Positions 1 through 64,000 of a stretch of DNA of 64,000 bases are shown here, in pieces. Every line of letters begins with the position of its first letter. Position 1 is the stretch's first letter. The position numbers and the translations under genes are program-made. Location of the stretch: assembly GCA_958299035.1 (NCBI GenBank), contig CATQJL010000001.1:26143521-26207520 (forward strand), in the 5' to 3' direction. This stretch comes from Cylicocyclus nassatus (Eukaryota > Nematoda > Chromadorea > Rhabditida > Strongylidae). The notes under the pieces are model-generated. The model was not told where the DNA came from, made no database searches, and worked only from the letters and a program-made list of their open reading frames with translations.

Positions 1-630
1 TGTTACGGTAGGGATACGGTAGTTGGGCGAAAGTCACAAAATTGGCTGAAACTTGGCACAATGGGGTTTTTTGGCACGCTGATCGCTAATATAATGTTTA
101 TTTTAAACTGCGGGACCATTTAGCGATGTTACGGTAGGGATACGGTAGTTGGGCGAAAGTCACGAAATTGGCTGAAACTTGGCACAATGGGGTTTTTTGG
201 CACGCTGATCACTAATATAATGTTTATTTTAAACTGCGGGATCATTTAGCGATGTTACGGTAGGGATACGGTAGTTGGGCGAAAGTCACGAAATCGGCTA
301 AAACTCGGTGCAGGAGGGTTTTCTGGCACGCTGATCACGAATCCGATGCTCATTTTTAGCCATTCGCCCATATAGCGCGGTTACGGTAGGGATACGGTAG
401 TTGGGCGGAATTTATAAATTTTGTCGAAACTTGGTACAATGGGGTTACTTCGCATGCTGATCACGAATATGATAGTCGTTTCTCGCTACAGGGCCACAAA
501 GCGGGATTACGGTAGCTATACGGTAGCTGGGTGAAGATCACAAAATTTGGTGAAACTTGGTGTGGTGGGGTTATTTGCCATGCTGATTATGAATATGCTA
601 ATCATTTTGCATGAAAATGCAATTTGTGGT
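1..630. repeat. 126-bp tandem repeat array (about 5 units)
   Basis: Units begin at 1, 127, 253, 379 and 505, each opening with a TTACGGTAG-type motif and carrying GAAACTTGG and CTGATCA blocks at fixed positions. Units 1 and 2 are nearly identical; units 3 to 5 diverge progressively and the last decays near 630. The array probably continues beyond the window edge. Related single units occur at about 43683-43790 and 48441-48540. Confidence 0.9.
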
Positions 631-1399
631 TCAGCAGCCAGCCATCAGTGCCGTATTTTGTCTCGAACCTCTAAGCAGCCTGTGCGCTGTGAAATTAAAG
701 CCATAAGTCAAGTCTCATCCATTTCCAAAAACACGTGCACCCTAAGTGGTCTTATAGAACGGTCCTTGATGCCATAAATGTATCTGTCAACTTAAACTTC
801 AATATCATTTCCGCATGCTTTTCAACCACACAACTACCAGCACTGAGAAACTAATATATACTTCCAACCGCCTCCTCCAAAAATGTAAATGTAACAGATT
901 TTCGCAAGAAATTTTTCCACCGAAACCAAACTATGTATGCTTTTTGCCAGTTTGTGATATGATTGTAACTACGCAAGTTTTGATCGAATGAACAAATATC
1001 GAATAATATCTTTAAAAATTCATCGAACGAATGAATAGCGAATAATGAAGAAAAAGGGGACGTGGCGCGAGTCACGCCTCCGAAATAATTTACAAGTTTT
1101 CAAATGAACAAATATTACTCGATTTCCGATTTTTATATTATTCGAATCTGAATATTCGATGGGCACATTCCAAAATTCGAACTATCGATTATTCGATTGA
1201 CCGAACTTGATCGAATGACTATTCGAATAAACAACAACTGAATACCATTGAATATCGAATGCAATAATTATTCGAATGTTGGCATGAAATATTCGAATAT
1301 TCGAATATTCGAATAATTTATTCTCCCGATTTGTCAAATGAACGAATTCGAATGAAGAAAACTTATCAGCCAGCCATTGGCGGTCCCAAGATTTTGCGC
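631..1399. other. Non-coding; TTCGAA-rich AT stretch
   Basis: No convincing gene. From about 1080 to 1350 the sequence is dominated by ATTCGAATATTCGAA-type words, a degenerate AT-rich repeat that reappears at 52490-52745 and 53900-54165. The short open frame at 547-777 has no recognisable domain or splice context. Confidence 0.6.
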
Positions 1400-1714
1400 G
1401 GGGGGGGGGGGGGGTAAAAAAATTTTTTTGAATGAAGGTGCATGGCATTAGCCAAGCACTCCGAAAAAATTTTTGGAGTGCTTCTCAAATTCTTTACCTC
1501 CCAAAATGAAGAAAAAGGGGGCGTGGCGCGAGTTACGCCTCCGAAAAATTTTTTTTACAGGGCTAATTTGAATTTTTGAAGAATTTTAAAAATTATTTTA
1601 ATTATCTACATAAACAAACAAGTCACTTGCACATTTTTATAACCCACGTGAGTAAATTTCGAAAATTTCGCGACTCAATCTCGGGAGGGAGGGCGCCCCC
1701 TCGGTCCGCCACTG
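1400..1714. repeat. Dispersed repeat, copy 1 (poly-G head, CCGCCACTG end)
   Basis: Starts with a 15-nt G run, contains a GAAGAAAAAGGGGGCGTGGC block and ends in CCGCCACTG. A second copy lies at 28082-28349 and a 3' fragment at about 32636-32789. Ends are shared between copies but no terminal inverted repeat or coding capacity was seen, so the class is unknown. Confidence 0.6.
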
Positions 1715-2110
1715 CAGCCAGCCAATAGTATCATCAAAATGATAGTGGCGTGTTCATGATTTCATTATGCGTTTTTATCACACATGGCTTCTACATTTTA
1801 CATATGTTCGAGTTCGAGAGCTTCTAGCTAAATTTTGATACTTAAATTATGTTTTGTCAATGAAGCAGTCACCTTCACTAGTTATCCTATTTAGGAATGC
1901 AGCTGGAGATAATCAATTTTTCTAAGGTTGGTATTTTCTGAATAGAAGATGATATCGTAGGTGGGGGTTGAGAATGGGGGGGGGGGGGAGTACGTATAGG
2001 TATTGTAGTGAATCACCCTGCTTAGAGCAAAAAGGCACCGTGCCTCTTAACGTGCCTGAACACGTAGGATGTAAGCAACGAGTACTAATCGCGGCAGAAT
2101 GGCGGTGGTG
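1715..2110. other. Intergenic, no gene seen
   Basis: AT-rich sequence with a 13-nt G run at 1976-1988. No exon with a plausible splice context was found on either strand. Confidence 0.5.
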
Positions 2111-2185
2111 CTAGGGTGCCTGTAGTCTAGTGGTTTAGTGGTAGGCACTTAGCGCTGAGCGACGAGAGTTCGACTCCCGACCTAG
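2111..2185 (+). repeat. tRNA-like sequence, probable SINE head
   Basis: A 75-nt stretch resembles a tRNA. CTAGGGT near the 5' end pairs imperfectly with GACCTAG near the 3' end. TAGTCTAGTGG resembles an A box and GAGTTCGACTCCC a B box within an imperfect T arm. The anticodon arm does not fold cleanly, so a functional tRNA is unlikely; a tRNA-derived SINE or tRNA pseudogene fits better. A tRNAscan-type covariance search would decide. Confidence 0.5.
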
Positions 2186-2298
2186 TCGGAGTGTTTTGCG
2201 ATGAAGCGTGTGGTAGCTCCTCAACAACTATGGCGGCTCCGCAAGTAGCACCACGAAACTGTTAACGGGTTAAGGTCGTCATCGTAAGTTAACTCTGA

Positions 2299-2936
2299 CA
2301 AGGGAACGATCCCAACTTAAGGTGGCGAATTGGAAGGAACTGCATACCATTAGATGCGTCTTGATGAGCTGATTCCAAATCTGTCTTCCATATCTGCGAC
2401 ACCGTTATCTGCAAAAAGTTATGAGCGGTTGAAAATGTGAAGTTATCGGGGTTTTAATGAATAATATGCTTTAAAATCCGACTTAGAAATGCACGACTAG
2501 CATGATATTGAGTGTGCTGATTCCAGGGAATGCTCAGATTCTAAAAAAATACATATAAGTGTTTTCGAACAGCTAAAAAGCAACTAAAGTTTTTTGGTAA
2601 AAGCTATGAGCAATGGAAAGTCCAAATTTGGCAAATGTATAGCGTCATACCTCGAAAATTAGTTGTTCAAAAACACTTATCTGTGTTTCTTTAGAATCTG
2701 AGCATTCCCTGGAATCAGTACACTCAATATCATGCTAGTCGTGCATTTCCAAGTCGGATTTTAAAGCATATTATGCATTAAAACCCCGATAACTTCACAT
2801 TTCCAACCGCTCATAACTTTTTGCAAATAACGGTGTCGCAGATACGGAAGACAGATTTGGAATCAGCTCATCAAGATGCATCTAATGGTATGCGGTTCAT
2901 TCCAATTCGCCACCTTAATTTGGGATCGTTCCCTTG
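2299..2936. mobile_element. Palindromic MITE, CAAGGGAACGATCCC ends
   Basis: Almost the whole 638 bp folds back on itself. The left end CAAGGGAACGATCCC is matched by GGGATCGTTCCCTTG at the right end. Flanking TGA trinucleotides suggest a 3-bp target duplication. The centre lies near 2617. An internal stretch resembles the diverged palindrome at about 45415-45885. No coding capacity. Confidence 0.85.
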
Positions 2937-3286
2937 TGAGTTTCAAAACGAAATACAGAGTTAACTCTGAGTTAACGCGCAGCTTTAAACTCGGAGTTTC
3001 GGCCAGATTACTACCGGCCCAGATTTCAGATTACTGAGATGGTAAAGTAAAAAGTACGCAGTATTGGCCATTGCAAGCTGGTCAGTATCAGAGTTCGGAA
3101 AAATGTTTGTCAATACTAAAAAGATAGTAAATATCAGATATTAGGCCTGAGAATGTGAACTTTCCCTAATTCGAGCTCTATATTAAGGTTGAATCGGAAG
3201 AAGTCTTACCTGATGGTTGCTCTAATTCAAATAAGTGAAGGTCGGCGTGCTAATCAAAGATTGCAAATACAGTATTATCCAGATGA

Positions 3287-3909
3287 TTTAAGGCACTCCA
3301 TATGACCAGCTGGCCAGATCGTGACCTACCTATGAGCGGTCGCCATGTGCTTCGTTTGATTCGTCAAGTTAGCGTAAGCACGACCACACAAAAGTTGCCT
3401 TATCGAACTTTCAGGATCTAAATTTATCGGCTCAGACGGTAGAAGTTTCGCTTTTCAGGGTGACAAATTGGACAACGGCCCTATAGTGTATAATGATTGT
3501 GCCAGTTCTGTCTATTCCAGCCGGCATTGCTCGGCTGGAATAGACAGAACTGGCACAATCATTATAATTGACATCATTCTAAGGAAATTATTTAGCTGCA
3601 AGGAAGTCGATGTAAGCATGAAAAGAGAGGAAAAGTTATTTGTAAAAAGTTTTGTATCTTAAATTCAGATAGTAGAGGTAATCAAAACCCTTCGTAACCA
3701 ATGCGCATCCTGCGCACAGCTCGAGGGTCAATATGTTTTCGTTATACTTAGCGTTCTTGTTTATATAAATGTGAGTACCGAATGCATCAAATTCATCCGT
3801 GATTCCGTTTGTACACTTTTTTTTGCAGATCAAGTGTTCAAAGTACAAGGAACGAGTGAACAAGTACATCGAAGATTTCCGAACTGCGATGTTTGTTGCA
3901 CAGTCTTAA
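3287..3909 (+). pseudogene. Protein tyrosine phosphatase, 3' part, with disrupted P-loop exon
   Basis: This is the C-terminal half of a classical protein tyrosine phosphatase catalytic domain, which removes phosphate from tyrosine residues. Exons read by eye: about 3287-3373 (TSWPDRDLP, the WPD loop), 3459-3611 (active-site loop), 3669-3770 (VIKTLRNQ...QLEGQY, the last helices) and 3829-3909 (ends MFVAQS, stop). Introns of 85, 57 and 58 nt all have GT-AG ends and phase 0. AATAAA at 3972-3977 follows the stop. The signature HCSAGIDRTG keeps the Cys-X5-Arg but has Asp at a usual Gly position. Between GPIV and HCSAG lie 12 extra codons (3489-3524) that are an inverted copy of the active-site coding sequence. 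The frame is stopped upstream of 3287 and no N-terminal half was found, so this is probably a decayed or truncated gene; an expressed variant cannot be excluded. Confidence 0.8.
3490..3565. repeat. Perfect 34-bp hairpin over the phosphatase active-site codons
   Basis: Arms 3490-3523 and 3532-3565 are perfectly complementary with an 8-nt loop. The right arm encodes the phosphatase CSAGIDRTGTII region; the left arm is its inverted copy. Absence of any mismatch indicates a recent origin or an assembly artefact. Confidence 0.9.
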
Positions 3910-3971
3910 TAACCTTATAAAAGACAGATACTTCAAATTCAAGCCAAACAGTTGAACGATGAAATGATGAC

Positions 3972-3977
3972 AATAAA
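3972..3977 (+). terminator. Poly(A) signal of the phosphatase gene
   Basis: AATAAA 62 nt after the stop codon at 3907-3909, the expected position for a 3' end signal. Confidence 0.6.
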
Positions 3978-4364
3978 TTGAAGTCTCGAGGCCATGTGTA
4001 TTGTTGCGTTAGTTGCGCACGATAGACAAATCTAACAAACATATTCAATGGCATAACAGATTTTTGCCTCCTCTCTCAACAAAAAACATCTGAGTAAATC
4101 GTAAACGTAACAATTCATCAACAAGTAATAGCGTGCACAGATCATAAAGTATCATATGTATATAAACAAAGCCTACTTACATGATTGTATAGCTGATATG
4201 CATTTGTTCCGTCATCATTTCGTTATGAGAGCCTTGATCTTCTTGAGAAAACCCACATATTGCGAGTTGTAGTGCGTAGCCTAAGCAACCAGAGTTTTGC
4301 AGAACTGGGCATCACATCCGCGCTCTTAGGTAGCGGACAAAAAGTAAGTTGTGGAGATCCTAAA
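3978..4364. other. Intergenic, no gene seen
   Basis: AT-rich spacer between the phosphatase 3' end and the split MITE. No repeat with clear ends and no exon recognised. Confidence 0.5.
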
Positions 4365-4366
4365 TA

Positions 4367-5037
4367 TTAGGCTGTCCGGAAATTAATGCCCGTTTTGAAT
4401 TTCAACCGCAACAAGTCACACACTTTTCATTCCTGAATAGCTTTCAAGGTACCATTTGATAGAGCAAAGCAAGCTCTACAAAATGGCTGTCTTGTTTTAG
4501 CAACAGCTCTGATCCACCTAGAGTTTCGAGCCAAAAACTAAAAAGATTCAACTGCCCGAAAAATCAAGAAAAATCATAATTCAGTTTGTAAGACTTCTAC
4601 AAAAATTCTAACTTGCTCACGTAAACACTATCCACATAAGACACATATGTACGCTATTGCCGTATTTTTTTCTCTGTTAAAAATCGAAAAAACGAAAATG
4701 TTCATACTTTTGCAAAAGTGATGCTGTGTCATCCCCACATAAGTAGATGTATACTACAAATCTGCAGAAGTAAAAACGTAAATTTTCAGCTTTTTACAAG
4801 CTTTTGTTCTCGAGAAATTTGAATTTTAGTTTGGACCACCTGACTAATGAAAGCTATATTCGATATTTCTCGAGAACTAAAGCTTGTAGAGAGCTGAAAA
4901 TTCACGTTTGTACTTCTACAGATTTGTAGTACACATCTATTTACGTGGGGACGACACAGCATCAATTTTGCAAAAGCATGAGAATTTTTGTTTTTTCGAT
5001 TTCTAATAGAGGAAAAAATACGGCAATAGCGTACATA
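4367..5037. mobile_element. Palindromic mariner-type MITE, left piece (split by giant element)
   Basis: Begins TTAGGCTGTCCGGAAATTAATG after a TA. Its matching end CATTAATTTCCGGACAACCTAA is at 22208. The two pieces join to a palindrome of about 945 bp once the 16.9-kb insertion is removed. It contains the hairpin AGAGCAAAGCAAGCTCT at 4461-4477, shared with other MITEs here. TIR type matches mariner ends. Confidence 0.9.
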
Positions 5038-5039
5038 TA

Positions 5040-7302
5040 CAGGGCTCCTCAATTACAGAGTCGCTTACACCAGCAGCTCCCGCCCCGCACGGCCGCATCG
5101 CCTAAACCCCGCGCGGCGTCTGCGATGCGTGCCCGGGCATTTTGCCAGGCCTCGATCGATGGCGCCGGCGCTGGCATCGTAATTTCTCGGCCGGTTCGTC
5201 TCATTTCTTTGTTCTTTCGCTCACTTTGTCCTCATTCAGCCTCGTAATAATTTTGCGATGTCATATCATGCCGATCTGCGTCACAATTCTTTTGTAGCTG
5301 AGGTTTTAGGGTTTTGGCTTGGCAGCAGGGTCAAGCGTGTTGATGCGATCCTGGACCCTCATTTACGACCCCCCCCCATGAAGGTACCCATCCGTACGAC
5401 CCCCCCCCCCCTCCCCTCCCCCCCCCCTCCCCTTCCCCCATCTACCCCCCTTACCTCTCCTGCCCACATTTCTCGCGGTAACCTGCATAAACTAATGTCA
5501 ATCTCAAAAAACACCTGCGTGAGAACTTCAGCGGAATTTCGGAGGCAGAATTTCTAGGCCAATGGGTGCGCCCAGCATCTCTAGCACATATACACATCTT
5601 AAATAATGTTTGAGATTCTGCAAGTTTACTTTTGAATTTTCAGGCACACTTCAGGCCAGCAAATTTGATTCCTTATGCGATACAAATTTTTACACGGAGA
5701 ACAAAATGACATTCTTGAACTACAAAAGATGTTTTCGACTAAGAAGCTCAGTTCTTACCTCTTCCACAGTTTTTCCTGCGAAAAAAACCGCTTTAGCGCC
5801 GTCTAGAACGACGTCAAAAGCATGCATGAGTACGGTAGTTTGAAAATCCGTAACTAAGGCCAGGAAAAGACTGAGAGGCTGCAAAGAACAGGTTCAGTAG
5901 CATAGTGCCCAGACTATTCATAGAAAAAGTTTCAGCCCTTGAGGAGCAGTGAGCTCGAAAAAATTTAGATCAGTCTCTCGCAAATTTAGATGCGATCCTA
6001 GAAAGCAAAAACTGGGATTTTTGAGCCTAAAATTTTGTAACTTACCAGAGAAGTTATAAAACAGCCTGAAATTCTTACGATAAAAACTAGAGGGATGGCC
6101 TCGTATTACAGCAAGTTTGCAGCTAACAAGCTTCAATAGCTCCGGAGAAACTTAGATCAGGCGCAGATACGACCCCCCTTTTCTCATTTTTTGCTAGCAT
6201 ACATAAAATCATAAGAAAATCCGCAGTTTATAAAATAACACCAGATTTCTCACAGCAGTAGTAGGGCTTATCTAAAGCACACGTAAATTGTAAGGGCCGC
6301 ATAAATGGCATTACAAAAAGATTTACGAATTATTGATTGTCATCGTTGATCTACATGTGCGCTTTTGTCGAGTGTGCGAGTCTTCAGTGAGCCTTCGGAA
6401 GCAGGATGTCTACACCGATCAGTACGTCCAACATCTTTATCACACATACATGCCTTTGGCAGCATTTGAGCTTCTGAAAATGTTTATTTTTTTGATTTTA
6501 GTCATGCCAGCAGGGTTCGATTCCCGTTTGAGACAATATTTTGCGGGAGAGATAGCGATTCCCATAAAAAAAGAACTAACAATAAGTCATAATCTTTCAA
6601 AAGTGCAGCAAATGAAGCGAATTCTTACGCTTGCGAATGTTTTCAAATTATTGTTCACTCGTTTTTATCTGATACATTAGTACACGGCACGGCATTCCAT
6701 GAATTTATTGTTAAGAACATGTAATATTTACTTGCCATTTGATTTGCTTTCAATCGTACGGTTTTTTATCCAAACTACCCCCTCTTACGACCCCCTCTCC
6801 TGACCGTAGGCCCCCTTCACGACCCCCCGTTGCGACAGTCGCATCACACGCTTGACCCTGCTTGGCAGTGATGGGATTTTCTCGTTCAATTTATCTCGCT
6901 TCTTCGTTTTTTCGCGCTGTGGTGCCTCAGAAAGTTTTATCGTAGTTCAGTGATGAAGAAATATGTCGCAATCCAGCGCAATAGTTTTTTTCTAGACCTG
7001 TGGTATTTGTGGGATTCCTAGCTCCTGTTTTTCTTGCCATGCACATGTAGGAGCTTGTGTTTGTCTGCTGTGTGTGAGTTATCTGGTAGGTTTGTGATTC
7101 TCATCTTTTTTTCATGATGTTATCTCTTCATATAGGATCCATGCCGCGACGTTCTTTGGTCGATGACCCCTCATTGTTTCTGTCAGCCTTGTTTTGGTTC
7201 AAGCGCACAGGTATGTTCAGGATCCTTGCTCGAAATTACGCTGATGTTGTACGCCGTTTTGCTTTAGGTGCCCATTTTTCTTCCATTGTGACATCTATGA
7301 AG
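5040..7302. repeat. Left terminal inverted repeat of giant element
   Basis: Runs from the element end to 7302, where similarity to the right arm stops abruptly. It includes a complete hAT-like insertion and the 5' exons of an inward-facing transcription unit. The few differences from the right arm that I noticed are mostly near the inner end, which could reflect gene conversion. Confidence 0.9.
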
Positions 7303-7320
7303 AAATGTGACTCAGTGTAG
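5258..7320 (+). CDS. Putative spliced cargo gene in left TIR, exons tentative
   Basis: Not recognised. An ATG at 5258 opens a frame (MSYHADLRHNSF...) that is interrupted at 5326 by a hAT-like insertion; skipping the insertion and one target copy leaves the frame open for about 50 codons. Further exons by splice motif are 7136-7210 (reads SMPRRSLVDDPSLF...) and 7268-7320 (reads AHFSSIVTSMK..., stop). The splice at 7210/7268 is phase 1 and in frame. The first part has no proven splice to exon 7136. The same exons occur in the right TIR on the opposite strand, where they continue into different downstream exons. A poly(A) signal at 8167-8172 may end longer transcripts. No known domain was seen; gene status needs transcript support. 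Confidence 0.4.
5326..6860. mobile_element. Non-autonomous hAT-like element in left TIR
   Basis: Ends CAGGGTCAAGCGTG and CACGCTTGACCCTG are inverted repeats and the flanks are an exact 8-bp duplication, CTTGGCAG (5318-5325 and 6861-6868). An 8-bp target duplication with CAGGG ends is diagnostic of the hAT superfamily. Poly-C tracts lie near both ends. No hAT transposase was recognised. The same insertion is present in the right TIR at 20114-21645. Confidence 0.85.
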
Positions 7321-8270
7321 TGAGATTGCATATATGTTGCACAGTCACCTCCCAAGTTCCGATTTTGGATTAAAAAAGGTATCTAGTAGGTATGTTAGAT
7401 TATCTAGTAGGTATGCTCATAAGACAGCTGAAGTTCTCTTTCCTTTCATGACAATAAACAGAGTAGCTCCCCGGAACATTACCGCTCATGATCACTTGCC
7501 CTATAGAATTGTACATGTTTATTGATTTTTACATCGAAATAGTGCTTTTGAAGTTGTCAGTTTTCTTGATTCTAATATGAAAAGGATTTTGTTCTCAGGT
7601 GAGTCAGTGATATATCGTTACAAACTCAAACTTCTCTCTAACTCCGCCTTTGTTGAAAGTGACGATATTTGTGCGTGTTTGCTTACTTCAACGTCCCTTG
7701 TAGAAGATGCATCGCGGATGTGATGACTTTTCCCTAAGGTAATGAGTACTTTATCTGCCTACTTTTTATTTTGTCTGTGATGCCCTAACAGAAATACTTC
7801 GTTTAGAGCTTATGTGGAGCTTAATCGATTTCCGAAAAAGGCATTCTCTAATCAAAGAAATGTGAATGGCGGATGCTTTAGTTCACAATGTACACTTTTG
7901 TTGTCAGCAACCTGAGCAGGTTGAAATTAGTGCATCTTTATCCCTATTGTTCAAGTAATGTCCTCATTTCCGGTTTCCTTTCTATAATTTTGATCACCTT
8001 TCTCATTCAGTCATCTTGCGAAGTATGGTTTATGTCGACATCGTTCAAAAGGACAGGAATGTTATAGTCAGCGTTCTAATACTCACCTGCTGCGTAATAC
8101 GCCGAACTGTGGCATCCTACCTACACCGTCACGTCTCATGCGCTGAATCTAGTGTGTAGGTAGTTAAATAAAGTTTTTTCTTATAATTTTTGATTTTTCT
8201 TTGTTTTTTTCTGTTTTTTTCCTTGATAAGTCACTTTATTACAAAAGAGATATCAAAAGTTTATTCTTCA
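7321..8270 (+). other. Interior left of transposase; candidate exons and 3' hairpin
   Basis: Unique sequence inside the giant element. An open frame runs 7307-7525 without recognisable domain, and several GT/AG motifs (for example a donor after AAG near 7738) suggest further exons of the left cargo unit. A 10-bp perfect hairpin stem CTACCTACAC / GTGTAGGTAG (8117-8126 and 8154-8163) precedes AATAAA at 8167-8172, a likely 3' end facing the transposase gene. Confidence 0.4.
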
Positions 8271-10110
8271 TCAGAGAGAGACCATGGCGTTTTCTGACTC
8301 ATCTAAGCTCTCGCAGGAAGACTGGTCAGAGGAAGAAGTTTCGTCATCTTCCTCTAGGTCCAGTGTCTGCTTTTCTCTAGCCGCAGTTTCTTGTCTCTGC
8401 GCATCGCGAAACCACGCGCTTGCACGATTTGCCGATACATCCGCCAACCAACTGACCGTTCTCTCCCTTACCTAAATTCTGCGTATCCATTCTTGTTTTG
8501 GGGTTGGGTACAAAGGTGATTGGGGTTGGGTGAGCTTTAGTTGGTTATGTACCACACCAATATTGTCGGTTATTTTCCCACACTTGTTCAGGAATCCCTT
8601 CAGCTGACCCCAGCAAAGCTCGATGGGATTGAAAAAGCAATGAAAAGGGGGAAGTCTTATTAGATTTACTCCCAATTCATTGCATATTCTCTCCGTAGCG
8701 TAGCTACGGAGTGCCGAATATCCGCCTGCTTCTTCGACATAACTGTTCAGCTGAATCGCGTCGTTTAGGTTCTTTTTCATTAAACAAAAGCGATTACCTC
8801 CATCAGCAGAATTTGTTTTGTAGCTGTTCTCTCCACAGCTATTCCTTTTTTCTCGAGGAATTCCCTTATTTGCGCCTTGGTTGATGAAGATGTAGGCACT
8901 TTCTCCTCCTGTCGCGTATGGTACGGCGCGTTGTCCATAACCAGACAAACGCGCCTGCGATTTGCTCGCGCTTTCATGTCGATCGCGAATCAATCGCGAT
9001 CGACAACAATCGCGCAGCCAAGATTCGAAGAGCGTATGGTTCATTTCCCTGTGGTAATCGCCATCATCAACCATTCCGCTCACAAATACCCTCGTGCACT
9101 CGGGTATGATGCCGTCCTCCGCCAGTGCACCAATCACTATCGCCCTTCTTCCTTTATTCTTGCTGGCCGTCTTCCCATAGGAGTACCTAGCAAAGGTGGA
9201 TCGAGGGGCAAACCTGGGGATGTTGTTGTCGTTCCAGCCTTTGGGTTTGGTCATCCCGCTGAACACCCAGGTTTCGTCCATGTACACTAGGTACTCCCCC
9301 CTTTCTCTTGCTGAGGCGATCGCTCTCAAGTAGTGATCCCTTTTCGCGACCAAATCAGATCTTTCAAAAATGAATTTTTGCCCTGGATTCTTCTTGAAGG
9401 AGAATCCCAGCCCCCGCACGAGCCTATGCAGGGTAGCTCGTGACAAAGTGAAGTCTTCATGGGCCGATGACAGCTCTTCGTGTAAATCTGCAATAGTCAC
9501 GTTTTCCTCGTTTCGTAGTCTTCCATGAATTGCTTGCTTCACTATATCTCCCCACTGCGGACCGTATCTTGTAACCGTGGCCATCGTCATTTTCTTCCTG
9601 TTGTAAACACTCTTCTGTCGCCTTGGTTCTTCTTGCAGTTCGTAGCCCATCCGATTTAAGGTCCTCCGTGAAATGCCTAGGGCAAGTGCGGTTATCTCAG
9701 TGGGTTGCTGGAAGACGACTCTTGCGCAAGTTTCTTTCAGCCTGTTCTTCAATTCTTTGGCGAAGTCGAGGGCGCGTCTTATTAGTTCTTTCCCGTCACG
9801 TCCGTATCTCGCTCCCTTTTTTCGCGAGCCTTTGGGCCATCTGCTCATCTTCATTGAATCAATGACTTCTTTACAGATCTGACTACAGTCGCACTCTTTT
9901 ACGTTTTCGTAGAGTCCCTGAAATGGAAATGATTCTCACTAAGGTAATGAAGGTAATCAGGCACAACATAAGCCTTATCTAGCAAGAATATATATTTGGC
10001 GGTATGGTTCTTAATATGTGATCTACAAGCAGTGTGCTTTGTATCATTGCATTTCGTCAGCAGAAAGTTGCATCGCTGAGGAATCTTCACAGTTCCCAGA
10101 GAATGCAACT
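8271..10110 (-). pseudogene. Tc1/mariner-superfamily (DDE_3-like) transposase, spliced, with frame lesions
   Basis: Expected to cut and integrate DNA at TA sites. Exons: 10110-9968 (Cys/His-rich: QRCNFLLTKC, then HTACRSHIKNH), a 50-nt GT-AG intron joining in frame, then the main exon from 9917. The main exon has an N-terminal helix-turn-helix-like part (about 50-150 codons after the ATG at 9854), first catalytic Asp in VYMDETWV (D193 from that ATG, codon at 9278), second Asp in VMDNAPYHT (codon at 8935) and Glu in FFNPIELCW (codon at 8621). The second Asp lies in another frame: one shift falls between about 9011 and 8977 and a compensating one between about 8830 and 8730. A TAG at 8474-8472 is followed in the same frame by about 66 more codons ending at 8271 with an acidic Ser-rich tail. 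AATAAA follows on the minus strand (8265-8260). Asp2 to Glu spacing is about 104 codons, far wider than the usual 34-41. Lesions may be real decay or sequence error. The start upstream of 10110 was not resolved. Confidence 0.85.
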
Positions 10111-10782
10111 CTGTACCGACTCTGCGGAATGCGAGTAATTACTTACCATCTTGCAGTGCTGTAGTGCCGAAATTAGAATATAGAGAGGGGCGGAGAAGCT
10201 AGACAAAATAGAGTTTGCTTATAGTTCCGAATACAGCAGTAATAGATTGAATAGCCAGACCGAATATAAGTATGGGTAAAGTTTCGAATAATTCATAGTA
10301 ATAGAAGACTATGAATAAAGCAGTGGGTAAGTGAATAGTAGATTGGGAGATGGGTTGAGCTCATTGACTGGCGATTATGGTGCATTGGTCGCAACGTTCT
10401 TGCAAGCGAATAATTTCTACATCCACTTGAGATAGTCAAAGGATGAGCAAAGATGGTCGGCCTTAGCATGAATGGTCCACCCATTCACTTGAGAACATCC
10501 AATTAGGCTCTTCAGACGCAATCAAGGAAAGATGCATTGTAGAACCGATGCTGCCTTCACATCAGACTCACCATATCAGGGTTATAAGATACTTGCAGTG
10601 CTTCCGTGAATTCTAGAGCCGGAATGGTTGGTTCCTCCATCACTATGTCTTCAGGAAAACCCATCGACTGTTCGCGCTACAACATAAACTGTCAAAAGCA
10701 AAGAGTTTTAGTCAAAGAGGCCGTTTATCAGCTGAAGCGAATCACTAAATATATCAGTCAGATAAATTCCTCATATCTTATA
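10111..10782. other. Upstream of transposase; promoter or first exon not resolved
   Basis: Probable 5' region of the minus-strand transposase gene. A short minus-strand exon ending near 10147 with a GTAAGT donor (ACTACAGCACTGCAAGATG) could join the exon at 10110, but the intron would be only about 36 nt. Nothing else recognised. Confidence 0.35.
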
Positions 10783-11302
10783 ATCACTGGGGGCAGGCGG
10801 CCATGCTATTTATAAGCAGGCGGGAACCGCAAAAAAAGTTCGCTGATTTCTTGCGGTCCGCCTGCAGATATCTGGAAGAATTTTTGCGAAATTTTAGACG
10901 AATGCTCGGAGAACAATTGCTGCTTTTTCAAAGATTAGTTGCGGCGCAGTGGCCGCATTCTCGCGGACTTTCCGCAAGAATATCAAAATTTTTGGGCACC
11001 GCACGGTCCTTTTGAAGGACCGCGCAGCCCGTAGGTATTTTTAATTGAACCATCGATGACACCTTTGTAATGTAGAGTGCTACCCTTGCTCAGTGTACGA
11101 GCGAAACTGCGTAAAAAGAGTTCAAGCGTCTGCTGAAAGTTTGGCCCGCGCTCGCTGAAAGAAAATATTTGACGAGCGCTTGCTATTGCTGCCCGCTGGC
11201 AGAAGACGGAGGTACCGCTAGCTGAAGGTTTGGCCACTCCCCAAAATTCTGCTGACCGTTTGCAGAAAAGCGCGAGTTCGCAGACCGCCTGCCCCCGGTG
11301 AT
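10783..11302. mobile_element. TA-flanked MITE, ATCACTGGGGGCAGGCGG ends
   Basis: Inverted ends ATCACTGGGGGCAGGCGG and CCGCCTGCCCCCGGTGAT, with TA on both sides, bound 520 bp nested inside the giant element. GC-rich near the ends. No coding capacity. Confidence 0.75.
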
Positions 11303-12464
11303 TATCTGAGTCTGCTAAGAACGGATAGAAATAAGTCGACGGTCCAGTTCAAATCTCCATAATCTCATCTTTCGAACAGTATATAGCTTGTTAGGGCATT
11401 GAGCTTCCTAGCTTCAAAACATGCTTGCTCCGGTGACCCATGAAATACAATACAATGGGTGAGCGGGTAGAGCAAGCACCCCACAATCTATATAGCTATA
11501 TAGCTATATAGAATATGGGGTTAAAAAACTCTATATAGCCATTTAAAAGCTTAGAAAACAGGGATTCAACGTAAACCATCGGCTTTCTTTTAGTCCTACT
11601 CTACCGAGAGATATTCTGCATTTTATCTAAAATTATGTCCATTATTAGCAGCAAATTTTTGCCCAACGAACACATAACTACACCTGATTATCTTTTTAGA
11701 TTACAGAGCAATTCTTCGTCAATAAATTTAGACCCTCGTAACTTTCATCTTCATTGCGATAAGAGAGCAGAAAGTTAGCATGCTAGATCAATTGACATTT
11801 TAAATAAAATCGCTTATACCCGGCAAATACTAAAAAAAATCAACGGTTATTCGATTCTCTAGGGCATCAGCTTTCAGATGGTATGTAGCTTGTTAGGGCA
11901 TTTCTTTCAGGGCTCGCTTATCCCTTCACACTACAAGGATGGGAGTAGCGGATACCTCCTTCACCTGGAGAGGGCCTGGCTTCCTTCGCACCTATGCAAA
12001 AGAGGATTAGAAGCACCAACGATGTAACAATTTACAATCCATTATTGATATAAAGAATACTGTTTATTCATGACTATGTTAAGGGGAGCGACTCGAAAAT
12101 TCTATATTCTGCACTCCAAATTGGCGGCGCAAGAAGGTAAGCTGCAGGAACCTTCGTAAAATTATGTAAAATTTTCAGAAATTGTTAACTCAACAAGCTC
12201 TTGGTCACAACATTTGACGGTACCATTCGGCCTCAAACAAGAATTCAAGGAACAGCATTCTGTGTAAGAAAAGATTTTCCAGGAATTTCCAGGATAAACC
12301 ATCTTACCATTTTTTTATACTTCGAGACATGTGTAAACTATGCAAACTTCTTCCATTTTCTCAAAAGTAATTCGATGGCCAGCATAGTAGAACAGAAAAA
12401 ATTTACTGTGACAGTTTTGCTTTTAAAGGATCTACTGTTATTTCAGCCTTTTAAGCGCAGTGTA
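11303..12464. other. Giant-element interior, no gene seen
   Basis: Contains a CTATATAG microsatellite at about 11491-11514 flanked by CCCCACA and TGGGG, giving a hairpin. No coding exon recognised. Confidence 0.4.
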
Positions 12465-13315
12465 TTAGGTCGTTCCATGAGTTCGTAGCGTTTTTATAAA
12501 CCAACAAAATCATCAATTTAAGTAAAAATCACTCAAAATTATAATTCTGGTTGAAGCGCATAACCTTTTGGCACATTCTTGTCAGCTTCTCAACCTCAAT
12601 TTTTCAAACGGCAGCGCGCCGGGTCCCAAGAAAGTCATCTAACCAGCGCTCAAGTTGCTTACTGAAATCGAGACATGCACAATTCATGAGGTTTGCCAGA
12701 GAGCGGAGCAAATGATAATTTGGTAGAGCGAGGTTTGGAGAGTATTTTGGGTACTGAAGTACCTTCCACTCGAGTCGTGCAGGAGAGTTTTGACGACGTT
12801 TGCCGTATGAGGCCATGTTTCGTCATGCAGAAAAACTCACTGAATTTGTCTTTTATGCTTTTTCTGCGTAGGACCTGGTTTAAACCGTGCATTTGGATTG
12901 CTTATGGCGTGGTTGACCGTCGCCTACTTGTCCAGCAATATTCAGTGCAGGACGTCCTGCCCGTACCCCGAAAATGCTCAGCTCCTGCTCTTTTGTACCA
13001 ATCCAATTCTTTTTTTGTCTTATATTGATGAACAAACGCCACGTTACATAATCGACACAAAAATCTGTGCAAAAACGCTTCTTTTCATAACGAAAAAGGC
13101 GCAAATGCCGAAATTGCTCCTTTTTGCCTTTCAAAATTTCCATTTTTGGAAGCTGCGAGATCCGAGTAAATCAGCTTTCCACCGAAATCAGTAGATGTAT
13201 TTCAAAAAGCACAATCAGCCCTTCCAAACGATATATGCATTCCGCCGCAAATCAACTGCTCCTCAAAGATATGAGTAGGAAAATAAAAACGCTACGAACT
13301 TATGGAACAACCTAA
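12465..13315 (-). pseudogene. Mariner transposon relic with broken transposase
   Basis: TIRs TTAGGTCGTTCCATGAGTTC and its near-perfect inverted match end at 13315, both flanked by TA. On the minus strand the C-terminal half of a mariner transposase can be read in scattered frames: a DYVTWRLF block in place of the usual DEKW (first catalytic Asp), a degraded MTKHGLIRQ block near the second Asp, then LEWKVLQYPKYSPNLALPNY with the third acidic residue missing (YSPNLA, normally YSPDLA). At 851 bp it lacks the N-terminal half of a full mariner (about 1.3 kb). It is dead and nested in the giant element. Confidence 0.85.
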
Positions 13316-15691
13316 TAGTTATGATACGTTGAATTTTTGAGCTTTTCAAAACCAATAGTACAACTCAAGACCATATACAAGAATTTTTTGCTTTTTAAAA
13401 CCAGTGTTAGTACGGTAACCAGAGCATTCTGACATGACTTCAAAATCAAAACCGGATTTTAATGGAAGATATCACAAATCAGGCTGAAGTCTCGAGCGCA
13501 TACCATCGATACATAGAGTGCACTCTGGTGACTTTCACTCTAAGCGATACATGAGAACACGACCTACCAGAAAACCAACAGAAGTCATCCAGGGCAAAGC
13601 CTCTTTATTATAAATAAATCGGAATGAATGCGATTGACAAGTATAGTGATTAATATCTCAATAACATCCCAGCAAAATCAAAAAACTGCATTTTATAGTC
13701 TTTCTTGTGCTATAAGCGACGTTTTGAAAAAATTTCCATAAAATTCGGGACAACACTTGTCAGTTAACCTCCTTTGAGTTTGCGATTGAGTTGCAAAGGC
13801 TCATGAAAGCTGTTGAAGTTCATCAAAAAGAAAAAGATCGCGAGAGTCGTATTTCGTTAAGGAATGATTTCTAACGCCGGCAACGTTGCATTGCTCTTAG
13901 TCGTGTCGTGACGATCAGGATGGTACATAATGTTGCATTGTTTCGTTAAGAGCCCGCGTAGATCTAACCACAGTCAAATGCCCCGTCGGCGCTGGTCTTT
14001 CTCCTCTGCTTGTCTGCGTCTCCACGCTTTGCGCGCTACCTCGCTACCCCAAACGCGGTGCACGAGGCACTTGGCTCTGGTACATTTTCTCCGTCTTTCG
14101 GAACCCAATCTTAGCAAACTGCTTATCCTATTCAAGCTTTTGAGCTCTATTTTCACGCCAACAACGTCACAACTCCATATTTTGATTTGAGCGACAAATC
14201 TGGCAAAAATCGTGCTTTCGAAAATCACTCGTTCTTTTTTAGTTCAGTTTTTTTTTTCACGTTTACTCGTGCGTTTCACAGATCTTGCTTCAGTCTAGAA
14301 CCCAGACAACGTCACAAGGCTTACTTCTTTAATTGTGGTGAAACATTTGATAAGCTCTTTAAAGGGTTAATAAGCACCCATTTCTTCCACGCTTAGGGGC
14401 ATCTCGCTCAAATTATGAGCAGAATAAAACTGGTCACCAAAAACGGAAACTAATAGAGAGAGGTAAAAATTTGAAGGAGGCATCAAGAACTGATTCGCTT
14501 TGACAAGCAGAATAGAAGTAGAAACAGCTTAGTAACAACTTAGTAGAAACAAAACAACTTACAACTTAGTAGAAACAAAACTTTGCGTTTTCGTCATTTT
14601 AAGACTTTACTTGTTTATCTTGTTTTTGATGATTACCACATCCAGAACATGTTGTTTTCAAAACACACAGAGAATAAATTAGCTCTTTCTTGTCCCCACT
14701 CTCCCCACCGCATTGTGGATAGCCTGGTCCTAGTTTGAAAACCTGCGATTCGAAATGCTGCCAAATGAAAGATTACACTCATTGCAGCGTTTTTATCCGT
14801 TTCCAAGGGTTTCTTTTGTTTTTGCTAATCATTTGCATCTTTTTACCATTTCCGACTTTTTATAAACAAATCTTCACTTTTCATGGGGAGAAGATATGCA
14901 GACCACCTTCATTTTTTTATGGGGAGCAAATATGCAAACATCCTTCACAACAGAGGCCCGGCCCTATCTCTAGACTATCGAAGGTGTGCTCGAGGGCCAT
15001 TTCTCTTACCTTTCACTTTAAATACAGTGCGTTAAAGCTATGCGTGCACGACAAATTGACTTTTGTACTTTTTCGTCATTTCCTCCTATTTCTTCCACAA
15101 TCCCTTAGTTCTTTCTATCAATTAATACACGTATTGCACATTTACTAACTGCCAGTGAGATTCAAATAAATGTTGAGATATGACTGCGTTGCTACGCACC
15201 CAGTAGATTTTCTGATTCAGAAAGCCATACGAGGCAATTGTTGTCAGACATCATCAGCAAATTACATTTCGTTTAAGTGTTCTGCTATCGTGTGCTCCTG
15301 AATGTTTTTTGAACATGAAGCGTACTGAAGGAAATATTCTCAAGCCGTTTGTAACTTATTGTGTGTGCCTGCACATTATGCCCGGCAACAGATGATTCCG
15401 AACTAGTGGTTTTTCAGTAACACTTTCTCAGTGGAACGAACTGAGAAATGTGTACCCTAACTAATACATACCATTCAAATCAAAAAAGAGATTGAGAAGG
15501 AGAATTCACTGAAATTGAGCAGCTTCTAATTTAGTTTAGCCGTCAAGTAGCACGCATGGTGTGAGATTCGTTTATTGAAAACGATACATACTTACAAAGT
15601 TAGTTATGAATATTGCTAGAATGGCACTCATTCAATTTTTGACTTCAAAAAAATGTCTCAAATTACTTTGTTTATCTGCATCCAGACTTAA
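13316..15691. other. Giant-element interior, no gene seen
   Basis: No recognisable gene. The open frames at 13930-14190 (+) and 13974-14228 (-) overlap antisense and show no domain. A frame at 14735-15148 (+) is rich in Phe/Leu and Cys but has no splice or homology support. Confidence 0.4.
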
Positions 15692-16108
15692 AGGCAGTGT
15701 CTCACCAAAATTTAGTTGCCGAGATTTTTGCATTTTGCAAGCCTGTCGGACCCTATCTAGCACTGTATGGGCTTAAAAACGCACGAAGTTCCCAAAAACC
15801 CCGTTTTCTGGAGGCCCCGTGGAAGCAACATGGACGAGTTGTACCTTCCAACTTCAGCCTCAGCTACAGTAGCAGCAACAGAGGGGAGGTGGATGCCAAG
15901 TGGAGGGACATGTTCAAACGCGTAAGGGGGGAGACCGAAGGAGTCGTCCGCGCGTACGAACTTGCTCTCCGCGTACCACTTTGAGCGATTTTTTCTCAGC
16001 GTGGAGGGGGTAAAATTGAGTGGGACTTGTTGCAATGGCCTACTTAGAGGTCCCTATAATAGAATATGTGAAGATCCGCGCGACCTCAACTTTATTGAGA
16101 CACTGCCT
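15692..16108. mobile_element. TTAA-type MITE, AGGCAGTGTC ends
   Basis: AGGCAGTGTC and GACACTGCCT are inverted ends flanked on both sides by TTAA. TTAA duplication is typical of piggyBac and Kolobok elements; the AGGC terminus fits Kolobok better. 417 bp, no coding. Confidence 0.8.
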
Positions 16109-16219
16109 TTAAGTGTAGACATGTACACTAAAACTGCTTCAGATATATATATATATGAAGTATGGATTACGTAAAGCTTGTAGACATCATAGATCTCATG
16201 TAAGTTTCTTCAGGTTTAA

Positions 16220-16655
16220 AGGCAGCGTCCCGGCAAAAAGTGCCGGGTTTTTGTGGCGATGTTAAATTGGACCCCTACCTAAGCGATGACTGAAATTCGG
16301 AGCGAAAAAGGTCTACCAAGCCTGAAATTGCTTGGAAAGTAGCCCGGATCTTGCGATAGGCTCGAATGGTCCGCACAGCGATTTCGATGCAAGGCCAGAG
16401 CACGCATAGCAGCGCAGGGTCCGCAACGACCCTGCGCTCATAACTGGCGCCCTGCCCTTAACTCTGCGTCTCTACCTTGAATGCATCTCGTACTCGCCCA
16501 AGCCTACCGTAGATCCGGGCCACTTTTAGGTCAAGTTTCGACCTTGGCGGACCCCCTTTTACGCACAGTTATTTTTTCAGTCATCGCTTACGTAGGAGCT
16601 TTACTTCAGCATCGCTACAGAAACCCGACACCTCCACTTTGGCGGGACGCTGCCT
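16220..16655. mobile_element. TTAA-type MITE, AGGCAGCGTCCCGGC ends
   Basis: AGGCAGCGTCCCGGC at the left is matched by GGCGGGACGCTGCCT at the right. TTAA precedes the left end; the right target copy is degraded. Same family as 15692-16108 and 57426-57857. Confidence 0.75.
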
Positions 16656-17990
16656 CCAAAGGAGTATCCCGGCAGATTTTGTACATCCACCTTTCTGCAT
16701 GTTTTAGGCCTTTTCGACACGTAGAACCCGAATTTGAACATAAAGGGGGGTGAAAACGATTTTGGAGCCTTTACCCCAAAAAAGCAGCTTGGAAGAGATA
16801 TTCAATAGAAAGTTGGGAGGGCCCGACAAGAAGACCCTGTAGCCGCTAATTTATGCTTTTGGTAGCGCACACAATGCGGGAGCGGTCTGAAATCCCCGCC
16901 GAACAGACAAGCAAAGCCGTTCGAGCGCGCCGTTTGGGGTGCGCCATGGATGTAATTTCCGGGATGAACACAGTCACCTCAAGTTTCTTTTTGTTAGCAA
17001 AAGCTACTGCAAGTAGCACAACCCCTTACGGTTTCATCGCGAAGTCTCCAGGCCGTTGATTTGATATCGACGTTGTTACTGCCGGCTGATGGAAACTGAG
17101 CAGAACTGGTATCCTTAAGCATGAAATTATAAAATGCTATACTGAAAAAAATGCTTTCGAGAAAATAGGTCGAAAGTGAGCAAAAAGTGGACTCACTTCA
17201 CGGGTGCTTAGGTAGGCTGCGGTGCTTCTGATATCCGGGATGAATTGGATTGGCTGGGAAGGTTGCATCTGTTTATACTATGCTGAGAAGGTCTTACCGG
17301 ATTAGGTCGAAGGCGCGCCGCGGTTGCCCTTATGTCGGGTGCATGGATGTTCTGAAAATAGAAAATTTAAAAAAATAAAAATTAAAAAAAAATTAAAAAT
17401 TAAAAAATAAAATAAAAAATTTAAAAAAATTAAAAAAACAAAATTAAAAAAATATGTCAAAAAATATCAAAAAATAAAAGTAAAATTGATAAAAAAATAT
17501 CAAAAACAAAAACAAAAAAATCGGATATCTAAATAGAAACTTCGAACTCGGATACCTCAAGCGAAACTTGCACCGTATCTTGGGGGCTACTCTGGAATTA
17601 GACAGTTTGATATAGAATTTCAAATTATAAGAATTTTTCAAGCGTTGCATTCTGCTGCCTTTCGTGAACTATTCGTACGGGAAACTGAAACGAAAATACT
17701 AGGTGATAAGTTTGATTTACTAAAAATACCTAACGGCGAACTCACAAGATTATCGTTAGGGTTAACGTAATTCTTTTTCACTGGGTACTGAAAAAAACGC
17801 TCTGAGCAAGCCACTTCGATAGGACAATCAACTCACCATTATTGAAAGTTGGCTGCTGAATAGCGATTGCCTATAAATATGAATGTTGAGGAAATATGTT
17901 AACAACAAAGCAGATGTTTCAGAAGTCGGTAAACAAACGCATCTTATACTTGCCGCTGAGAACGAACGTTTCTGAGCTTAGCACGACTAC
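16656..17990. other. Giant-element interior, A-rich tract, no gene seen
   Basis: From about 17357 to 17520 the plus strand is almost only A with single T residues (AAAATTAAAAATTAAA type). No gene recognised in the rest. Confidence 0.5.
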
Positions 17991-17993
17991 ACT

Positions 17994-18153
17994 ATGGCTG
18001 ATGAAGAAGCTCTATTGTTATCTATCACGAGTCATCCTCTTTTCAGTTTGCCGTCTTCTGGCCAAACGTGGTTCGAAGTTGAACCGAGCGTTGCCTGATA
18101 TGTTTTCACCATCATATGGTCTTGTCTAATCTTCTCGCGTGCGTTCTATGGTG
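17994..18153 (+). other. Candidate short exon
   Basis: An ATG at 17994 in favourable context opens 34 codons (MADEEALLLSITSHPL...) to a TGA; after that stop the frame is open again up to a GTGAGT donor near 18154. Could be a broken first exon. No domain recognised. Confidence 0.25.
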
Positions 18154-18916
18154 AGTCGTTTGCTTTTTTCTTGATTTTCCTATGTTGATCTTTAATCAAA
18201 AATGCGAGTATCATTGATTTTATTATCTGTGTGCGGACTAGTAGTTCTCACACTGAAGCGTCAAGAATGGTTTTTTCTTTGTAAACCTCAAATCGCTCTG
18301 TTCAGCTGCAACGTGAGAGCTAGTAACTAACTATATTTGTTTTGTTCTGCCTACGATAATATGTCGTCTAATATCTTCTTAAGGTGAGTGTCTTCAATGG
18401 TCTTGACTGTGATTACCAAGTGGCCTTATCCTTCCTGGGGCAGCAGCAGTTGTTATCAGAAAGCAGCAAGAGAACAGTCTGGTCCTAAGGACTCTCGAGA
18501 ACAGAAGATTGAGACTGATTACAGCTTCGCTTAAGGTTGGTTTTTTATGTTTTTCATTTTTCTACTATGTGCTCTTAATATCTTTTACAACTAGGCGGGA
18601 AATATTTTGATGAAGTTACGTGATCGAAGTTCAACTTCGATCCAGCATGACTTTTTTTGTTACTGCAGGTCACACAATAATCAACTTGTTCAGATGCAAG
18701 GTTGTTGACAAGCAGTGGACTAAATCGAATGCAAATGAGTTGCAAAATTAAGATGTGGCAGATCTGCGACCACATGCACGAGGCAGGAAATTCTTTGGAA
18801 AAAATTGTCCAATTTTGATTGTTGTTCGTATTTGCTGAAATATGCAATAAATCTCGATGTTTATTTTGACACACAAACAGCTCGATGATAGTTTATTACA
18901 AGGAAAGTGTGACAAA

Positions 18917-19838
18917 TTTATTATCAAGTCTTGAATATTCTTCACTTAGCGCCGTCAATTCCTCGCGTAGGCATCACGCCATGTCAATCTAGCAAACTTG
19001 GTGGGAGAGGATTGAAGAGATGCAGAGGATTTATGCTGCAATCATAAGGTATAACGGGATTCATGACGTTAAGAGGAAGACACTTACGAAAGAAATGTAT
19101 TATCCCACAGATAGACGTTGTGATGGACCTTGAGATGGCGGAGATTCAATAGTAAACTGCGCTTCCGGGCTAAAAATGAACCCATTAGGGCAAAGACAAG
19201 CACGTGCGAAAAGAATATACCATATTAACAAACTCACCAAAATGGGTAATAACTTTCGTTTCAACTGAATGAGATCGTAGATGAAACATTTGAGAAGAGA
19301 GATGGGCACCTAAAGCGAAAGGGTGTAAAGAATAAGAACAACCTAGACAAAGGTAAAAATAGAACCCACTTACTTCTCCGATTTGACTAAGCCACAATAG
19401 CAGGTGTCTAAACTTGCAACACGAGACACAGAGCCTTTCGCTGACACCTGCGTTTTGAAACGTTAGCAACTTTGAGGAAGAATCCTAAACGTACCTGTAT
19501 GCGTATATCGAAAACGGCATGCATTGTTAGTTCTGAAGGAACAATAAAAAGCGTTTCGACTAAAGAACGTTGGGTCATGGACCCTATAAAACGAGAACAT
19601 TACGAAAAAAAGATGAGAATCACAAACCTACCAAGTGTTGATAACTCACACACAGCAGACAAACACACAGCCTTCATAGATGACACAATGGAAGAAAAAT
19701 AGGCACCTAAAGCAAAATGGCGTACAACATCAGCGTAATTTCGAGCAAGGATCCTGAACATACCTGTGCGCTTGAACCAAAACGAGGCTGACAGAAACAA
19801 TGAGGGGTCATCGACCAAAGAACGTCGCGGCATGGATC
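18917..19838 (-). CDS. Putative spliced cargo gene on right side, 3' exons
   Basis: Not recognised. Minus-strand exons by splice motif: 19838-19764 and from 19706 (in the TIR, same as the left unit), then 19583-19495, 19447-19374, 19309-19238, 19169-19088 and 19035-18984 (TGA). The last three join in one frame (AHLSSQMFHLRSH..., RKRSLLLNLRHLKV..., INPLHLFNPLPPSLLD). AATAAA on the minus strand at 18922-18917 fits a 3' end. Exon 19583-19495 with its upstream intron and the exon at 19309 repeat the arrangement of the TIR exons, so an exon module was duplicated in tandem. The junction from 19447-19374 to 19309 does not keep frame, so the model is incomplete. No domain or signal peptide seen. Confidence 0.45.
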
Positions 19839-21931
19839 CTATATGAAGAGATAACATCATGAAAAAAAGATGAGAATCACAAACCTACCAGATAACTCAC
19901 ACACAGCAGACAAACACAAGCTCCTACATGTGCATGGCAAGAAAAACAGGAGCTAGGAATCCCACAAATACCACAGGTCTAGAAAAAAACTATTGCGCTG
20001 GATTGCGACATATTTCTTCATCACTGAACTACGATAAAACTTTCTGAGGCACCACAGCGCGAAAAAACGAAGAAGCGAGATAAATTGAACGAGAAAATCC
20101 CATCACTGCCAAGCAGGGTCAAGCGTGTGATGCGACTGTCGCAACGGGGGGTCGTAAAGGGGGCCTACGGTCAGGGGAGGGGGTCGTAAGAGGGGGTAGT
20201 TTGGATAAAAAACCGTACAATTGAAAGCAAATCAAATGGCAAGTAAATATTACATGTTCTTAACAATAAATTCATGGAATGCCGTGCCGTGTACTAATGT
20301 ATCAAATAAAAACGAGTGAACAATAATTTGAAAACATTCGCAAGCGTAAGAATTCGCTTCATTTGCTGCACTTTTGAAAGATTATGACTTATTGTTAGTT
20401 CTTTTTTTATGGGAATCGCTATCTCTCCCGCAAAATATTGTCTCAAACGGGAATCGAACCCTGCTGGCATGACTAAAATCAAAAAAATAAACATTTTCAG
20501 AAGCTCAAATGCTGCCAAAGGCATGTATATGTGATAAAGATGTTGGACGTACCGATCGGTGTAGACATCCTGCTTCCGAAGGCTCACTGAAGACTCGCAC
20601 ACTCGACAAAAGCGCACATGTAGATCAACGATGACAATCAATAATTCGTAAATCTTTTTGTAATGCCATTTATGCGGCCCTTACAATTTACGTGTGCTTT
20701 AGATAAGCCCTACTACTGCTGTGAGAAATCTGGTGTTATTTTATAAACTGCGGATTTTCTTATGATTTTATGTATGCTAGCAAAAAATGAGAAAAGGGGG
20801 GTCGTATCTGCGCCTGATCTAAGTTTCTCCGGAGCTATTGAAGCTTGTTAGCTGCAAACTTGCTGTAATACGAGGCCATCCCTCTAGTTTTTATCGTAAG
20901 AATTTCAGGCTGTTTTATAACTTCTCTGGTAAGTTACAAAATTTTAGGCTCAAAAATCCCAGTTTTTGCTTTCTAGGATCGCATCTAAATTTGCGAGAGA
21001 CTGATCTAAATTTTTTCGAGCTCACTGCTCCTCAAGGGCTGAAACTTTTTCTATGAATAGTCTGGGCACTATGCTACTGAACCTGTTCTTTGCAGCCTCT
21101 CAGTCTTTTCCTGGCCTTAGTTACGGATTTTCAAACTACCGTACTCATGCATGCTTTTGACGTCGTTCTAGACGGCGCTAAAGCGGTTTTTTTCGCAGGA
21201 AAAACTGTGGAAGAGGTAAGAACTGAGCTTCTTAGTCGAAAACATCTTTTGTAGTTCAAGAATGTCATTTTGTTCTCCGTGTAAAAATTTGTATCGCATA
21301 AGGAATCAAATTTGCTGGCCTGAAGTGTGCCTGAAAATTCAAAAGTAAACTTGCAGAATCTCAAACATTATTTAAGATGTGTATATGTGCTAGAGATGCT
21401 GGGCGCACCCATTGGCCTAGAAATTCTGCCTCCGAAATTCCGCTGAAGTTCTCACGCAGGTGTTTTTTGAGATTGACATTAGTTTATGCAGGTTACCGCG
21501 AGAAATGTGGGCAGGAGAGGTAAGGGGGGTAGATGGGGGAAGGGGAGGGGGGGGAGGGGAGGGGGGGGGGTCGTACGGATGGGTACCTTCATGGGGGGGG
21601 GGTCGTAAATGAGGGTCCAGGATCGCATCAACACGCTTGACCCTGCTGCCAAGCCAAAACCCTAAAACCTCAGCTACAAAAGAATTGTGACGCAGATCGG
21701 CATGATATGACATCGCAAAATTATTACGAGGCTGAATGAGGACAAAGTGAGCGAAAGAACAAAGAAATGAGACGAATCGGCCGAGAAATTACGATGCCAG
21801 CGCCGGCGCCATCGATCGAGGCCTGGCAAAATGCCCGGGCACGCATCGCAGACGCCGCGCGGGGTTTAGGCGATGCGGCCGTGCGGGGCGGGAGCTGCTG
21901 GTGTAAGCGACTCTGTAATTGAGGAGCCCTG
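19672..21931. repeat. Right terminal inverted repeat of giant element
   Basis: Inverted copy of 5040-7302. It contains the same hAT insertion and the same inward-facing 5' exons. The inner boundary is sharp at 19672, beyond which the sequence continues into a tandem copy of the exon module. Confidence 0.9.
20114..21645. mobile_element. hAT-like element, copy in right TIR
   Basis: Same ends and same 8-bp duplication (CTGCCAAG here, 20106-20113 and 21646-21653) as the left copy. Identical insertion point in both arms shows that the arms were homogenised or duplicated after the hAT inserted. Confidence 0.85.
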
Positions 21932-21933
21932 TA

Positions 21934-22208
21934 TGTCTTATGTGGATAGTGTTTACGAGCAAGCTAGAATTTTTGTAGAATTCTTACGAACTGAATTATG
22001 ATTTTTCTTGATTTTTCGGGTAGTTGAATCTTTTTAGTTTTTGGCTCGAAATTCGAAGTGGATCAGAGCTGTTGTTAAAGCAGGAGAGCCATCTTGTAGA
22101 GCTTGCTTTGCTCTATCAAATGGTACCTTGAAAGCTATTCAGGAATGAAAAGTGTATGACTTGTTGCGGTTGAAATTCAAAACGGACATTAATTTCCGGA
22201 CAACCTAA
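21934..22208. mobile_element. Palindromic mariner-type MITE, right piece
   Basis: Remainder of the MITE that starts at 4367. It carries AGAGCTTGCTTTGCTCT at 22098-22114 and ends CCGGACAACCTAA followed by TA. Confidence 0.9.
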
Positions 22209-22668
22209 TATCTTCATATTGGTAAAAATCCGAGAGCTTGCTGCTTTAGTGACTGCAAAAAGATCTGTGATCGTCATTGCTATCACATCCACCTCAATGC
22301 AGTTTTACACCGATGATTCTTTTTGAGGTTATCAACTCATATCATTGTTGAAGCTACTTACAGCGTCACTTTGGATACCAGCAAAAAGATGAAGCATGAT
22401 ACGCAGAAAAAATTAATGAAGATCAGAGAAGTTTTCAACGCTGTTTGTTGCAGGGGGCAACCATGGCACAAAAAGCAGTCAAATCGCAAATTTTTCTTCA
22501 GCCAAACATTCTGATAAGATACGAAGTCAGAAAACTATAATACAATGTTCTGGACATCAGCATGTTGCACTAGATTTTGAAAAGCAAACAATTAGACACG
22601 TGAAACGCCAAGTGTAGAGATTTCCTGCTTCACATAAAGCCATAAATTCATTATGTAGAGTCACTTAC
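22209..22668. other. Intergenic, no gene seen
   Basis: No exon or bounded repeat recognised. The expected last exon of the C1QBP-like fragment was looked for on the minus strand and not found. Confidence 0.4.
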
Positions 22669-22928
22669 AGGGTCGATATATTTGCCGCTGCTTGCATAAA
22701 CCTCAGCAGGGACATCTCGCCTTCTTTGGCTGCAGGAGCTACATAGAACTCTTCAACTCGAAAATCATCTAAAAGGTACAGATATGGTGCGTTCTGAGGA
22801 AAATAGAGCAAAAACTATCGAATACATTCGAAACTCACATTCTCCTTGAACATCAACGCTTTTAACCAAATCAAGATGGAAGCATAGGCGCTCGTCTCCT
22901 TTGGTGATTTCGACTGTGAAGGGTGGCA
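22669..22928 (-). pseudogene. C1QBP: C1QBP/p32 (MAM33 family) fragment
   Basis: C1QBP/p32 is an acidic mitochondrial matrix protein. Minus-strand exon 22928-22839 reads PPFTVEITKGDERLCFHLDL; exon 22793-22669 reads APYLYLL, EEFYVAPAAKEG and, after a one-base frame change, DVPAEVYASSGKYIDP before a GTAAGT donor. These blocks match the middle of the MAM33 domain. The intron between the exons has GT-AG ends but does not keep phase, and the second exon has an internal frame lesion. The N-terminal exons and the C-terminal helix were not found nearby. It is best read as a decayed partial copy; small sequence errors are the alternative. Confidence 0.75.
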
Positions 22929-23695
22929 CTGCTATCACAAGAACAGAATAAGGAAACACTTAATGTTTGTGGCAAAGCGATCAAGCGATCAAAATTTCGC
23001 TCAAAGCTGGAATATGGCAATAACGCGGAAAATGGCGGTGGAGCGCGATATCTGACAGGGCGATTTTCGGAAAAAAGGATGATAAAAAACGACGAACAGG
23101 GGGTGATATGATAATGTTTTTATGCTCAAGGAGAGATTTTTGACCGAGCATCCGTCCATGCTAACAAGATCCGAAACTTATGTGAAGTGACGAAAATATT
23201 TGCTCCAAACGATCTCAGATCGTGGCCGTCTGGAGACGATCTAATTTTGGAAAAGGTATTACTTCATATAAGTTTTCAAATCTTTTTACATAATTCTTCC
23301 GCAAATAATTTTCTATACGTATAGTTCAATTTTGGGGTCATATAATTTTGTGTGCGCTGTAAACAAGCGATTTGCTTGTTTTAGCCTTGCTTTCAAATCA
23401 CGCGCACTTTCGCCATACACGATAGAGCATGTCAATCGTGTGATAGCCTGTCCGAAAAGCTTGTGTTCGTTTGGATGGTCGTTTATCTTTGACATAGAGG
23501 AGAAAGTGAAGGAATTATCATATCTTATAATGACTGGCTAAGGGTGCTTACGTTTTTTGTGTTGTGTCTGTCTGTCTGAAACAAATCTGCATATTGCAAT
23601 TTGAAGACTTGAGACTATGGTCTATCCTGGATCCCAGCCTTAGGGTGGCTTTCTTTTTGGAGTACTCCTTAATGCTTTTAAACGAGGACCTTTAG
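22929..23695. other. Intergenic, no gene seen
   Basis: No supported exon on either strand. Open frames at 23313-23541 overlap on both strands and show no domain. Confidence 0.4.
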
Positions 23696-24523
23696 GTGTT
23701 GGGGTTGGATAGTGGAGAGTTAGCGATGATCAAGCTGGTGACATCTACAGAAGTGCCTCAAAGATCTGGAAGACCTTGGGTTTAGTGACTTCAAGGTAAT
23801 TTCTTGGTCATTTTCATTGCTCCTGCTTGTTGCATGAATTTTCTGGTGCTTTCATCACTACTCACGTTTTTCATCGAATTTTCCGTGTGTAATGTATATT
23901 CGAGTCTGTTTGGGTTTCAAAGCCAATTAAATCATTCCTGGAAACGAGTGTGTCAGATCCTTACTTGGCGCATCCAAATCCAGGAGCAAACTACCGTAAG
24001 ACCTACTAATTTTTCTAGAAATTAAGTTGATCTCTCGATCACTTACTGCACCATAATCATGTTTCTCTCAAATTCTTGTTTAGGAGTGCCATCTCAGGAG
24101 CGACTGCCTCTTTATTCGTTTGAGGGTTGCTCCGCTACCAGATGAAGTGGTAGCTTTGCTCGAAGAGTCGGCAGAGGTTCTGAAGTCTATAAGAGGAGGG
24201 CATGTAGATGATACGACTTTGACAGAATCCAAGTGAGACGTTTAGTACCGTATCTTTGTGTACTGCTCACTCACACCTTTTCCAGGGCAAAGCTGTTGGC
24301 TGTTTGCGAAGAGAGTCTGCAATATTATATGGATCTTGATGGTACAGAAAGAGCGGAGAAGAGATCGCTGAACTTGTTGAGAGGGTCAGTGGATAAAAAA
24401 GCCAAAAATCTTGGAAAAGATTTTGAAACTTTTCAGATTTGGTCTTTTGGTCCTGGCAGAGCCAAAACTAACATTCTCATCAATGGAATTCCTAACTTTA
24501 TAAAAAGCCTAAATGGGACAGTA
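23696..24523 (+). pseudogene. EFL1: EFL1 (elongation factor-like GTPase 1) C-terminal fragment
   Basis: EFL1 is the cytoplasmic GTPase that works with SBDS to release eIF6 from 60S subunits. Exons by splice motif: 23696-23795 (LDSGELAMIK, then HLQKCLKDLEDLGFSDFK), about 23905-23995 (VSKPIKSFLETSVSDPYL), 24084-24232 (RLRVAPLPDEVVALLEES) and 24286-24523 (IWSFGPGRAKTNILIN). This order is that of the domain III-IV region. About 4 nt are missing between AMIK and HLQKC, and exon 24084 needs a frame change. The GTPase domain, the N-terminal half and the C-terminus are absent. Introns are retained, so it is not a processed copy but a truncated duplicate or remnant. Confidence 0.8.
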
Positions 24524-24579
24524 GTGAGTGGCTAATCAATTTCCACTCTCCTCAAGCTTTTCAGAATCCGAGCTGGACA

Positions 24580-24898
24580 TGTGCAAAAATTTTTTCCGGG
24601 GCTCCGCCCCGGAACCCGCAAAAACGATATCCTCTTTGCTTTTTGCTCCAAAAACGAAGTCTAGCCTGCTTCTAGACAATCTGTGCCGGGCCCTGCGCAG
24701 AGTCCAGCAACGACTTTGCGTCTCTAGCTTGCATGCATCTCGTACTCACCCGAGCCTACCATAAGATCCGGGCCACTTTCGGGGCAAATTTCAGGCTTGT
24801 ACCCTTTTTTCGCTCCAAGCTTCACCCACCGCTTAGGTAGAGGTTCTTAGACATCGCCTCAGAAACCCGGCACCGATCTTTTTGCCGGGACGTTGCCT
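24580..24898. mobile_element. TTAA-type MITE, right part
   Basis: Right end GCCGGGACGTTGCCT followed by TTAA matches the family at 16220-16655. The left end is not intact; a short GGGGCTCCGCCCC hairpin sits there. A 100-nt inner part also occurs at about 47220-47320. Confidence 0.6.
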
Positions 24899-25334
24899 TT
24901 AAGGGCACTACTTCACAGTCCAAACTACTTGACAGTATGAAATTGTTGCAATTAATACAATGATACATTTGACCGGCAATCCTGAGAAGTCGGTTCTAGC
25001 TATCTATCGCAGAACAGCAATGCACGGTTTTTTGCATGAGAAGCGCGGCATCAAGCTGGATGAACGGGGGTTTTAAATTCAGCGTCATATGCATCGATAT
25101 GGGCGATGCAACGCAAATGCTGAGGTTCGCATTTTCGACTTAAGGCGGTTTTGACGGAGAATTTGGAATAAGAGCTATATGGCATTTCTCAACTGTATCC
25201 TGGAAAAAATATACAGCTGCTGGGAGGTTTTGTAATCTGCAAAGTGATAAATTTCAATTGTTTCCACTCAAGTTTGGACAATATCCATTTTATCCAATTT
25301 GTTCAGTCTATTTCCGTGTCCACGTAAGCAGCTA
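24899..25334. other. Intergenic, no gene seen
   Basis: No exon recognised; the expected C-terminal exons of the EFL1-like fragment were not found here. Confidence 0.4.
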
Positions 25335-25832
25335 TTAGGGTGTCCCATAATTTTTTCCTTTTTTACCCTAGATATCAGCCTTTTTCGAGAACTGGGGCAC
25401 AAGTTTACAAATACATGGTCGTACTTCTGTATGTATGAGCTATATGATCACGTACTTGGGAGGAGCTCAGGATGCTTACGGGCGGAGTTTGCCATTTTGC
25501 GCCATTCAATTTTTCTTTATTTCTAGCCATGGAAAAAAGAACAGAAACAGCACAATTGAATGTGCGATGTGTTAAGCATACGCTAGGATAAATGGGGAAT
25601 TTTAAGATATGTTGGAGTAGAGATATAAGTTTTGAAGGAGAAGTTCGTTTTCAACTGCTATCAGATTTCAGCTCAGAACTTCCGATGAAATATGATTTGG
25701 GTGGATTCTTCACAGCCCTTTTGTAGAGCCTTTGTCCTATCGAATAATTATTCAAGCCATATCAACTGAAGGGAAATTACAAAGAGACGACGGTTATAGT
25801 AAAAACGGTAAAAAAATTATGGGACGGCCTAA
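25335..25832. mobile_element. TA-flanked MITE, TTAGGGTGTCCCATAATT ends, copy 1
   Basis: The left end TTAGGGTGTCCCATAATT is matched by AATTATGGGACGGCCTAA at the right, with TA on both sides. 498 bp. A second copy lies at 41476-41980. It shares the TGTAGAGC...CTATCGAA internal motif with the TTAGGTTGTCC family. Confidence 0.85.
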
Positions 25833-28081
25833 TATTTCGCAAGAACTTCAAAATCAACCCAGAAAGCTCCTGAATTTTTTGAGAAAAAAAAGATTGTGGT
25901 CTGGAGAGAGAGGTCCACTTTCAAAAGCACCTAGAAGATTTTTAATCCATTCTCACTTAAGGGGGTTTAGACTTGGCTTTTTGAATATAAGCACTTACCG
26001 CGTTTCGGTGAAGCGCAATCAGATGCAGCCTCAGAGTGTGTAAAGTTGAAAGTGCTTTCATCATGTCTCTGTTTGTGAGAATTCAACAATAAACCTTGAA
26101 AAAATCGATCTTTGCACACGCCATGGCTTCCTACAGATATAGGGACTACATTTTGAGAGATAAATCACTTTTTCTCACCCAAGGGACACAGCAAATTTGG
26201 TGGAAAGAAATATGTGAAGAGAGCATAAGAGAGCGAGGAGAAGAGAAGCTAAGAATTCCGGCTAAGAATTCGTATTTAATTTTAATTTTTTTTTAATTCT
26301 TTGATTTTATATATTTGTAACGCATACAAGGTTTAAATCTTGACTGTGCTAAATGTTCCTTTACAGGGATCGGCACAGCTGGTTCTGGGCCAATCTGGAC
26401 ATAGTTCCTGTAAAAGAAATCAAAGGAGATGGAGGATTGCAGAAGACAAAAAACGAACACTACATTAGATGTGCATCCAAAGATGAGCACAGATATCCGA
26501 CAGGGTCATTACTTACGTGCTCTAGCGACCTGGCAAAGGGTGTAAGAATTTCGTCCTAAATAATGCTTTGTTCACATAAAGCATGCAATGTTATGCACCA
26601 TTTCGGTGTGCAAATGCACGTGAGAATGCCCGAACTATAGCCCAGGAATTTACAAAAACTTATATAAATGGAAAACATGCGCAACTTTTCGAGTCAGGGG
26701 TACTACCTGAGTTGGACGTGACACTTTGTTTACCTAATTTTTCATGCTTTACTTTGAAATTGTTACTACATATCGAAAGTTTTTGGACTAGCACAAAACG
26801 GTTCGATACTTCTTCGATTACGCTTTCTGTAGCCGTCAGAAAATTTTTGACGATGGTGCAGATCTGCTCTAACAGCAAAGCGCGCCCCTAAGCGAATCAA
26901 TATGCGAATATTTGTATATTATTGGTCTACGACCGTCTATTTCTATTCTGCTTTAGCTCACTCCAGAAAATAGTGAGGGGCTCTGAAAATGTCAAAAGAG
27001 GCATTGTGACAAGATTCGGAAGCTTGGGCACTTCGTTTCCAAAAACCCGGTTCCAGCTAGTGTCGAGCCCTGGCCCTTATTGCACAAGCTACAGCTACAC
27101 AAAGACTGAGAATAATCTACTGCGCTTGCGCAAAATTATCAGACTTGCAACATGCAAAATCAATCAATTTATTTTTCAAAATTTTTTCGACATAGCAATT
27201 TGTGTTGAACTCCCACAGAATGTTAGAACAAACGAATTTTTTTCAGTCCTCTTCTTTTGGAGAGCCCTATCTTTTTCTATTTGTTATCCATAGAACAATG
27301 GAAAGGTTAAAAAAGAAGCTCATTTTGTTTGCACATGTATGGAAGCTTTCAAATTTGCTTGGCACAGGCTGGCACTGTCGATTTCGATAAGTTGATTTAT
27401 AGACACATGCTGTCGATGTGATTATCACAATGATTAGATTCTCAACATTTTGGAACGTTTTTAGCAAAATTTGGCTTTTCCAGTAGCCTGAAACCAATTT
27501 ACGACTGATCCGCTTTATACTATAACCATATAATTCCTTGGTAAGACCTAGAGTGCCGAAAGTGAGTATGCAGCGACTAACAATCAATGCCTAGTTGTTT
27601 TTGAGGAACTCCACCATATTTGAACAGCTTGAGAGATTCAGATGTAGCTTGATTTATATACCCGCACTTGCCATAGGTAGTCATTCCAAGAGAAATTCTC
27701 ACATTGTTCATTCATCCCGACTCTTCTCAGATCCAATGATACCATCATCTCATTACAGTACATTCATATATAAGCCATGCAAGTTCTTTGTGGATATCCT
27801 GACAATTCCTGGGAGCAAGTTTGCTTCTTTTTCATAAAGCAAGTCCGTCAAATCATGAAAGATATAGTTGCTGGTAAAATTTATATTGGTGAACATGAAT
27901 AGTCGAGCTCTACACCGTCAAAACATCAGATTGTCAGTCGTGGAAAACTCAGCCGTTGTCGCATGTCATTTTGCTTTACCCGCAAAAGAAATTCAAAAGT
28001 TGAAAATGCAGCGCTATTTTTTACTTGTCAAGAATTATCATCGCATCACATCAGTGGCGACCTCATTTATCGTTAGAAGGA
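25833..28081. other. Mostly unassigned; possible exons of unknown genes
   Basis: No recognised gene. A plus-strand stretch after a TTTACAG acceptor near 26366 stays open for about 63 codons (DRHSWFWANLDIVPVKEIK...) to a stop at 26559. A minus-strand stretch 26884-26740 (LEQICTIVKNFLTATESV...) ends at a GTAAAC donor. Either could be a real exon; neither has a known domain. Confidence 0.3.
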
Positions 28082-28349
28082 GGGGGGGGGGGGGGGGGAG
28101 AGAAGGTAGCAAAGAAATTTTTTCGAGTAAGGGTACGTAACTTTAGCACGCATACCGTTGAAATTTTTTGGAATGCTTCCCAGCAATCTATGGCCCATAT
28201 ACAAAAATCCAAAAAAGGAACGTGACGGCAGTCACACTGCCCGAGGAAATTTTTTTACAAGGCCATTCTGAACTTCCATGAATATTTGAAATATATGAAT
28301 GACTTATAAGTAGCTTTTGAAGAAGTCGTCCCCCTTCCACCGCCACTGT
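28082..28349. repeat. Dispersed repeat, copy 2 (poly-G head)
   Basis: Seventeen G residues, then AAGGAACGTGACGGCAGTCA and an end in CCGCCACTG, parallel to 1400-1714. Confidence 0.6.
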
Positions 28350-28425
28350 AATATAACATCATCAGAGCGTTCATTAGAAAAAATCATCACTTTTTGTAAA
28401 GATAATATACCTTTTTAGTACGAGA

Positions 28426-28672
28426 ATGAAATTTTTACTGCTCCTGATTCTTCTGGGGATGTGCGCATTAGTGTCATCGAAGGATTTGACCCGGGAAGGT
28501 GGAAAAAAGTGAGATGAAACTGTACTGTCTTATCAAAGCGCAGAAGAAATCACTTTGTTACAGGTGGAAATTTATGTGCAATGAAGGAAAATGCAAGCAG
28601 GTTTGGAAAGATAACTACAAATATCGTGACGCTTACGACAGTATAGAACAATGCGAAAAATACTGCTACTAG
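28426..28672 (+). CDS. Small secreted Kunitz-like cysteine-rich peptide
   Basis: Two exons, 28426-28508 and 28564-28672, joined across a 55-nt GT-AG intron in phase 2, give 63 residues. A signal peptide MKFLLLLILLGMCALVSS is clear. The mature part reads TREGGKKWKFMC, NEGKCKQVW, then IEQCEKYCY. The W-x(7)-GKC and C-x3-C pattern matches the second half of a Kunitz/BPTI domain (protease inhibitor fold, secreted), but the first cysteines and the usual YxGC cysteine are missing, so it is a truncated or derived form. The sequence before the ATG (CTTTTTAG, 12 nt upstream) could be a trans-splice acceptor. AATAAA lies at 28709-28714. The model is intact; function is not known. Confidence 0.7.
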
Positions 28673-29902
28673 CAGTCTTGTGGTTTAACAGCGATGGATC
28701 ACCAAAAAAATAAAGCTTCTCTTGTTGGTTGACCTGTAGCTGTTATACCGCAGTGTATTTATCTGGAGAGCAATAAAGCAGCATCGGAATTTTGTCTTAC
28801 TAACAAAGAAACCAGTGTTAGGGATGATGATATGTTGAGAAAAAATCTCATATTGGATTGAATGAGGTTTTATTCAACATGATTCCCGCAGGTTGCTAGT
28901 ACTTACCCTAATGCACCAAATTCATTTCAAGAATCCGCTAAGAAAAGCAGCTCGTCGAGTAGCAATTAGGAAATGCGCTCATTCTATGATCATTAATTTG
29001 CCTATACTGCGCTAAAATCAACTTGATAAAATGCAATTTGATGGAAAAAGGAAAACATGTATAGGTTGCTGCACGACGAAGGCCAGCGCATGAGGCGCAG
29101 GATCTACAACGGTGTGGATAAAATCTTGGAAAATAAATTTCCTCTTAACTTTGCAACACTATTATGTCTAACCTGCGGGACGCTCATAAAAAACAGAGGA
29201 AAATAAGTAAGAACATTGAAAAGTGAAAACATTACGGTATGCGTGTCCGGTGTGCATCACCGCATGCGTAGAGCAGCATTGCTGCAGCCGTTCAGAAATT
29301 TGGGGAAGAGAGAGTAAAGTCTACCGCACGAAATCGCCCGGGTTGCTGTAGGCGAATGCACAGTCATTCTAGAGAATTTGAAAAGCCACGTATAGAAGTT
29401 GCACTGACTTGCATTTTGCTTACTCCATCTAACTGAAGCACTTGCAAAAGCCCCAAACGAAAATTTTAAAAAATAGTTATTGAAGTAGGGGAAAAATTTT
29501 TTGGCTGGAGATTTTGATGTTTATGTGAGCGGTCATCGAAGGACAGAACAAAAACATCAATGCTGGAAAGAGGAAAAATTCTGCATAGAAAACTGTCTGT
29601 AGCGTTTGTCTGTCGTTATTCTGAGTGATTTGAAGATACCAGTATATGTGAAAAAAATTCAAAACACAACCCATCTGGTGGCTCTAAAAACACAATGACC
29701 ATCTAAATAAGAAAAACTTGTCATGCCTCCAATTCACGTTCAATTTTTCATAATTTTCCAAAAGTAGTTTTGATATCTAATCATCAAATGTGTCATATCA
29801 TACTGGAAGTGACTTAAGCACTAAGGTGATTCTTATGAGTGTTTTATGCTCTAATGGTCGCAAAGACCCTAGTCGAATCCGTTGTCACAATCCTATGAAT
29901 CC
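28673..29902. other. Intergenic; diverged MITE copy
   Basis: No gene. From about 29378 to 29640 the sequence resembles the right half of the palindromic MITE at 39595-40596 (GCAT..GCTTACTCCATCTAACTG and TGGAAAGAGGAAAAATT blocks), so it is an old related copy without intact ends. Confidence 0.35.
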
Positions 29903-30154
29903 CTATACTTTAAGTTTGTAAGCCGCATCCTGTTGCTTCAAAGGTAAATACGACAAGGGATTGATTTCGTGAGTCACCGTGAAAGGAGTGGAACTGACTG
30001 ACTGAGAAAGTTCACTGACACAGCGATCGCTTCGCAAAACTTCTTCTTCGCAAGTCACGTTGGAAGGTGATCTGCTTTTGCCTTCTCGTGATAAAATCGC
30101 AGTTGAGCAGTCGTTTGTAGCAGAATGCGACGAGCTAGCAGCAAACCCAAGCAA
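29903..30154 (-). CDS. Unrecognised open exon ending in stop
   Basis: The minus-strand frame is open from at least 30190 to a stop at 29903 and reads SSSHSATNDCSTAIL..., NVTCEEEVLRSDRC..., EINPLSYLPLKQQDAAY. The composition is ordinary for a protein, but there is no ATG and no proven acceptor. The opposite strand is also open in parts. No domain recognised. It could be the last exon of a minus-strand gene or chance. Confidence 0.3.
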   Translation of the reverse strand: MLGFAASSSHSATNDCSTAILSREGKSRSPSNVTCEEEVLRSDRCVSELSQSVSSTPFTVTHEINPLSYLPLKQQDAAYKLKV

Positions 30155-30400
30155 AATGTATGGACAAGGAATTGTAAAGCACCGCAGCTTTGCACGACCA
30201 CCACTTTATGGGACTCAAAAGGAAAACCACGGATTAGTTTGAACTTTGCTCATCAATGTTATTGTGTCCGTGGCGACGATCACCTTCTTTCAAATGACAC
30301 TATTCTGAGACGGTTATGGCGCGTACGAAATACGAAGCCCAAAATCACAAAAAGTCAATCTTTCTGCAAAGGGATTGTTTGGGACGCTGTTTACGCTCTA

Positions 30401-30990
30401 CAGGGTGTCCCAAAAGTATGTATACACTATTTGAACATTAATAACTCTTTTTCCAAATAATCTTTGGGATGCCTCCAGGTACCACTCTATGGAATTAGCT
30501 TCAATTGAGATTTGTAGTATAGAGCGAATCATCGACCGCTCTTCGTTACTGTAGGATCATGGTAGAAACTTTAAGAAGGATCTTGGTTACTGAGAGCCAT
30601 ATTTTCCTCACAAAGGAAACCACACAAGTGAAAGACTTTTACACTAAGTTAATCGAAGGCATTGATTCTGAAGATGAAGTTACCATCTTACCCCACAATA
30701 CTTTTTTCATAGGTCATTGCAGATATACCATAACTGGTTCTCTCGATATTTTTCAAAAATACGATTGCACCATCAAAAAAGTTTAGAACCTATAAAGCCG
30801 TGTAGTGAAATTAGCATGCGCGAAAACCCTGCCACACAGTTTCCGAAATTTTTTGTAAAAATATTTTGTCAGACAGCCTATTTCACAATAGTTCCTTGTG
30901 CTAGAATTCCCTACCGTAATCTACGGTTATGAAGAGCAATCGTTGTTTGCATCATACAGTAAATCTAAGTTGAAGTCAGCTCTACAAAAT
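30401..30990. mobile_element. TA-flanked Tc1-type MITE, truncated copy
   Basis: Begins CAGGGTGTCCCAAAAG after TA and follows the full copy at 62066-62716 for most of its length; the right end is replaced near 30990 by GGTAGGCAGAATA repeats. Confidence 0.7.
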
Positions 30991-31227
30991 GTTACCTGAG
31001 GTAGGCAGAATAAATGATACCTGAGGTAGGCAGAATACTTCTTACAAGAAAGATTGGACAGTGTATATTTACTTCTAAGATACCTTGTATACAATAATGA
31101 TTTTCCCCATCTGAAGCCACCCAAATTGAAGAGTCAATTACAACCCAAAGACATTTTGCAATGGTTACCACTATTGGTGATGGCGCTCCATAAGCGGTAC
31201 TTTACGAATACGTACATGCACTATGCA

Positions 31228-31690
31228 TTAGGTTGGTATGAAAGTTCTCGGACATTTTTGACTCAATTTTTTTGGCAAGTAAAAATACAGGCAAGAACGA
31301 GTTAGGTGGGTCAAATGTGGTATCAGTCGATAGGTCGAAAGCAGCTCTACCCGATAAGCTTAGACAATCAGTTTATCATATCGATCGTCAGCAGAAATGC
31401 CTTCCCGTTTCAAGCCTTCGGAAATCCACGTTCGGCATGTTTTGCTATTTCTGTTCCAATCAGGCCTCAATGCCAACGAAGCCTATCTTTGCCTGCAAGA
31501 TGTTTATAAAGAAGGTGCGCCGGCTTGAAGCACCATCTATCGCTGCTTCTCCAGATTCAAGGAAGGCGACTATTCTATGGAAGATGACGGCCGAAAGGGT
31601 CGCCCGATGAAGTTGGACTTGGACTTGCTGCGGGACGAAGTGGAAACGAATCCTTACAAAACTACGCAAGTCAGGTGTTTTCACATTAAG
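31228..31690 (+). pseudogene. Mariner transposase N-terminal fragment
   Basis: Starts with a mariner TIR (TTAGGTTGGTATGAAAGTTC). After about 170 nt an ATG at 31397 opens the paired helix-turn-helix DNA-binding part: HVRHVLLFLFQSG, GAPA-stop-STIYRCFSRFKEGDYS, GRKGRPMKL, DEVETNPYKTTQ. One in-frame TGA and loss of everything after about 31690 (catalytic domain, right TIR) show it is dead. Confidence 0.85.
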
Positions 31691-31898
31691 TCTGCTTTTA
31701 GGTCCACAAGCACGTACATCGGAGGAGGGGAGGGGATTTGAGACGATTATCATATTCAATTGCTGCCAGGATTAAAGATTAGCCCAGTGATTTTTTTTTG
31801 TAACTCAAATTTTTCGCAGCAAAAACCTTTCACGCAAAATGGAAATCATTTTCGTAATCAGTGGCCATATTTATCATTGCTACCTGGGGTAAAATGTA

Positions 31899-32108
31899 CA
31901 GTCGGCTCCAATCGGAATCAGGCCGAGTCTCGCCGTAAATTTTGCGCGCTCGCAGCGTTAGGCGTTTGCGCTACATATGCGCGCTGTTGGAGAGAGTGAG
32001 GAGATCGAATAGGGAGCAGACAAGCAGGCCGTGGGCGTGACAGCGAAACCCTAGCGACGCGGACTCCCGCCGTGCCAATTTTGGCCTGATTGGGATTGGG
32101 ACAGACTG
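31899..32108. mobile_element. Tc1-type MITE, CAGTC ends
   Basis: CAGTCGGCTCCAATCGGAA and TTGGGATTGGGACAGACTG are imperfect inverted ends with TA on both sides. 210 bp, GC-rich centre. Confidence 0.7.
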
Positions 32109-32139
32109 TACCTTGAGGTAGTTTATACCTCAAGGTACA

Positions 32140-34091
32140 ATTTACCTTAAGACTATTTCGTATTCGTCAAAGTACCTCAAGATTGATTCTACCTCAGCTT
32201 GCATGATTTGCGGTGACGCTCATTCAGGGCATCTCATAACTCTCAGCGGTGTGTGAAATGCCTTATTGTTAATCTCTTTTCTACTTTCGTGCTGTAGGTA
32301 TGTACATTTTAGGGCGTTCGCACGCAATGCTCGCTTTGCGTATGTTGCGCCGCTGCAGGAGCGGATGAGAAAGACAAAGAGACCGCTAGGTGATCACAGC
32401 CTGATTTTCTCAAAAGACGTATCAATCTCATTTTGTAATTTATTCCTAAGCGGTCCTGTGTGGAATCCCAAATCGCAATCGTAATTACTACAATCTGCAC
32501 TCTGGATCAGGCCGATTTACATAATGCCCGTTCGCACTGCCATTATCTAAAGTCAGGTTTGCGGTTTGCTGCAGTTCTGTCACGATTTGTCCGATCTCTT
32601 CCCATTTTCTGCGATCTATCCGGCGCCCTTCCAAAATTTTTTCCCAAAAGTTGATTTATCTTACACTTTTTAAAATTTTTTCAAAGCATTAACATGTAAC
32701 TTGCATATTTTTGTAATTTATGTAACTAACTTTCAAAAATCTTGAGTCCAGTTTTGGGGAGAAGAGCCCTCATCTCTGGTCTGCCACTGATCTATTGTAT
32801 GTTGTAAAACCGCATTACGCTCCAGCATTGGCACAATACGTAAATAATGCGAATTTCGCACACTGGACGAATTTGGGAGGTTACGTTAGGCATAGGTAGA
32901 CATGTGGTAAGTAGATTCAAGTTCAAACTTTCTGAAAACTTTGTTTCGGAGGTTATTCCTGTTGAGTTGTATTTTAGTTAAAGAAAAAGTATGAGCAGAA
33001 ATAATAAGTTTGTAGAAATATTATTACAAATGGAGTAGCATACTCTAGGACTCTGTAATTTTAGTCTCACTTCAGTAAACAATCAATTACTACGTTGAAC
33101 AAATTCAGAACTTTCGATTGCCGCCATGGGACCAATGTGCCGTCTCAGACACTGGGAGTGGACGAGCCGTTGCCCTTAATTGTTTACTGTGTTCGGCTTC
33201 CACACTTTCTGTGGGCTAGCTGGCCGAGAAATAGGCGTTTGCAGTAAACTTAGGGTCTCTAGCCGGACTGAATTGAGGATCTCTGCTCGCTTACTGTATT
33301 CTACGATGCATTACAACTGCTCCAAAGTTCTTCATTTACTGAAAATCCGCAGCTCGTGCGCTTTCATGGTCTGAGATTTGAAGTATGTACGAGTTTACGG
33401 CACGTCTTTTTTAGCTGCTTCGGCTGCAATGGTGAGATTAGAATGAATCCTACTGCAATATAAGTTTTCTTGAGAAGCTACCTCAAGGTAGAATTTACCT
33501 CGAAGTGTAATTTCGTATCCATCAAAATTTGTCTCTCAAGGTTACAAGTATTTGTGCCAGCATGATAAACACTGACGTTTTCTCAGAGAATGGCATGGCG
33601 TACTTGCGGTAAATTATTTTTTTTCGTATCTGCATGATATTTACGCGAGAATACTTATGTTTTTAGAGTATGAAGCGCTACAGGTGGTGAATTGGAGAGG
33701 ATAGGGTCCACATATTCAACATTTCTAGGTTTCAAAACTCTATCCGGGAGTGCTTCTAATTGTAAGTACAATTTACTTGAGTTGGAAAAAATTCTCTGCT
33801 GCGATGCCTACCTGCCTGAAGAATGTACTCGTTCGGCATCGAACATTTTCCACATTTTTGACATGCTTCATAAAAGTGATTCCGCAGACAGTCACAACTA
33901 GAGTTTTGTCTATGCTGCATTCGCTGCAGCCAATGGCTGCAGCAGCGGCAACCAATCGACTGCCGCATGAAACAATCCTTGGACGATAACAGTTTTTTTC
34001 AAGCCTAAACTATTTTTGCTCAACATCCTTTCCAAATCACGGAAATATGATTTTATCAAAATAGTTTAAAATTTTGTCGTGAAATTTTGCA
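32140..34091. other. Mostly non-coding; one Cys-rich open stretch
   Basis: The 3' part of the poly-G dispersed repeat lies at about 32636-32789. On the minus strand 33968-33846 an ATG-led frame reads GCRCCSHWLQRM..., NHFYEACQKCGKC before a CAG/GTAGGC donor; the cysteine pattern vaguely recalls ShKT but spacing is off. Otherwise no gene seen. Confidence 0.35.
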
Positions 34092-34348
34092 ATGAAACGC
34101 TTTGTGAAGATTCCGATGCTTGCATTACAAACTTGTACATCAGAAGCAACATCTAATTATGTGATTCGAAGAGTTGAATGGATGAACAAAGAAAATAAAG
34201 AGCAAAAGGTTAGAATTTTTTTGCTAGGCTAGTAGACTTTCTATCTCCTCTTTTGGATTCTTAGATTAGAACCTCATTATCTGTTGAAGTGCTGGCCCAC
34301 ATGTTCCTGAGTGTTAAAACTTCAGTTGGATTTGAGTTGAGCAACTAA
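34092..34348 (+). CDS. Small two-exon gene, product unknown
   Basis: Exon 34092-34208 (MKRFVKIPMLALQTC..., NKENKEQK) joins 34265-34348 (IRTSLSVEVLAHMFLSV..., stop) across a 56-nt GT-AG intron in phase 0, giving 66 residues. Length, intron size and start context fit a nematode gene, but no domain, signal peptide or homology was recognised. It could also be a chance model or a remnant. Confidence 0.35.
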
Positions 34349-34975
34349 ACAAAGCTAAAGATTTGCGTTACACGAACGTTAACACTGGCTTTTCTTGAAT
34401 ACACACCTTGCAAAGCAATTTTTCTGGGTTACACCATTTCAGGCCCGTAGTTACAGTGTGCTATGCTCAAAATGCTGTTCCAAAGGATGTGTTTGACTTT
34501 CTCTGGTTCCGTACATCAGTTTCGCAGGAGTGAAACACGCACAACATATCCATAGGATTAAAGAGAAGTGTAGTACCAATATCTTTAGATGTCTATAACT
34601 CTAGCTAATCTTAACGAAATCAGACAAAATTGCTACAATGGTTTCAGTTTTGTCCTGCAATGTTCGTGTAAAAAAGCCTCTGAAACCTTGTAGATTTCCA
34701 AAGGTATCACTTCTAACCTTGCCTTTGGCTAGGGTTAAAGTTTCTATTTTGAATGTACCTTGAGGTAAAGGTATCAAGTTTGATAAATACGATTTATCGC
34801 TGATAAGGCTACCTTGAGGTAGAATTTACCTCAAGGTATCATTCATTCCACATGAACTCATTTTCAAGGTTGATTTAACCTTTAGCACTTACATCAAAGT
34901 ACATTGATGAAAACGACTGAGTGATAATCCTACCTGGAGGTAGGATTTACCTCAAGGTAGCAATGATGAATACGG

Positions 34976-36018
34976 CCACAGGATGTCGCACAATCCCTCT
35001 AGATCAAGTTTCATTCGGATCCGTGCCATTTCCTTTTTCTATTCCACTCAAAGATTGCCTTACCGTAATTCGCAAATGCGATGTTGGAATTCGGCAGAAA
35101 TGACTGCAGTCGTTGCTCACATGATTATTATTTCATATCAAAAATGGAAGCGCCACATTTTAAAAGACAAAAGTTATAAGAGAAAGTTGCAAAACTTATG
35201 TACCGACTTAATATTATACATATTTGGCAAATCTATTCCCGAATTCCATTCTTTGCTTGCCAAAAGAGCCACGTAATTTTATTGATTAAAAAAGGTGGTT
35301 AAAATCGGGCTAGGCGCAGCGTACGCAGAGTACACATAGGCGCATAAAGATATGGAGTGTACGTTCGTACGTCAAGTACGCAACCCGATCCTTAGTACAT
35401 AAGTTCTCTGAAAGCTGCCTGCAGTTGTAAACGGAGTGGGAATATCCAAGGTTTTGTGTGCAAAGTTTTCTTCTTAAAATACTGCGAGTCGTGCGCGAGC
35501 GCAGTGTATGTCAGACAGACTACGTAGTATCGATTGAACAGATGGAATTGCATCATTAAGTAGCTTGTTTCTCCGGGTTGTTTCTCAAACCAATAGGTCT
35601 CTCAAAGGCAGTGGCTCGGCAAATCTCCATTTTAGAACACTCTCGCCTACTGGATATTTTCGAGTTGCTGGTGCAAAGTACCAGAGAGTCCACAAATGAC
35701 GAGAGCATGCTTCTAAAGCCGTTCTTTTTTGTATTTGGACGAGTGGTGAAACAGTCCCCGCCAACGGTAGAGACGCCGTGCGGGATCCTCGTGGTTATAA
35801 CATCAAGACATGCCCTCTGCAACGGCGGGAGGGAAATAGTGAGTTCGTCCGAGCGCATGTAAGACTGGCTTGTGCGCACGGGTTTGAGGGTAGTTTCTTC
35901 TGAAGAGAAGGCTTGCTGCGAGGGATTGTGCATATATGTTCCGGGAAGGGGGGGGGGGAATGGTAAGCGGTCTACCGTATCAAAATTGCGACGTGATTAG
36001 TTTTGCCGATCTACTGCA
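34976..36018. other. Intergenic, repeat debris
   Basis: Near 35606 a CAAAGGCAGTGGCTCGGCA motif resembles the TTAA-type MITE end, without a mate. Antisense-overlapping open frames at 35556-35933 show no domain. An 11-nt G run is at 35948-35958. Confidence 0.4.
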
Positions 36019-38036
36019 TTTAGAAGCAGCGGATCGGCAAAATGGACCCCTGTCAAATTTTGGTAGTGTTCGGTAATAGACCCTCAAGTTTACTTAACCC
36101 CAGCCCCACCCTCCACTTCATGTGCTTAGTTTTGAAAAGGCCCTTCAAAACTCCACCAATGACGCCTATTCGATGGAAGTGGGAGGGGCTCCTTTATTCC
36201 GGGTTCATAATGATTTGAAAGTTCCCGAACAGTTCCAGCACAGTTCTCGCACTGTGCTGGAATTGTTCCGGAACTGTGCTCTATGCGCAGTTCCGCCCGC
36301 ATGCAGTTTTAAGCGGCACGAAATAACATTTTTTGACTTTTTTGAACGATTTTGATTGCATGATTTGCTCATTTTCGTCATTCTTTCACATCGCTTCCGT
36401 TTGTGATGAAGAGTTCAAAACTCGAAGCGATGTTCGAGTATGAAGCTTTCCAATGTTTCGTCCTGCGTCAAAGATGTATTTTCTTCCGCGCGTCCCTTCT
36501 CTTTCGTGAAATCTCCTGCTCAACATTCTTTTTATATTTCAGAACGTCGCTACCTGAACTGTCTTCAATAGGCTGATACTATCAACATGGTTGCGCAGTG
36601 CGCGAATTTTTCTTCGTATTAGGTTGTCAAGAAAATAATGTCGGTTTTTATTTGCTTGCTTTAACAAAACAAGCAGACTCAACCCAACAAAGGGTAAGGG
36701 GTACTGTTCGATAGAGCAAAGCAAGCCCTACAAGATGGCACTCATGTCTTTGCGCCATGCTCGATCCACGGAGAGTTCGAACTCAAAACCTAAAGATTTC
36801 CAAATGCCCAAAAAATTGAAAAAAATCAGAACTTCGTCCAAATAATTTCTACGGACCTCCCACTCGCTCACATCAATACTATCGATATCTGATATCCATA
36901 TGGGCAATTGCCGTATTTTTTCCTTGACTAGAAATTGAGACATAGCTGTAGGTTTTCAGCCTATTTCGAGCGGTACTTTTTGAGAAATGTCGATCTTAGC
37001 ACTGAAACTGAAACGAAAAAATCCGAATTCGTTATTTCTCGAAAAGTACCGCTCGAAATAGGCTGAAAACCTACAGCTATGCTTACCTAGGCTTGTAGTA
37101 TGGAACTACATATGCAAAAACGGCTCAGCATTGCTTTGAGAAAATCAGGGAAATTTTCGTTTTTTCAGTTTCTAGTCAAGGAAAAAATACGGCAATTGCC
37201 CATATGGATATCAGATATCGATAGTATTGATGCGAGCAAGTGGGAGGTCCGTAGGAATTATTTGGACGAAGTTCTGATTTTTTAAAAATTTTTGGGCATT
37301 TGGAAATCTTTAGGTTTTGAGTTCGAACTCTCCGTGGATCGAGCATGGCGCAAAGACATGAGTGCCATCTTGTAGAGCTTGCTTTGCTCTATCGAACAGT
37401 ACCCCTTACCTTTTGTTGGGTTGAGTCTGTTTGCTTTGTTGAAACAAGCAAATAAAAACCGACATTATTTTCTTGACAACCTAATATTTTGATGAGATTT
37501 GGTTTCTGGGCGTTTCAGTCCCATTTATTCTTACAACCCATATTGCTTGCTCGTTCTTTCTTGATTACCGTGCCACTTTCGATCAAAGAGCTCCGAACAT
37601 GGAAGAAATGTACACAGATGGAAGAGGTATCAGTTTGTACAGTTTTCACCCTAATGTACATGACGAAATAGTGCTTATTTTTGTACCCACTCCAGCTTTG
37701 AGTTTTTTTTTCATTACGAAAGCAAGCGGGATACAAGAATGAGACGAAAACAAGCAAAATGTGCTATGAAAATCGTTGGAGAATCAAGAATTTTAACTTC
37801 GCGCCGCTTAAAACCGCATGCGGGCGGCTGCAGCGCGTGCAGCACATTTCCGGAAACAGTTCCAGCACATGCGAGAACGTGTGAGGTGCTGGAACTGCTC
37901 CGGAACATTCAGACCAGTATGAACAGGACTTACAGGACTTGCCTGAATTTGGGGGGGGGGGGAGGTTGGGGCTACGGTGTACTTGAGAGTCTACTGCCTA
38001 ACCAAAATCTGATAGGGACCATTTTGCCGATCCAAT
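36019..38036. mobile_element. 2-kb palindromic element, interrupted at centre
   Basis: GGATCGGCAAAATGG at the left is matched by CCATTTTGCCGATCC at the right. Within the arms TTCCAGCACAGT hairpins, CCCGCATGC and AAGCGGC blocks recur inverted. A TTAGGTTGTC MITE (36619-37484) sits near the dyad. Target duplication not identified. Confidence 0.7.
36619..37484. mobile_element. Palindromic mariner-type MITE nested in 2-kb palindrome
   Basis: TTAGGTTGTCAAGAAAATAA and its inverted match, TA on both sides, 866 bp and highly self-complementary throughout. It carries AGAGCTTGCTTTGCTCT at 37374-37390 and its mate near 36713. Confidence 0.9.
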
Positions 38037-38038
38037 GC

Positions 38039-39594
38039 CTTTAAAGGCCCTGTCCACCCAAATCCTCGATTTTGAGTTTTTGTCATACTTAGCACCTTCT
38101 GCGCCCGCTGAGCCCGAATCCAGATATAAAATTGAACGAAAGTTTCAAATTATTGAGTTTCAGAGCCCTTCAGAATTCGCAATAGACGAGCATTTCTTAC
38201 GCCTGCCCGCAGGGCCCGGGCCCGCAGCATGGCAGAGAAGCACTCCAGCATGATTCGATCGATTTCTTGAGCTTTGCGCCTGCTACAAAATCGCCCATTT
38301 GCTAGGGAGGTGCCAACGTGGCGAATTCGTCTTTCGAAGAATTTGGAAGCAATTTTCTCGCTTTAGAAGCAACTTCAGACAGCGCGAGTTGGGCATTTAT
38401 ACAGTTGAGGACCTCGTAACTGTTAGCCTGTTAGATATTTTAATCTCAAACTCCAGTTTGGGTGACGGTGCCTAAGGTGGTATCGTGTAGTGCACGACCG
38501 TCGCGCAAAAATTTTTCAGCGATTAAGGTAATTAAAACACCCTTTTTAATCGCATTTTTATTAGTTCCTTCACCAATCATCTTCCATTTTAATCCCAATT
38601 CAACAGACCCTTAAGTTTTTTAGGTGTAATGAATGTTGAAGGAACTACGCATAGGTAATTAGCACTTTCACAAATTGACCGGTATCTAATGCGCGCTTTT
38701 GGCTTTCCTTTGGATGTTGAGCATTTTAAAAGACTTTTATCCGCACTGATCTTTGCTGCTTATTAGCATGAATAAATTTGAAAAAAAAAACATGAAACCC
38801 AGTCACTAGTCGTAACCCTGAGATGAGAAATGGGTGTGGGTCAATTTTTTGAGAAATTTTTTGAAAAGTGAAATGCGATGTACGCATATTTGTTGCAATG
38901 GTAAATGTTATGTACCAGAGCGGATGCAGAGAAGCCTTTATCCGTGAGAGCAAGCCACAAGATGAGAAGTGTCTGACTGCCAAAACTATATATAGCTGAA
39001 TTTACATAAACAAATAGGATATCATATCATATCATTTAGCACATCATTCCTCAACAGTAAAGTTTCGACATTTTTTACCATCAAATTTGTGAAGTGCTAC
39101 CACAATGAATCAGCTCAAATTAAGACAAAACTTTGCAAGTATTGTACACGTAGTCCCACAATCAATGACTTTTCACACGACTTGTTGAACGTCTCTATGG
39201 ATCTGTAGCTAGTGCAAATGTTCAACAGAAAATTTTCGAACACCTTTGAATTTATAGCGAGCGAATGCACCTACGACACCAAAACAAGAGCACACAACTT
39301 ACTTTGCATCCTAGCACGAACCTGTGAATTTTTCATATTCCTCTTACACATTCGGCATTCAAATCGCGCTTCTAAAGCACAGTTCTCACAAGAGTGTGTG
39401 GCTCATCCAGAAATGGTCGGCTCCTGCGGTCGGCAATATAGCCCCTTTCTTTCCCCATTTAAATTATTGCTCCCTGCAATAAAACCTGATATCTGGCTGA
39501 AGAGTCTTGATAGCCGGGTGACGTCAACTTGTTAAGACGACAACATTCTTTATAAAATCAAAATAGAGTGGAAAAGGACAGCTCTATTAACATA
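38039..39594. other. Repeat debris and intergenic
   Basis: TTAAAGGCCCTGTCCACCCA at 38041 resembles one TTAA-type MITE end. The rest shows no supported gene on either strand. Confidence 0.4.
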
Positions 39595-40596
39595 TTAGGT
39601 TGTCCCGAAAGTTTTGTCCGTTTTTTCAACCTATCATAAAAACACGAGGAATGAAGGTAGGTAAAAAGGCACTATTCGACGCAGCTTTTCCCCCTCTTTC
39701 CAACTGTCATGCTCACATGCTGATTACTTCTTTGCTCACTGAGATAAACGTCGAAATTTCGAACCCGTTACTACGTCAAGTTTGGCAATTTTTCACAAGC
39801 TTCATTTTCAACTTTTGGAAGACCTTTGATAGCGCTCAGATAGAGTAAACAAAGGGCAATGCAATGCAATTTTTTGGCTTATCCAGCTAGCTTTTTAGTA
39901 TTTTTTAGAATGATTTTTTCAAAAGTCTTCACTTTTGCGAAGTCCCAAAAAACAGAAACGCCTCGAACACTAACAAATCATCCGATTTTGAAGCTTTCAA
40001 AAATCGATTACGATTATTCACTATTTTTACAAAGCAACTGAGCGTTCACCGTTTCGAAATATAAGATTTCGCATTTAACGGTGTACGCTGGGGCGGGGTC
40101 AAAATCAAAATCATAGAAATTTTATCGCTAAAGACCCCACAAATTGGAGGAAAAATACACTCACTGGAAAGAGGAAGAAAAGCTGCATCGAATAACATCT
40201 TAGTTATGCGCCGTTTCATGATGTCTGGCTTTTGGCATCACCAAAAGTGGAATTTGATAGCATCAGAAAAATAATTCTAAAAAATTTTCAAGGCTAGCTA
40301 TAGATGCCGCAAAATTGCATTATATTGCCTTTTGTTTGCTCTATCTAACTGCTACCAAAGCTTTTCCGGAAGACAAAAATGAAAATTGTGAAAAATTGCC
40401 GAACTTAAACCTAGTAAAAACCATGGGTTCGAATTCGGCGTTTATCTCAGTGAGCCAAAGAGTAATCGGCATATGAGCATGACAGTTAGAAAGAGGAGGA
40501 AAAGATGCGCCGGATAGTGCTTGAGGCGTTTCCCTGTCTTCGTTTCACGTGTTTTTATGATATTGAAAAACGGACAAAACTTTCGGGACAACCTAA
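39595..40596. mobile_element. Palindromic mariner-type MITE, TTAGGTTGTCCCGAAAG ends
   Basis: TTAGGTTGTCCCGAAAGTTT and AAACTTTCGGGACAACCTAA with TA on both sides, 1002 bp, imperfect palindrome throughout. Confidence 0.9.
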
Positions 40597-40636
40597 TATT
40601 TGCACGTCAGCTACTCGTAAAAATGTCTTTCAAATA

Positions 40637-41450
40637 TTAGGTTGTCCGGAAAATAATGTCGCATCTTGCTTTAACATGCAATATCGCAGCAGGGTGCGCA
40701 CAAAAGTAAGTGAGTGGGGTATCAACCGATAGATCAAAGCAAGCTCTACAAAATGAAGCTCGAAGCTTTGCGCCAGGTTTGATTTGCGTGAAGCTTGGAG
40801 CCAAATTTCATAAGGCCCTCAAGATATAAAAAGACGAAAAAAGTCGTATCTCCGTTCGGAAACGTCCTGGGAACCCCTAACTTGCTTACGCATGGACTCA
40901 CTATACGAGACACTCGTACACACATTTTCGTGGGTTTTCCATGGCTGAAATTTGAGAAAACGAAAATCGGCATGTTTCTGCCAAAACAATCCTGAGCTTC
41001 TCTCATATGGGTGATTCTATAATATGAACCTTTAGGAGTATAACCATGAATTTTCAGCTTTGGACAAGCGCTAGTTTTCGAGAAAAATCAAATTGTTTGC
41101 AAAAAACCCGAAAAACGCGACATATTCGCACTTTTGACCTCCTTTTATTTCTCGTGCTGTAGCCATGGAAAAATACTACAAACTATACAAATGGATGTCT
41201 AATGTAGAGAGTACATACTTGTGCAAATTGGAGATCCATAAGACGTCTATGGACGGAGATACCATTTTTCGGGTGTCCAAAATTTTTTATATTTTGGATT
41301 CGAATTTCAGGTTGAGCATGATTTCCGCGGAGGTTTGGAACCATCTTGTAGAGCTTACTTTGCTTTATCAAATGATATCCCATTTGCTGTTTTTTGTGGT
41401 CATTCTGTCGCGGTAGAATGCCATGCGACATTATTTTCAGGACAACCCAA
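40637..41450. mobile_element. Palindromic mariner-type MITE, TTAGGTTGTCCGGAAAA ends
   Basis: TTAGGTTGTCCGGAAAATAA is matched by the right end TTATTTTCAGGACAACCCAA, TA on both sides, 814 bp. It shares the internal AGAGC/GCTCT hairpin with the split MITE and the one at 36619. Confidence 0.9.
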
Positions 41451-41475
41451 TATTTTAGGTTAATCCAGCATTATA

Positions 41476-41980
41476 TTAGGGTGTCCCATAATTATTTACA
41501 GTTTTTACCCTAAACATCAGCATTTTTCGAAAATCGGCACCTACAAAGGGCGCAAATACATGATCGTACTTCTGTATGTATGAGCTATATGATCACGTAC
41601 GTGGGAGGAGCTCAGAACGTCTAGGGGCGGAGTTTGCCATTTTACTCCATTCAATTTTTTCTTTATTTCTCGCCATGGAAAAAATACGGGAAGTGTGTAG
41701 TTGACTGCTCGATGTGCCAAGCATATGCTAGAATAAATGGAGAATTCTTAATATTTTTTGGGGCAGACATATGATTTTTTCACGAAAAGTTCGTTTTTGA
41801 CTGCTATCAGATTTGTGCTCAGAACTTCACGTGGAATACGATTTGTGCAGACTCTTGATAGCCATCGTGTAGAGCTTGCTTTTCCCTATCGAATGGCTCA
41901 TCAAGGCGCATCAATTGGAAGAAAGGTACAAAAAGACGACCGTCGAAGTAAAAACGGTAAGTAATTATGGGACAAAATCT
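41476..41980. mobile_element. TA-flanked MITE, TTAGGGTGTCCCATAATT ends, copy 2
   Basis: Parallel to 25335-25832 along its length. The right end is altered where the foldback element at 41982 begins. Confidence 0.8.
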
Positions 41981-41981
41981 T

Positions 41982-42515
41982 ATATATAAAGCTGAATGTC
42001 TGTTTGTATGTCTGTATGTCTGTATGTCTGTATGTCTGTATGTCTGTATGTCTGTATGTCTGTATGTATGTCTGTCTGTCTGTACGTATGTTCCGAATAG
42101 AAAATTCCATTTCTGAACCGATCGGGACCAAACTTGGCACACATACACTTCGGGCCCCGGCGGGTGTCATAGGCTACTTTTCGTCATCGATCGATATCGA
42201 TTTTATCGATTTTTTGCAAAATTTGAGCTACGGGGCTGGGAGTTGGCACAGGGGGGTAATCGAGCATGCTGATCACCCCCGTGGGGGTGATCAGCATGCT
42301 CGATTACACCCCCCTGCCAAATTCCAGCCCCCTAGCTCAAATTTTGCAAAAAATCGGTAAAATTGACATCAATCGATAACGAAAAGTGGGCTGTGACACC
42401 CGCCGGGGCCCGAAGTGTATGTGTGCCAAGTTTGGTCCGGATCGGTTGAGAAATGGAATTTTCTATGCGGAACATACGGCGGAGCCGGGTAAGCCAGCTA
42501 GTATTATATATAAGT
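41982..42515. mobile_element. Foldback element with TGTC/TGTA microsatellite
   Basis: Starts TATATAAAGCTGAATG, followed by TGTC/TGTA repeats to about 42085, then two 193-bp inverted arms (42088-42280 and 42283-42475) meeting at a 2-bp centre, then GGCGGAGCCGGGTAAGCCAG and TATATATA. The (TA)n plus (GTCY)n layout resembles mini-me-type elements of other animals; that assignment is by memory of the layout only. Confidence 0.75.
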
Positions 42516-43174
42516 CAAGTTTTTTTTCTGAAAGGATTTGTTGCAAGCAAATACACTCAGATAAGGAGCAGTTACGAAATTAAAATTATGCGACATTACT
42601 TTCGATTCAACCTAATATAATATATATAGAATCGTAACGCTAATTCAAAAAGATCGCGGGAAACCCTGTTCGGTCCCGAAGCGCGCGTATGCAATCTAGC
42701 ACCTTTGATTACTGGTTCACTAATAGTATAACGAAACTTATATGCTTACAAGGCCTTTGTAATGTATCCTAGTGAAGGAGCAACGAATACGCAGAAAAGG
42801 GAAAATGCAGATGAAGAATTGATAAAAGAGTAAAAGATTGCATTTTAAAAATATGCAAACTCAAACATGGGCTAAGACAAGCATTTGTACTACTACTACT
42901 GTACTGAGTACTATCTGGTAATCCCTTGAGTTCTTCCGTTTTGAATTTCAACTCTTCTGCTCATACACTTCTCATTTCTAAATAGATAGCAAAGTACCAT
43001 TCGACAGAGCAAAGCAAGCTCTACAAGATAGTATTCTTGCTTTTGCACCAGCTCTGTATCTATCTCGAGGCTCAAGCCAAAAATTAGAGAAAAAAATCCT
43101 AACGGCCACTATACGGTCTGAGATCGTATGGAGCTTATACTTTTGTAGGCTCACAGGAGGTTTGGATGTTTTTA
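42516..43174. other. MITE fragments, no gene
   Basis: A solitary CGATTCAACCTAA end lies at about 42602-42614, and a fragment carrying AGAGCAAAGCAAGCTCT at about 43006. No gene recognised. Confidence 0.4.
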
Positions 43175-44666
43175 TTGAGTTGAACCGAAAGTTCTTTTGC
43201 ACCGAATTCAAAAATTCATAACTTATGATTTTTCCGACCGATTTGACTGATTTTATTTTTGTATGAAAGAGCAAGTCATGCTCTTTATAAAGTCATTTTG
43301 GATGCCTACTAAGGATCATATGTTGCATAGATGGGAGCGATAGAAGAAAATTAGTCAAAATTTGAATTTTCTGTTTAGGGTCATACAAAATCGGAAACTT
43401 GAAAGAAAAATCGGAGCAGTCAGTATTGTAGTTTCTTTTACCAGCTCTTTCCAACAGTGCAAAGTTTGCGACGATTCAGCGTCTCTATAAAAAGTTATGA
43501 TTTTCGAGCAAGCAATGCAAAAGGGCGAATTTGATTTATTAGGTTGGCACATAAGTAATGCAACTCTTTATGTAACTTTTGTCTATTTGAACGTAGCGCA
43601 TTCATTTTTTGGCAATATAAGGAATATGATGTAAGCTTCTAATGCACACATTTTTGCCGAATTTTACCATCTCATGTGAGGATTACGGTAGGTTCACGGT
43701 ACTATGGGAAAAATTTTAGAATGCATCAGATTTTGCTGAAACTTGGCCTATAGGGCTTATTTAACATGCTGATCACAAAAATGAGATTCGTTTCGCATGA
43801 AAAGGCCTCATTCGTGAGATCAAAAAATGAATTTCATTCTAGCGACAAATGAATATGATATTCGTGTTTACCGCACAGAATTACTTTATAGTGCAAAGTT
43901 ATAGCGAATTCTGACTTTTCGCAGCTTAGTTATTGACTAATTGCCTTTAAAACTTGACGCATTTAACTTGTTCAACTTCTAAAAGGCGCCCCACCTTAAT
44001 TTGTGTTCAAATTTCATTTCTTTTTCACTGATTCCAATGTGCCAACTTCCAGCTACATGCTGCCTATAATTGCTTTTTCATATGTTTGAATCAGGTTTCG
44101 TAAGGCTTCATATCTGCCAAAAAATCGTGAAACCTCGATTTTCAGCAGTTTTCAAAAAATGCTTAGATTTTTTGTACTACGTTATCAAAAATCAAGCCGT
44201 TTGCGCAGACTTGCAGCTGACATCACGATCTACATGATGCCACAAAATGAGATTGCTACATAAAATAGGAAAAAAGCTACGGGAAAAGTTGCAAAACTTA
44301 TGTGCCAACCTAATATTTTGGCATTTTTCAGGGAAATCATAACTTTTCATAAAGACGCTCAATCGGCGCAAACTTTGCACCATTAGAAAGAGCTGGTAAA
44401 AAACCTACAATACTGACTGCTCCGATTTTTGTTGCAAGTTTCCGATTTTTTATGACCCTACACAGAAAATTCAAATTTTGACCAATTTTCTTCTATCGCT
44501 CCTATATATGCAACAAATGATCAAGAGCAAACATCTAAGGTGATAAAGAGCATTATAAAGAGCATGACTTATTCTTTCATACAAAAATAAAAGCGGTCCA
44601 ATCGATTGGAAAATTTAGAAGTTATGAATTTTTGAATTTGGTGCGAAAGAACTTTCTTCAACCTAA
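43175..44666. mobile_element. Palindromic MITE, GTTGAA..AAAGTTCTTT ends, split at centre
   Basis: The left arm begins TTGAGTTGAACCGAAAGTTC after TA; the right arm ends GAACTTTCTTCAACCTAA before TA-type sequence. The arms pair over more than 300 bp. A 775-bp element (43539-44313) sits near the dyad. Confidence 0.85.
43539..44313. mobile_element. Mariner-type MITE, TTAGGTTGGCACATAAGTAA ends, nested
   Basis: TTAGGTTGGCACATAAGT and ACTTATGTGCCAACCTAA with TA on both sides, 775 bp. These are typical mariner TIRs. Its interior includes one diverged unit of the 126-bp repeat seen at 1-630. Confidence 0.9.
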
Positions 44667-44770
44667 TATGATGGATTCCTCAATAAAAAATCTTCCTGCG
44701 CATGAAAACATTATCATATTATTACCTTTCCTTTGTTTTTGCCTTGATTTCTTAATTATCGCTTTGTTAG

Positions 44771-44916
44771 GGGTAGAGGACTATAGGTTGCAGAAAACGG
44801 GCGGTCCCCTCGGTCATTTGCGACAAATACGCACCCTTGTACATGAGCGGACATGCGTTCCTGCAGGGGATCCGCGCGGGACCCTTCCAAATCCGGCAAC
44901 ATATAGTCCTCCACCC
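44771..44916. mobile_element. 146-bp MITE with 9-bp target duplication
   Basis: GGGTAGAGGACTATAGGTTG and CAACATATAGTCCTCCACCC are inverted ends, flanked by a perfect direct repeat CTTTGTTAG (44762-44770 and 44917-44925). A 9-bp duplication fits Mutator-like or Merlin elements, unlike the TA elements around it. Confidence 0.85.
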
Positions 44917-45414
44917 CTTTGTTAGATATTGCTCCAACCTAAACTCTTGTGCATGAGTAGTGTTCATACACTTCGAATTTTCGCTCTTATCTCACTCCTT
45001 TGCTTTCAGACTATTGACTCTTTCTAGTTTTCATCTCCTCCTAAGTCGATACTTTTTCCGGTAGGGGTCAGAGGAGATTTCGCCAATTTTTCGAAAGAGA
45101 GGAGAGAGTTTCTTTTCAAGAACTTCAAAAACCGTACTCGTGCAGGGACCTGATCATAACCTGTGAACACAAAGCGGGTTTTTGCTTGAACGGAGCAGTG
45201 ATGAGTGTTGCTTGAGATGGCATCACGATTATTTACCTCTGACAGAAATGCGGACATAACAAGGCATTTTAAAAAAGCATTGTTTAGGTAGAGATGGAAG
45301 ATATCTTAGAAGAACATTATAGCGGTAGAGATTTGCACTATAAGCATGTCACCAGGTTCACTAGGAAAGGGTGGGTTGGAGATTTCTGCGATATTTTAAC
45401 GATTCTCACAAGGA
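44917..45414. other. Intergenic, no gene seen
   Basis: No bounded repeat and no exon recognised. Confidence 0.4.
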
Positions 45415-45885
45415 AAGGATACTTGGTCGAAGTGGCGTTTTCCTATAAGATGTATGCTATCTTATGGGTCATGGAACGCTGATTCAAAAATCTGCTTTCG
45501 GTATTTGCAAAAACTTCTTGGAGGGGAGTTATGGAAATTGTGATGCAAAAACTCGAAAGAGCCGCTACAATGAAGTCATTCAGAACTTTAGTCCTTGTGC
45601 TCAAATATGTGATCATGATACTAGGGCGATACGATAAATAGCTTCAGTCTAATAAACTCATGTCAGTCACTACTCCTTTCAAACGCCGGAAAGATCTTAA
45701 CACGTGTTTTCACCATAGCCAAATCATTGAACTTTTACCGCAAAAAAAATCCCAGAGCTCCTCTCTCAAAAGGGCTTCGCAGATAATAACTACAGATTTG
45801 GAATCAGCCTTTTATGCTCTATAAGATAGCATACATTTTATGTGGAAACGCCACTTCGACCAAGTATCCTTCTCTTGTCAGAAAG
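45415..45885. repeat. Diverged palindrome related to 2299-2936
   Basis: GGATACTTGGTCGAAGTGGC at 45418 is inverted at about 45860-45880. The GCTGATTCCAAATCTG block is shared with the element at 2299. Ends and target site not determined. Confidence 0.6.
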
Positions 45886-48800
45886 ATAGGTCAACTGATT
45901 GCTAGACATGTAAAGAAGAGCTTCTTGGAATAAGGTTCAAAATGTTTGCTTCTTTTAGCTCTTTTTGTGGACATGTCCAAACAACGACAAACTATTGCAG
46001 GAACCTACATAATTTTGCGGGGTCTGCAGCTGATGAAATATGATCAAGGCTTCTCCTCCGATTTTTTTTCAAGTATGTCAAATGTCAACGTGGCTGCACC
46101 TGTGACAACTGAAACACTAACGATTAAAAGAAACATTTTAAAACAATTTGCACGCTTCTTTCATTTCATGGAACATGTTTGCTTCAAAAGCCTTCCTACT
46201 CTTATTCTGCACAAAATACGCTGAAACTGCTCAGAGGCTGACATGCAAAAATGAGTTGGCTAAAGGTGAGTAGCGTGCAAGCTTACTAAAGCGTAACTTG
46301 GAAATTTCCAGAAGTTTTGGACCAATGGGGTCATATTTTGCTGCAGAAAGGAACCAAACAACTCAAAAATACTTGCGCAAAGCTGACTCTGAATATCAAA
46401 TTTGCAATCACTGTAAAAGTTCTACCTCAAATTATGTAAGGTATACCTGGGCTAAAGCATTACGCATTGTTGGAAATTAATAGATGAGAATCATACTACA
46501 CAACTTTTCAGATTTTCTGTAGTTTTTTTTTTCAGACTCAAATAATCACAGTGGTCAGGGCAAGGCACATGTGGCACACAGAGAGGCTTATACTGTTTTG
46601 GGGTGTAAAAACAAAGGCTATATTCATTCTTGCTGAGCCATTGACGTGCCCTCGAGGTTTTATTTTGGAAACCTACAAAAAAGCGGACAGTTACTAGCTG
46701 GAAACTAAAATTCTATGGCGTAAAATAACCGTGCACTGAAATTTCTTTCAAAAGTTGGTTGCTTCTAATCCAAAAATTCTTCAGAATTTTGTCCCCCCCC
46801 CCCCGACCCTGCATACAACCCGACCCCACCGTCACAGAAGTCACCCTATATTGTTCGCAGTGCATCACTATGCGTCAAATTTTGGTGGTTCGTACACATA
46901 TCTTTTCATTTTCTTCTAAATTTGTTTGAAATATATGTCACCAATACGTTATAATATAGGCATTGCTGTCTTCATATTTCTTTCTGTTACCCAGAATTAT
47001 TATAAGGATCTTTTATCTTTATGAAGAGTCATGCCCAAAGGGAGTGGATTATGAAGGCCACCCTAAGCTTTTCGACTCTTACCTTTAGTACCCTTCTACT
47101 TAGGGCCCAGCACGAGGTGGCTTTCCGAAAATGCAAAAAACGAAGTCACCCTTGACTTTCGTCAAATTTTACGAAGCTACCTTTGACCTTAAAACCTGAA
47201 AGTAATAGTTGTGAGTCTTGAGGTGTTTTTTCGGCCACAAAAACGATATCGTCTTTGTTTTTTATCCCAAAAACAATATCTAACTTGCTTACAAGCCAGC
47301 TGTGCCAAGTCCTGCTTCTACTATGCCAAAACATTAGTGGATATAGCGATGACCGTCTTCTTCCGAGTTTTCTTCTTGCACTTTCCACTATAAACGTCCC
47401 ACTTGCTCATCACTTCCTTACCAACCCTTTACTTACATAAGGAACAAGTTCTAGCTTCAGACTGCTCGCGGTAATTATTGAAATTACTGTGAGCCCTAAT
47501 AAACTAATGGCTGGATTGATGTTTACGAGGAACGGACAATAGTATGACGCCAAATTTGGTTGTGTATGCGCAATGGGTTAACACTGTCCAAAATACAGAA
47601 TTATTTTTAAAAGTTAGGTAAATCAAATCATTGGCAACTTTTTTTTTCATGTCGAAATTCTTAATTGTGAGACCTCTGATGCTACAGAATCTGACCCAAA
47701 GGAAACTATATCATAATTTCTTTTTTATTCACGTAATTTATTGATTTTTTTTATGATAACTTCTACTTGATCATTATCTATTAGTTCCTAAATTGCCTAC
47801 CCTTCCTCCACTTTGTTACAGCCCTAGAAAATTCTGAATGGGTGGCACAATCCTGAAGTAGTGCGCCAGGCAACTCATGCTGCCAGTTGCTTTGAGGCAT
47901 TAGAGTAACAAAGTCTGAACGAGAAGACCTATGATTACATGCTCAAAAATTAAGCTATCCAAAGCGAGCAGTATTCTACTGTAAATAACATATTTTTTGC
48001 TACAGTGTTGCTGAATGTATGCGAAACGTCATATGACCGCATTTTTTTGCCTTAGGAAGGAGATTTGTGCAAACAAATCAAAAATGCAAAAAAAAACATG
48101 CAGGCACTTTATCCAAGGTGCATGTACAATAAGATTGCAACATTTAGCAGCAAACCGCAAATAACATGTTCTGCTTCCATTAACTACTGGAGCGACTAAA
48201 GGAGGGCTTTAAATGCAAAGCATTTTGACACATTCACGACAAGGCCGATTTTTCGATACTGCCGCTTCGTACCAGAGCCTTTTTCGCTTTGTCAAACTTA
48301 CGACCCACTCCTGGATCGTAGTCTCCGAAATGGTAGTCTTTTTGAAAAAAGTTCTAGACATTTCTCCGAGAATATTTCCGGCGGGGTAAACGGAGGCGCT
48401 GGTTATTAAAAAATTTATTTTTGTTTTTGACATCGCGGTTAGGTTACGGTAGTCATTTTGTACGAAACCAACATCATGATTTCTCATGAAGAGATGTGCT
48501 TCGGGGTTATTTCACGTGCTGATCACGATTGTAGCGTCCACTTTGTTTACTACCAATGGGGCTACAGTAGCAGCACGGTAGGATTTTCGTAAAGATTGAG
48601 AAGATGATGTAAGAACATGGTATTCGAACTTGAGACTGTCATTTTCGTAATCAGCATGCTACAAAACCTGTATATGTAAAGATTCGAGCTTTTGGGATGA
48701 ACAATGCAAAAGAAAAATCAATAAAATCAATACGATCGCTAATTTTTGATTGCTTAACGCCATTCTCTGCCCGTCCCGTATTACTCGTGCATGTACTTGA

Positions 48801-49300
48801 TCTTCCAGAAACAGCATCATTCTGCGAAGAATGAGCCAAAGTGTGTGCCTTGTATCTATCTACGGTATACCTACCGTAACATTACATTACAGTATTGCGA
48901 ACCCGGACCACTCTGGCTAAAGTTTCGCCCTAAGTGTCTCCAATCAGAAGCAGTAGAATTCCATGGTAAACAAGCAAATTTAGAGCTTCAGGAATCTTAC
49001 GACCCAGCAGTGGGTCGTATTAATGACAGGACATGTACGACCCACCGGTGGATCGTATTGTACAAAATTTTGCTCGCTACTGTTTGCTTGCATTGATCGA
49101 ATGATTGCATAAACATGACATCGAACGAGTGGCAAGAGAGTATGATAGTTGCTGTAATGCAATGCGCATGAGAAGAAGAAGCAAATTCAACATCTTTTTT
49201 CGTTTTAGAGAATTTTTGATTCAAAGGTCTGAATACAGCGTGACAAATTTTGCCATATACGAGAGCCTTTATTGGAAATTGTGAAAACGAGGTTGCAAGC
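45886..49300. other. Long intergenic stretch, no supported gene
   Basis: A 12-nt C run lies at 46793-46804. About 47220-47320 repeats part of the TTAA-type MITE at 24580. One diverged 126-bp unit is at 48441-48540. Two short hairpins built on TACGACCCA..TGGGTCGTA lie at about 49000-49060. Open frames such as 45946-46224 have no recognisable domain. Confidence 0.4.
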
Positions 49301-51100
49301 ATGAAAATTAGTATTTGCTTGTGCTGGAGCCTTCAGACAGTCGGATGGGTCCACACTGAGGCGGTGTGCGCGTGTCAAAATATTGTCATAATGATTCTGT
49401 GTAACTTTATCCAAGTAAATTAGGCGTTTTCGCTCCCCTTTTGAGGTAATCTAATATCAAATCGGTTTGTGCGATTTCAAATTTCTTAATAAAACTAGCT
49501 CACCCTTCCATTTAGCTGAGACTGGAACGAAAAAAAACCCAATCATTGTCAGAGACTTATCTCTGAAGAATGAAGTATAGTTTATAGTATAACTTCTTAT
49601 AAGGGTACAACTTACCACTCTTTCTTTAGGGTGTTTGGATGGCAATAAATGTCCATTTTTAACGCAGACTTGCATAACAACGGCGTTGGGATCAGTTTGT
49701 TGTGAAAATGACCAGGTAACTCCTTTTCAACGTTAATTCACTAGAAATTTTCAAAATTTTTATTTTTACTGACTTTGTTCCAGATTGTGCATGCTGCTAG
49801 GACGGCAAGACAGACTCGTAAGTCTGGTAATAGATATCACAAGAATACCTTGGCGTTATTTGCATGCTTGAGATACGTTTGAGCCTTTAGGATTTTCTTC
49901 GTTTCATAAAGCCCCTTGTACTATACTGCGAAACCCCGGGTGGCTAGACTTGCATCGCAGCGCTAAGCGGTACTTGCCAAAACTCTTATTTTTCTAAAAC
50001 GCGTGCAATGTCTTATCAATGTATCGCTGCTCAAATCATGTAAGGTTACGGTAGTCCCAAGTGTACGAAAAGACCACCATCATTTCCAGAACGTTCTTGA
50101 CCATGAAGAAAACTTTTAAATTTTTAGCATGCGTCGATCAAGTGTATCCAGGAACCGGTGTGTCGGACTGTCCCGCTAGAGCACAGCTCTGCACCAATCC
50201 CACTTATCAGACCTTGATGGCGCAGATGTGCCCACAAACTTGCGGTTTATGCCCTGACGGTTCGTTCATCACTCGTATATTCAAGAAACTTCTGTTTTAA
50301 ATGTACTTTTCTAGAATGTGCTGACGAAGTGAACCCAGGGACAGGAGTGTCAGATTGTCCGGCTAGAAAAGCACTTTGCAGCAATCCTACGTACGAAGCT
50401 TTGATGAAAAAACTCTGCCCAAAGACGTGCGGATACTGTCCCACTAATGTTCCATTTGGCAATCCTGATCCTACAACTCCACCACCCGACCCACCAACAG
50501 TTGCTCCACAGACTCCTCCTTCAACTCTACCACCTAACCCACCAACAGTTGCTCCATTCATATACCCTCCATTCCCTTTTATTTTCATACCGACTCCCAT
50601 ACCAATATCTGGGCTTAATCCTTTGCCTATTGTCCCCGTCGCTCCAGTATTTCCTTCAATGCCCTTCCCTGCAGTATATCCTTCAATGCCTGTCACTCCA
50701 GTAATTCTTCCAATGCCCGCCGCTCCAGTAATTCCTTCAACGAACGTCGCTCCAGTATATCCTCCAATGCCCGTTGCTCCAGTATATCCTACAATGTCTT
50801 CTTGCCCCATGGTTTGCCCTATGCAGGTTTCTTGCAGACCCTGTGGCTGTCCTGTGCGCACTTCTTGCATGAGTATAAGTCCTATGATGCCCGTTGCTCC
50901 AATAGTTCCTTCAATGTCTTCTTGCCCCATGGTTTGCCCTACGTGGATTTCTTGCGGACCCTGTGGCTGTCCTGTGCGCACCTCTTGCATGGGGGTAAGT
51001 CGTTTTTGTGAATCCTGCACGAAAGCGCTCTATGGTTTTTCTTTAGATGTATCCGCTGATGTATTCGCCAGCAAGAAAGCAAGTCAACAAAACACTCTAG
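49301..51100 (+). CDS. Secreted-type protein with two ShKT domains and Cys-rich modules
   Basis: ShKT domains are six-cysteine modules frequent in secreted nematode proteins. Exons: 49301-49400 (tentative start MKISICLCW...), 49630-49715 (CLDGNKCPFLTQTC...SVCC), 49784-49817, 50128-50259 (ShKT 1, from CVDQVYPGTGVSDC to CPQTCGLCP), 50315-50994 (ShKT 2, from CADEVNPGTGVSDC to CPKTCGYCP, then a Pro-rich linker and two CPMVCP...CGCPVRTSCM modules) and 51047-51100 (stop). The sum is 1086 nt, 361 residues. ShKT exons are bounded by phase-1 introns; introns are 52-55 nt in the 3' half. The first exon is weak as a signal peptide and the 310-nt intron before 50128 is uncertain. AATAAA near 51146 and 51183. 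No enzyme domain seen; function unknown. Confidence 0.75.
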
Positions 51101-52293
51101 TACGTTACATGTGCTTTGTTTGCTGCAATCAGCCCGGTTTTAGCATACTTGAGCAAATAAAGGTTAAAGGTTACTTGATCAAATAAAGGTTGCGAAAAAT
51201 TCTAACAATAGCATAGCTATGAGAGCTTCCTTTGAACAAATCGAAAAACTCGAAGCATACAGTGAGTAGTCTTATAAAACAATTCGGGCCATACCTTGAA
51301 CACCACGATAAGGGGCGGTTGCCGCGAAAGTCTATAGGTGTTTACCAGTGTTGAAAAATTTTTTTTCGTGAACTTCCATGTCGTTTTCAACGATGTAAAG
51401 CACGCCTTGGCGAAAACTTCCTTCAAAAGGTTATAAAAATATAAAAATATGTGTGAAAGCAGCGAGCGCTTATTGTTGCTGTAACCAAGCCTATAGCGCT
51501 TCAGGACCCAATGTTTCCAGCCGCCACGCGCTTTGGTGTTCGCGTTCTTTGGTGTAGGATGTTATCCTATGTTATCGTTTGTGTTATGAGAACAATGATT
51601 CCCATGTTCTTAGAGATGATGTGCTATGATAACGTTAGGTATATAACCAAGTCAGAGCAGAGCACGCGAGAAAGCTTCCACGATACCCACTCTCTTTCCT
51701 GGGGCGGTTGCCCCGAAGTCAACCACACACTCATCTTCACGAGTCCACGTTCCACTCCTCTCACGTTCCTATAGTCTCCTATTCGACAGATGATAAACCT
51801 TCTATCATAACACTGTAGTCTTGTTAGTGGCCAGCAGCCAGCCGCTTCCGCTAGGCGACGTTTACTATACAACTGAAAAAAAGGAGTTTATTCGAAACAG
51901 AAAGCTTGTGAAGGGAAAAAGTCACATTGTTGTTCCATTTATGTCTATTCTCTAATTCAGAAAAAAAGGGAGACTCAGATTTAGCATGCGAATCAACAAA
52001 TGGACAGACGACACGCACGAAACTACAGATATTCGCATATGGCCAGATCCAAAGCTTGATTATAACAAGCACAATCAAACTGTTGAAGCAATCCAAATTT
52101 AAGCGAGGCGCCCCTTGAATAGTGTGATCAAAGTGTTCTAACACATTCATCCACAATTATTTTCACCATTATAAAACTTTCGTCTCATGCACTCTGCGGC
52201 TAATAAAGCAGCGTTGCGCCCAAAGGTATTGCGCCTTCGTCCTGCAGTAGGCTTTACATCGATTTATGCTGTAATAGTGACGGATTTTTGCAG
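51101..52293. other. Intergenic, no gene seen
   Basis: GGGGCGGTTGCC occurs twice (about 51313 and 51703) in direct orientation. No supported exon. Confidence 0.4.
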
Positions 52294-52460
52294 AATTTCA
52301 GAGGGAGTTATGCCACACCATTCTGAAGTTCAACGTGCTACAATACCGCTCATATCCTTTAAAAGAACGACACAAGGTTGCGCGAATCATGGACATCACC
52401 GTTGGTGCTCATATCTCGCTTCAAAGTGGTCGCATTAGCGCGGCGCTGCGCATTTTCTGA
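52294..52460 (+). CDS. Unrecognised last exon
   Basis: After a TTTTTGCAG acceptor the phase-1 frame is open for 55 codons (FQRELCHTILKFNVLQY..., KERHKVARIMDITVGAH..., RIF) to TGA. Amino-acid composition and codon pattern look protein-like. The upstream exon and the protein family were not identified. It may be another gene remnant. Confidence 0.35.
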
Positions 52461-52489
52461 TATAGAGGTGCTCACTATACTTGGGTCCA

Positions 52490-52745
52490 AATCGAATAGA
52501 AATTCGATCATTCGAATATATTCGTATTAGAAATTCGATATTCGGAGTTCTTCCATTTTCGAATAATATTCGAAACTCGAATAAGTGAGAAAACGGGGTT
52601 TCGAATAAAATTCGAAACTCGAATAATCAAAAAACAGGGTTTCGATTAAAATTCGAAAACTCGAATAATCAAAAAACGAGGATTCCAATATTATGCGAAA
52701 ACTCGAGTTTTATTCGAACGTTTATTCGAATTTGTATTCGAATGA
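52490..52745. repeat. TTCGAA-rich degenerate repeat
   Basis: Repeated ATTCGAAACTCGAATAA-type units of roughly 30-40 bp, related in word content to 1080-1350 and 53900-54165. Confidence 0.6.
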
Positions 52746-53490
52746 ACTCCGTACTCAGATTATTCGACTTTGTTGCAGAGCCAACTGCTGAGTATCAAGC
52801 TCACTTCGTCCGCGTTTTTTTCGCAAAACTTGGTAATGCATCTTTTGCAACCGTTATGACCTTTGAACTATGTGGAGAGTCGCATTTTTCCTACTGCTTG
52901 ACAGTACTAAAAAATCATATGTGGTTTTTAATTGATGCTTTTTCGATGAATAAGATTGTTCGGACTGCTATTGGCACCAAAACAGCAAAGAAGCTATCAA
53001 ATTCAAGCTCATGTTGCGAGTTCATACATTGAAAGTGTTTCAAAATGCCTGTTTTTCTCTCTTTGCGTTGCTCATGCTTGTGGTACGCAAAGCCCACACT
53101 TGTGAACACTCTTGCTGGCATAAGTTATATTGCACAACTGCCTTTATCCGCTATATACTTTAAAGATTTTTTGCGAATTGGTGTTTGAGTGAAGGACATC
53201 ACAATTGCAGTGGAGAATTAGACGGTTTAGATCGCCGTATGCGATTTGCCAGTTACGAGATGTCTTCAAATGTAACGCCAACTTACCACAGATGTTTAGC
53301 TGTACAACTTACCAAAAAGATAAATGCCCTGCATTCTGTACTTTTAAAATAAGTTTTGGACAATTTGACCATTGACAGACCATGTCGCCACCGAAATGCC
53401 TGCAGTATGCCCGGGGCCATAGGGGCATTCGTGCTCGCTTCGCGGAATAAACTACATGCCTTCGTCCACGACTAGCTTATACCACACAAG
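52746..53490. other. No supported gene
   Basis: After TTGTTGCAG near 52779 a short frame reads PTAEYQAHFVRVFFAKL before GTAATG; it could be an isolated exon. Nothing else recognised. Confidence 0.3.
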
Positions 53491-53835
53491 GGGGTGATGG
53501 TGCTGATTATGGATAAAAACTTACTTTATCGATTTTTGGAGATGTTTGAGTTACGGGGCTGGGAGTTGGTACAAGGGGGTAAGTGAGGGTGCTGATTATG
53601 GATAAAAATTTACTTTATCGATTTTATCGATTTTTGGAGAAGTTCCAGCTACGGGGCTGGGAGTTGGTACAAGGGGGTAAGTGAGGGTGCTGATTATAAA
53701 TAAAAATTTACTTTATCGATTTTGTCGATTTTGCAATATCTTGAGCTACAAGGTTGGGAGTTGGTAAGGGGGTAAATGAGGATGCTAATCAAAACTGAAA
53801 TCTATTTCATCGATTTCAGCGATTTTTGGAAAGTA
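53491..53835. repeat. Tandem repeat, about 90-110 bp units
   Basis: Four units share GGGTGCTGATTATGGATAAA, TTTATCGATTTT and ACGGGGCTGGGAGTTGGTAC. The same blocks occur once in the foldback element at 42180-42300, so this array derives from that family. Confidence 0.8.
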
Positions 53836-53899
53836 CGAGGGTACTGATTATGAATGGATCGGCTTCAGCCAGATATGTCGGCAGTTTGAGATATGGTGG

Positions 53900-54165
53900 C
53901 TCTAGTTATTCGATAATCATTCGAATATTTATTCGAAATTCGACTTCCAATGTTCGAATATATTCGATGCTCATTCACTCGATATTTTTGATTTTCCGAA
54001 TTTATTCGGAATTCATTTATTCGAAAATTTTTGAACCTCAAATTTATTCGATATTCGTTTATTCGAGATTTTTTATTTTCGAATTTATTCGATATTCGTT
54101 TATTCGAAATTTTTCCTTTTCGAATTTATTCGATATTCATTCATTCGATGAAAATTTTTCGAATT
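53900..54165. repeat. About 41-bp tandem repeat, TTTATTCGATATTCG
   Basis: Three to four units of TTTATTCGATATTCG(T/A)TTATTC followed by a T-rich stretch and TTCGAA. The open frame across it is a by-product of the repeat. Confidence 0.75.
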
Positions 54166-54851
54166 ACCCAAGTATAGTGCTCACTTATATAACACAGAGG
54201 CCAGATTCCATGAATCGTTTTAAATTTATGCTTACGTAAGTTACTCAGTGTGCTTATTCATTACATCCTCTGGGCAACCTAACCTTTGTTCAATCAGGTC
54301 GGCTGCTGGAGGACGTGGCTTATGACTTAGGCGGAGACGGCTCGCGTCCGCGACGCAGTCTGGCCTCCCTCGCGAACATGCTCACTAATCATTTTCTAGC
54401 CCTAATTAGGTCACGGAGCCCCGCCATTCAGCCGCCGATCTGGTTGAAGCAATGGGTACCTAAGCAAAAATTGAAATCATTCGTGGATTCTGGCCTCCTG
54501 CTTTGTTCAGGTGGGCACCTCTATAAATCAGGAGATGCGCCGCGCCGAGCTGAGTCGAATGGTGTCCTCGAATTGGGAATTCGTCCAAGCTTGAAGGCAG
54601 CGTCCGGGCAGATTTGGTTCAGGCACCACCATAACTGATTACTAGGAACTTGATCTAGAGCTATCGCGCAAATCCGACTTTCACACCCACCCCCGCAGGG
54701 GGAGGGGGGGGGGGGGGAGAAAATCGGCAAAAAAACGCCGAACTTCACCACGTCCATTCCCTCGCACGGCCCGCCCCCTTGAACGAACTCTCTTCAGCTT
54801 GAGGTGTGAGGCTTTTTCACGAGGCAAACACAATTGCACACGTAGTATCTA
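54166..54851. other. Repeat debris, no gene
   Basis: One TTAA-type MITE end (GAAGGCAGCGTCCGGGCAGA) near 54594 and a 14-nt G run at 54704-54717. No supported exon. Confidence 0.4.
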
Positions 54852-55444
54852 TAGTGTGGACCCCGGCCAGCTTCCCATATGTACCAACGCGACGCGCACG
54901 CAGCGCACGCCTCTGACACCTTCGACGAGCTTTCTTTTTTAGTTTTAAATGATTCTTTTTTGTTTTCCTCTTTTGTTTATCGTTGTTTCTTCACAATTTC
55001 TCTATTCCAGGTATGGCCGATCAAGACAATGGACCCTAACTTCAGCGTTAGAAGAGACGTTGCTCGTTTTTACGTCTTCTCTTCGCTAAAAGTTGGTGTT
55101 CGAGTAATCTCGAGAGGATCTTTCGTTCAAATCTCTTCTACAAAAAAAAACGAATATCTATGGTCGATTTTGGTTGGTGCTTCTATCGTCTCTGCATTAG
55201 AGAGGTTCCCGCTGCCTTTCGATCTTCGTTTAATCAAATGCGCTTGTGTTTGAGGGAACGTTTGGGTTTTGCTACGCTCGTCAGGCTCGCACAAAGTCTG
55301 CGAACCATAACGAGGTCTCTCCCACTCGATTTCCTGCGTGTGTAGAGCATTAGACTTACTGACAAAGCAAAAGGCAGCAGGAAGGCAGCGCGCTGCGCAT
55401 GCGCCGCGGCGGTACCTATGGGAAGCTGGCCGGGGCATGCACTA
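54852..55444. mobile_element. TA-flanked MITE, CCCCGGCCAGCTTCCCATA TIR
   Basis: TAGTGTGGACCCCGGCCAGC is inverted at the right end (GCTGGCCGGGGCATGCACTA); TA lies on both sides. 593 bp. Interior lacks a supported gene. Confidence 0.75.
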
Positions 55445-56795
55445 TACCCGTTAATGCTTGCTTACAACGATTGCACTAGAAGCACTCGTCCATAATCCCC
55501 ACAAAATAGCCAAGAAATGAGGTTTTTTGAAAAATTTACACGCTCTGAGTGCCATATGTGTAATTAGCTCTATGAAAGGGCCTGGATAAGGCAAAAAAAT
55601 AGAAATCAAAGTTTGCCCGGACCTTGCCTCTAAGCGAGATATGGCCACGCGACGTTGTTGTCTCATGAATAGCGCGACCGTGCATCATTTTTTTCTAGAA
55701 AGTACAAGTGGTATTGTCTGAATCCTCAAGGCTCTAGAAAGCCAACGGTTCTTAGTCTTCAGATTCAAAGATATATTTACCGTTAGCTCAGATGAAGTCG
55801 TGCTCCGCCATGTCTGTAGGCTGTGCGTCCTCACAATCAAGTTTTTGAAAAACTGAGGCAGTTGGTTTGAACAATCTTCTCTGATGAAGCTACAAAGTTG
55901 AGTCGTATTGAGATTTTATCAAGAGGTATCAAGTGCTATAGGGGCAGATCAAATATCAAAAAAGTGTATACATAGGGTATCCTACACAATGGCATTCGTA
56001 TATTCGCCTTAAATGTGACTCACTTTGAAGCAACAAAAGTTCGAAATGTTAAAAATCGAAAGAAACCATATCATTCTTCAAAAACCTTGTCCTATGGACC
56101 TCCAGCACTTTTCTGCACCCCTCCCCCTCCCTGGGCACCAAGAAACCTAAGAACGTGAAATTTCTATATTTTTGGCTATCTGTACTTCTCGGTTGCTCTC
56201 TTTGAAAAAATCAGCAAATGTACATCTTAATGTTTGATGTGGGGAGATGTGAGCAAGCTGGAAATTTGTGGACATTTTAGCACAGATCAGCTTTGTTGAA
56301 CTGAAATCTTCAAAGTTTTGAATATAAAAAGCAGATTGATTCGAGTTCGCGCAATGCGCAAAATCACCTTAGGCCCTGAGAGCTCATGCGACTTCGTCGC
56401 GTCGCGTCCTCTCATTTTGGACAAGTGTTCCACGCCCCGCTCTTTAGTGTGTGGGTCCCGAGGGTTTGTGATGGCTGCGCGGCACGACGAATCGCGCCAC
56501 ACTTTTCGGCGTTCACAGCTCACCTGACGATATCGTCGCGATTTTGCCGAATCGGCGCAATGTCGCGTCGCTCGTTTGCGGCGAGCAACGGGGCGACCGT
56601 CGCGCCGATCATGAACTGCAGTTTCAATGTTACTGTTGTAAGCTGCTGTTTTTTCTCGAATTATGGGTGTTTTTGAATGAAATGTTGCAAATGCCAATTT
56701 ATGCCTATCCTTGCATTGTTTGATAAAGAAGTTGGTCCTTTTTTGCATTTTTTCCTGTCTTTCATCTACATTTTCCTACATTTCATACATCCTAG
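55445..56795. other. Intergenic, GC-rich island near 56350-56620
   Basis: A CG-rich stretch at 56350-56620 carries antisense-overlapping open frames, the longest on the minus strand at 56287-56748 (basic, 153 codons). No domain recognised. Confidence 0.35.
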
Positions 56796-57140
56796 GCTGC
56801 CAAAAAGATCCGTTACAAGCCCTACCCTGTTCGATTGCGCATCGAATACTCAAGGAATGGGCTCACAGTCTACGTTGACTATGGCATGCAGCAAACTACG
56901 AGATAGAGCTTTGCATGAGGTAGTAGCAGTATTTTCTTCTATCACGTGCAAAACATGGACGACGTTTCTAGAGCTGAAAATATCGTTTTGCCGCGCGACT
57001 GTTCTTTCGAAATGTCCGAAGCAACTGGTAGCCTTGCTGGTACTTGTTTCCTATTCCTAATTGATGATTCCCAACAGTCATTTGATTATGAGCCATTTTT
57101 TTCAGAACCACGATGTCGTTGGCTTCTCCTGTTAATCATT
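56796..57140 (+). pseudogene. LMAN1: LMAN1/ERGIC-53 lectin-domain fragment
   Basis: LMAN1 is the membrane cargo receptor that carries glycoproteins from ER to Golgi. Exon 56796-56919 reads IRYKPYPVRLRIEYSRNGLTV...DYGMQ, then (shifted) NYEIELCMR; exon 56972-57039 reads AENIVLPRDC...SEATGSLA; exon from 57106 reads HDVVGF after a one-base correction. The order and spacing match the end of the L-type lectin domain (KPYPVR, AEN..LP, ATG.LA..HDV). The 52-nt intron is GT-AG and in phase. One frameshift near 56892, a one-base problem at 57106 and a stop soon after show decay. No signal peptide, carbohydrate site, coiled coil or membrane segment nearby. Confidence 0.8.
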
Positions 57141-57425
57141 TGGGTGCATAACGTTGTGATCGTTGTCAAGTCGATGCTATGTGATGAACTTTCAAACTTT
57201 CTTTGTCTGCTGTTACACCTTTCTGAATGACAATGATGTAGTAAAGTCAACAAGAGCACTGATTTGTAGTAATGAATTAGAGTACGTTCAACTTGTAAAG
57301 TGTTGTGCAATTGCATGGAATCGCGTTGGAGGTATGCACGCCTCCGGCGACTAAGCGACTCAGTCGCCGCGTCTCAGTCGCCGCTTTCGTGCAAGTCGTC
57401 GCGTGAGCTCTGCCCAGGGCCTTAA

Positions 57426-57857
57426 AGGAAGCGTCCACCCAGAATTTGGCCTCCCATGTTTTGTCATTGTGGGGCCTTTGCGTGGCCCTGATTACAGTTC
57501 CGAACTTCAAACTCTCCAAAATTCACAAAAAACCCGATTCTTGGGGACCCTGTCTGGGGCGGACGAGTTTCGAATCGCTCGTCCCCGTCGGCAGGCCAGC
57601 GGAGAGGAGCTGCAACTGCATGGGTGAAGTTGCAGCAGTGTGCAGCTTCTGCTCACTAATATGTTAACGTGTTGGGAGGCATTGCTAGTTGGGCGGAGTC
57701 TGATATCAGACTCCGCCCACCCAGGGACTTCCAGGTCCCTTATCTCCATTCAGAGACAACGTTAGAAGACCGGACCGAAGCAGATGCTCCTTTTCTGTGG
57801 CCTACATTCAGGATCGACACTAATCGGAGGGGGTTAGGTTTAGCCTGGACACTGCCT
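57426..57857. mobile_element. TTAA-type MITE, AGGAAGCGTCCACCCA ends
   Basis: The left end AGGAAGCGTCCA after TTAA is matched by TGGACACTGCCT before CTAA. The centre holds a 28-nt perfect palindrome at 57691-57718. Confidence 0.75.
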
Positions 57858-60495
57858 CTAAGAGCTTCCAAAGAACTCAAATAGAATTCCACCTTTTAGA
57901 TTCAAATTCACCCTGCCGCAAGGTCATGCAACATTAATTTTAGAATAATGTAATAGATATAATTTGCCAAACCTTTGATTGCAATAGTTTTATTGCCCTC
58001 AATAAATAAAGCTCTTTTATAGAATCATCCTCCAATTTCTGCAAGTTTGTCCGTTTTTTCAAACAAAAGAGAGAAAACAATTGTTTCAACTAGTGTCAAG
58101 ATGAAAAAATGTCTTGGAACTTTGCGGATATACAAGTCTGATGAAGAAGACCAAATTTTGAAATTTTGTTGGGTGGCGGCAATAATGCCTCAATGGGTCT
58201 GAATTAAGCACAGATTTTGGCCTTGTAATCCGTTGAACTGAACATTTTGATCATTTTGAGCAGCATTTCGATTCAGTGTGATTGTCTTCGAGTATGATTT
58301 ATGACATAACTGACAAAAATTAAGTTACGCGAAAATTCTATAGCACCCTTGAAATTTATAGCTTACGATCTAGACGAATCACTTCAATACGATATTACTT
58401 GTGGAAGGAAAGCAACTGTTACCAGAGGCTGGAGTGGAGAAGCAAAGTTACCGTAGTCTTTCAAACAAAAGATAGGTTGCCAAAATTGCTATGTCGCGGT
58501 GAAGTTCGGAAGCATCTGTGATGTTATTCTGTGTAAAAAACAGGATTACTAGAAAAAAATTACACAAAACAGCATTGACGAAATTTTCTAAGCAGTTCCC
58601 TTTGGAAATATACCTCTTTATAGAAGATTTCTATCGAAGGCAAGTTGATCACTTGGAAAGAGGATAAAAAATTACGCATCGCTTCGTGGTTGGCTCCAAC
58701 GTTTCATTCTTAGTGACCTAGCTCCTCAGGTGAGAAGTAAGCTACCAGCAAACTTCTCCTTTCAAACGAGAACAAAATCGTACAAATCAGTTGGTTTTGC
58801 AGAAAAATGAGAATGGATGGTGGTAAGATGGAAGCTTTTGTGCCAAACTTATATAACAATTTATAGAGTGGAGAAAATTACTGTAGTCGTTGTTCGCCTC
58901 AAAGAATACGTTACAGAGGGGAAAATCTAGATTTTTTTATTATACATGTAGTCAAGACCTTGAAAGTCAGACTAAGGTAAGTTTGATAACTGCGTAATGA
59001 AAAAAGTTGGTTTAGAACCATTTTTAAATTGTGGCAATGTGTAACGCTTATATCACAACAGGCGTTGGCTACATTATGTTTTTCAGTCAATAAAAAATGG
59101 TGCGTACTTGCTGTACCACATTTTCTGATCGCACCCTGCTGAGTCACAGCAATTCCTTCGTAATTAGGATTCACGATCTAAGTGCACCTGTGAAACGGCT
59201 ATTCCTCAGGCATCTTGACATCATTACCATATTTCCTGACCAGAAAGATTCCCCAAAATCTCGTTGAAAACTACAGAACTTTTCAAAACTTTCATACTCT
59301 GAAATAAAGCAGCAAAAATTGATATGAGATGCGCTGTGAAAAGGAACCGTTGTCGGATGAGACTGCAAAACTTTGGTGCCGTTTTCATGATATGCTAGAA
59401 TTTATTCTTATTTGGGGACTTACATCGAATTCATCGGAGCCTAGGATCCTGACAATTTTTCGAGCTTTAATTCAATTGAAAGTACTTTTTCACCCTGTGT
59501 GTATGCTATGTCATTCAGATAGTCCTGCTGCTTTCTTTTTTGCGCTTTTTTAAGACGAATTCTCAAAAAAAAAGAAAAAATTTCTCAATAAATCCTGTAA
59601 AATCAAGCAAAATAAGCACCATTTTGAGAGAAATTTTAAAGGTGCGAGCATTCACTCTTGTAAGCTGCTTTTTCCATCCAAAAGACTTGTGGTGATCGAT
59701 CCTCTCAATACAGTGTTAGAATATTACGCTTACAGTTGTTTATGAAATGGCGCAACACAGCAAGACTAGTTTTCGGCATTTTAAACGCTACATTTTTTGG
59801 GCACATTTGATCCGTAAACTTTTCTCTGAGAAGTTGACAATTCTGATAACAGTTTCGATTAATCGTTCCAAATTTTTCGAATGAATAGCAAAAAGTTAAA
59901 CTCTTTGAACAACAGGACGAGATTAGTATACAAACTACTTAGTATGGAAATGTCTTCGAACAACTTATAAAACAAGTGCGGGATTCGATCTGAGATTTAT
60001 GGGCTTTTAATATTTTATGATGTACGCACTAATCAGTGCTTATAATTTCTGTATTGTCCTTCTATTCAACAGAGCGATATCAGACCCTTTGAACTCGATT
60101 TGCGGAAAAAATTCCTGCAAGTGCATTTGCCGACATTTACAATTGTTTCGAAACAAGGGCAGCAAAAACAATAGCGCTGCTTCGGTCGGGAAGACAGCTG
60201 TTCAAAAGTGATATCATTATGAAAAAAAGAATTTGAAGTAAATAGAAAAGATACTGCGTTGTATTGATGAAATGTTCAAACAATCTCTTAAATCTACAAT
60301 TACGAAATTGCAATGATGAATTCGTGCATTTGGGACACTTCAAGATTTGTTGAGCTCACAGAAGCAAGCATCGGAACAGATCATGAATGCATGCATGCAT
60401 GTCGAGATTGCAGCTGAGCTGACAAAATAGGATACGGAATATAAGCACCTCGAAATCTTCATGCATTTCACTGTTTGAGATCTTCGCCGTGTAGC
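57858..60495. other. Long intergenic stretch, no supported gene
   Basis: Contains old MITE-like blocks (TGGAAAGAGGATAAAAAATT near 58656, resembling 39595-40596). Open frames such as the minus-strand one at 59171-59368 have no identifiable domain. Confidence 0.4.
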
Positions 60496-61642
60496 ATGTT
60501 AGTGTATCTGGCTATTCTAGGGCTCCTTTCTGGAGCCAGCACTAGAACAATTCTTAGTGCGAACGAGGTTTGCTTTATGTCATTTGATGGGACTTTGTAC
60601 AACGAAAAAGTTTCAGAGAGATCATACCCAACATCGAGAAAGGCAAGCCAGACAAGGTACTACACATCTCACTAGTGTAAGTACTTCAAAAGATAACGTC
60701 AATGTTTCAGTATGCTTCGACAGAGTGGATCCACGCACTGGTGTGTCGGACTGCCCAAGCAGGGTGGCCTTTTGCACAAACCCAGTGTATCAGCAAGTGA
60801 TGTGGGAGCAGTGTCCTTTGACATGCGGGCGGTGTCCCGGTGTTTTACCAAATCCAGGTGGTGTGAACCCAGTGCCAGTCAATCCTGTTCCAGTCAACCC
60901 TGTTCCAGTCAATCCTGTCGTACCAGTTAACCCGGGTAGGCGCGAATTCAACAAAATAATACTGATTGCCAATTTCAGGGACTACAACTTGTTTTGATCG
61001 AGTACACCCGGTGACTGGCGTGTCCGATTGCCCCAGCAGACGAGATTTGTGCAACAGACCCGACTATCAGCAGCTAATGGCAGAACAATGCCCTCTAACT
61101 TGTGGCAGGTGCCCTGGCATTCTACCAGACCCTAGTAACCCACTGAACCCAGTCAACCCTGTTAATCCTGTCAATCCAGTTAATCCAGTGGTACCAGTCA
61201 ATCCCGTTCCAGTCAACCCAGTAGTACCAGTCAATCCCGTTCCAGTCAATCCAGTAGTACCAGTCAATCCTGTTCCAGTCAATCCAGTGGTACCAGTCCC
61301 GGTACCTGTTAACCCTGTTCCAGTACCTGTCAATCCCGTTCCCGTTAATCCAGTGGTACCAGTCAATCCGGTACCCGTTAATCCCGTAGTGCCAGTCAAC
61401 CCGGTACCTATTAACCCTGTTGCACCCGTTAATCCTGGAATCGTTAACCCAAGTAAGTACTTTTCAAACCATGCCACTTGTGAACTCCTTTAGTGGTTAC
61501 TCTTCTTATAGACTGTCGTGACTATGTGGATCCCAGAACAGGAGTAAGCGATTGCCTTCGAATGGCACAATTTTGTCGAGATCCAGGTTACATTCAAGTC
61601 ATGAGTGAGCAATGCCCAAGAACATGTGGATTCTGTGTATAG
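60496..61642 (+). CDS. Secreted protein with three ShKT domains and NPV repeat linker
   Basis: Five exons: 60496-60567 (signal peptide [15 protein letters not shown]), 60617-60656, 60711-60935 (ShKT 1, [14 protein letters not shown] to CPLTCGRCP), 60979-61452 (ShKT 2, [14 protein letters not shown] to CPLTCGRCP, then about 110 residues of NPV/PVNPVP repeats) and 61512-61642 (ShKT 3, [14 protein letters not shown] to CPRTCGFCV, stop). Introns of 49, 54, 43 and 59 nt have GT-AG ends; all frames join, giving 313 residues. ShKT exons are phase 1 on both sides except the last. Each ShKT has all six cysteines. The NPV stretch is encoded by 15-27-nt repeats and is the likeliest part to vary in length. 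It is probably secreted and extracellular; no catalytic domain was seen. The signal-peptide start at 60496 was chosen because upstream frame lacks ATG. Confidence 0.85.
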
Positions 61643-62065
61643 GTGCAAACCCACAGCGCATAAATTTCTCAGAATGTTATTCTCAACTCAAAGCACAATT
61701 GAACCATCACTATAGCGCATTCCAGGAAAACATATTCAAACAGTTGCCATGCTTCAAAGTTTAGGACCTTTGATTACCTGATTATCGCATGTTCGAAGGG
61801 ATAATACTAGAAGCAGCTCTCATAGTAAAATCCCAGATTATCTGGTACTGATCTTCTTTCTCAATGGCAGCATTACAGTGTAAAAAGCTGTATACGGCGA
61901 TTCTTGAAAACCAAACTTGAATTGCTGCCAACTTCAGAAAAAATAAGTTGCTCTTCTATGTGTTCATCGTAGGAGATGTCACAAAAGCAGCAACAAGCTC
62001 ATCAGCTGTTGAATTTGTAGCGTAGTAGTCAGCTTGGAATAGACTGAAAGTGAACGTTGTAAATA
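61643..62065. other. Intergenic
   Basis: 3' flank of the ShKT gene; no clear AATAAA close to the stop and no other gene seen. Confidence 0.4.
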
Positions 62066-62716
62066 CAGGGTGTCCCAAAAAGATTTGCACACTGTTTGAT
62101 TGTTGATAACTCTCCTGCTTTCATGTCTTTTGCTGCTTGAGGCGTCATTCTGTAGACCGAGGTTCAACCTAGATATGCAGTGTGGAGCGAACGATTGATG
62201 GCTCTCCATTACTGCAGGATTACGGTAGAAACTTCGAGGAGGATTTTAAGCCATTGAAAGCGATTTTTTGCCGATTTTTGCCTCAGAAAGGAAACCAAAC
62301 AAGCCAAAAAGTTTTTTGCCGGACTAGTCGAAGTCGTTGACTTTGAATATGAAATTTGCACTTCAGAGTGCTTCTTTGTAACTAGAATGTTCGTCAGAAA
62401 TGTGAATACGCCGTCAAGAAAGCTTGAAAAACTCATGAAAACTCATATATTGAAATCAACACGCTTGAAAACATTGCCACACAAATTTTCAGATTTTTTG
62501 AAATTATTTCGTCAAAAAGCCTATTCCACAGTGACGCTGTATGCTGAAATTTCATACCGTAATCCTACGGCAATGAAAAGCGATTAGTGATTCACTCCAT
62601 ACTTTAGATCTAAGTTGGACCTAACTCTACAGAATGGTACTTCAAGCTCGGCAAAAGACATCAAAGAAAAAGTTATTAACGATCAAACAGTGTGAACATC
62701 CTTTTGGGACACTCTG
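62066..62716. mobile_element. TA-flanked Tc1-type MITE, full copy
   Basis: CAGGGTGTCCCAAAAAG is matched by CTTTTGGGACACTCTG at the right with TA on both sides, 651 bp and palindromic. A truncated relative is at 30401. Confidence 0.9.
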
Positions 62717-63603
62717 TATTTGATGCATAAACAAATACGGCCATACCAGAATCAAGCGTGGTGTGTGGTGCGCCCGATCCTATTTATTTCTGTGGGGGGG
62801 GGGGAAGGGGGGGAAGGGAGAGTTACTCAATGTTTGCAGAGAATGGGAGAGTAATGTTCATTGTAAAGATGAAAATAATTAAAAAATTTTCGGGGTCAAT
62901 AATTTACTATAAGCTCTTCCATGCTATCCGTTTTCTCAAGTGTCAAATTCATGAAGGTCTTCTTGTTTTTTCTTCTAATGATGACATCCTACGAATTCTT
63001 GAGAGTAGGAGGGAAGAGCACTCCTTGGTTTTGGCACCATATCTCCTGCTTAGCAGTGGTGATGGCGTAAAAAAACGGTCTACAGTTGAGTGACTTCAAC
63101 CAAAGCTTGCAAACTAGTAAAGGATCCTGGCATTCAAAATCGATTAAACTCGCCTATCACATAACTTTATCCCGTTGTTGCTGCTTCAAGTGTCTTCATT
63201 TTTGAAGTAGTTGAAGAATGAACGGTGCAATTATTTGCTTAATTATATCATGGTCGAAACAAAATACTTTTTGTTTTGATTGTTATTAGACAGTGAAAAG
63301 GTTGAGAAAAACCAAAATCATCTACATTCACTCAAATCGATGGACTTTATGTGCATTGTAACCGTATTTTATTCGATGTAACAAGAGTCCATTCGCATTT
63401 TGAACTTACTAAGGCCCGACACACGTACCTCCCCGCTGCGGAGAGGAGGAGATTTGAGAGGTGACGCGTCATATTTCGTCACTTCAAGTATCTGTATTGT
63501 TCTTATGAAAGTTCTCATACTCTGATAACTGATTAAAATGATGTCAGAGAATTTTCCTGTTCCGCGTAATCCCCTGGGGATTCACAGAAAATCGCCTTTG
63601 TTT
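62717..63603. other. Intergenic, no supported gene
   Basis: An 11-nt G run lies at 62794-62804. A plus-strand frame 62758-63093 passes through it and is not credible as a gene start. Confidence 0.4.
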
Positions 63604-63915
63604 TCAAAGTCGTCTTCTTTCCAGGAAGTCGATAAAAACGTCGTGAAGTTGTACTGGATTTACTACAGCAATTTCTAGGGATGATTTCGACAAAAACGGA
63701 TTGTGCAGTTTTTGAGTTTTTCGATGAACCTCAGCTCGCAAACAGAGATTCGTCGAAAAATTCGATATCGTGATAATTTCTATTTCAGAAATGTTTAGCG
63801 TGTCATAGTATACCCTCGGTACAACTCCACAGCATTTTCGTCGATGTAGGAGGATAATCGATTTCGGAAATATGAGCTGATTCTTGGTGATCTCCAAAAA
63901 GATCACATGAAACAA
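63604..63915 (-). CDS. Unrecognised minus-strand open frame
   Basis: The frame is open for 103 codons to a TGA at 63604 (CCGVVPRVYYDTLNISE..., SLEIAVVNPVQLHDVFI..., LERRRL). There is no ATG near its 5' end, so it would be an internal or last exon. No domain recognised; composition is protein-like. It lies close to the window end, where the gene could continue. Confidence 0.3.
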   Translation of the reverse strand: MFHVIFLEITKNQLIFPKSIILLHRRKCCGVVPRVYYDTLNISEIEIITISNFSTNLCLRAEVHRKTQKLHNPFLSKSSLEIAVVNPVQLHDVFIDFLERRRL

Positions 63916-64000
63916 TGCAAATCTCTAGATGGCAATGCTCTGTCATCTATTATACTCAAATATTAGGGTGTAAGAACCTTATAAGATTATAAAAAAAAAA

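Follow-up and report, generated by a model that had tools for sequence, protein, structure and literature searches.

A 16.9-kb patchwork transposon copy in Cylicocyclus nassatus with a Sailor-like transposase gene and a near-copy of chromosomal DNA

In a 64,000-nucleotide stretch of the genome of the horse gut nematode Cylicocyclus nassatus (the window), two exact inverted ends lie 16.9 kb apart with TA at either side. Does everything between them make up one transposon and, if so, does that transposon belong to a giant, gene-carrying lineage of TA-targeting elements, as the initial annotation proposed, or did a smaller element grow to this size? The element, its arms and its junctions are known here from the assembly sequence alone.

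Positions 5040-21931 form a single unit: within the window CAGGGCTCCTCAATTACAG is found a single time, at 5040, and its reverse complement likewise, at 21913-21931, with TA next to both. The element splits a 954-bp palindromic repeat, and the flanks, once collapsed onto a single TA, match uninterrupted copies of that repeat at 40 of 40 scored places. A TA-bounded single insertion with exact inverted ends is thus borne out by its borders and by the uninterrupted target repeats, which provide paralogous empty sites. No Rfam family reached gathering score between 4300 and 22300.

The two arms agree at 99.3%, differing by 14 substitutions and 5 gap columns, so that the near-identity claimed at the outset stands; the claimed length of about 2.26 kb, on the other hand, is inflated by a nested hAT-like element. 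Into a basic arm of some 720 bp (counted for the left arm, leaving aside the insertion and one of the two 8-bp duplicates), the same hAT-like element of 1.5 kb is inserted on each side, flanked each time by an identical 8-bp duplication, which in the left arm is CTTGGCAG at 5318-5325 and 6861-6868. Copies of the nested element elsewhere are 90-98% identical. Without the arm insertions and the cargo described below, the element would measure about 7.6 kb.

Table 1. Features of the 16.9-kb element and its target site (positions in the window).
Feature	Position	Strand	Remarks
Target repeat, left part	4364..5039		high-copy, palindromic, MITE-like; left TA is its final two bases
Left terminal inverted repeat	5040..7302	+	2,263 bp as present
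Nested non-autonomous hAT-like element, left arm	5326..6860		1,535 bp
Left interior	7303..10718		most of the transposase gene; rest single copy
Main transposase coding stretch	8472..9917	-	frame apparently broken between first and second motif
Glutamate motif NPIE	8610-8630	-	
Predicted intron	8751..8797	-	47-nt GT-AG stretch, same place as intron-like stretch in relatives
Second catalytic motif MDNA	8924-8941	-	different reading frame
First catalytic motif MDET	9270-9281	-	
Upstream coding exon of transposase gene	10572..10664	-	as annotated in protein P0001
Cargo	10719..16944		near-copy of C112:74,004,939-74,010,878 and its segmental duplicates
Nested high-copy repeat in cargo	12463..13317		855 bp; also within closest donor copy
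Insertion between two TTAA copies	15692..16108		417 bp; missing from four donor copies aligning there
Right interior	16945..19671		start matches 5' side of a relative's transposase gene
Right terminal inverted repeat	19672..21931	-	2,260 bp
hAT-like element, right arm	20114..21645		1,532 bp; same base as left-arm insertion
Target repeat, right part	21932..22211		right TA is its first two bases

The minus strand of the element carries, at roughly 8.3-10.7 kb, an IS630/Tc1/mariner-type DDE transposase gene. The original assignment to this superfamily holds: the long transposase ORF alone matches Pfam DDE_3 weakly (E 0.003, below the family cut-off) because the middle catalytic motif lies in a different frame, and its relatives score clearly. 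Could an intron explain why the first two catalytic motifs are in different frames? The candidate splice, as we read it, failed to keep the frame, and we therefore treat the change as a break. Matches to the left interior elsewhere (63-86%) are confined to the transposase region. At a related transposase locus the order is uninterrupted.

To which group does this transposase belong? The features of the broad IS630-Tc1-mariner group are present, namely a mariner-fold DDE transposase, a TA target duplication and terminal inverted repeats. For the spacing between the last two catalytic residues we turned to 47 proteins, 29 of which had all three motifs by pattern, 12 of these strongylid; D-to-E spacing is 88 in 11 of the 12 strongylid relatives and 98 in one, values that describe relatives only, the second motif of the window copy being off-frame. 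Classic Tc1/mariner elements, with which the window element shares the TA target and the catalytic fold (Mos1, SETMAR, Sleeping Beauty), have a D-to-E/D spacing of 34-41 (PMC8533490), and the 88 of most relatives measured lies outside that range. It does fall within the spacer of 78-111 given for Sailor (DD82E), a superfamily of IS630-Tc1-mariner whose hosts include nematodes (PMC8533490). Going by these relatives, we class the enzyme as Sailor-like, with the signature DD88E, inside IS630-Tc1-mariner but outside classic Tc1/mariner; Sailor is the nearest described group. In a tree of 33 relatives, which held no named Sailor or Tc1 reference, the window protein groups with C. nassatus P0002, and P0003 joins the pair next (supports 100/97 and 100/99). 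The D-to-E spacer also has a weak helix-loop-helix likeness (Ish1), which we record as a lead.

The likeness to Sailor lies in the unusually long D-to-E spacer, the inverted ends and motifs close to LDET, MDNA and HC..NPIEL (PMC8533490). The differences lie in target, termini and size: Sailor targets are mostly TATA and its ends usually start with GT or CC, whereas the window element has TA and CA ends, and it measures 16.9 kb against published Sailor lengths of 1.38-6.98 kb with TIRs of up to 1,362 bp (PMC8533490). For nematode Sailor, Table 1 of that source gives about 2.75 kb and 24-bp TIRs, with intact copies from one species (PMC8533490). A literature search on giant, cargo-carrying or DD82E mariner-type elements, at the level of titles and abstract beginnings, turned up no mariner-type case of this kind in a nematode.

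The cargo, located at the start of the transposase gene, accounts for 6.2 kb, or over a third of the element. It is about 98% identical to its donor on C112 over most of its length, with substitutions at about 1.6% in two segments, and four long donor copies lie at 73.95-74.19 Mb of C112 (among the 39 of 10,441 candidates that were scored). The cargo may actually derive from a copy outside our sample. Neither a target duplication nor terminal repeats were seen at the cargo borders, from which we infer that the cargo was probably pasted in by break repair; judged against one distant relative only, about 28 bases are missing at the cargo site. Parts of the cargo, each shorter than 600 bp, match loci on C223 and C1 outside the C112 cluster at 69-78%, and some of the cargo is therefore dispersed repeat. 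The TTAA-flanked piece, to go by its distribution among the copies, was probably inserted after the cargo had been copied.

Does the cargo contain a gene? Two segments, represented by four and three sequences, show neither a 3-base periodicity nor more than a few indels in multiples of three, and none of the 14 other ORFs scanned, cargo ORFs included, has a Pfam domain above cut-off. Gene cargo, and with it the gene-carrying character proposed initially, is thus not supported. Below cut-off, the scanned ORFs gave hits to DUF7515 (E 0.011, in the cargo) and RL. As in Pack-type elements, a copy of host DNA lies inside the ends while the donor is still present; the captured gene piece of such elements has no counterpart in the cargo segments tested, which lack coding signal, and no second copy with the cargo, which would be a sign of a Pack-type element having moved, was found. 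Another comparison is Turmoil-1 of C. elegans, a Harbinger-superfamily element of 5,024 bp with 760-bp inverted repeats and one complete copy (PMC2572040). In that nematode as well, a DNA transposon whose inverted repeats are long has taken up chromosomal pieces, on both sides, but its captured gene pieces (205 and 131 bp) are in the arms, whereas here 6.2 kb of apparently non-coding DNA sits in the interior (PMC2572040).

Is the element one of many? Its ends are: the 22-nt terminus has 776 genome matches at up to 3 mismatches, against 0 for a reversed control, and belongs to a TA-flanked family from which we extracted 17 other copies, 649-1,553 bp long. Among 13 two-ended copies, 12 have TA on both sides (the remaining one has TA and TC) and none has TATA on both sides; the window copy is flanked by TATA on the left and TATG on the right. 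The window copy has ends beginning with CA, as do most of the family copies whose ends were read. Short copies of about 850 bp have both ends and one junction in common (498 + 355) and are probably deletion derivatives in which 498 bp from one end and 355 bp from the other survive. MITEs can be internal deletion derivatives of DNA transposons, and in this respect the short copies are ordinary; they are more numerous than the long copy, of which there is one. Genome searches, in which very common words were skipped, found no second copy of the element interior. The nearest thing is a right-end relic at 44.38 Mb of C1, which matches 18633-19671 at about 71% and which we rejected as a second giant, its right end having no left end in the adjacent 12 kb read. 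With no second interior copy and only this relic of one end, a giant lineage is not supported; the element is one large patchwork copy.

How, then, did this copy come by its size? One scenario is that the whole 16.9-kb unit was mobilised as such, cargo included, as a truly giant IS630-Tc1-mariner transposon carrying chromosomal DNA. This would fit the precise borders, the TA on both sides, the clean empty site and the near-identical arms, and the arms have diverged less (14 substitutions in 2.26 kb) than cargo and donor in the two segments compared, which, given equal rates, would place the homogenisation of the arms later than the copying of the cargo. However, conversion in place can also make arms alike, no second copy with the element-cargo junctions was found, and, with the transposase gene interrupted at its start and apparently frame-broken, a full-size jump would need enzyme from elsewhere. 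We consider such a jump possible but doubtful. Alternatively, the transposase gene might have arrived as a nested insertion unrelated to the outer ends, which would then be those of a non-autonomous element moved by another transposase. No matching pair of ends was found around 19 transposase loci (L040-L058, mostly 1.5 kb either side, two extended), the closest end-like match being a one-sided stretch at L041 with 5 mismatches of 21, and a related locus at C223:42.16 Mb has other TA-flanked ends; the link of the transposase to these ends rests on one element. Against this stands that no nested element carrying the transposase was found inside the 16.9 kb: comparing 7303-8472 with 16945-19671, there are no TA-flanked inverted ends around the gene beyond shuffle level (the best candidate, a T-rich stretch, scores 16/20 against shuffle maxima of 14-17). 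Moreover, the 14 other ORFs scanned hold no other transposase domain, and the gene-side and end-side parts of the right interior are each common to a relative. An unrelated gene is, in our view, unlikely.

Two further scenarios fare worse. The several similar C112 copies and the shorter C223 and C1 matches might suggest that the cargo was a mobile element in its own right that landed in the transposon; yet its borders have neither terminal repeats nor a target duplication, the donor copies stay homologous past both of them, and the four long copies all lie within one stretch of one chromosome, so that we reject this reading as very improbable. Inverted arms of this length are difficult for short reads, and two partial elements might have been joined in assembly, but once the element is taken out, the flanks join into one intact repeat around a single TA, and the interior order agrees with that of an independent relative. 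An artefact is, we believe, extremely unlikely.

What we favour, at a probability of roughly 70%, is a TA-bounded copy placed by a Sailor-like (DD88E) mariner relative and enlarged to 16.9 kb, the chromosomal near-copy included. An element of about 7.6 kb, with inverted repeats of about 720 bp and an intron-containing DDE transposase gene, would have excised and joined the TA of a palindromic MITE. A hAT-like element would have landed in one arm and been copied into the other by recombination or repair between the arms, which would account for their present likeness. The start of the transposase gene may then have suffered a double-strand break, for example a gap left by excision, whose repair used chromosome C112 as the template for about 5.9 kb; such a repair would leave no target duplication and would part the gene from its start. 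The TTAA element would have landed in the cargo afterwards, and the transposase reading frame would also have been broken afterwards, so that the copy is predicted to be unable to move itself. Growth may precede or follow the last jump.

The idea of a giant cargo-carrying lineage is tempered by a long copy that stands alone among those found in the assembly and by its apparently broken transposase gene. What the locus offers is a single well-bounded animal case in which several steps of transposon growth can be read, from the target and its empty site to the donor of the captured DNA and the nested element that occupies one and the same base of each arm. At more than twice the longest published Sailor length that PMC8533490 gives, it extends the size range seen for mariner-group elements. 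Together with a 5.0-kb cousin, it suggests that strongylid long-spacer transposases are accompanied by inverted repeats that run to hundreds of bases, in contrast to the 24 bp of nematode Sailor (PMC8533490). Tentatively, the whole IS630-Tc1-mariner element might even have moved as a unit with 6 kb of chromosomal DNA copied from another chromosome during excision repair; its long arms would then serve as mutual repair templates and remain near-identical, letting a TA-targeting transposon grow by taking in patches of chromosomal DNA.

The element begins with CAGGGCTCCTCAATTACAG at position 5040 and ends with the complement of CAGGGCTCCTCAATTACAG at 21931, with TA outside each end. When the 676 bases to its left (4364-5039) and the 280 to its right (21932-22211) are joined, less one TA, they form a 954-bp palindromic repeat. 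Searching with this joined sequence, we found the repeat uninterrupted at 40 of 40 scored places (4,717 candidates), in copies that are 941-968 bp long and, both strands counted, 87-94% identical; the left flank alone gave both-strand paired matches in all 39 other scored copies. Because the flanks collapse to one repeat that is uninterrupted elsewhere, the alignments indicate that the element entered one copy of a common repeat by a single event. The host assembly (514.7 Mb, 369 contigs, with the window at C1:26,143,521-26,207,520) is that of a strongylid nematode; the public transposase protein P0001, recorded as Cylicocyclus nassatus, is 100% identical to the window's transposase ORF with 99% of the query covered, and the genus has horses and donkeys as its hosts.

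Where does the bulk of the interior come from? The cargo (10719-16944) matches C112:74,004,939-74,010,878 at 97.6% over 5,014 columns, the rest aligning at 89% and 96%, and four cargo-like regions lie on that contig at 73.95-74.19 Mb (39 scored among 10,441 candidates). Besides a nested 855-bp repeat, shorter stretches also match contig C223 (69-76%) and C1:44.383 Mb (75-78%). Since the C112 copies stay alike past both cargo borders, these borders are the breakpoints of the piece inside the transposon; neither border carries a target duplication or terminal repeat. With the cargo removed, its flanks align in order with a relative on contig C316, though about 28 bases short at the junction; the transposase match and the one that follows it are separated by 1,016 bp in the window and by 1,024 bp in the relative. 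As the relative's start codon falls at this junction, the alignment places the cargo at the very start of the transposase gene. In two cargo segments, substitutions follow no three-base periodicity and indel lengths are seldom divisible by three. Apart from the transposase, 14 ORFs were scanned; none has a Pfam domain above cut-off, two having matches below it. A TTAA-flanked insertion in the cargo is likely a piggyBac-type MITE. A minus-strand ORF in the 855-bp repeat resembles a mariner transposase C-terminus by eye, with no Pfam match.

Both arms carry a 1.53-kb hAT-like insertion at the same base, with the same 8 bp (CTTGGCAG) on either side. hAT elements generate 8-bp duplications. This family occurs at 38 other places at 90-98% identity (among 40 scored; 1,480 candidates), and of six other copies four have an exact 8-bp duplication, one matches at 7 of 8 and one was impossible to delimit. 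The arm copies are 99.3% identical to each other, versus 98.0% to the best copy elsewhere. As the element is unlikely to have landed twice independently at one base, we infer that copying between the arms spread the insertion to both.

Nested features of the element, its transposase gene and an example of the short sub-family
Feature	Position	Strand	Remarks
Transposase gene, upstream exon	10572-10664	minus	
Transposase gene, main stretch	9917-8472	minus	
Nested hAT-like non-autonomous element, left arm	5326-6860		8-bp duplications, CAGGGTCAAGCGTG ends
Nested hAT-like non-autonomous element, right arm	20114-21645		8-bp duplications, CAGGGTCAAGCGTG ends
417-bp insertion	15692-16108		TTAA copies on both sides; missing in four donor copies aligning there
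High-copy 855-bp repeat	12463-13317		inside cargo and closest donor
Short sub-family example	C1:1691283-1691454		ends TACAGGGCTCCTAAATTGCAGA

The element was either full-sized when it inserted, or smaller and grew later. Most likely it is a long-armed transposon of about 7.6 kb (by subtraction) that was later enlarged, in which case the enlargement would have proceeded via nested insertions and one templated repair event. Gap repair following excision is a known source of altered DNA-transposon interiors, and it would account for the cargo and the matched arms alike. Substitutions between cargo and donor amount to about 1.6% (two aligned segments), and 14 substitutions separate the two 2.26-kb arms, so that cargo copying and arm matching are both fairly young and, if rates were equal, the arms would have last been made alike after the cargo was copied.

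In the transposase gene, the second aspartate motif is out of frame with the first aspartate and glutamate motifs, which share a frame; a 47-nt GT-AG stretch (8751-8797) occupies the place of an intron-like stretch in relatives. Given a frame-changing insertion between the first and second catalytic motifs, as compared with the C316 relative, the window gene is probably broken. The gene model behind P0001 (8472-10664) is likely flawed: it runs straight across this frame change, apparently taking an intron and the frame break for coding sequence. Some relatives, such as P0002 (54% identical, from the same genome), have the three motifs together in a single predicted protein. Of 47 proteins, 18 lacked a motif and the pattern misread two. 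Among the rest, the spacing between the second aspartate and the glutamate is 88 residues in 11 of the 12 strongylid proteins (98 in the other) and 80-89 in the 15 from other sources. The structure predicted for P0002 (mean pLDDT 76.7) matches the catalytic domains of Mos1, SETMAR and Sleeping Beauty, and a profile of 31 relatives found Sleeping Beauty in the PDB (E 2.5e-5). Residues 411-450 of P0002, in the long D-to-E spacer, form a high-confidence predicted helix-loop-helix. The spacer bears a weak resemblance to Ish1/HeH motifs: Ish1 was matched by 9 of 31 members at E <=0.5 (best 0.00076), and both matches displayed fall below the cut-off. For insertions of Sailor, the nearest described group, the Sailor paper (PMC8533490) reports that no domain was found.

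Does this enzyme belong with these ends? A search of the element's interior for a further pair of 20-nt inverted ends flanked by TA found nothing above shuffle level. Beside the cargo, the right interior matches the 5' side of the transposase gene in the C316 relative; beside the arm (18633-19671), it recurs at about 71% identity in a relic at C1:44.379-44.381 Mb, where it again adjoins an end of this kind. Together these matches support one native interior. Among the loci inspected, no other was seen to combine this enzyme with a pair of these ends, the closest at a transposase relative (locus L041) being 21 nt on one side only, 5 of them mismatched. A more distant relative (C223:42,157,276-42,162,262; L055, L069, L070), whose transposase piece is 49% identical, is a 5.0-kb element with TA-CAGTCGCTTC ends and inverted repeats of about 825 bp that are 96.5% identical, which suggests that long arms recur in this transposon group.

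The outer 286 bp of the TIR match 17 other extracted copies of 649-1,553 bp, a few weaker partial matches being left out; with 40 scored among 121 candidates, the copy number is a lower bound. The aligned parts measure exactly 498 bp at one end and 355 bp at the other in eight copies, 498 and 358 bp in two, and end at most 38 bases from the 498/355 limits in the remaining seven. Setting aside three copies truncated at one end and one with a diverged end, TA stands on both sides in 12 of 13, the other having TA and TC. Two of those 12 (L015 and L016) have each other's flanks mirrored and look like one insertion, duplicated; they lie about 21 kb apart, at C112:15.212 and 15.234 Mb, which suggests an inverted duplication. 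A pattern search of the genome found 776 termini with at most 3 mismatches, versus 0 for the reversed control. Many of the roughly 100 termini listed of these 776 belong to a much shorter sub-family (about 86-172 bp).

Uptake of host DNA by a long-armed nematode transposon has a precedent in Turmoil-1 of C. elegans (PMC2572040), and Sailor elements span 1.38-6.98 kb with D-to-E spacers of 78-111 (PMC8533490). Within the literature searched, what appears to be new is the size of the element, the amount of DNA it has captured, and the existence in strongylids of a long-armed DD88E group that targets TA.
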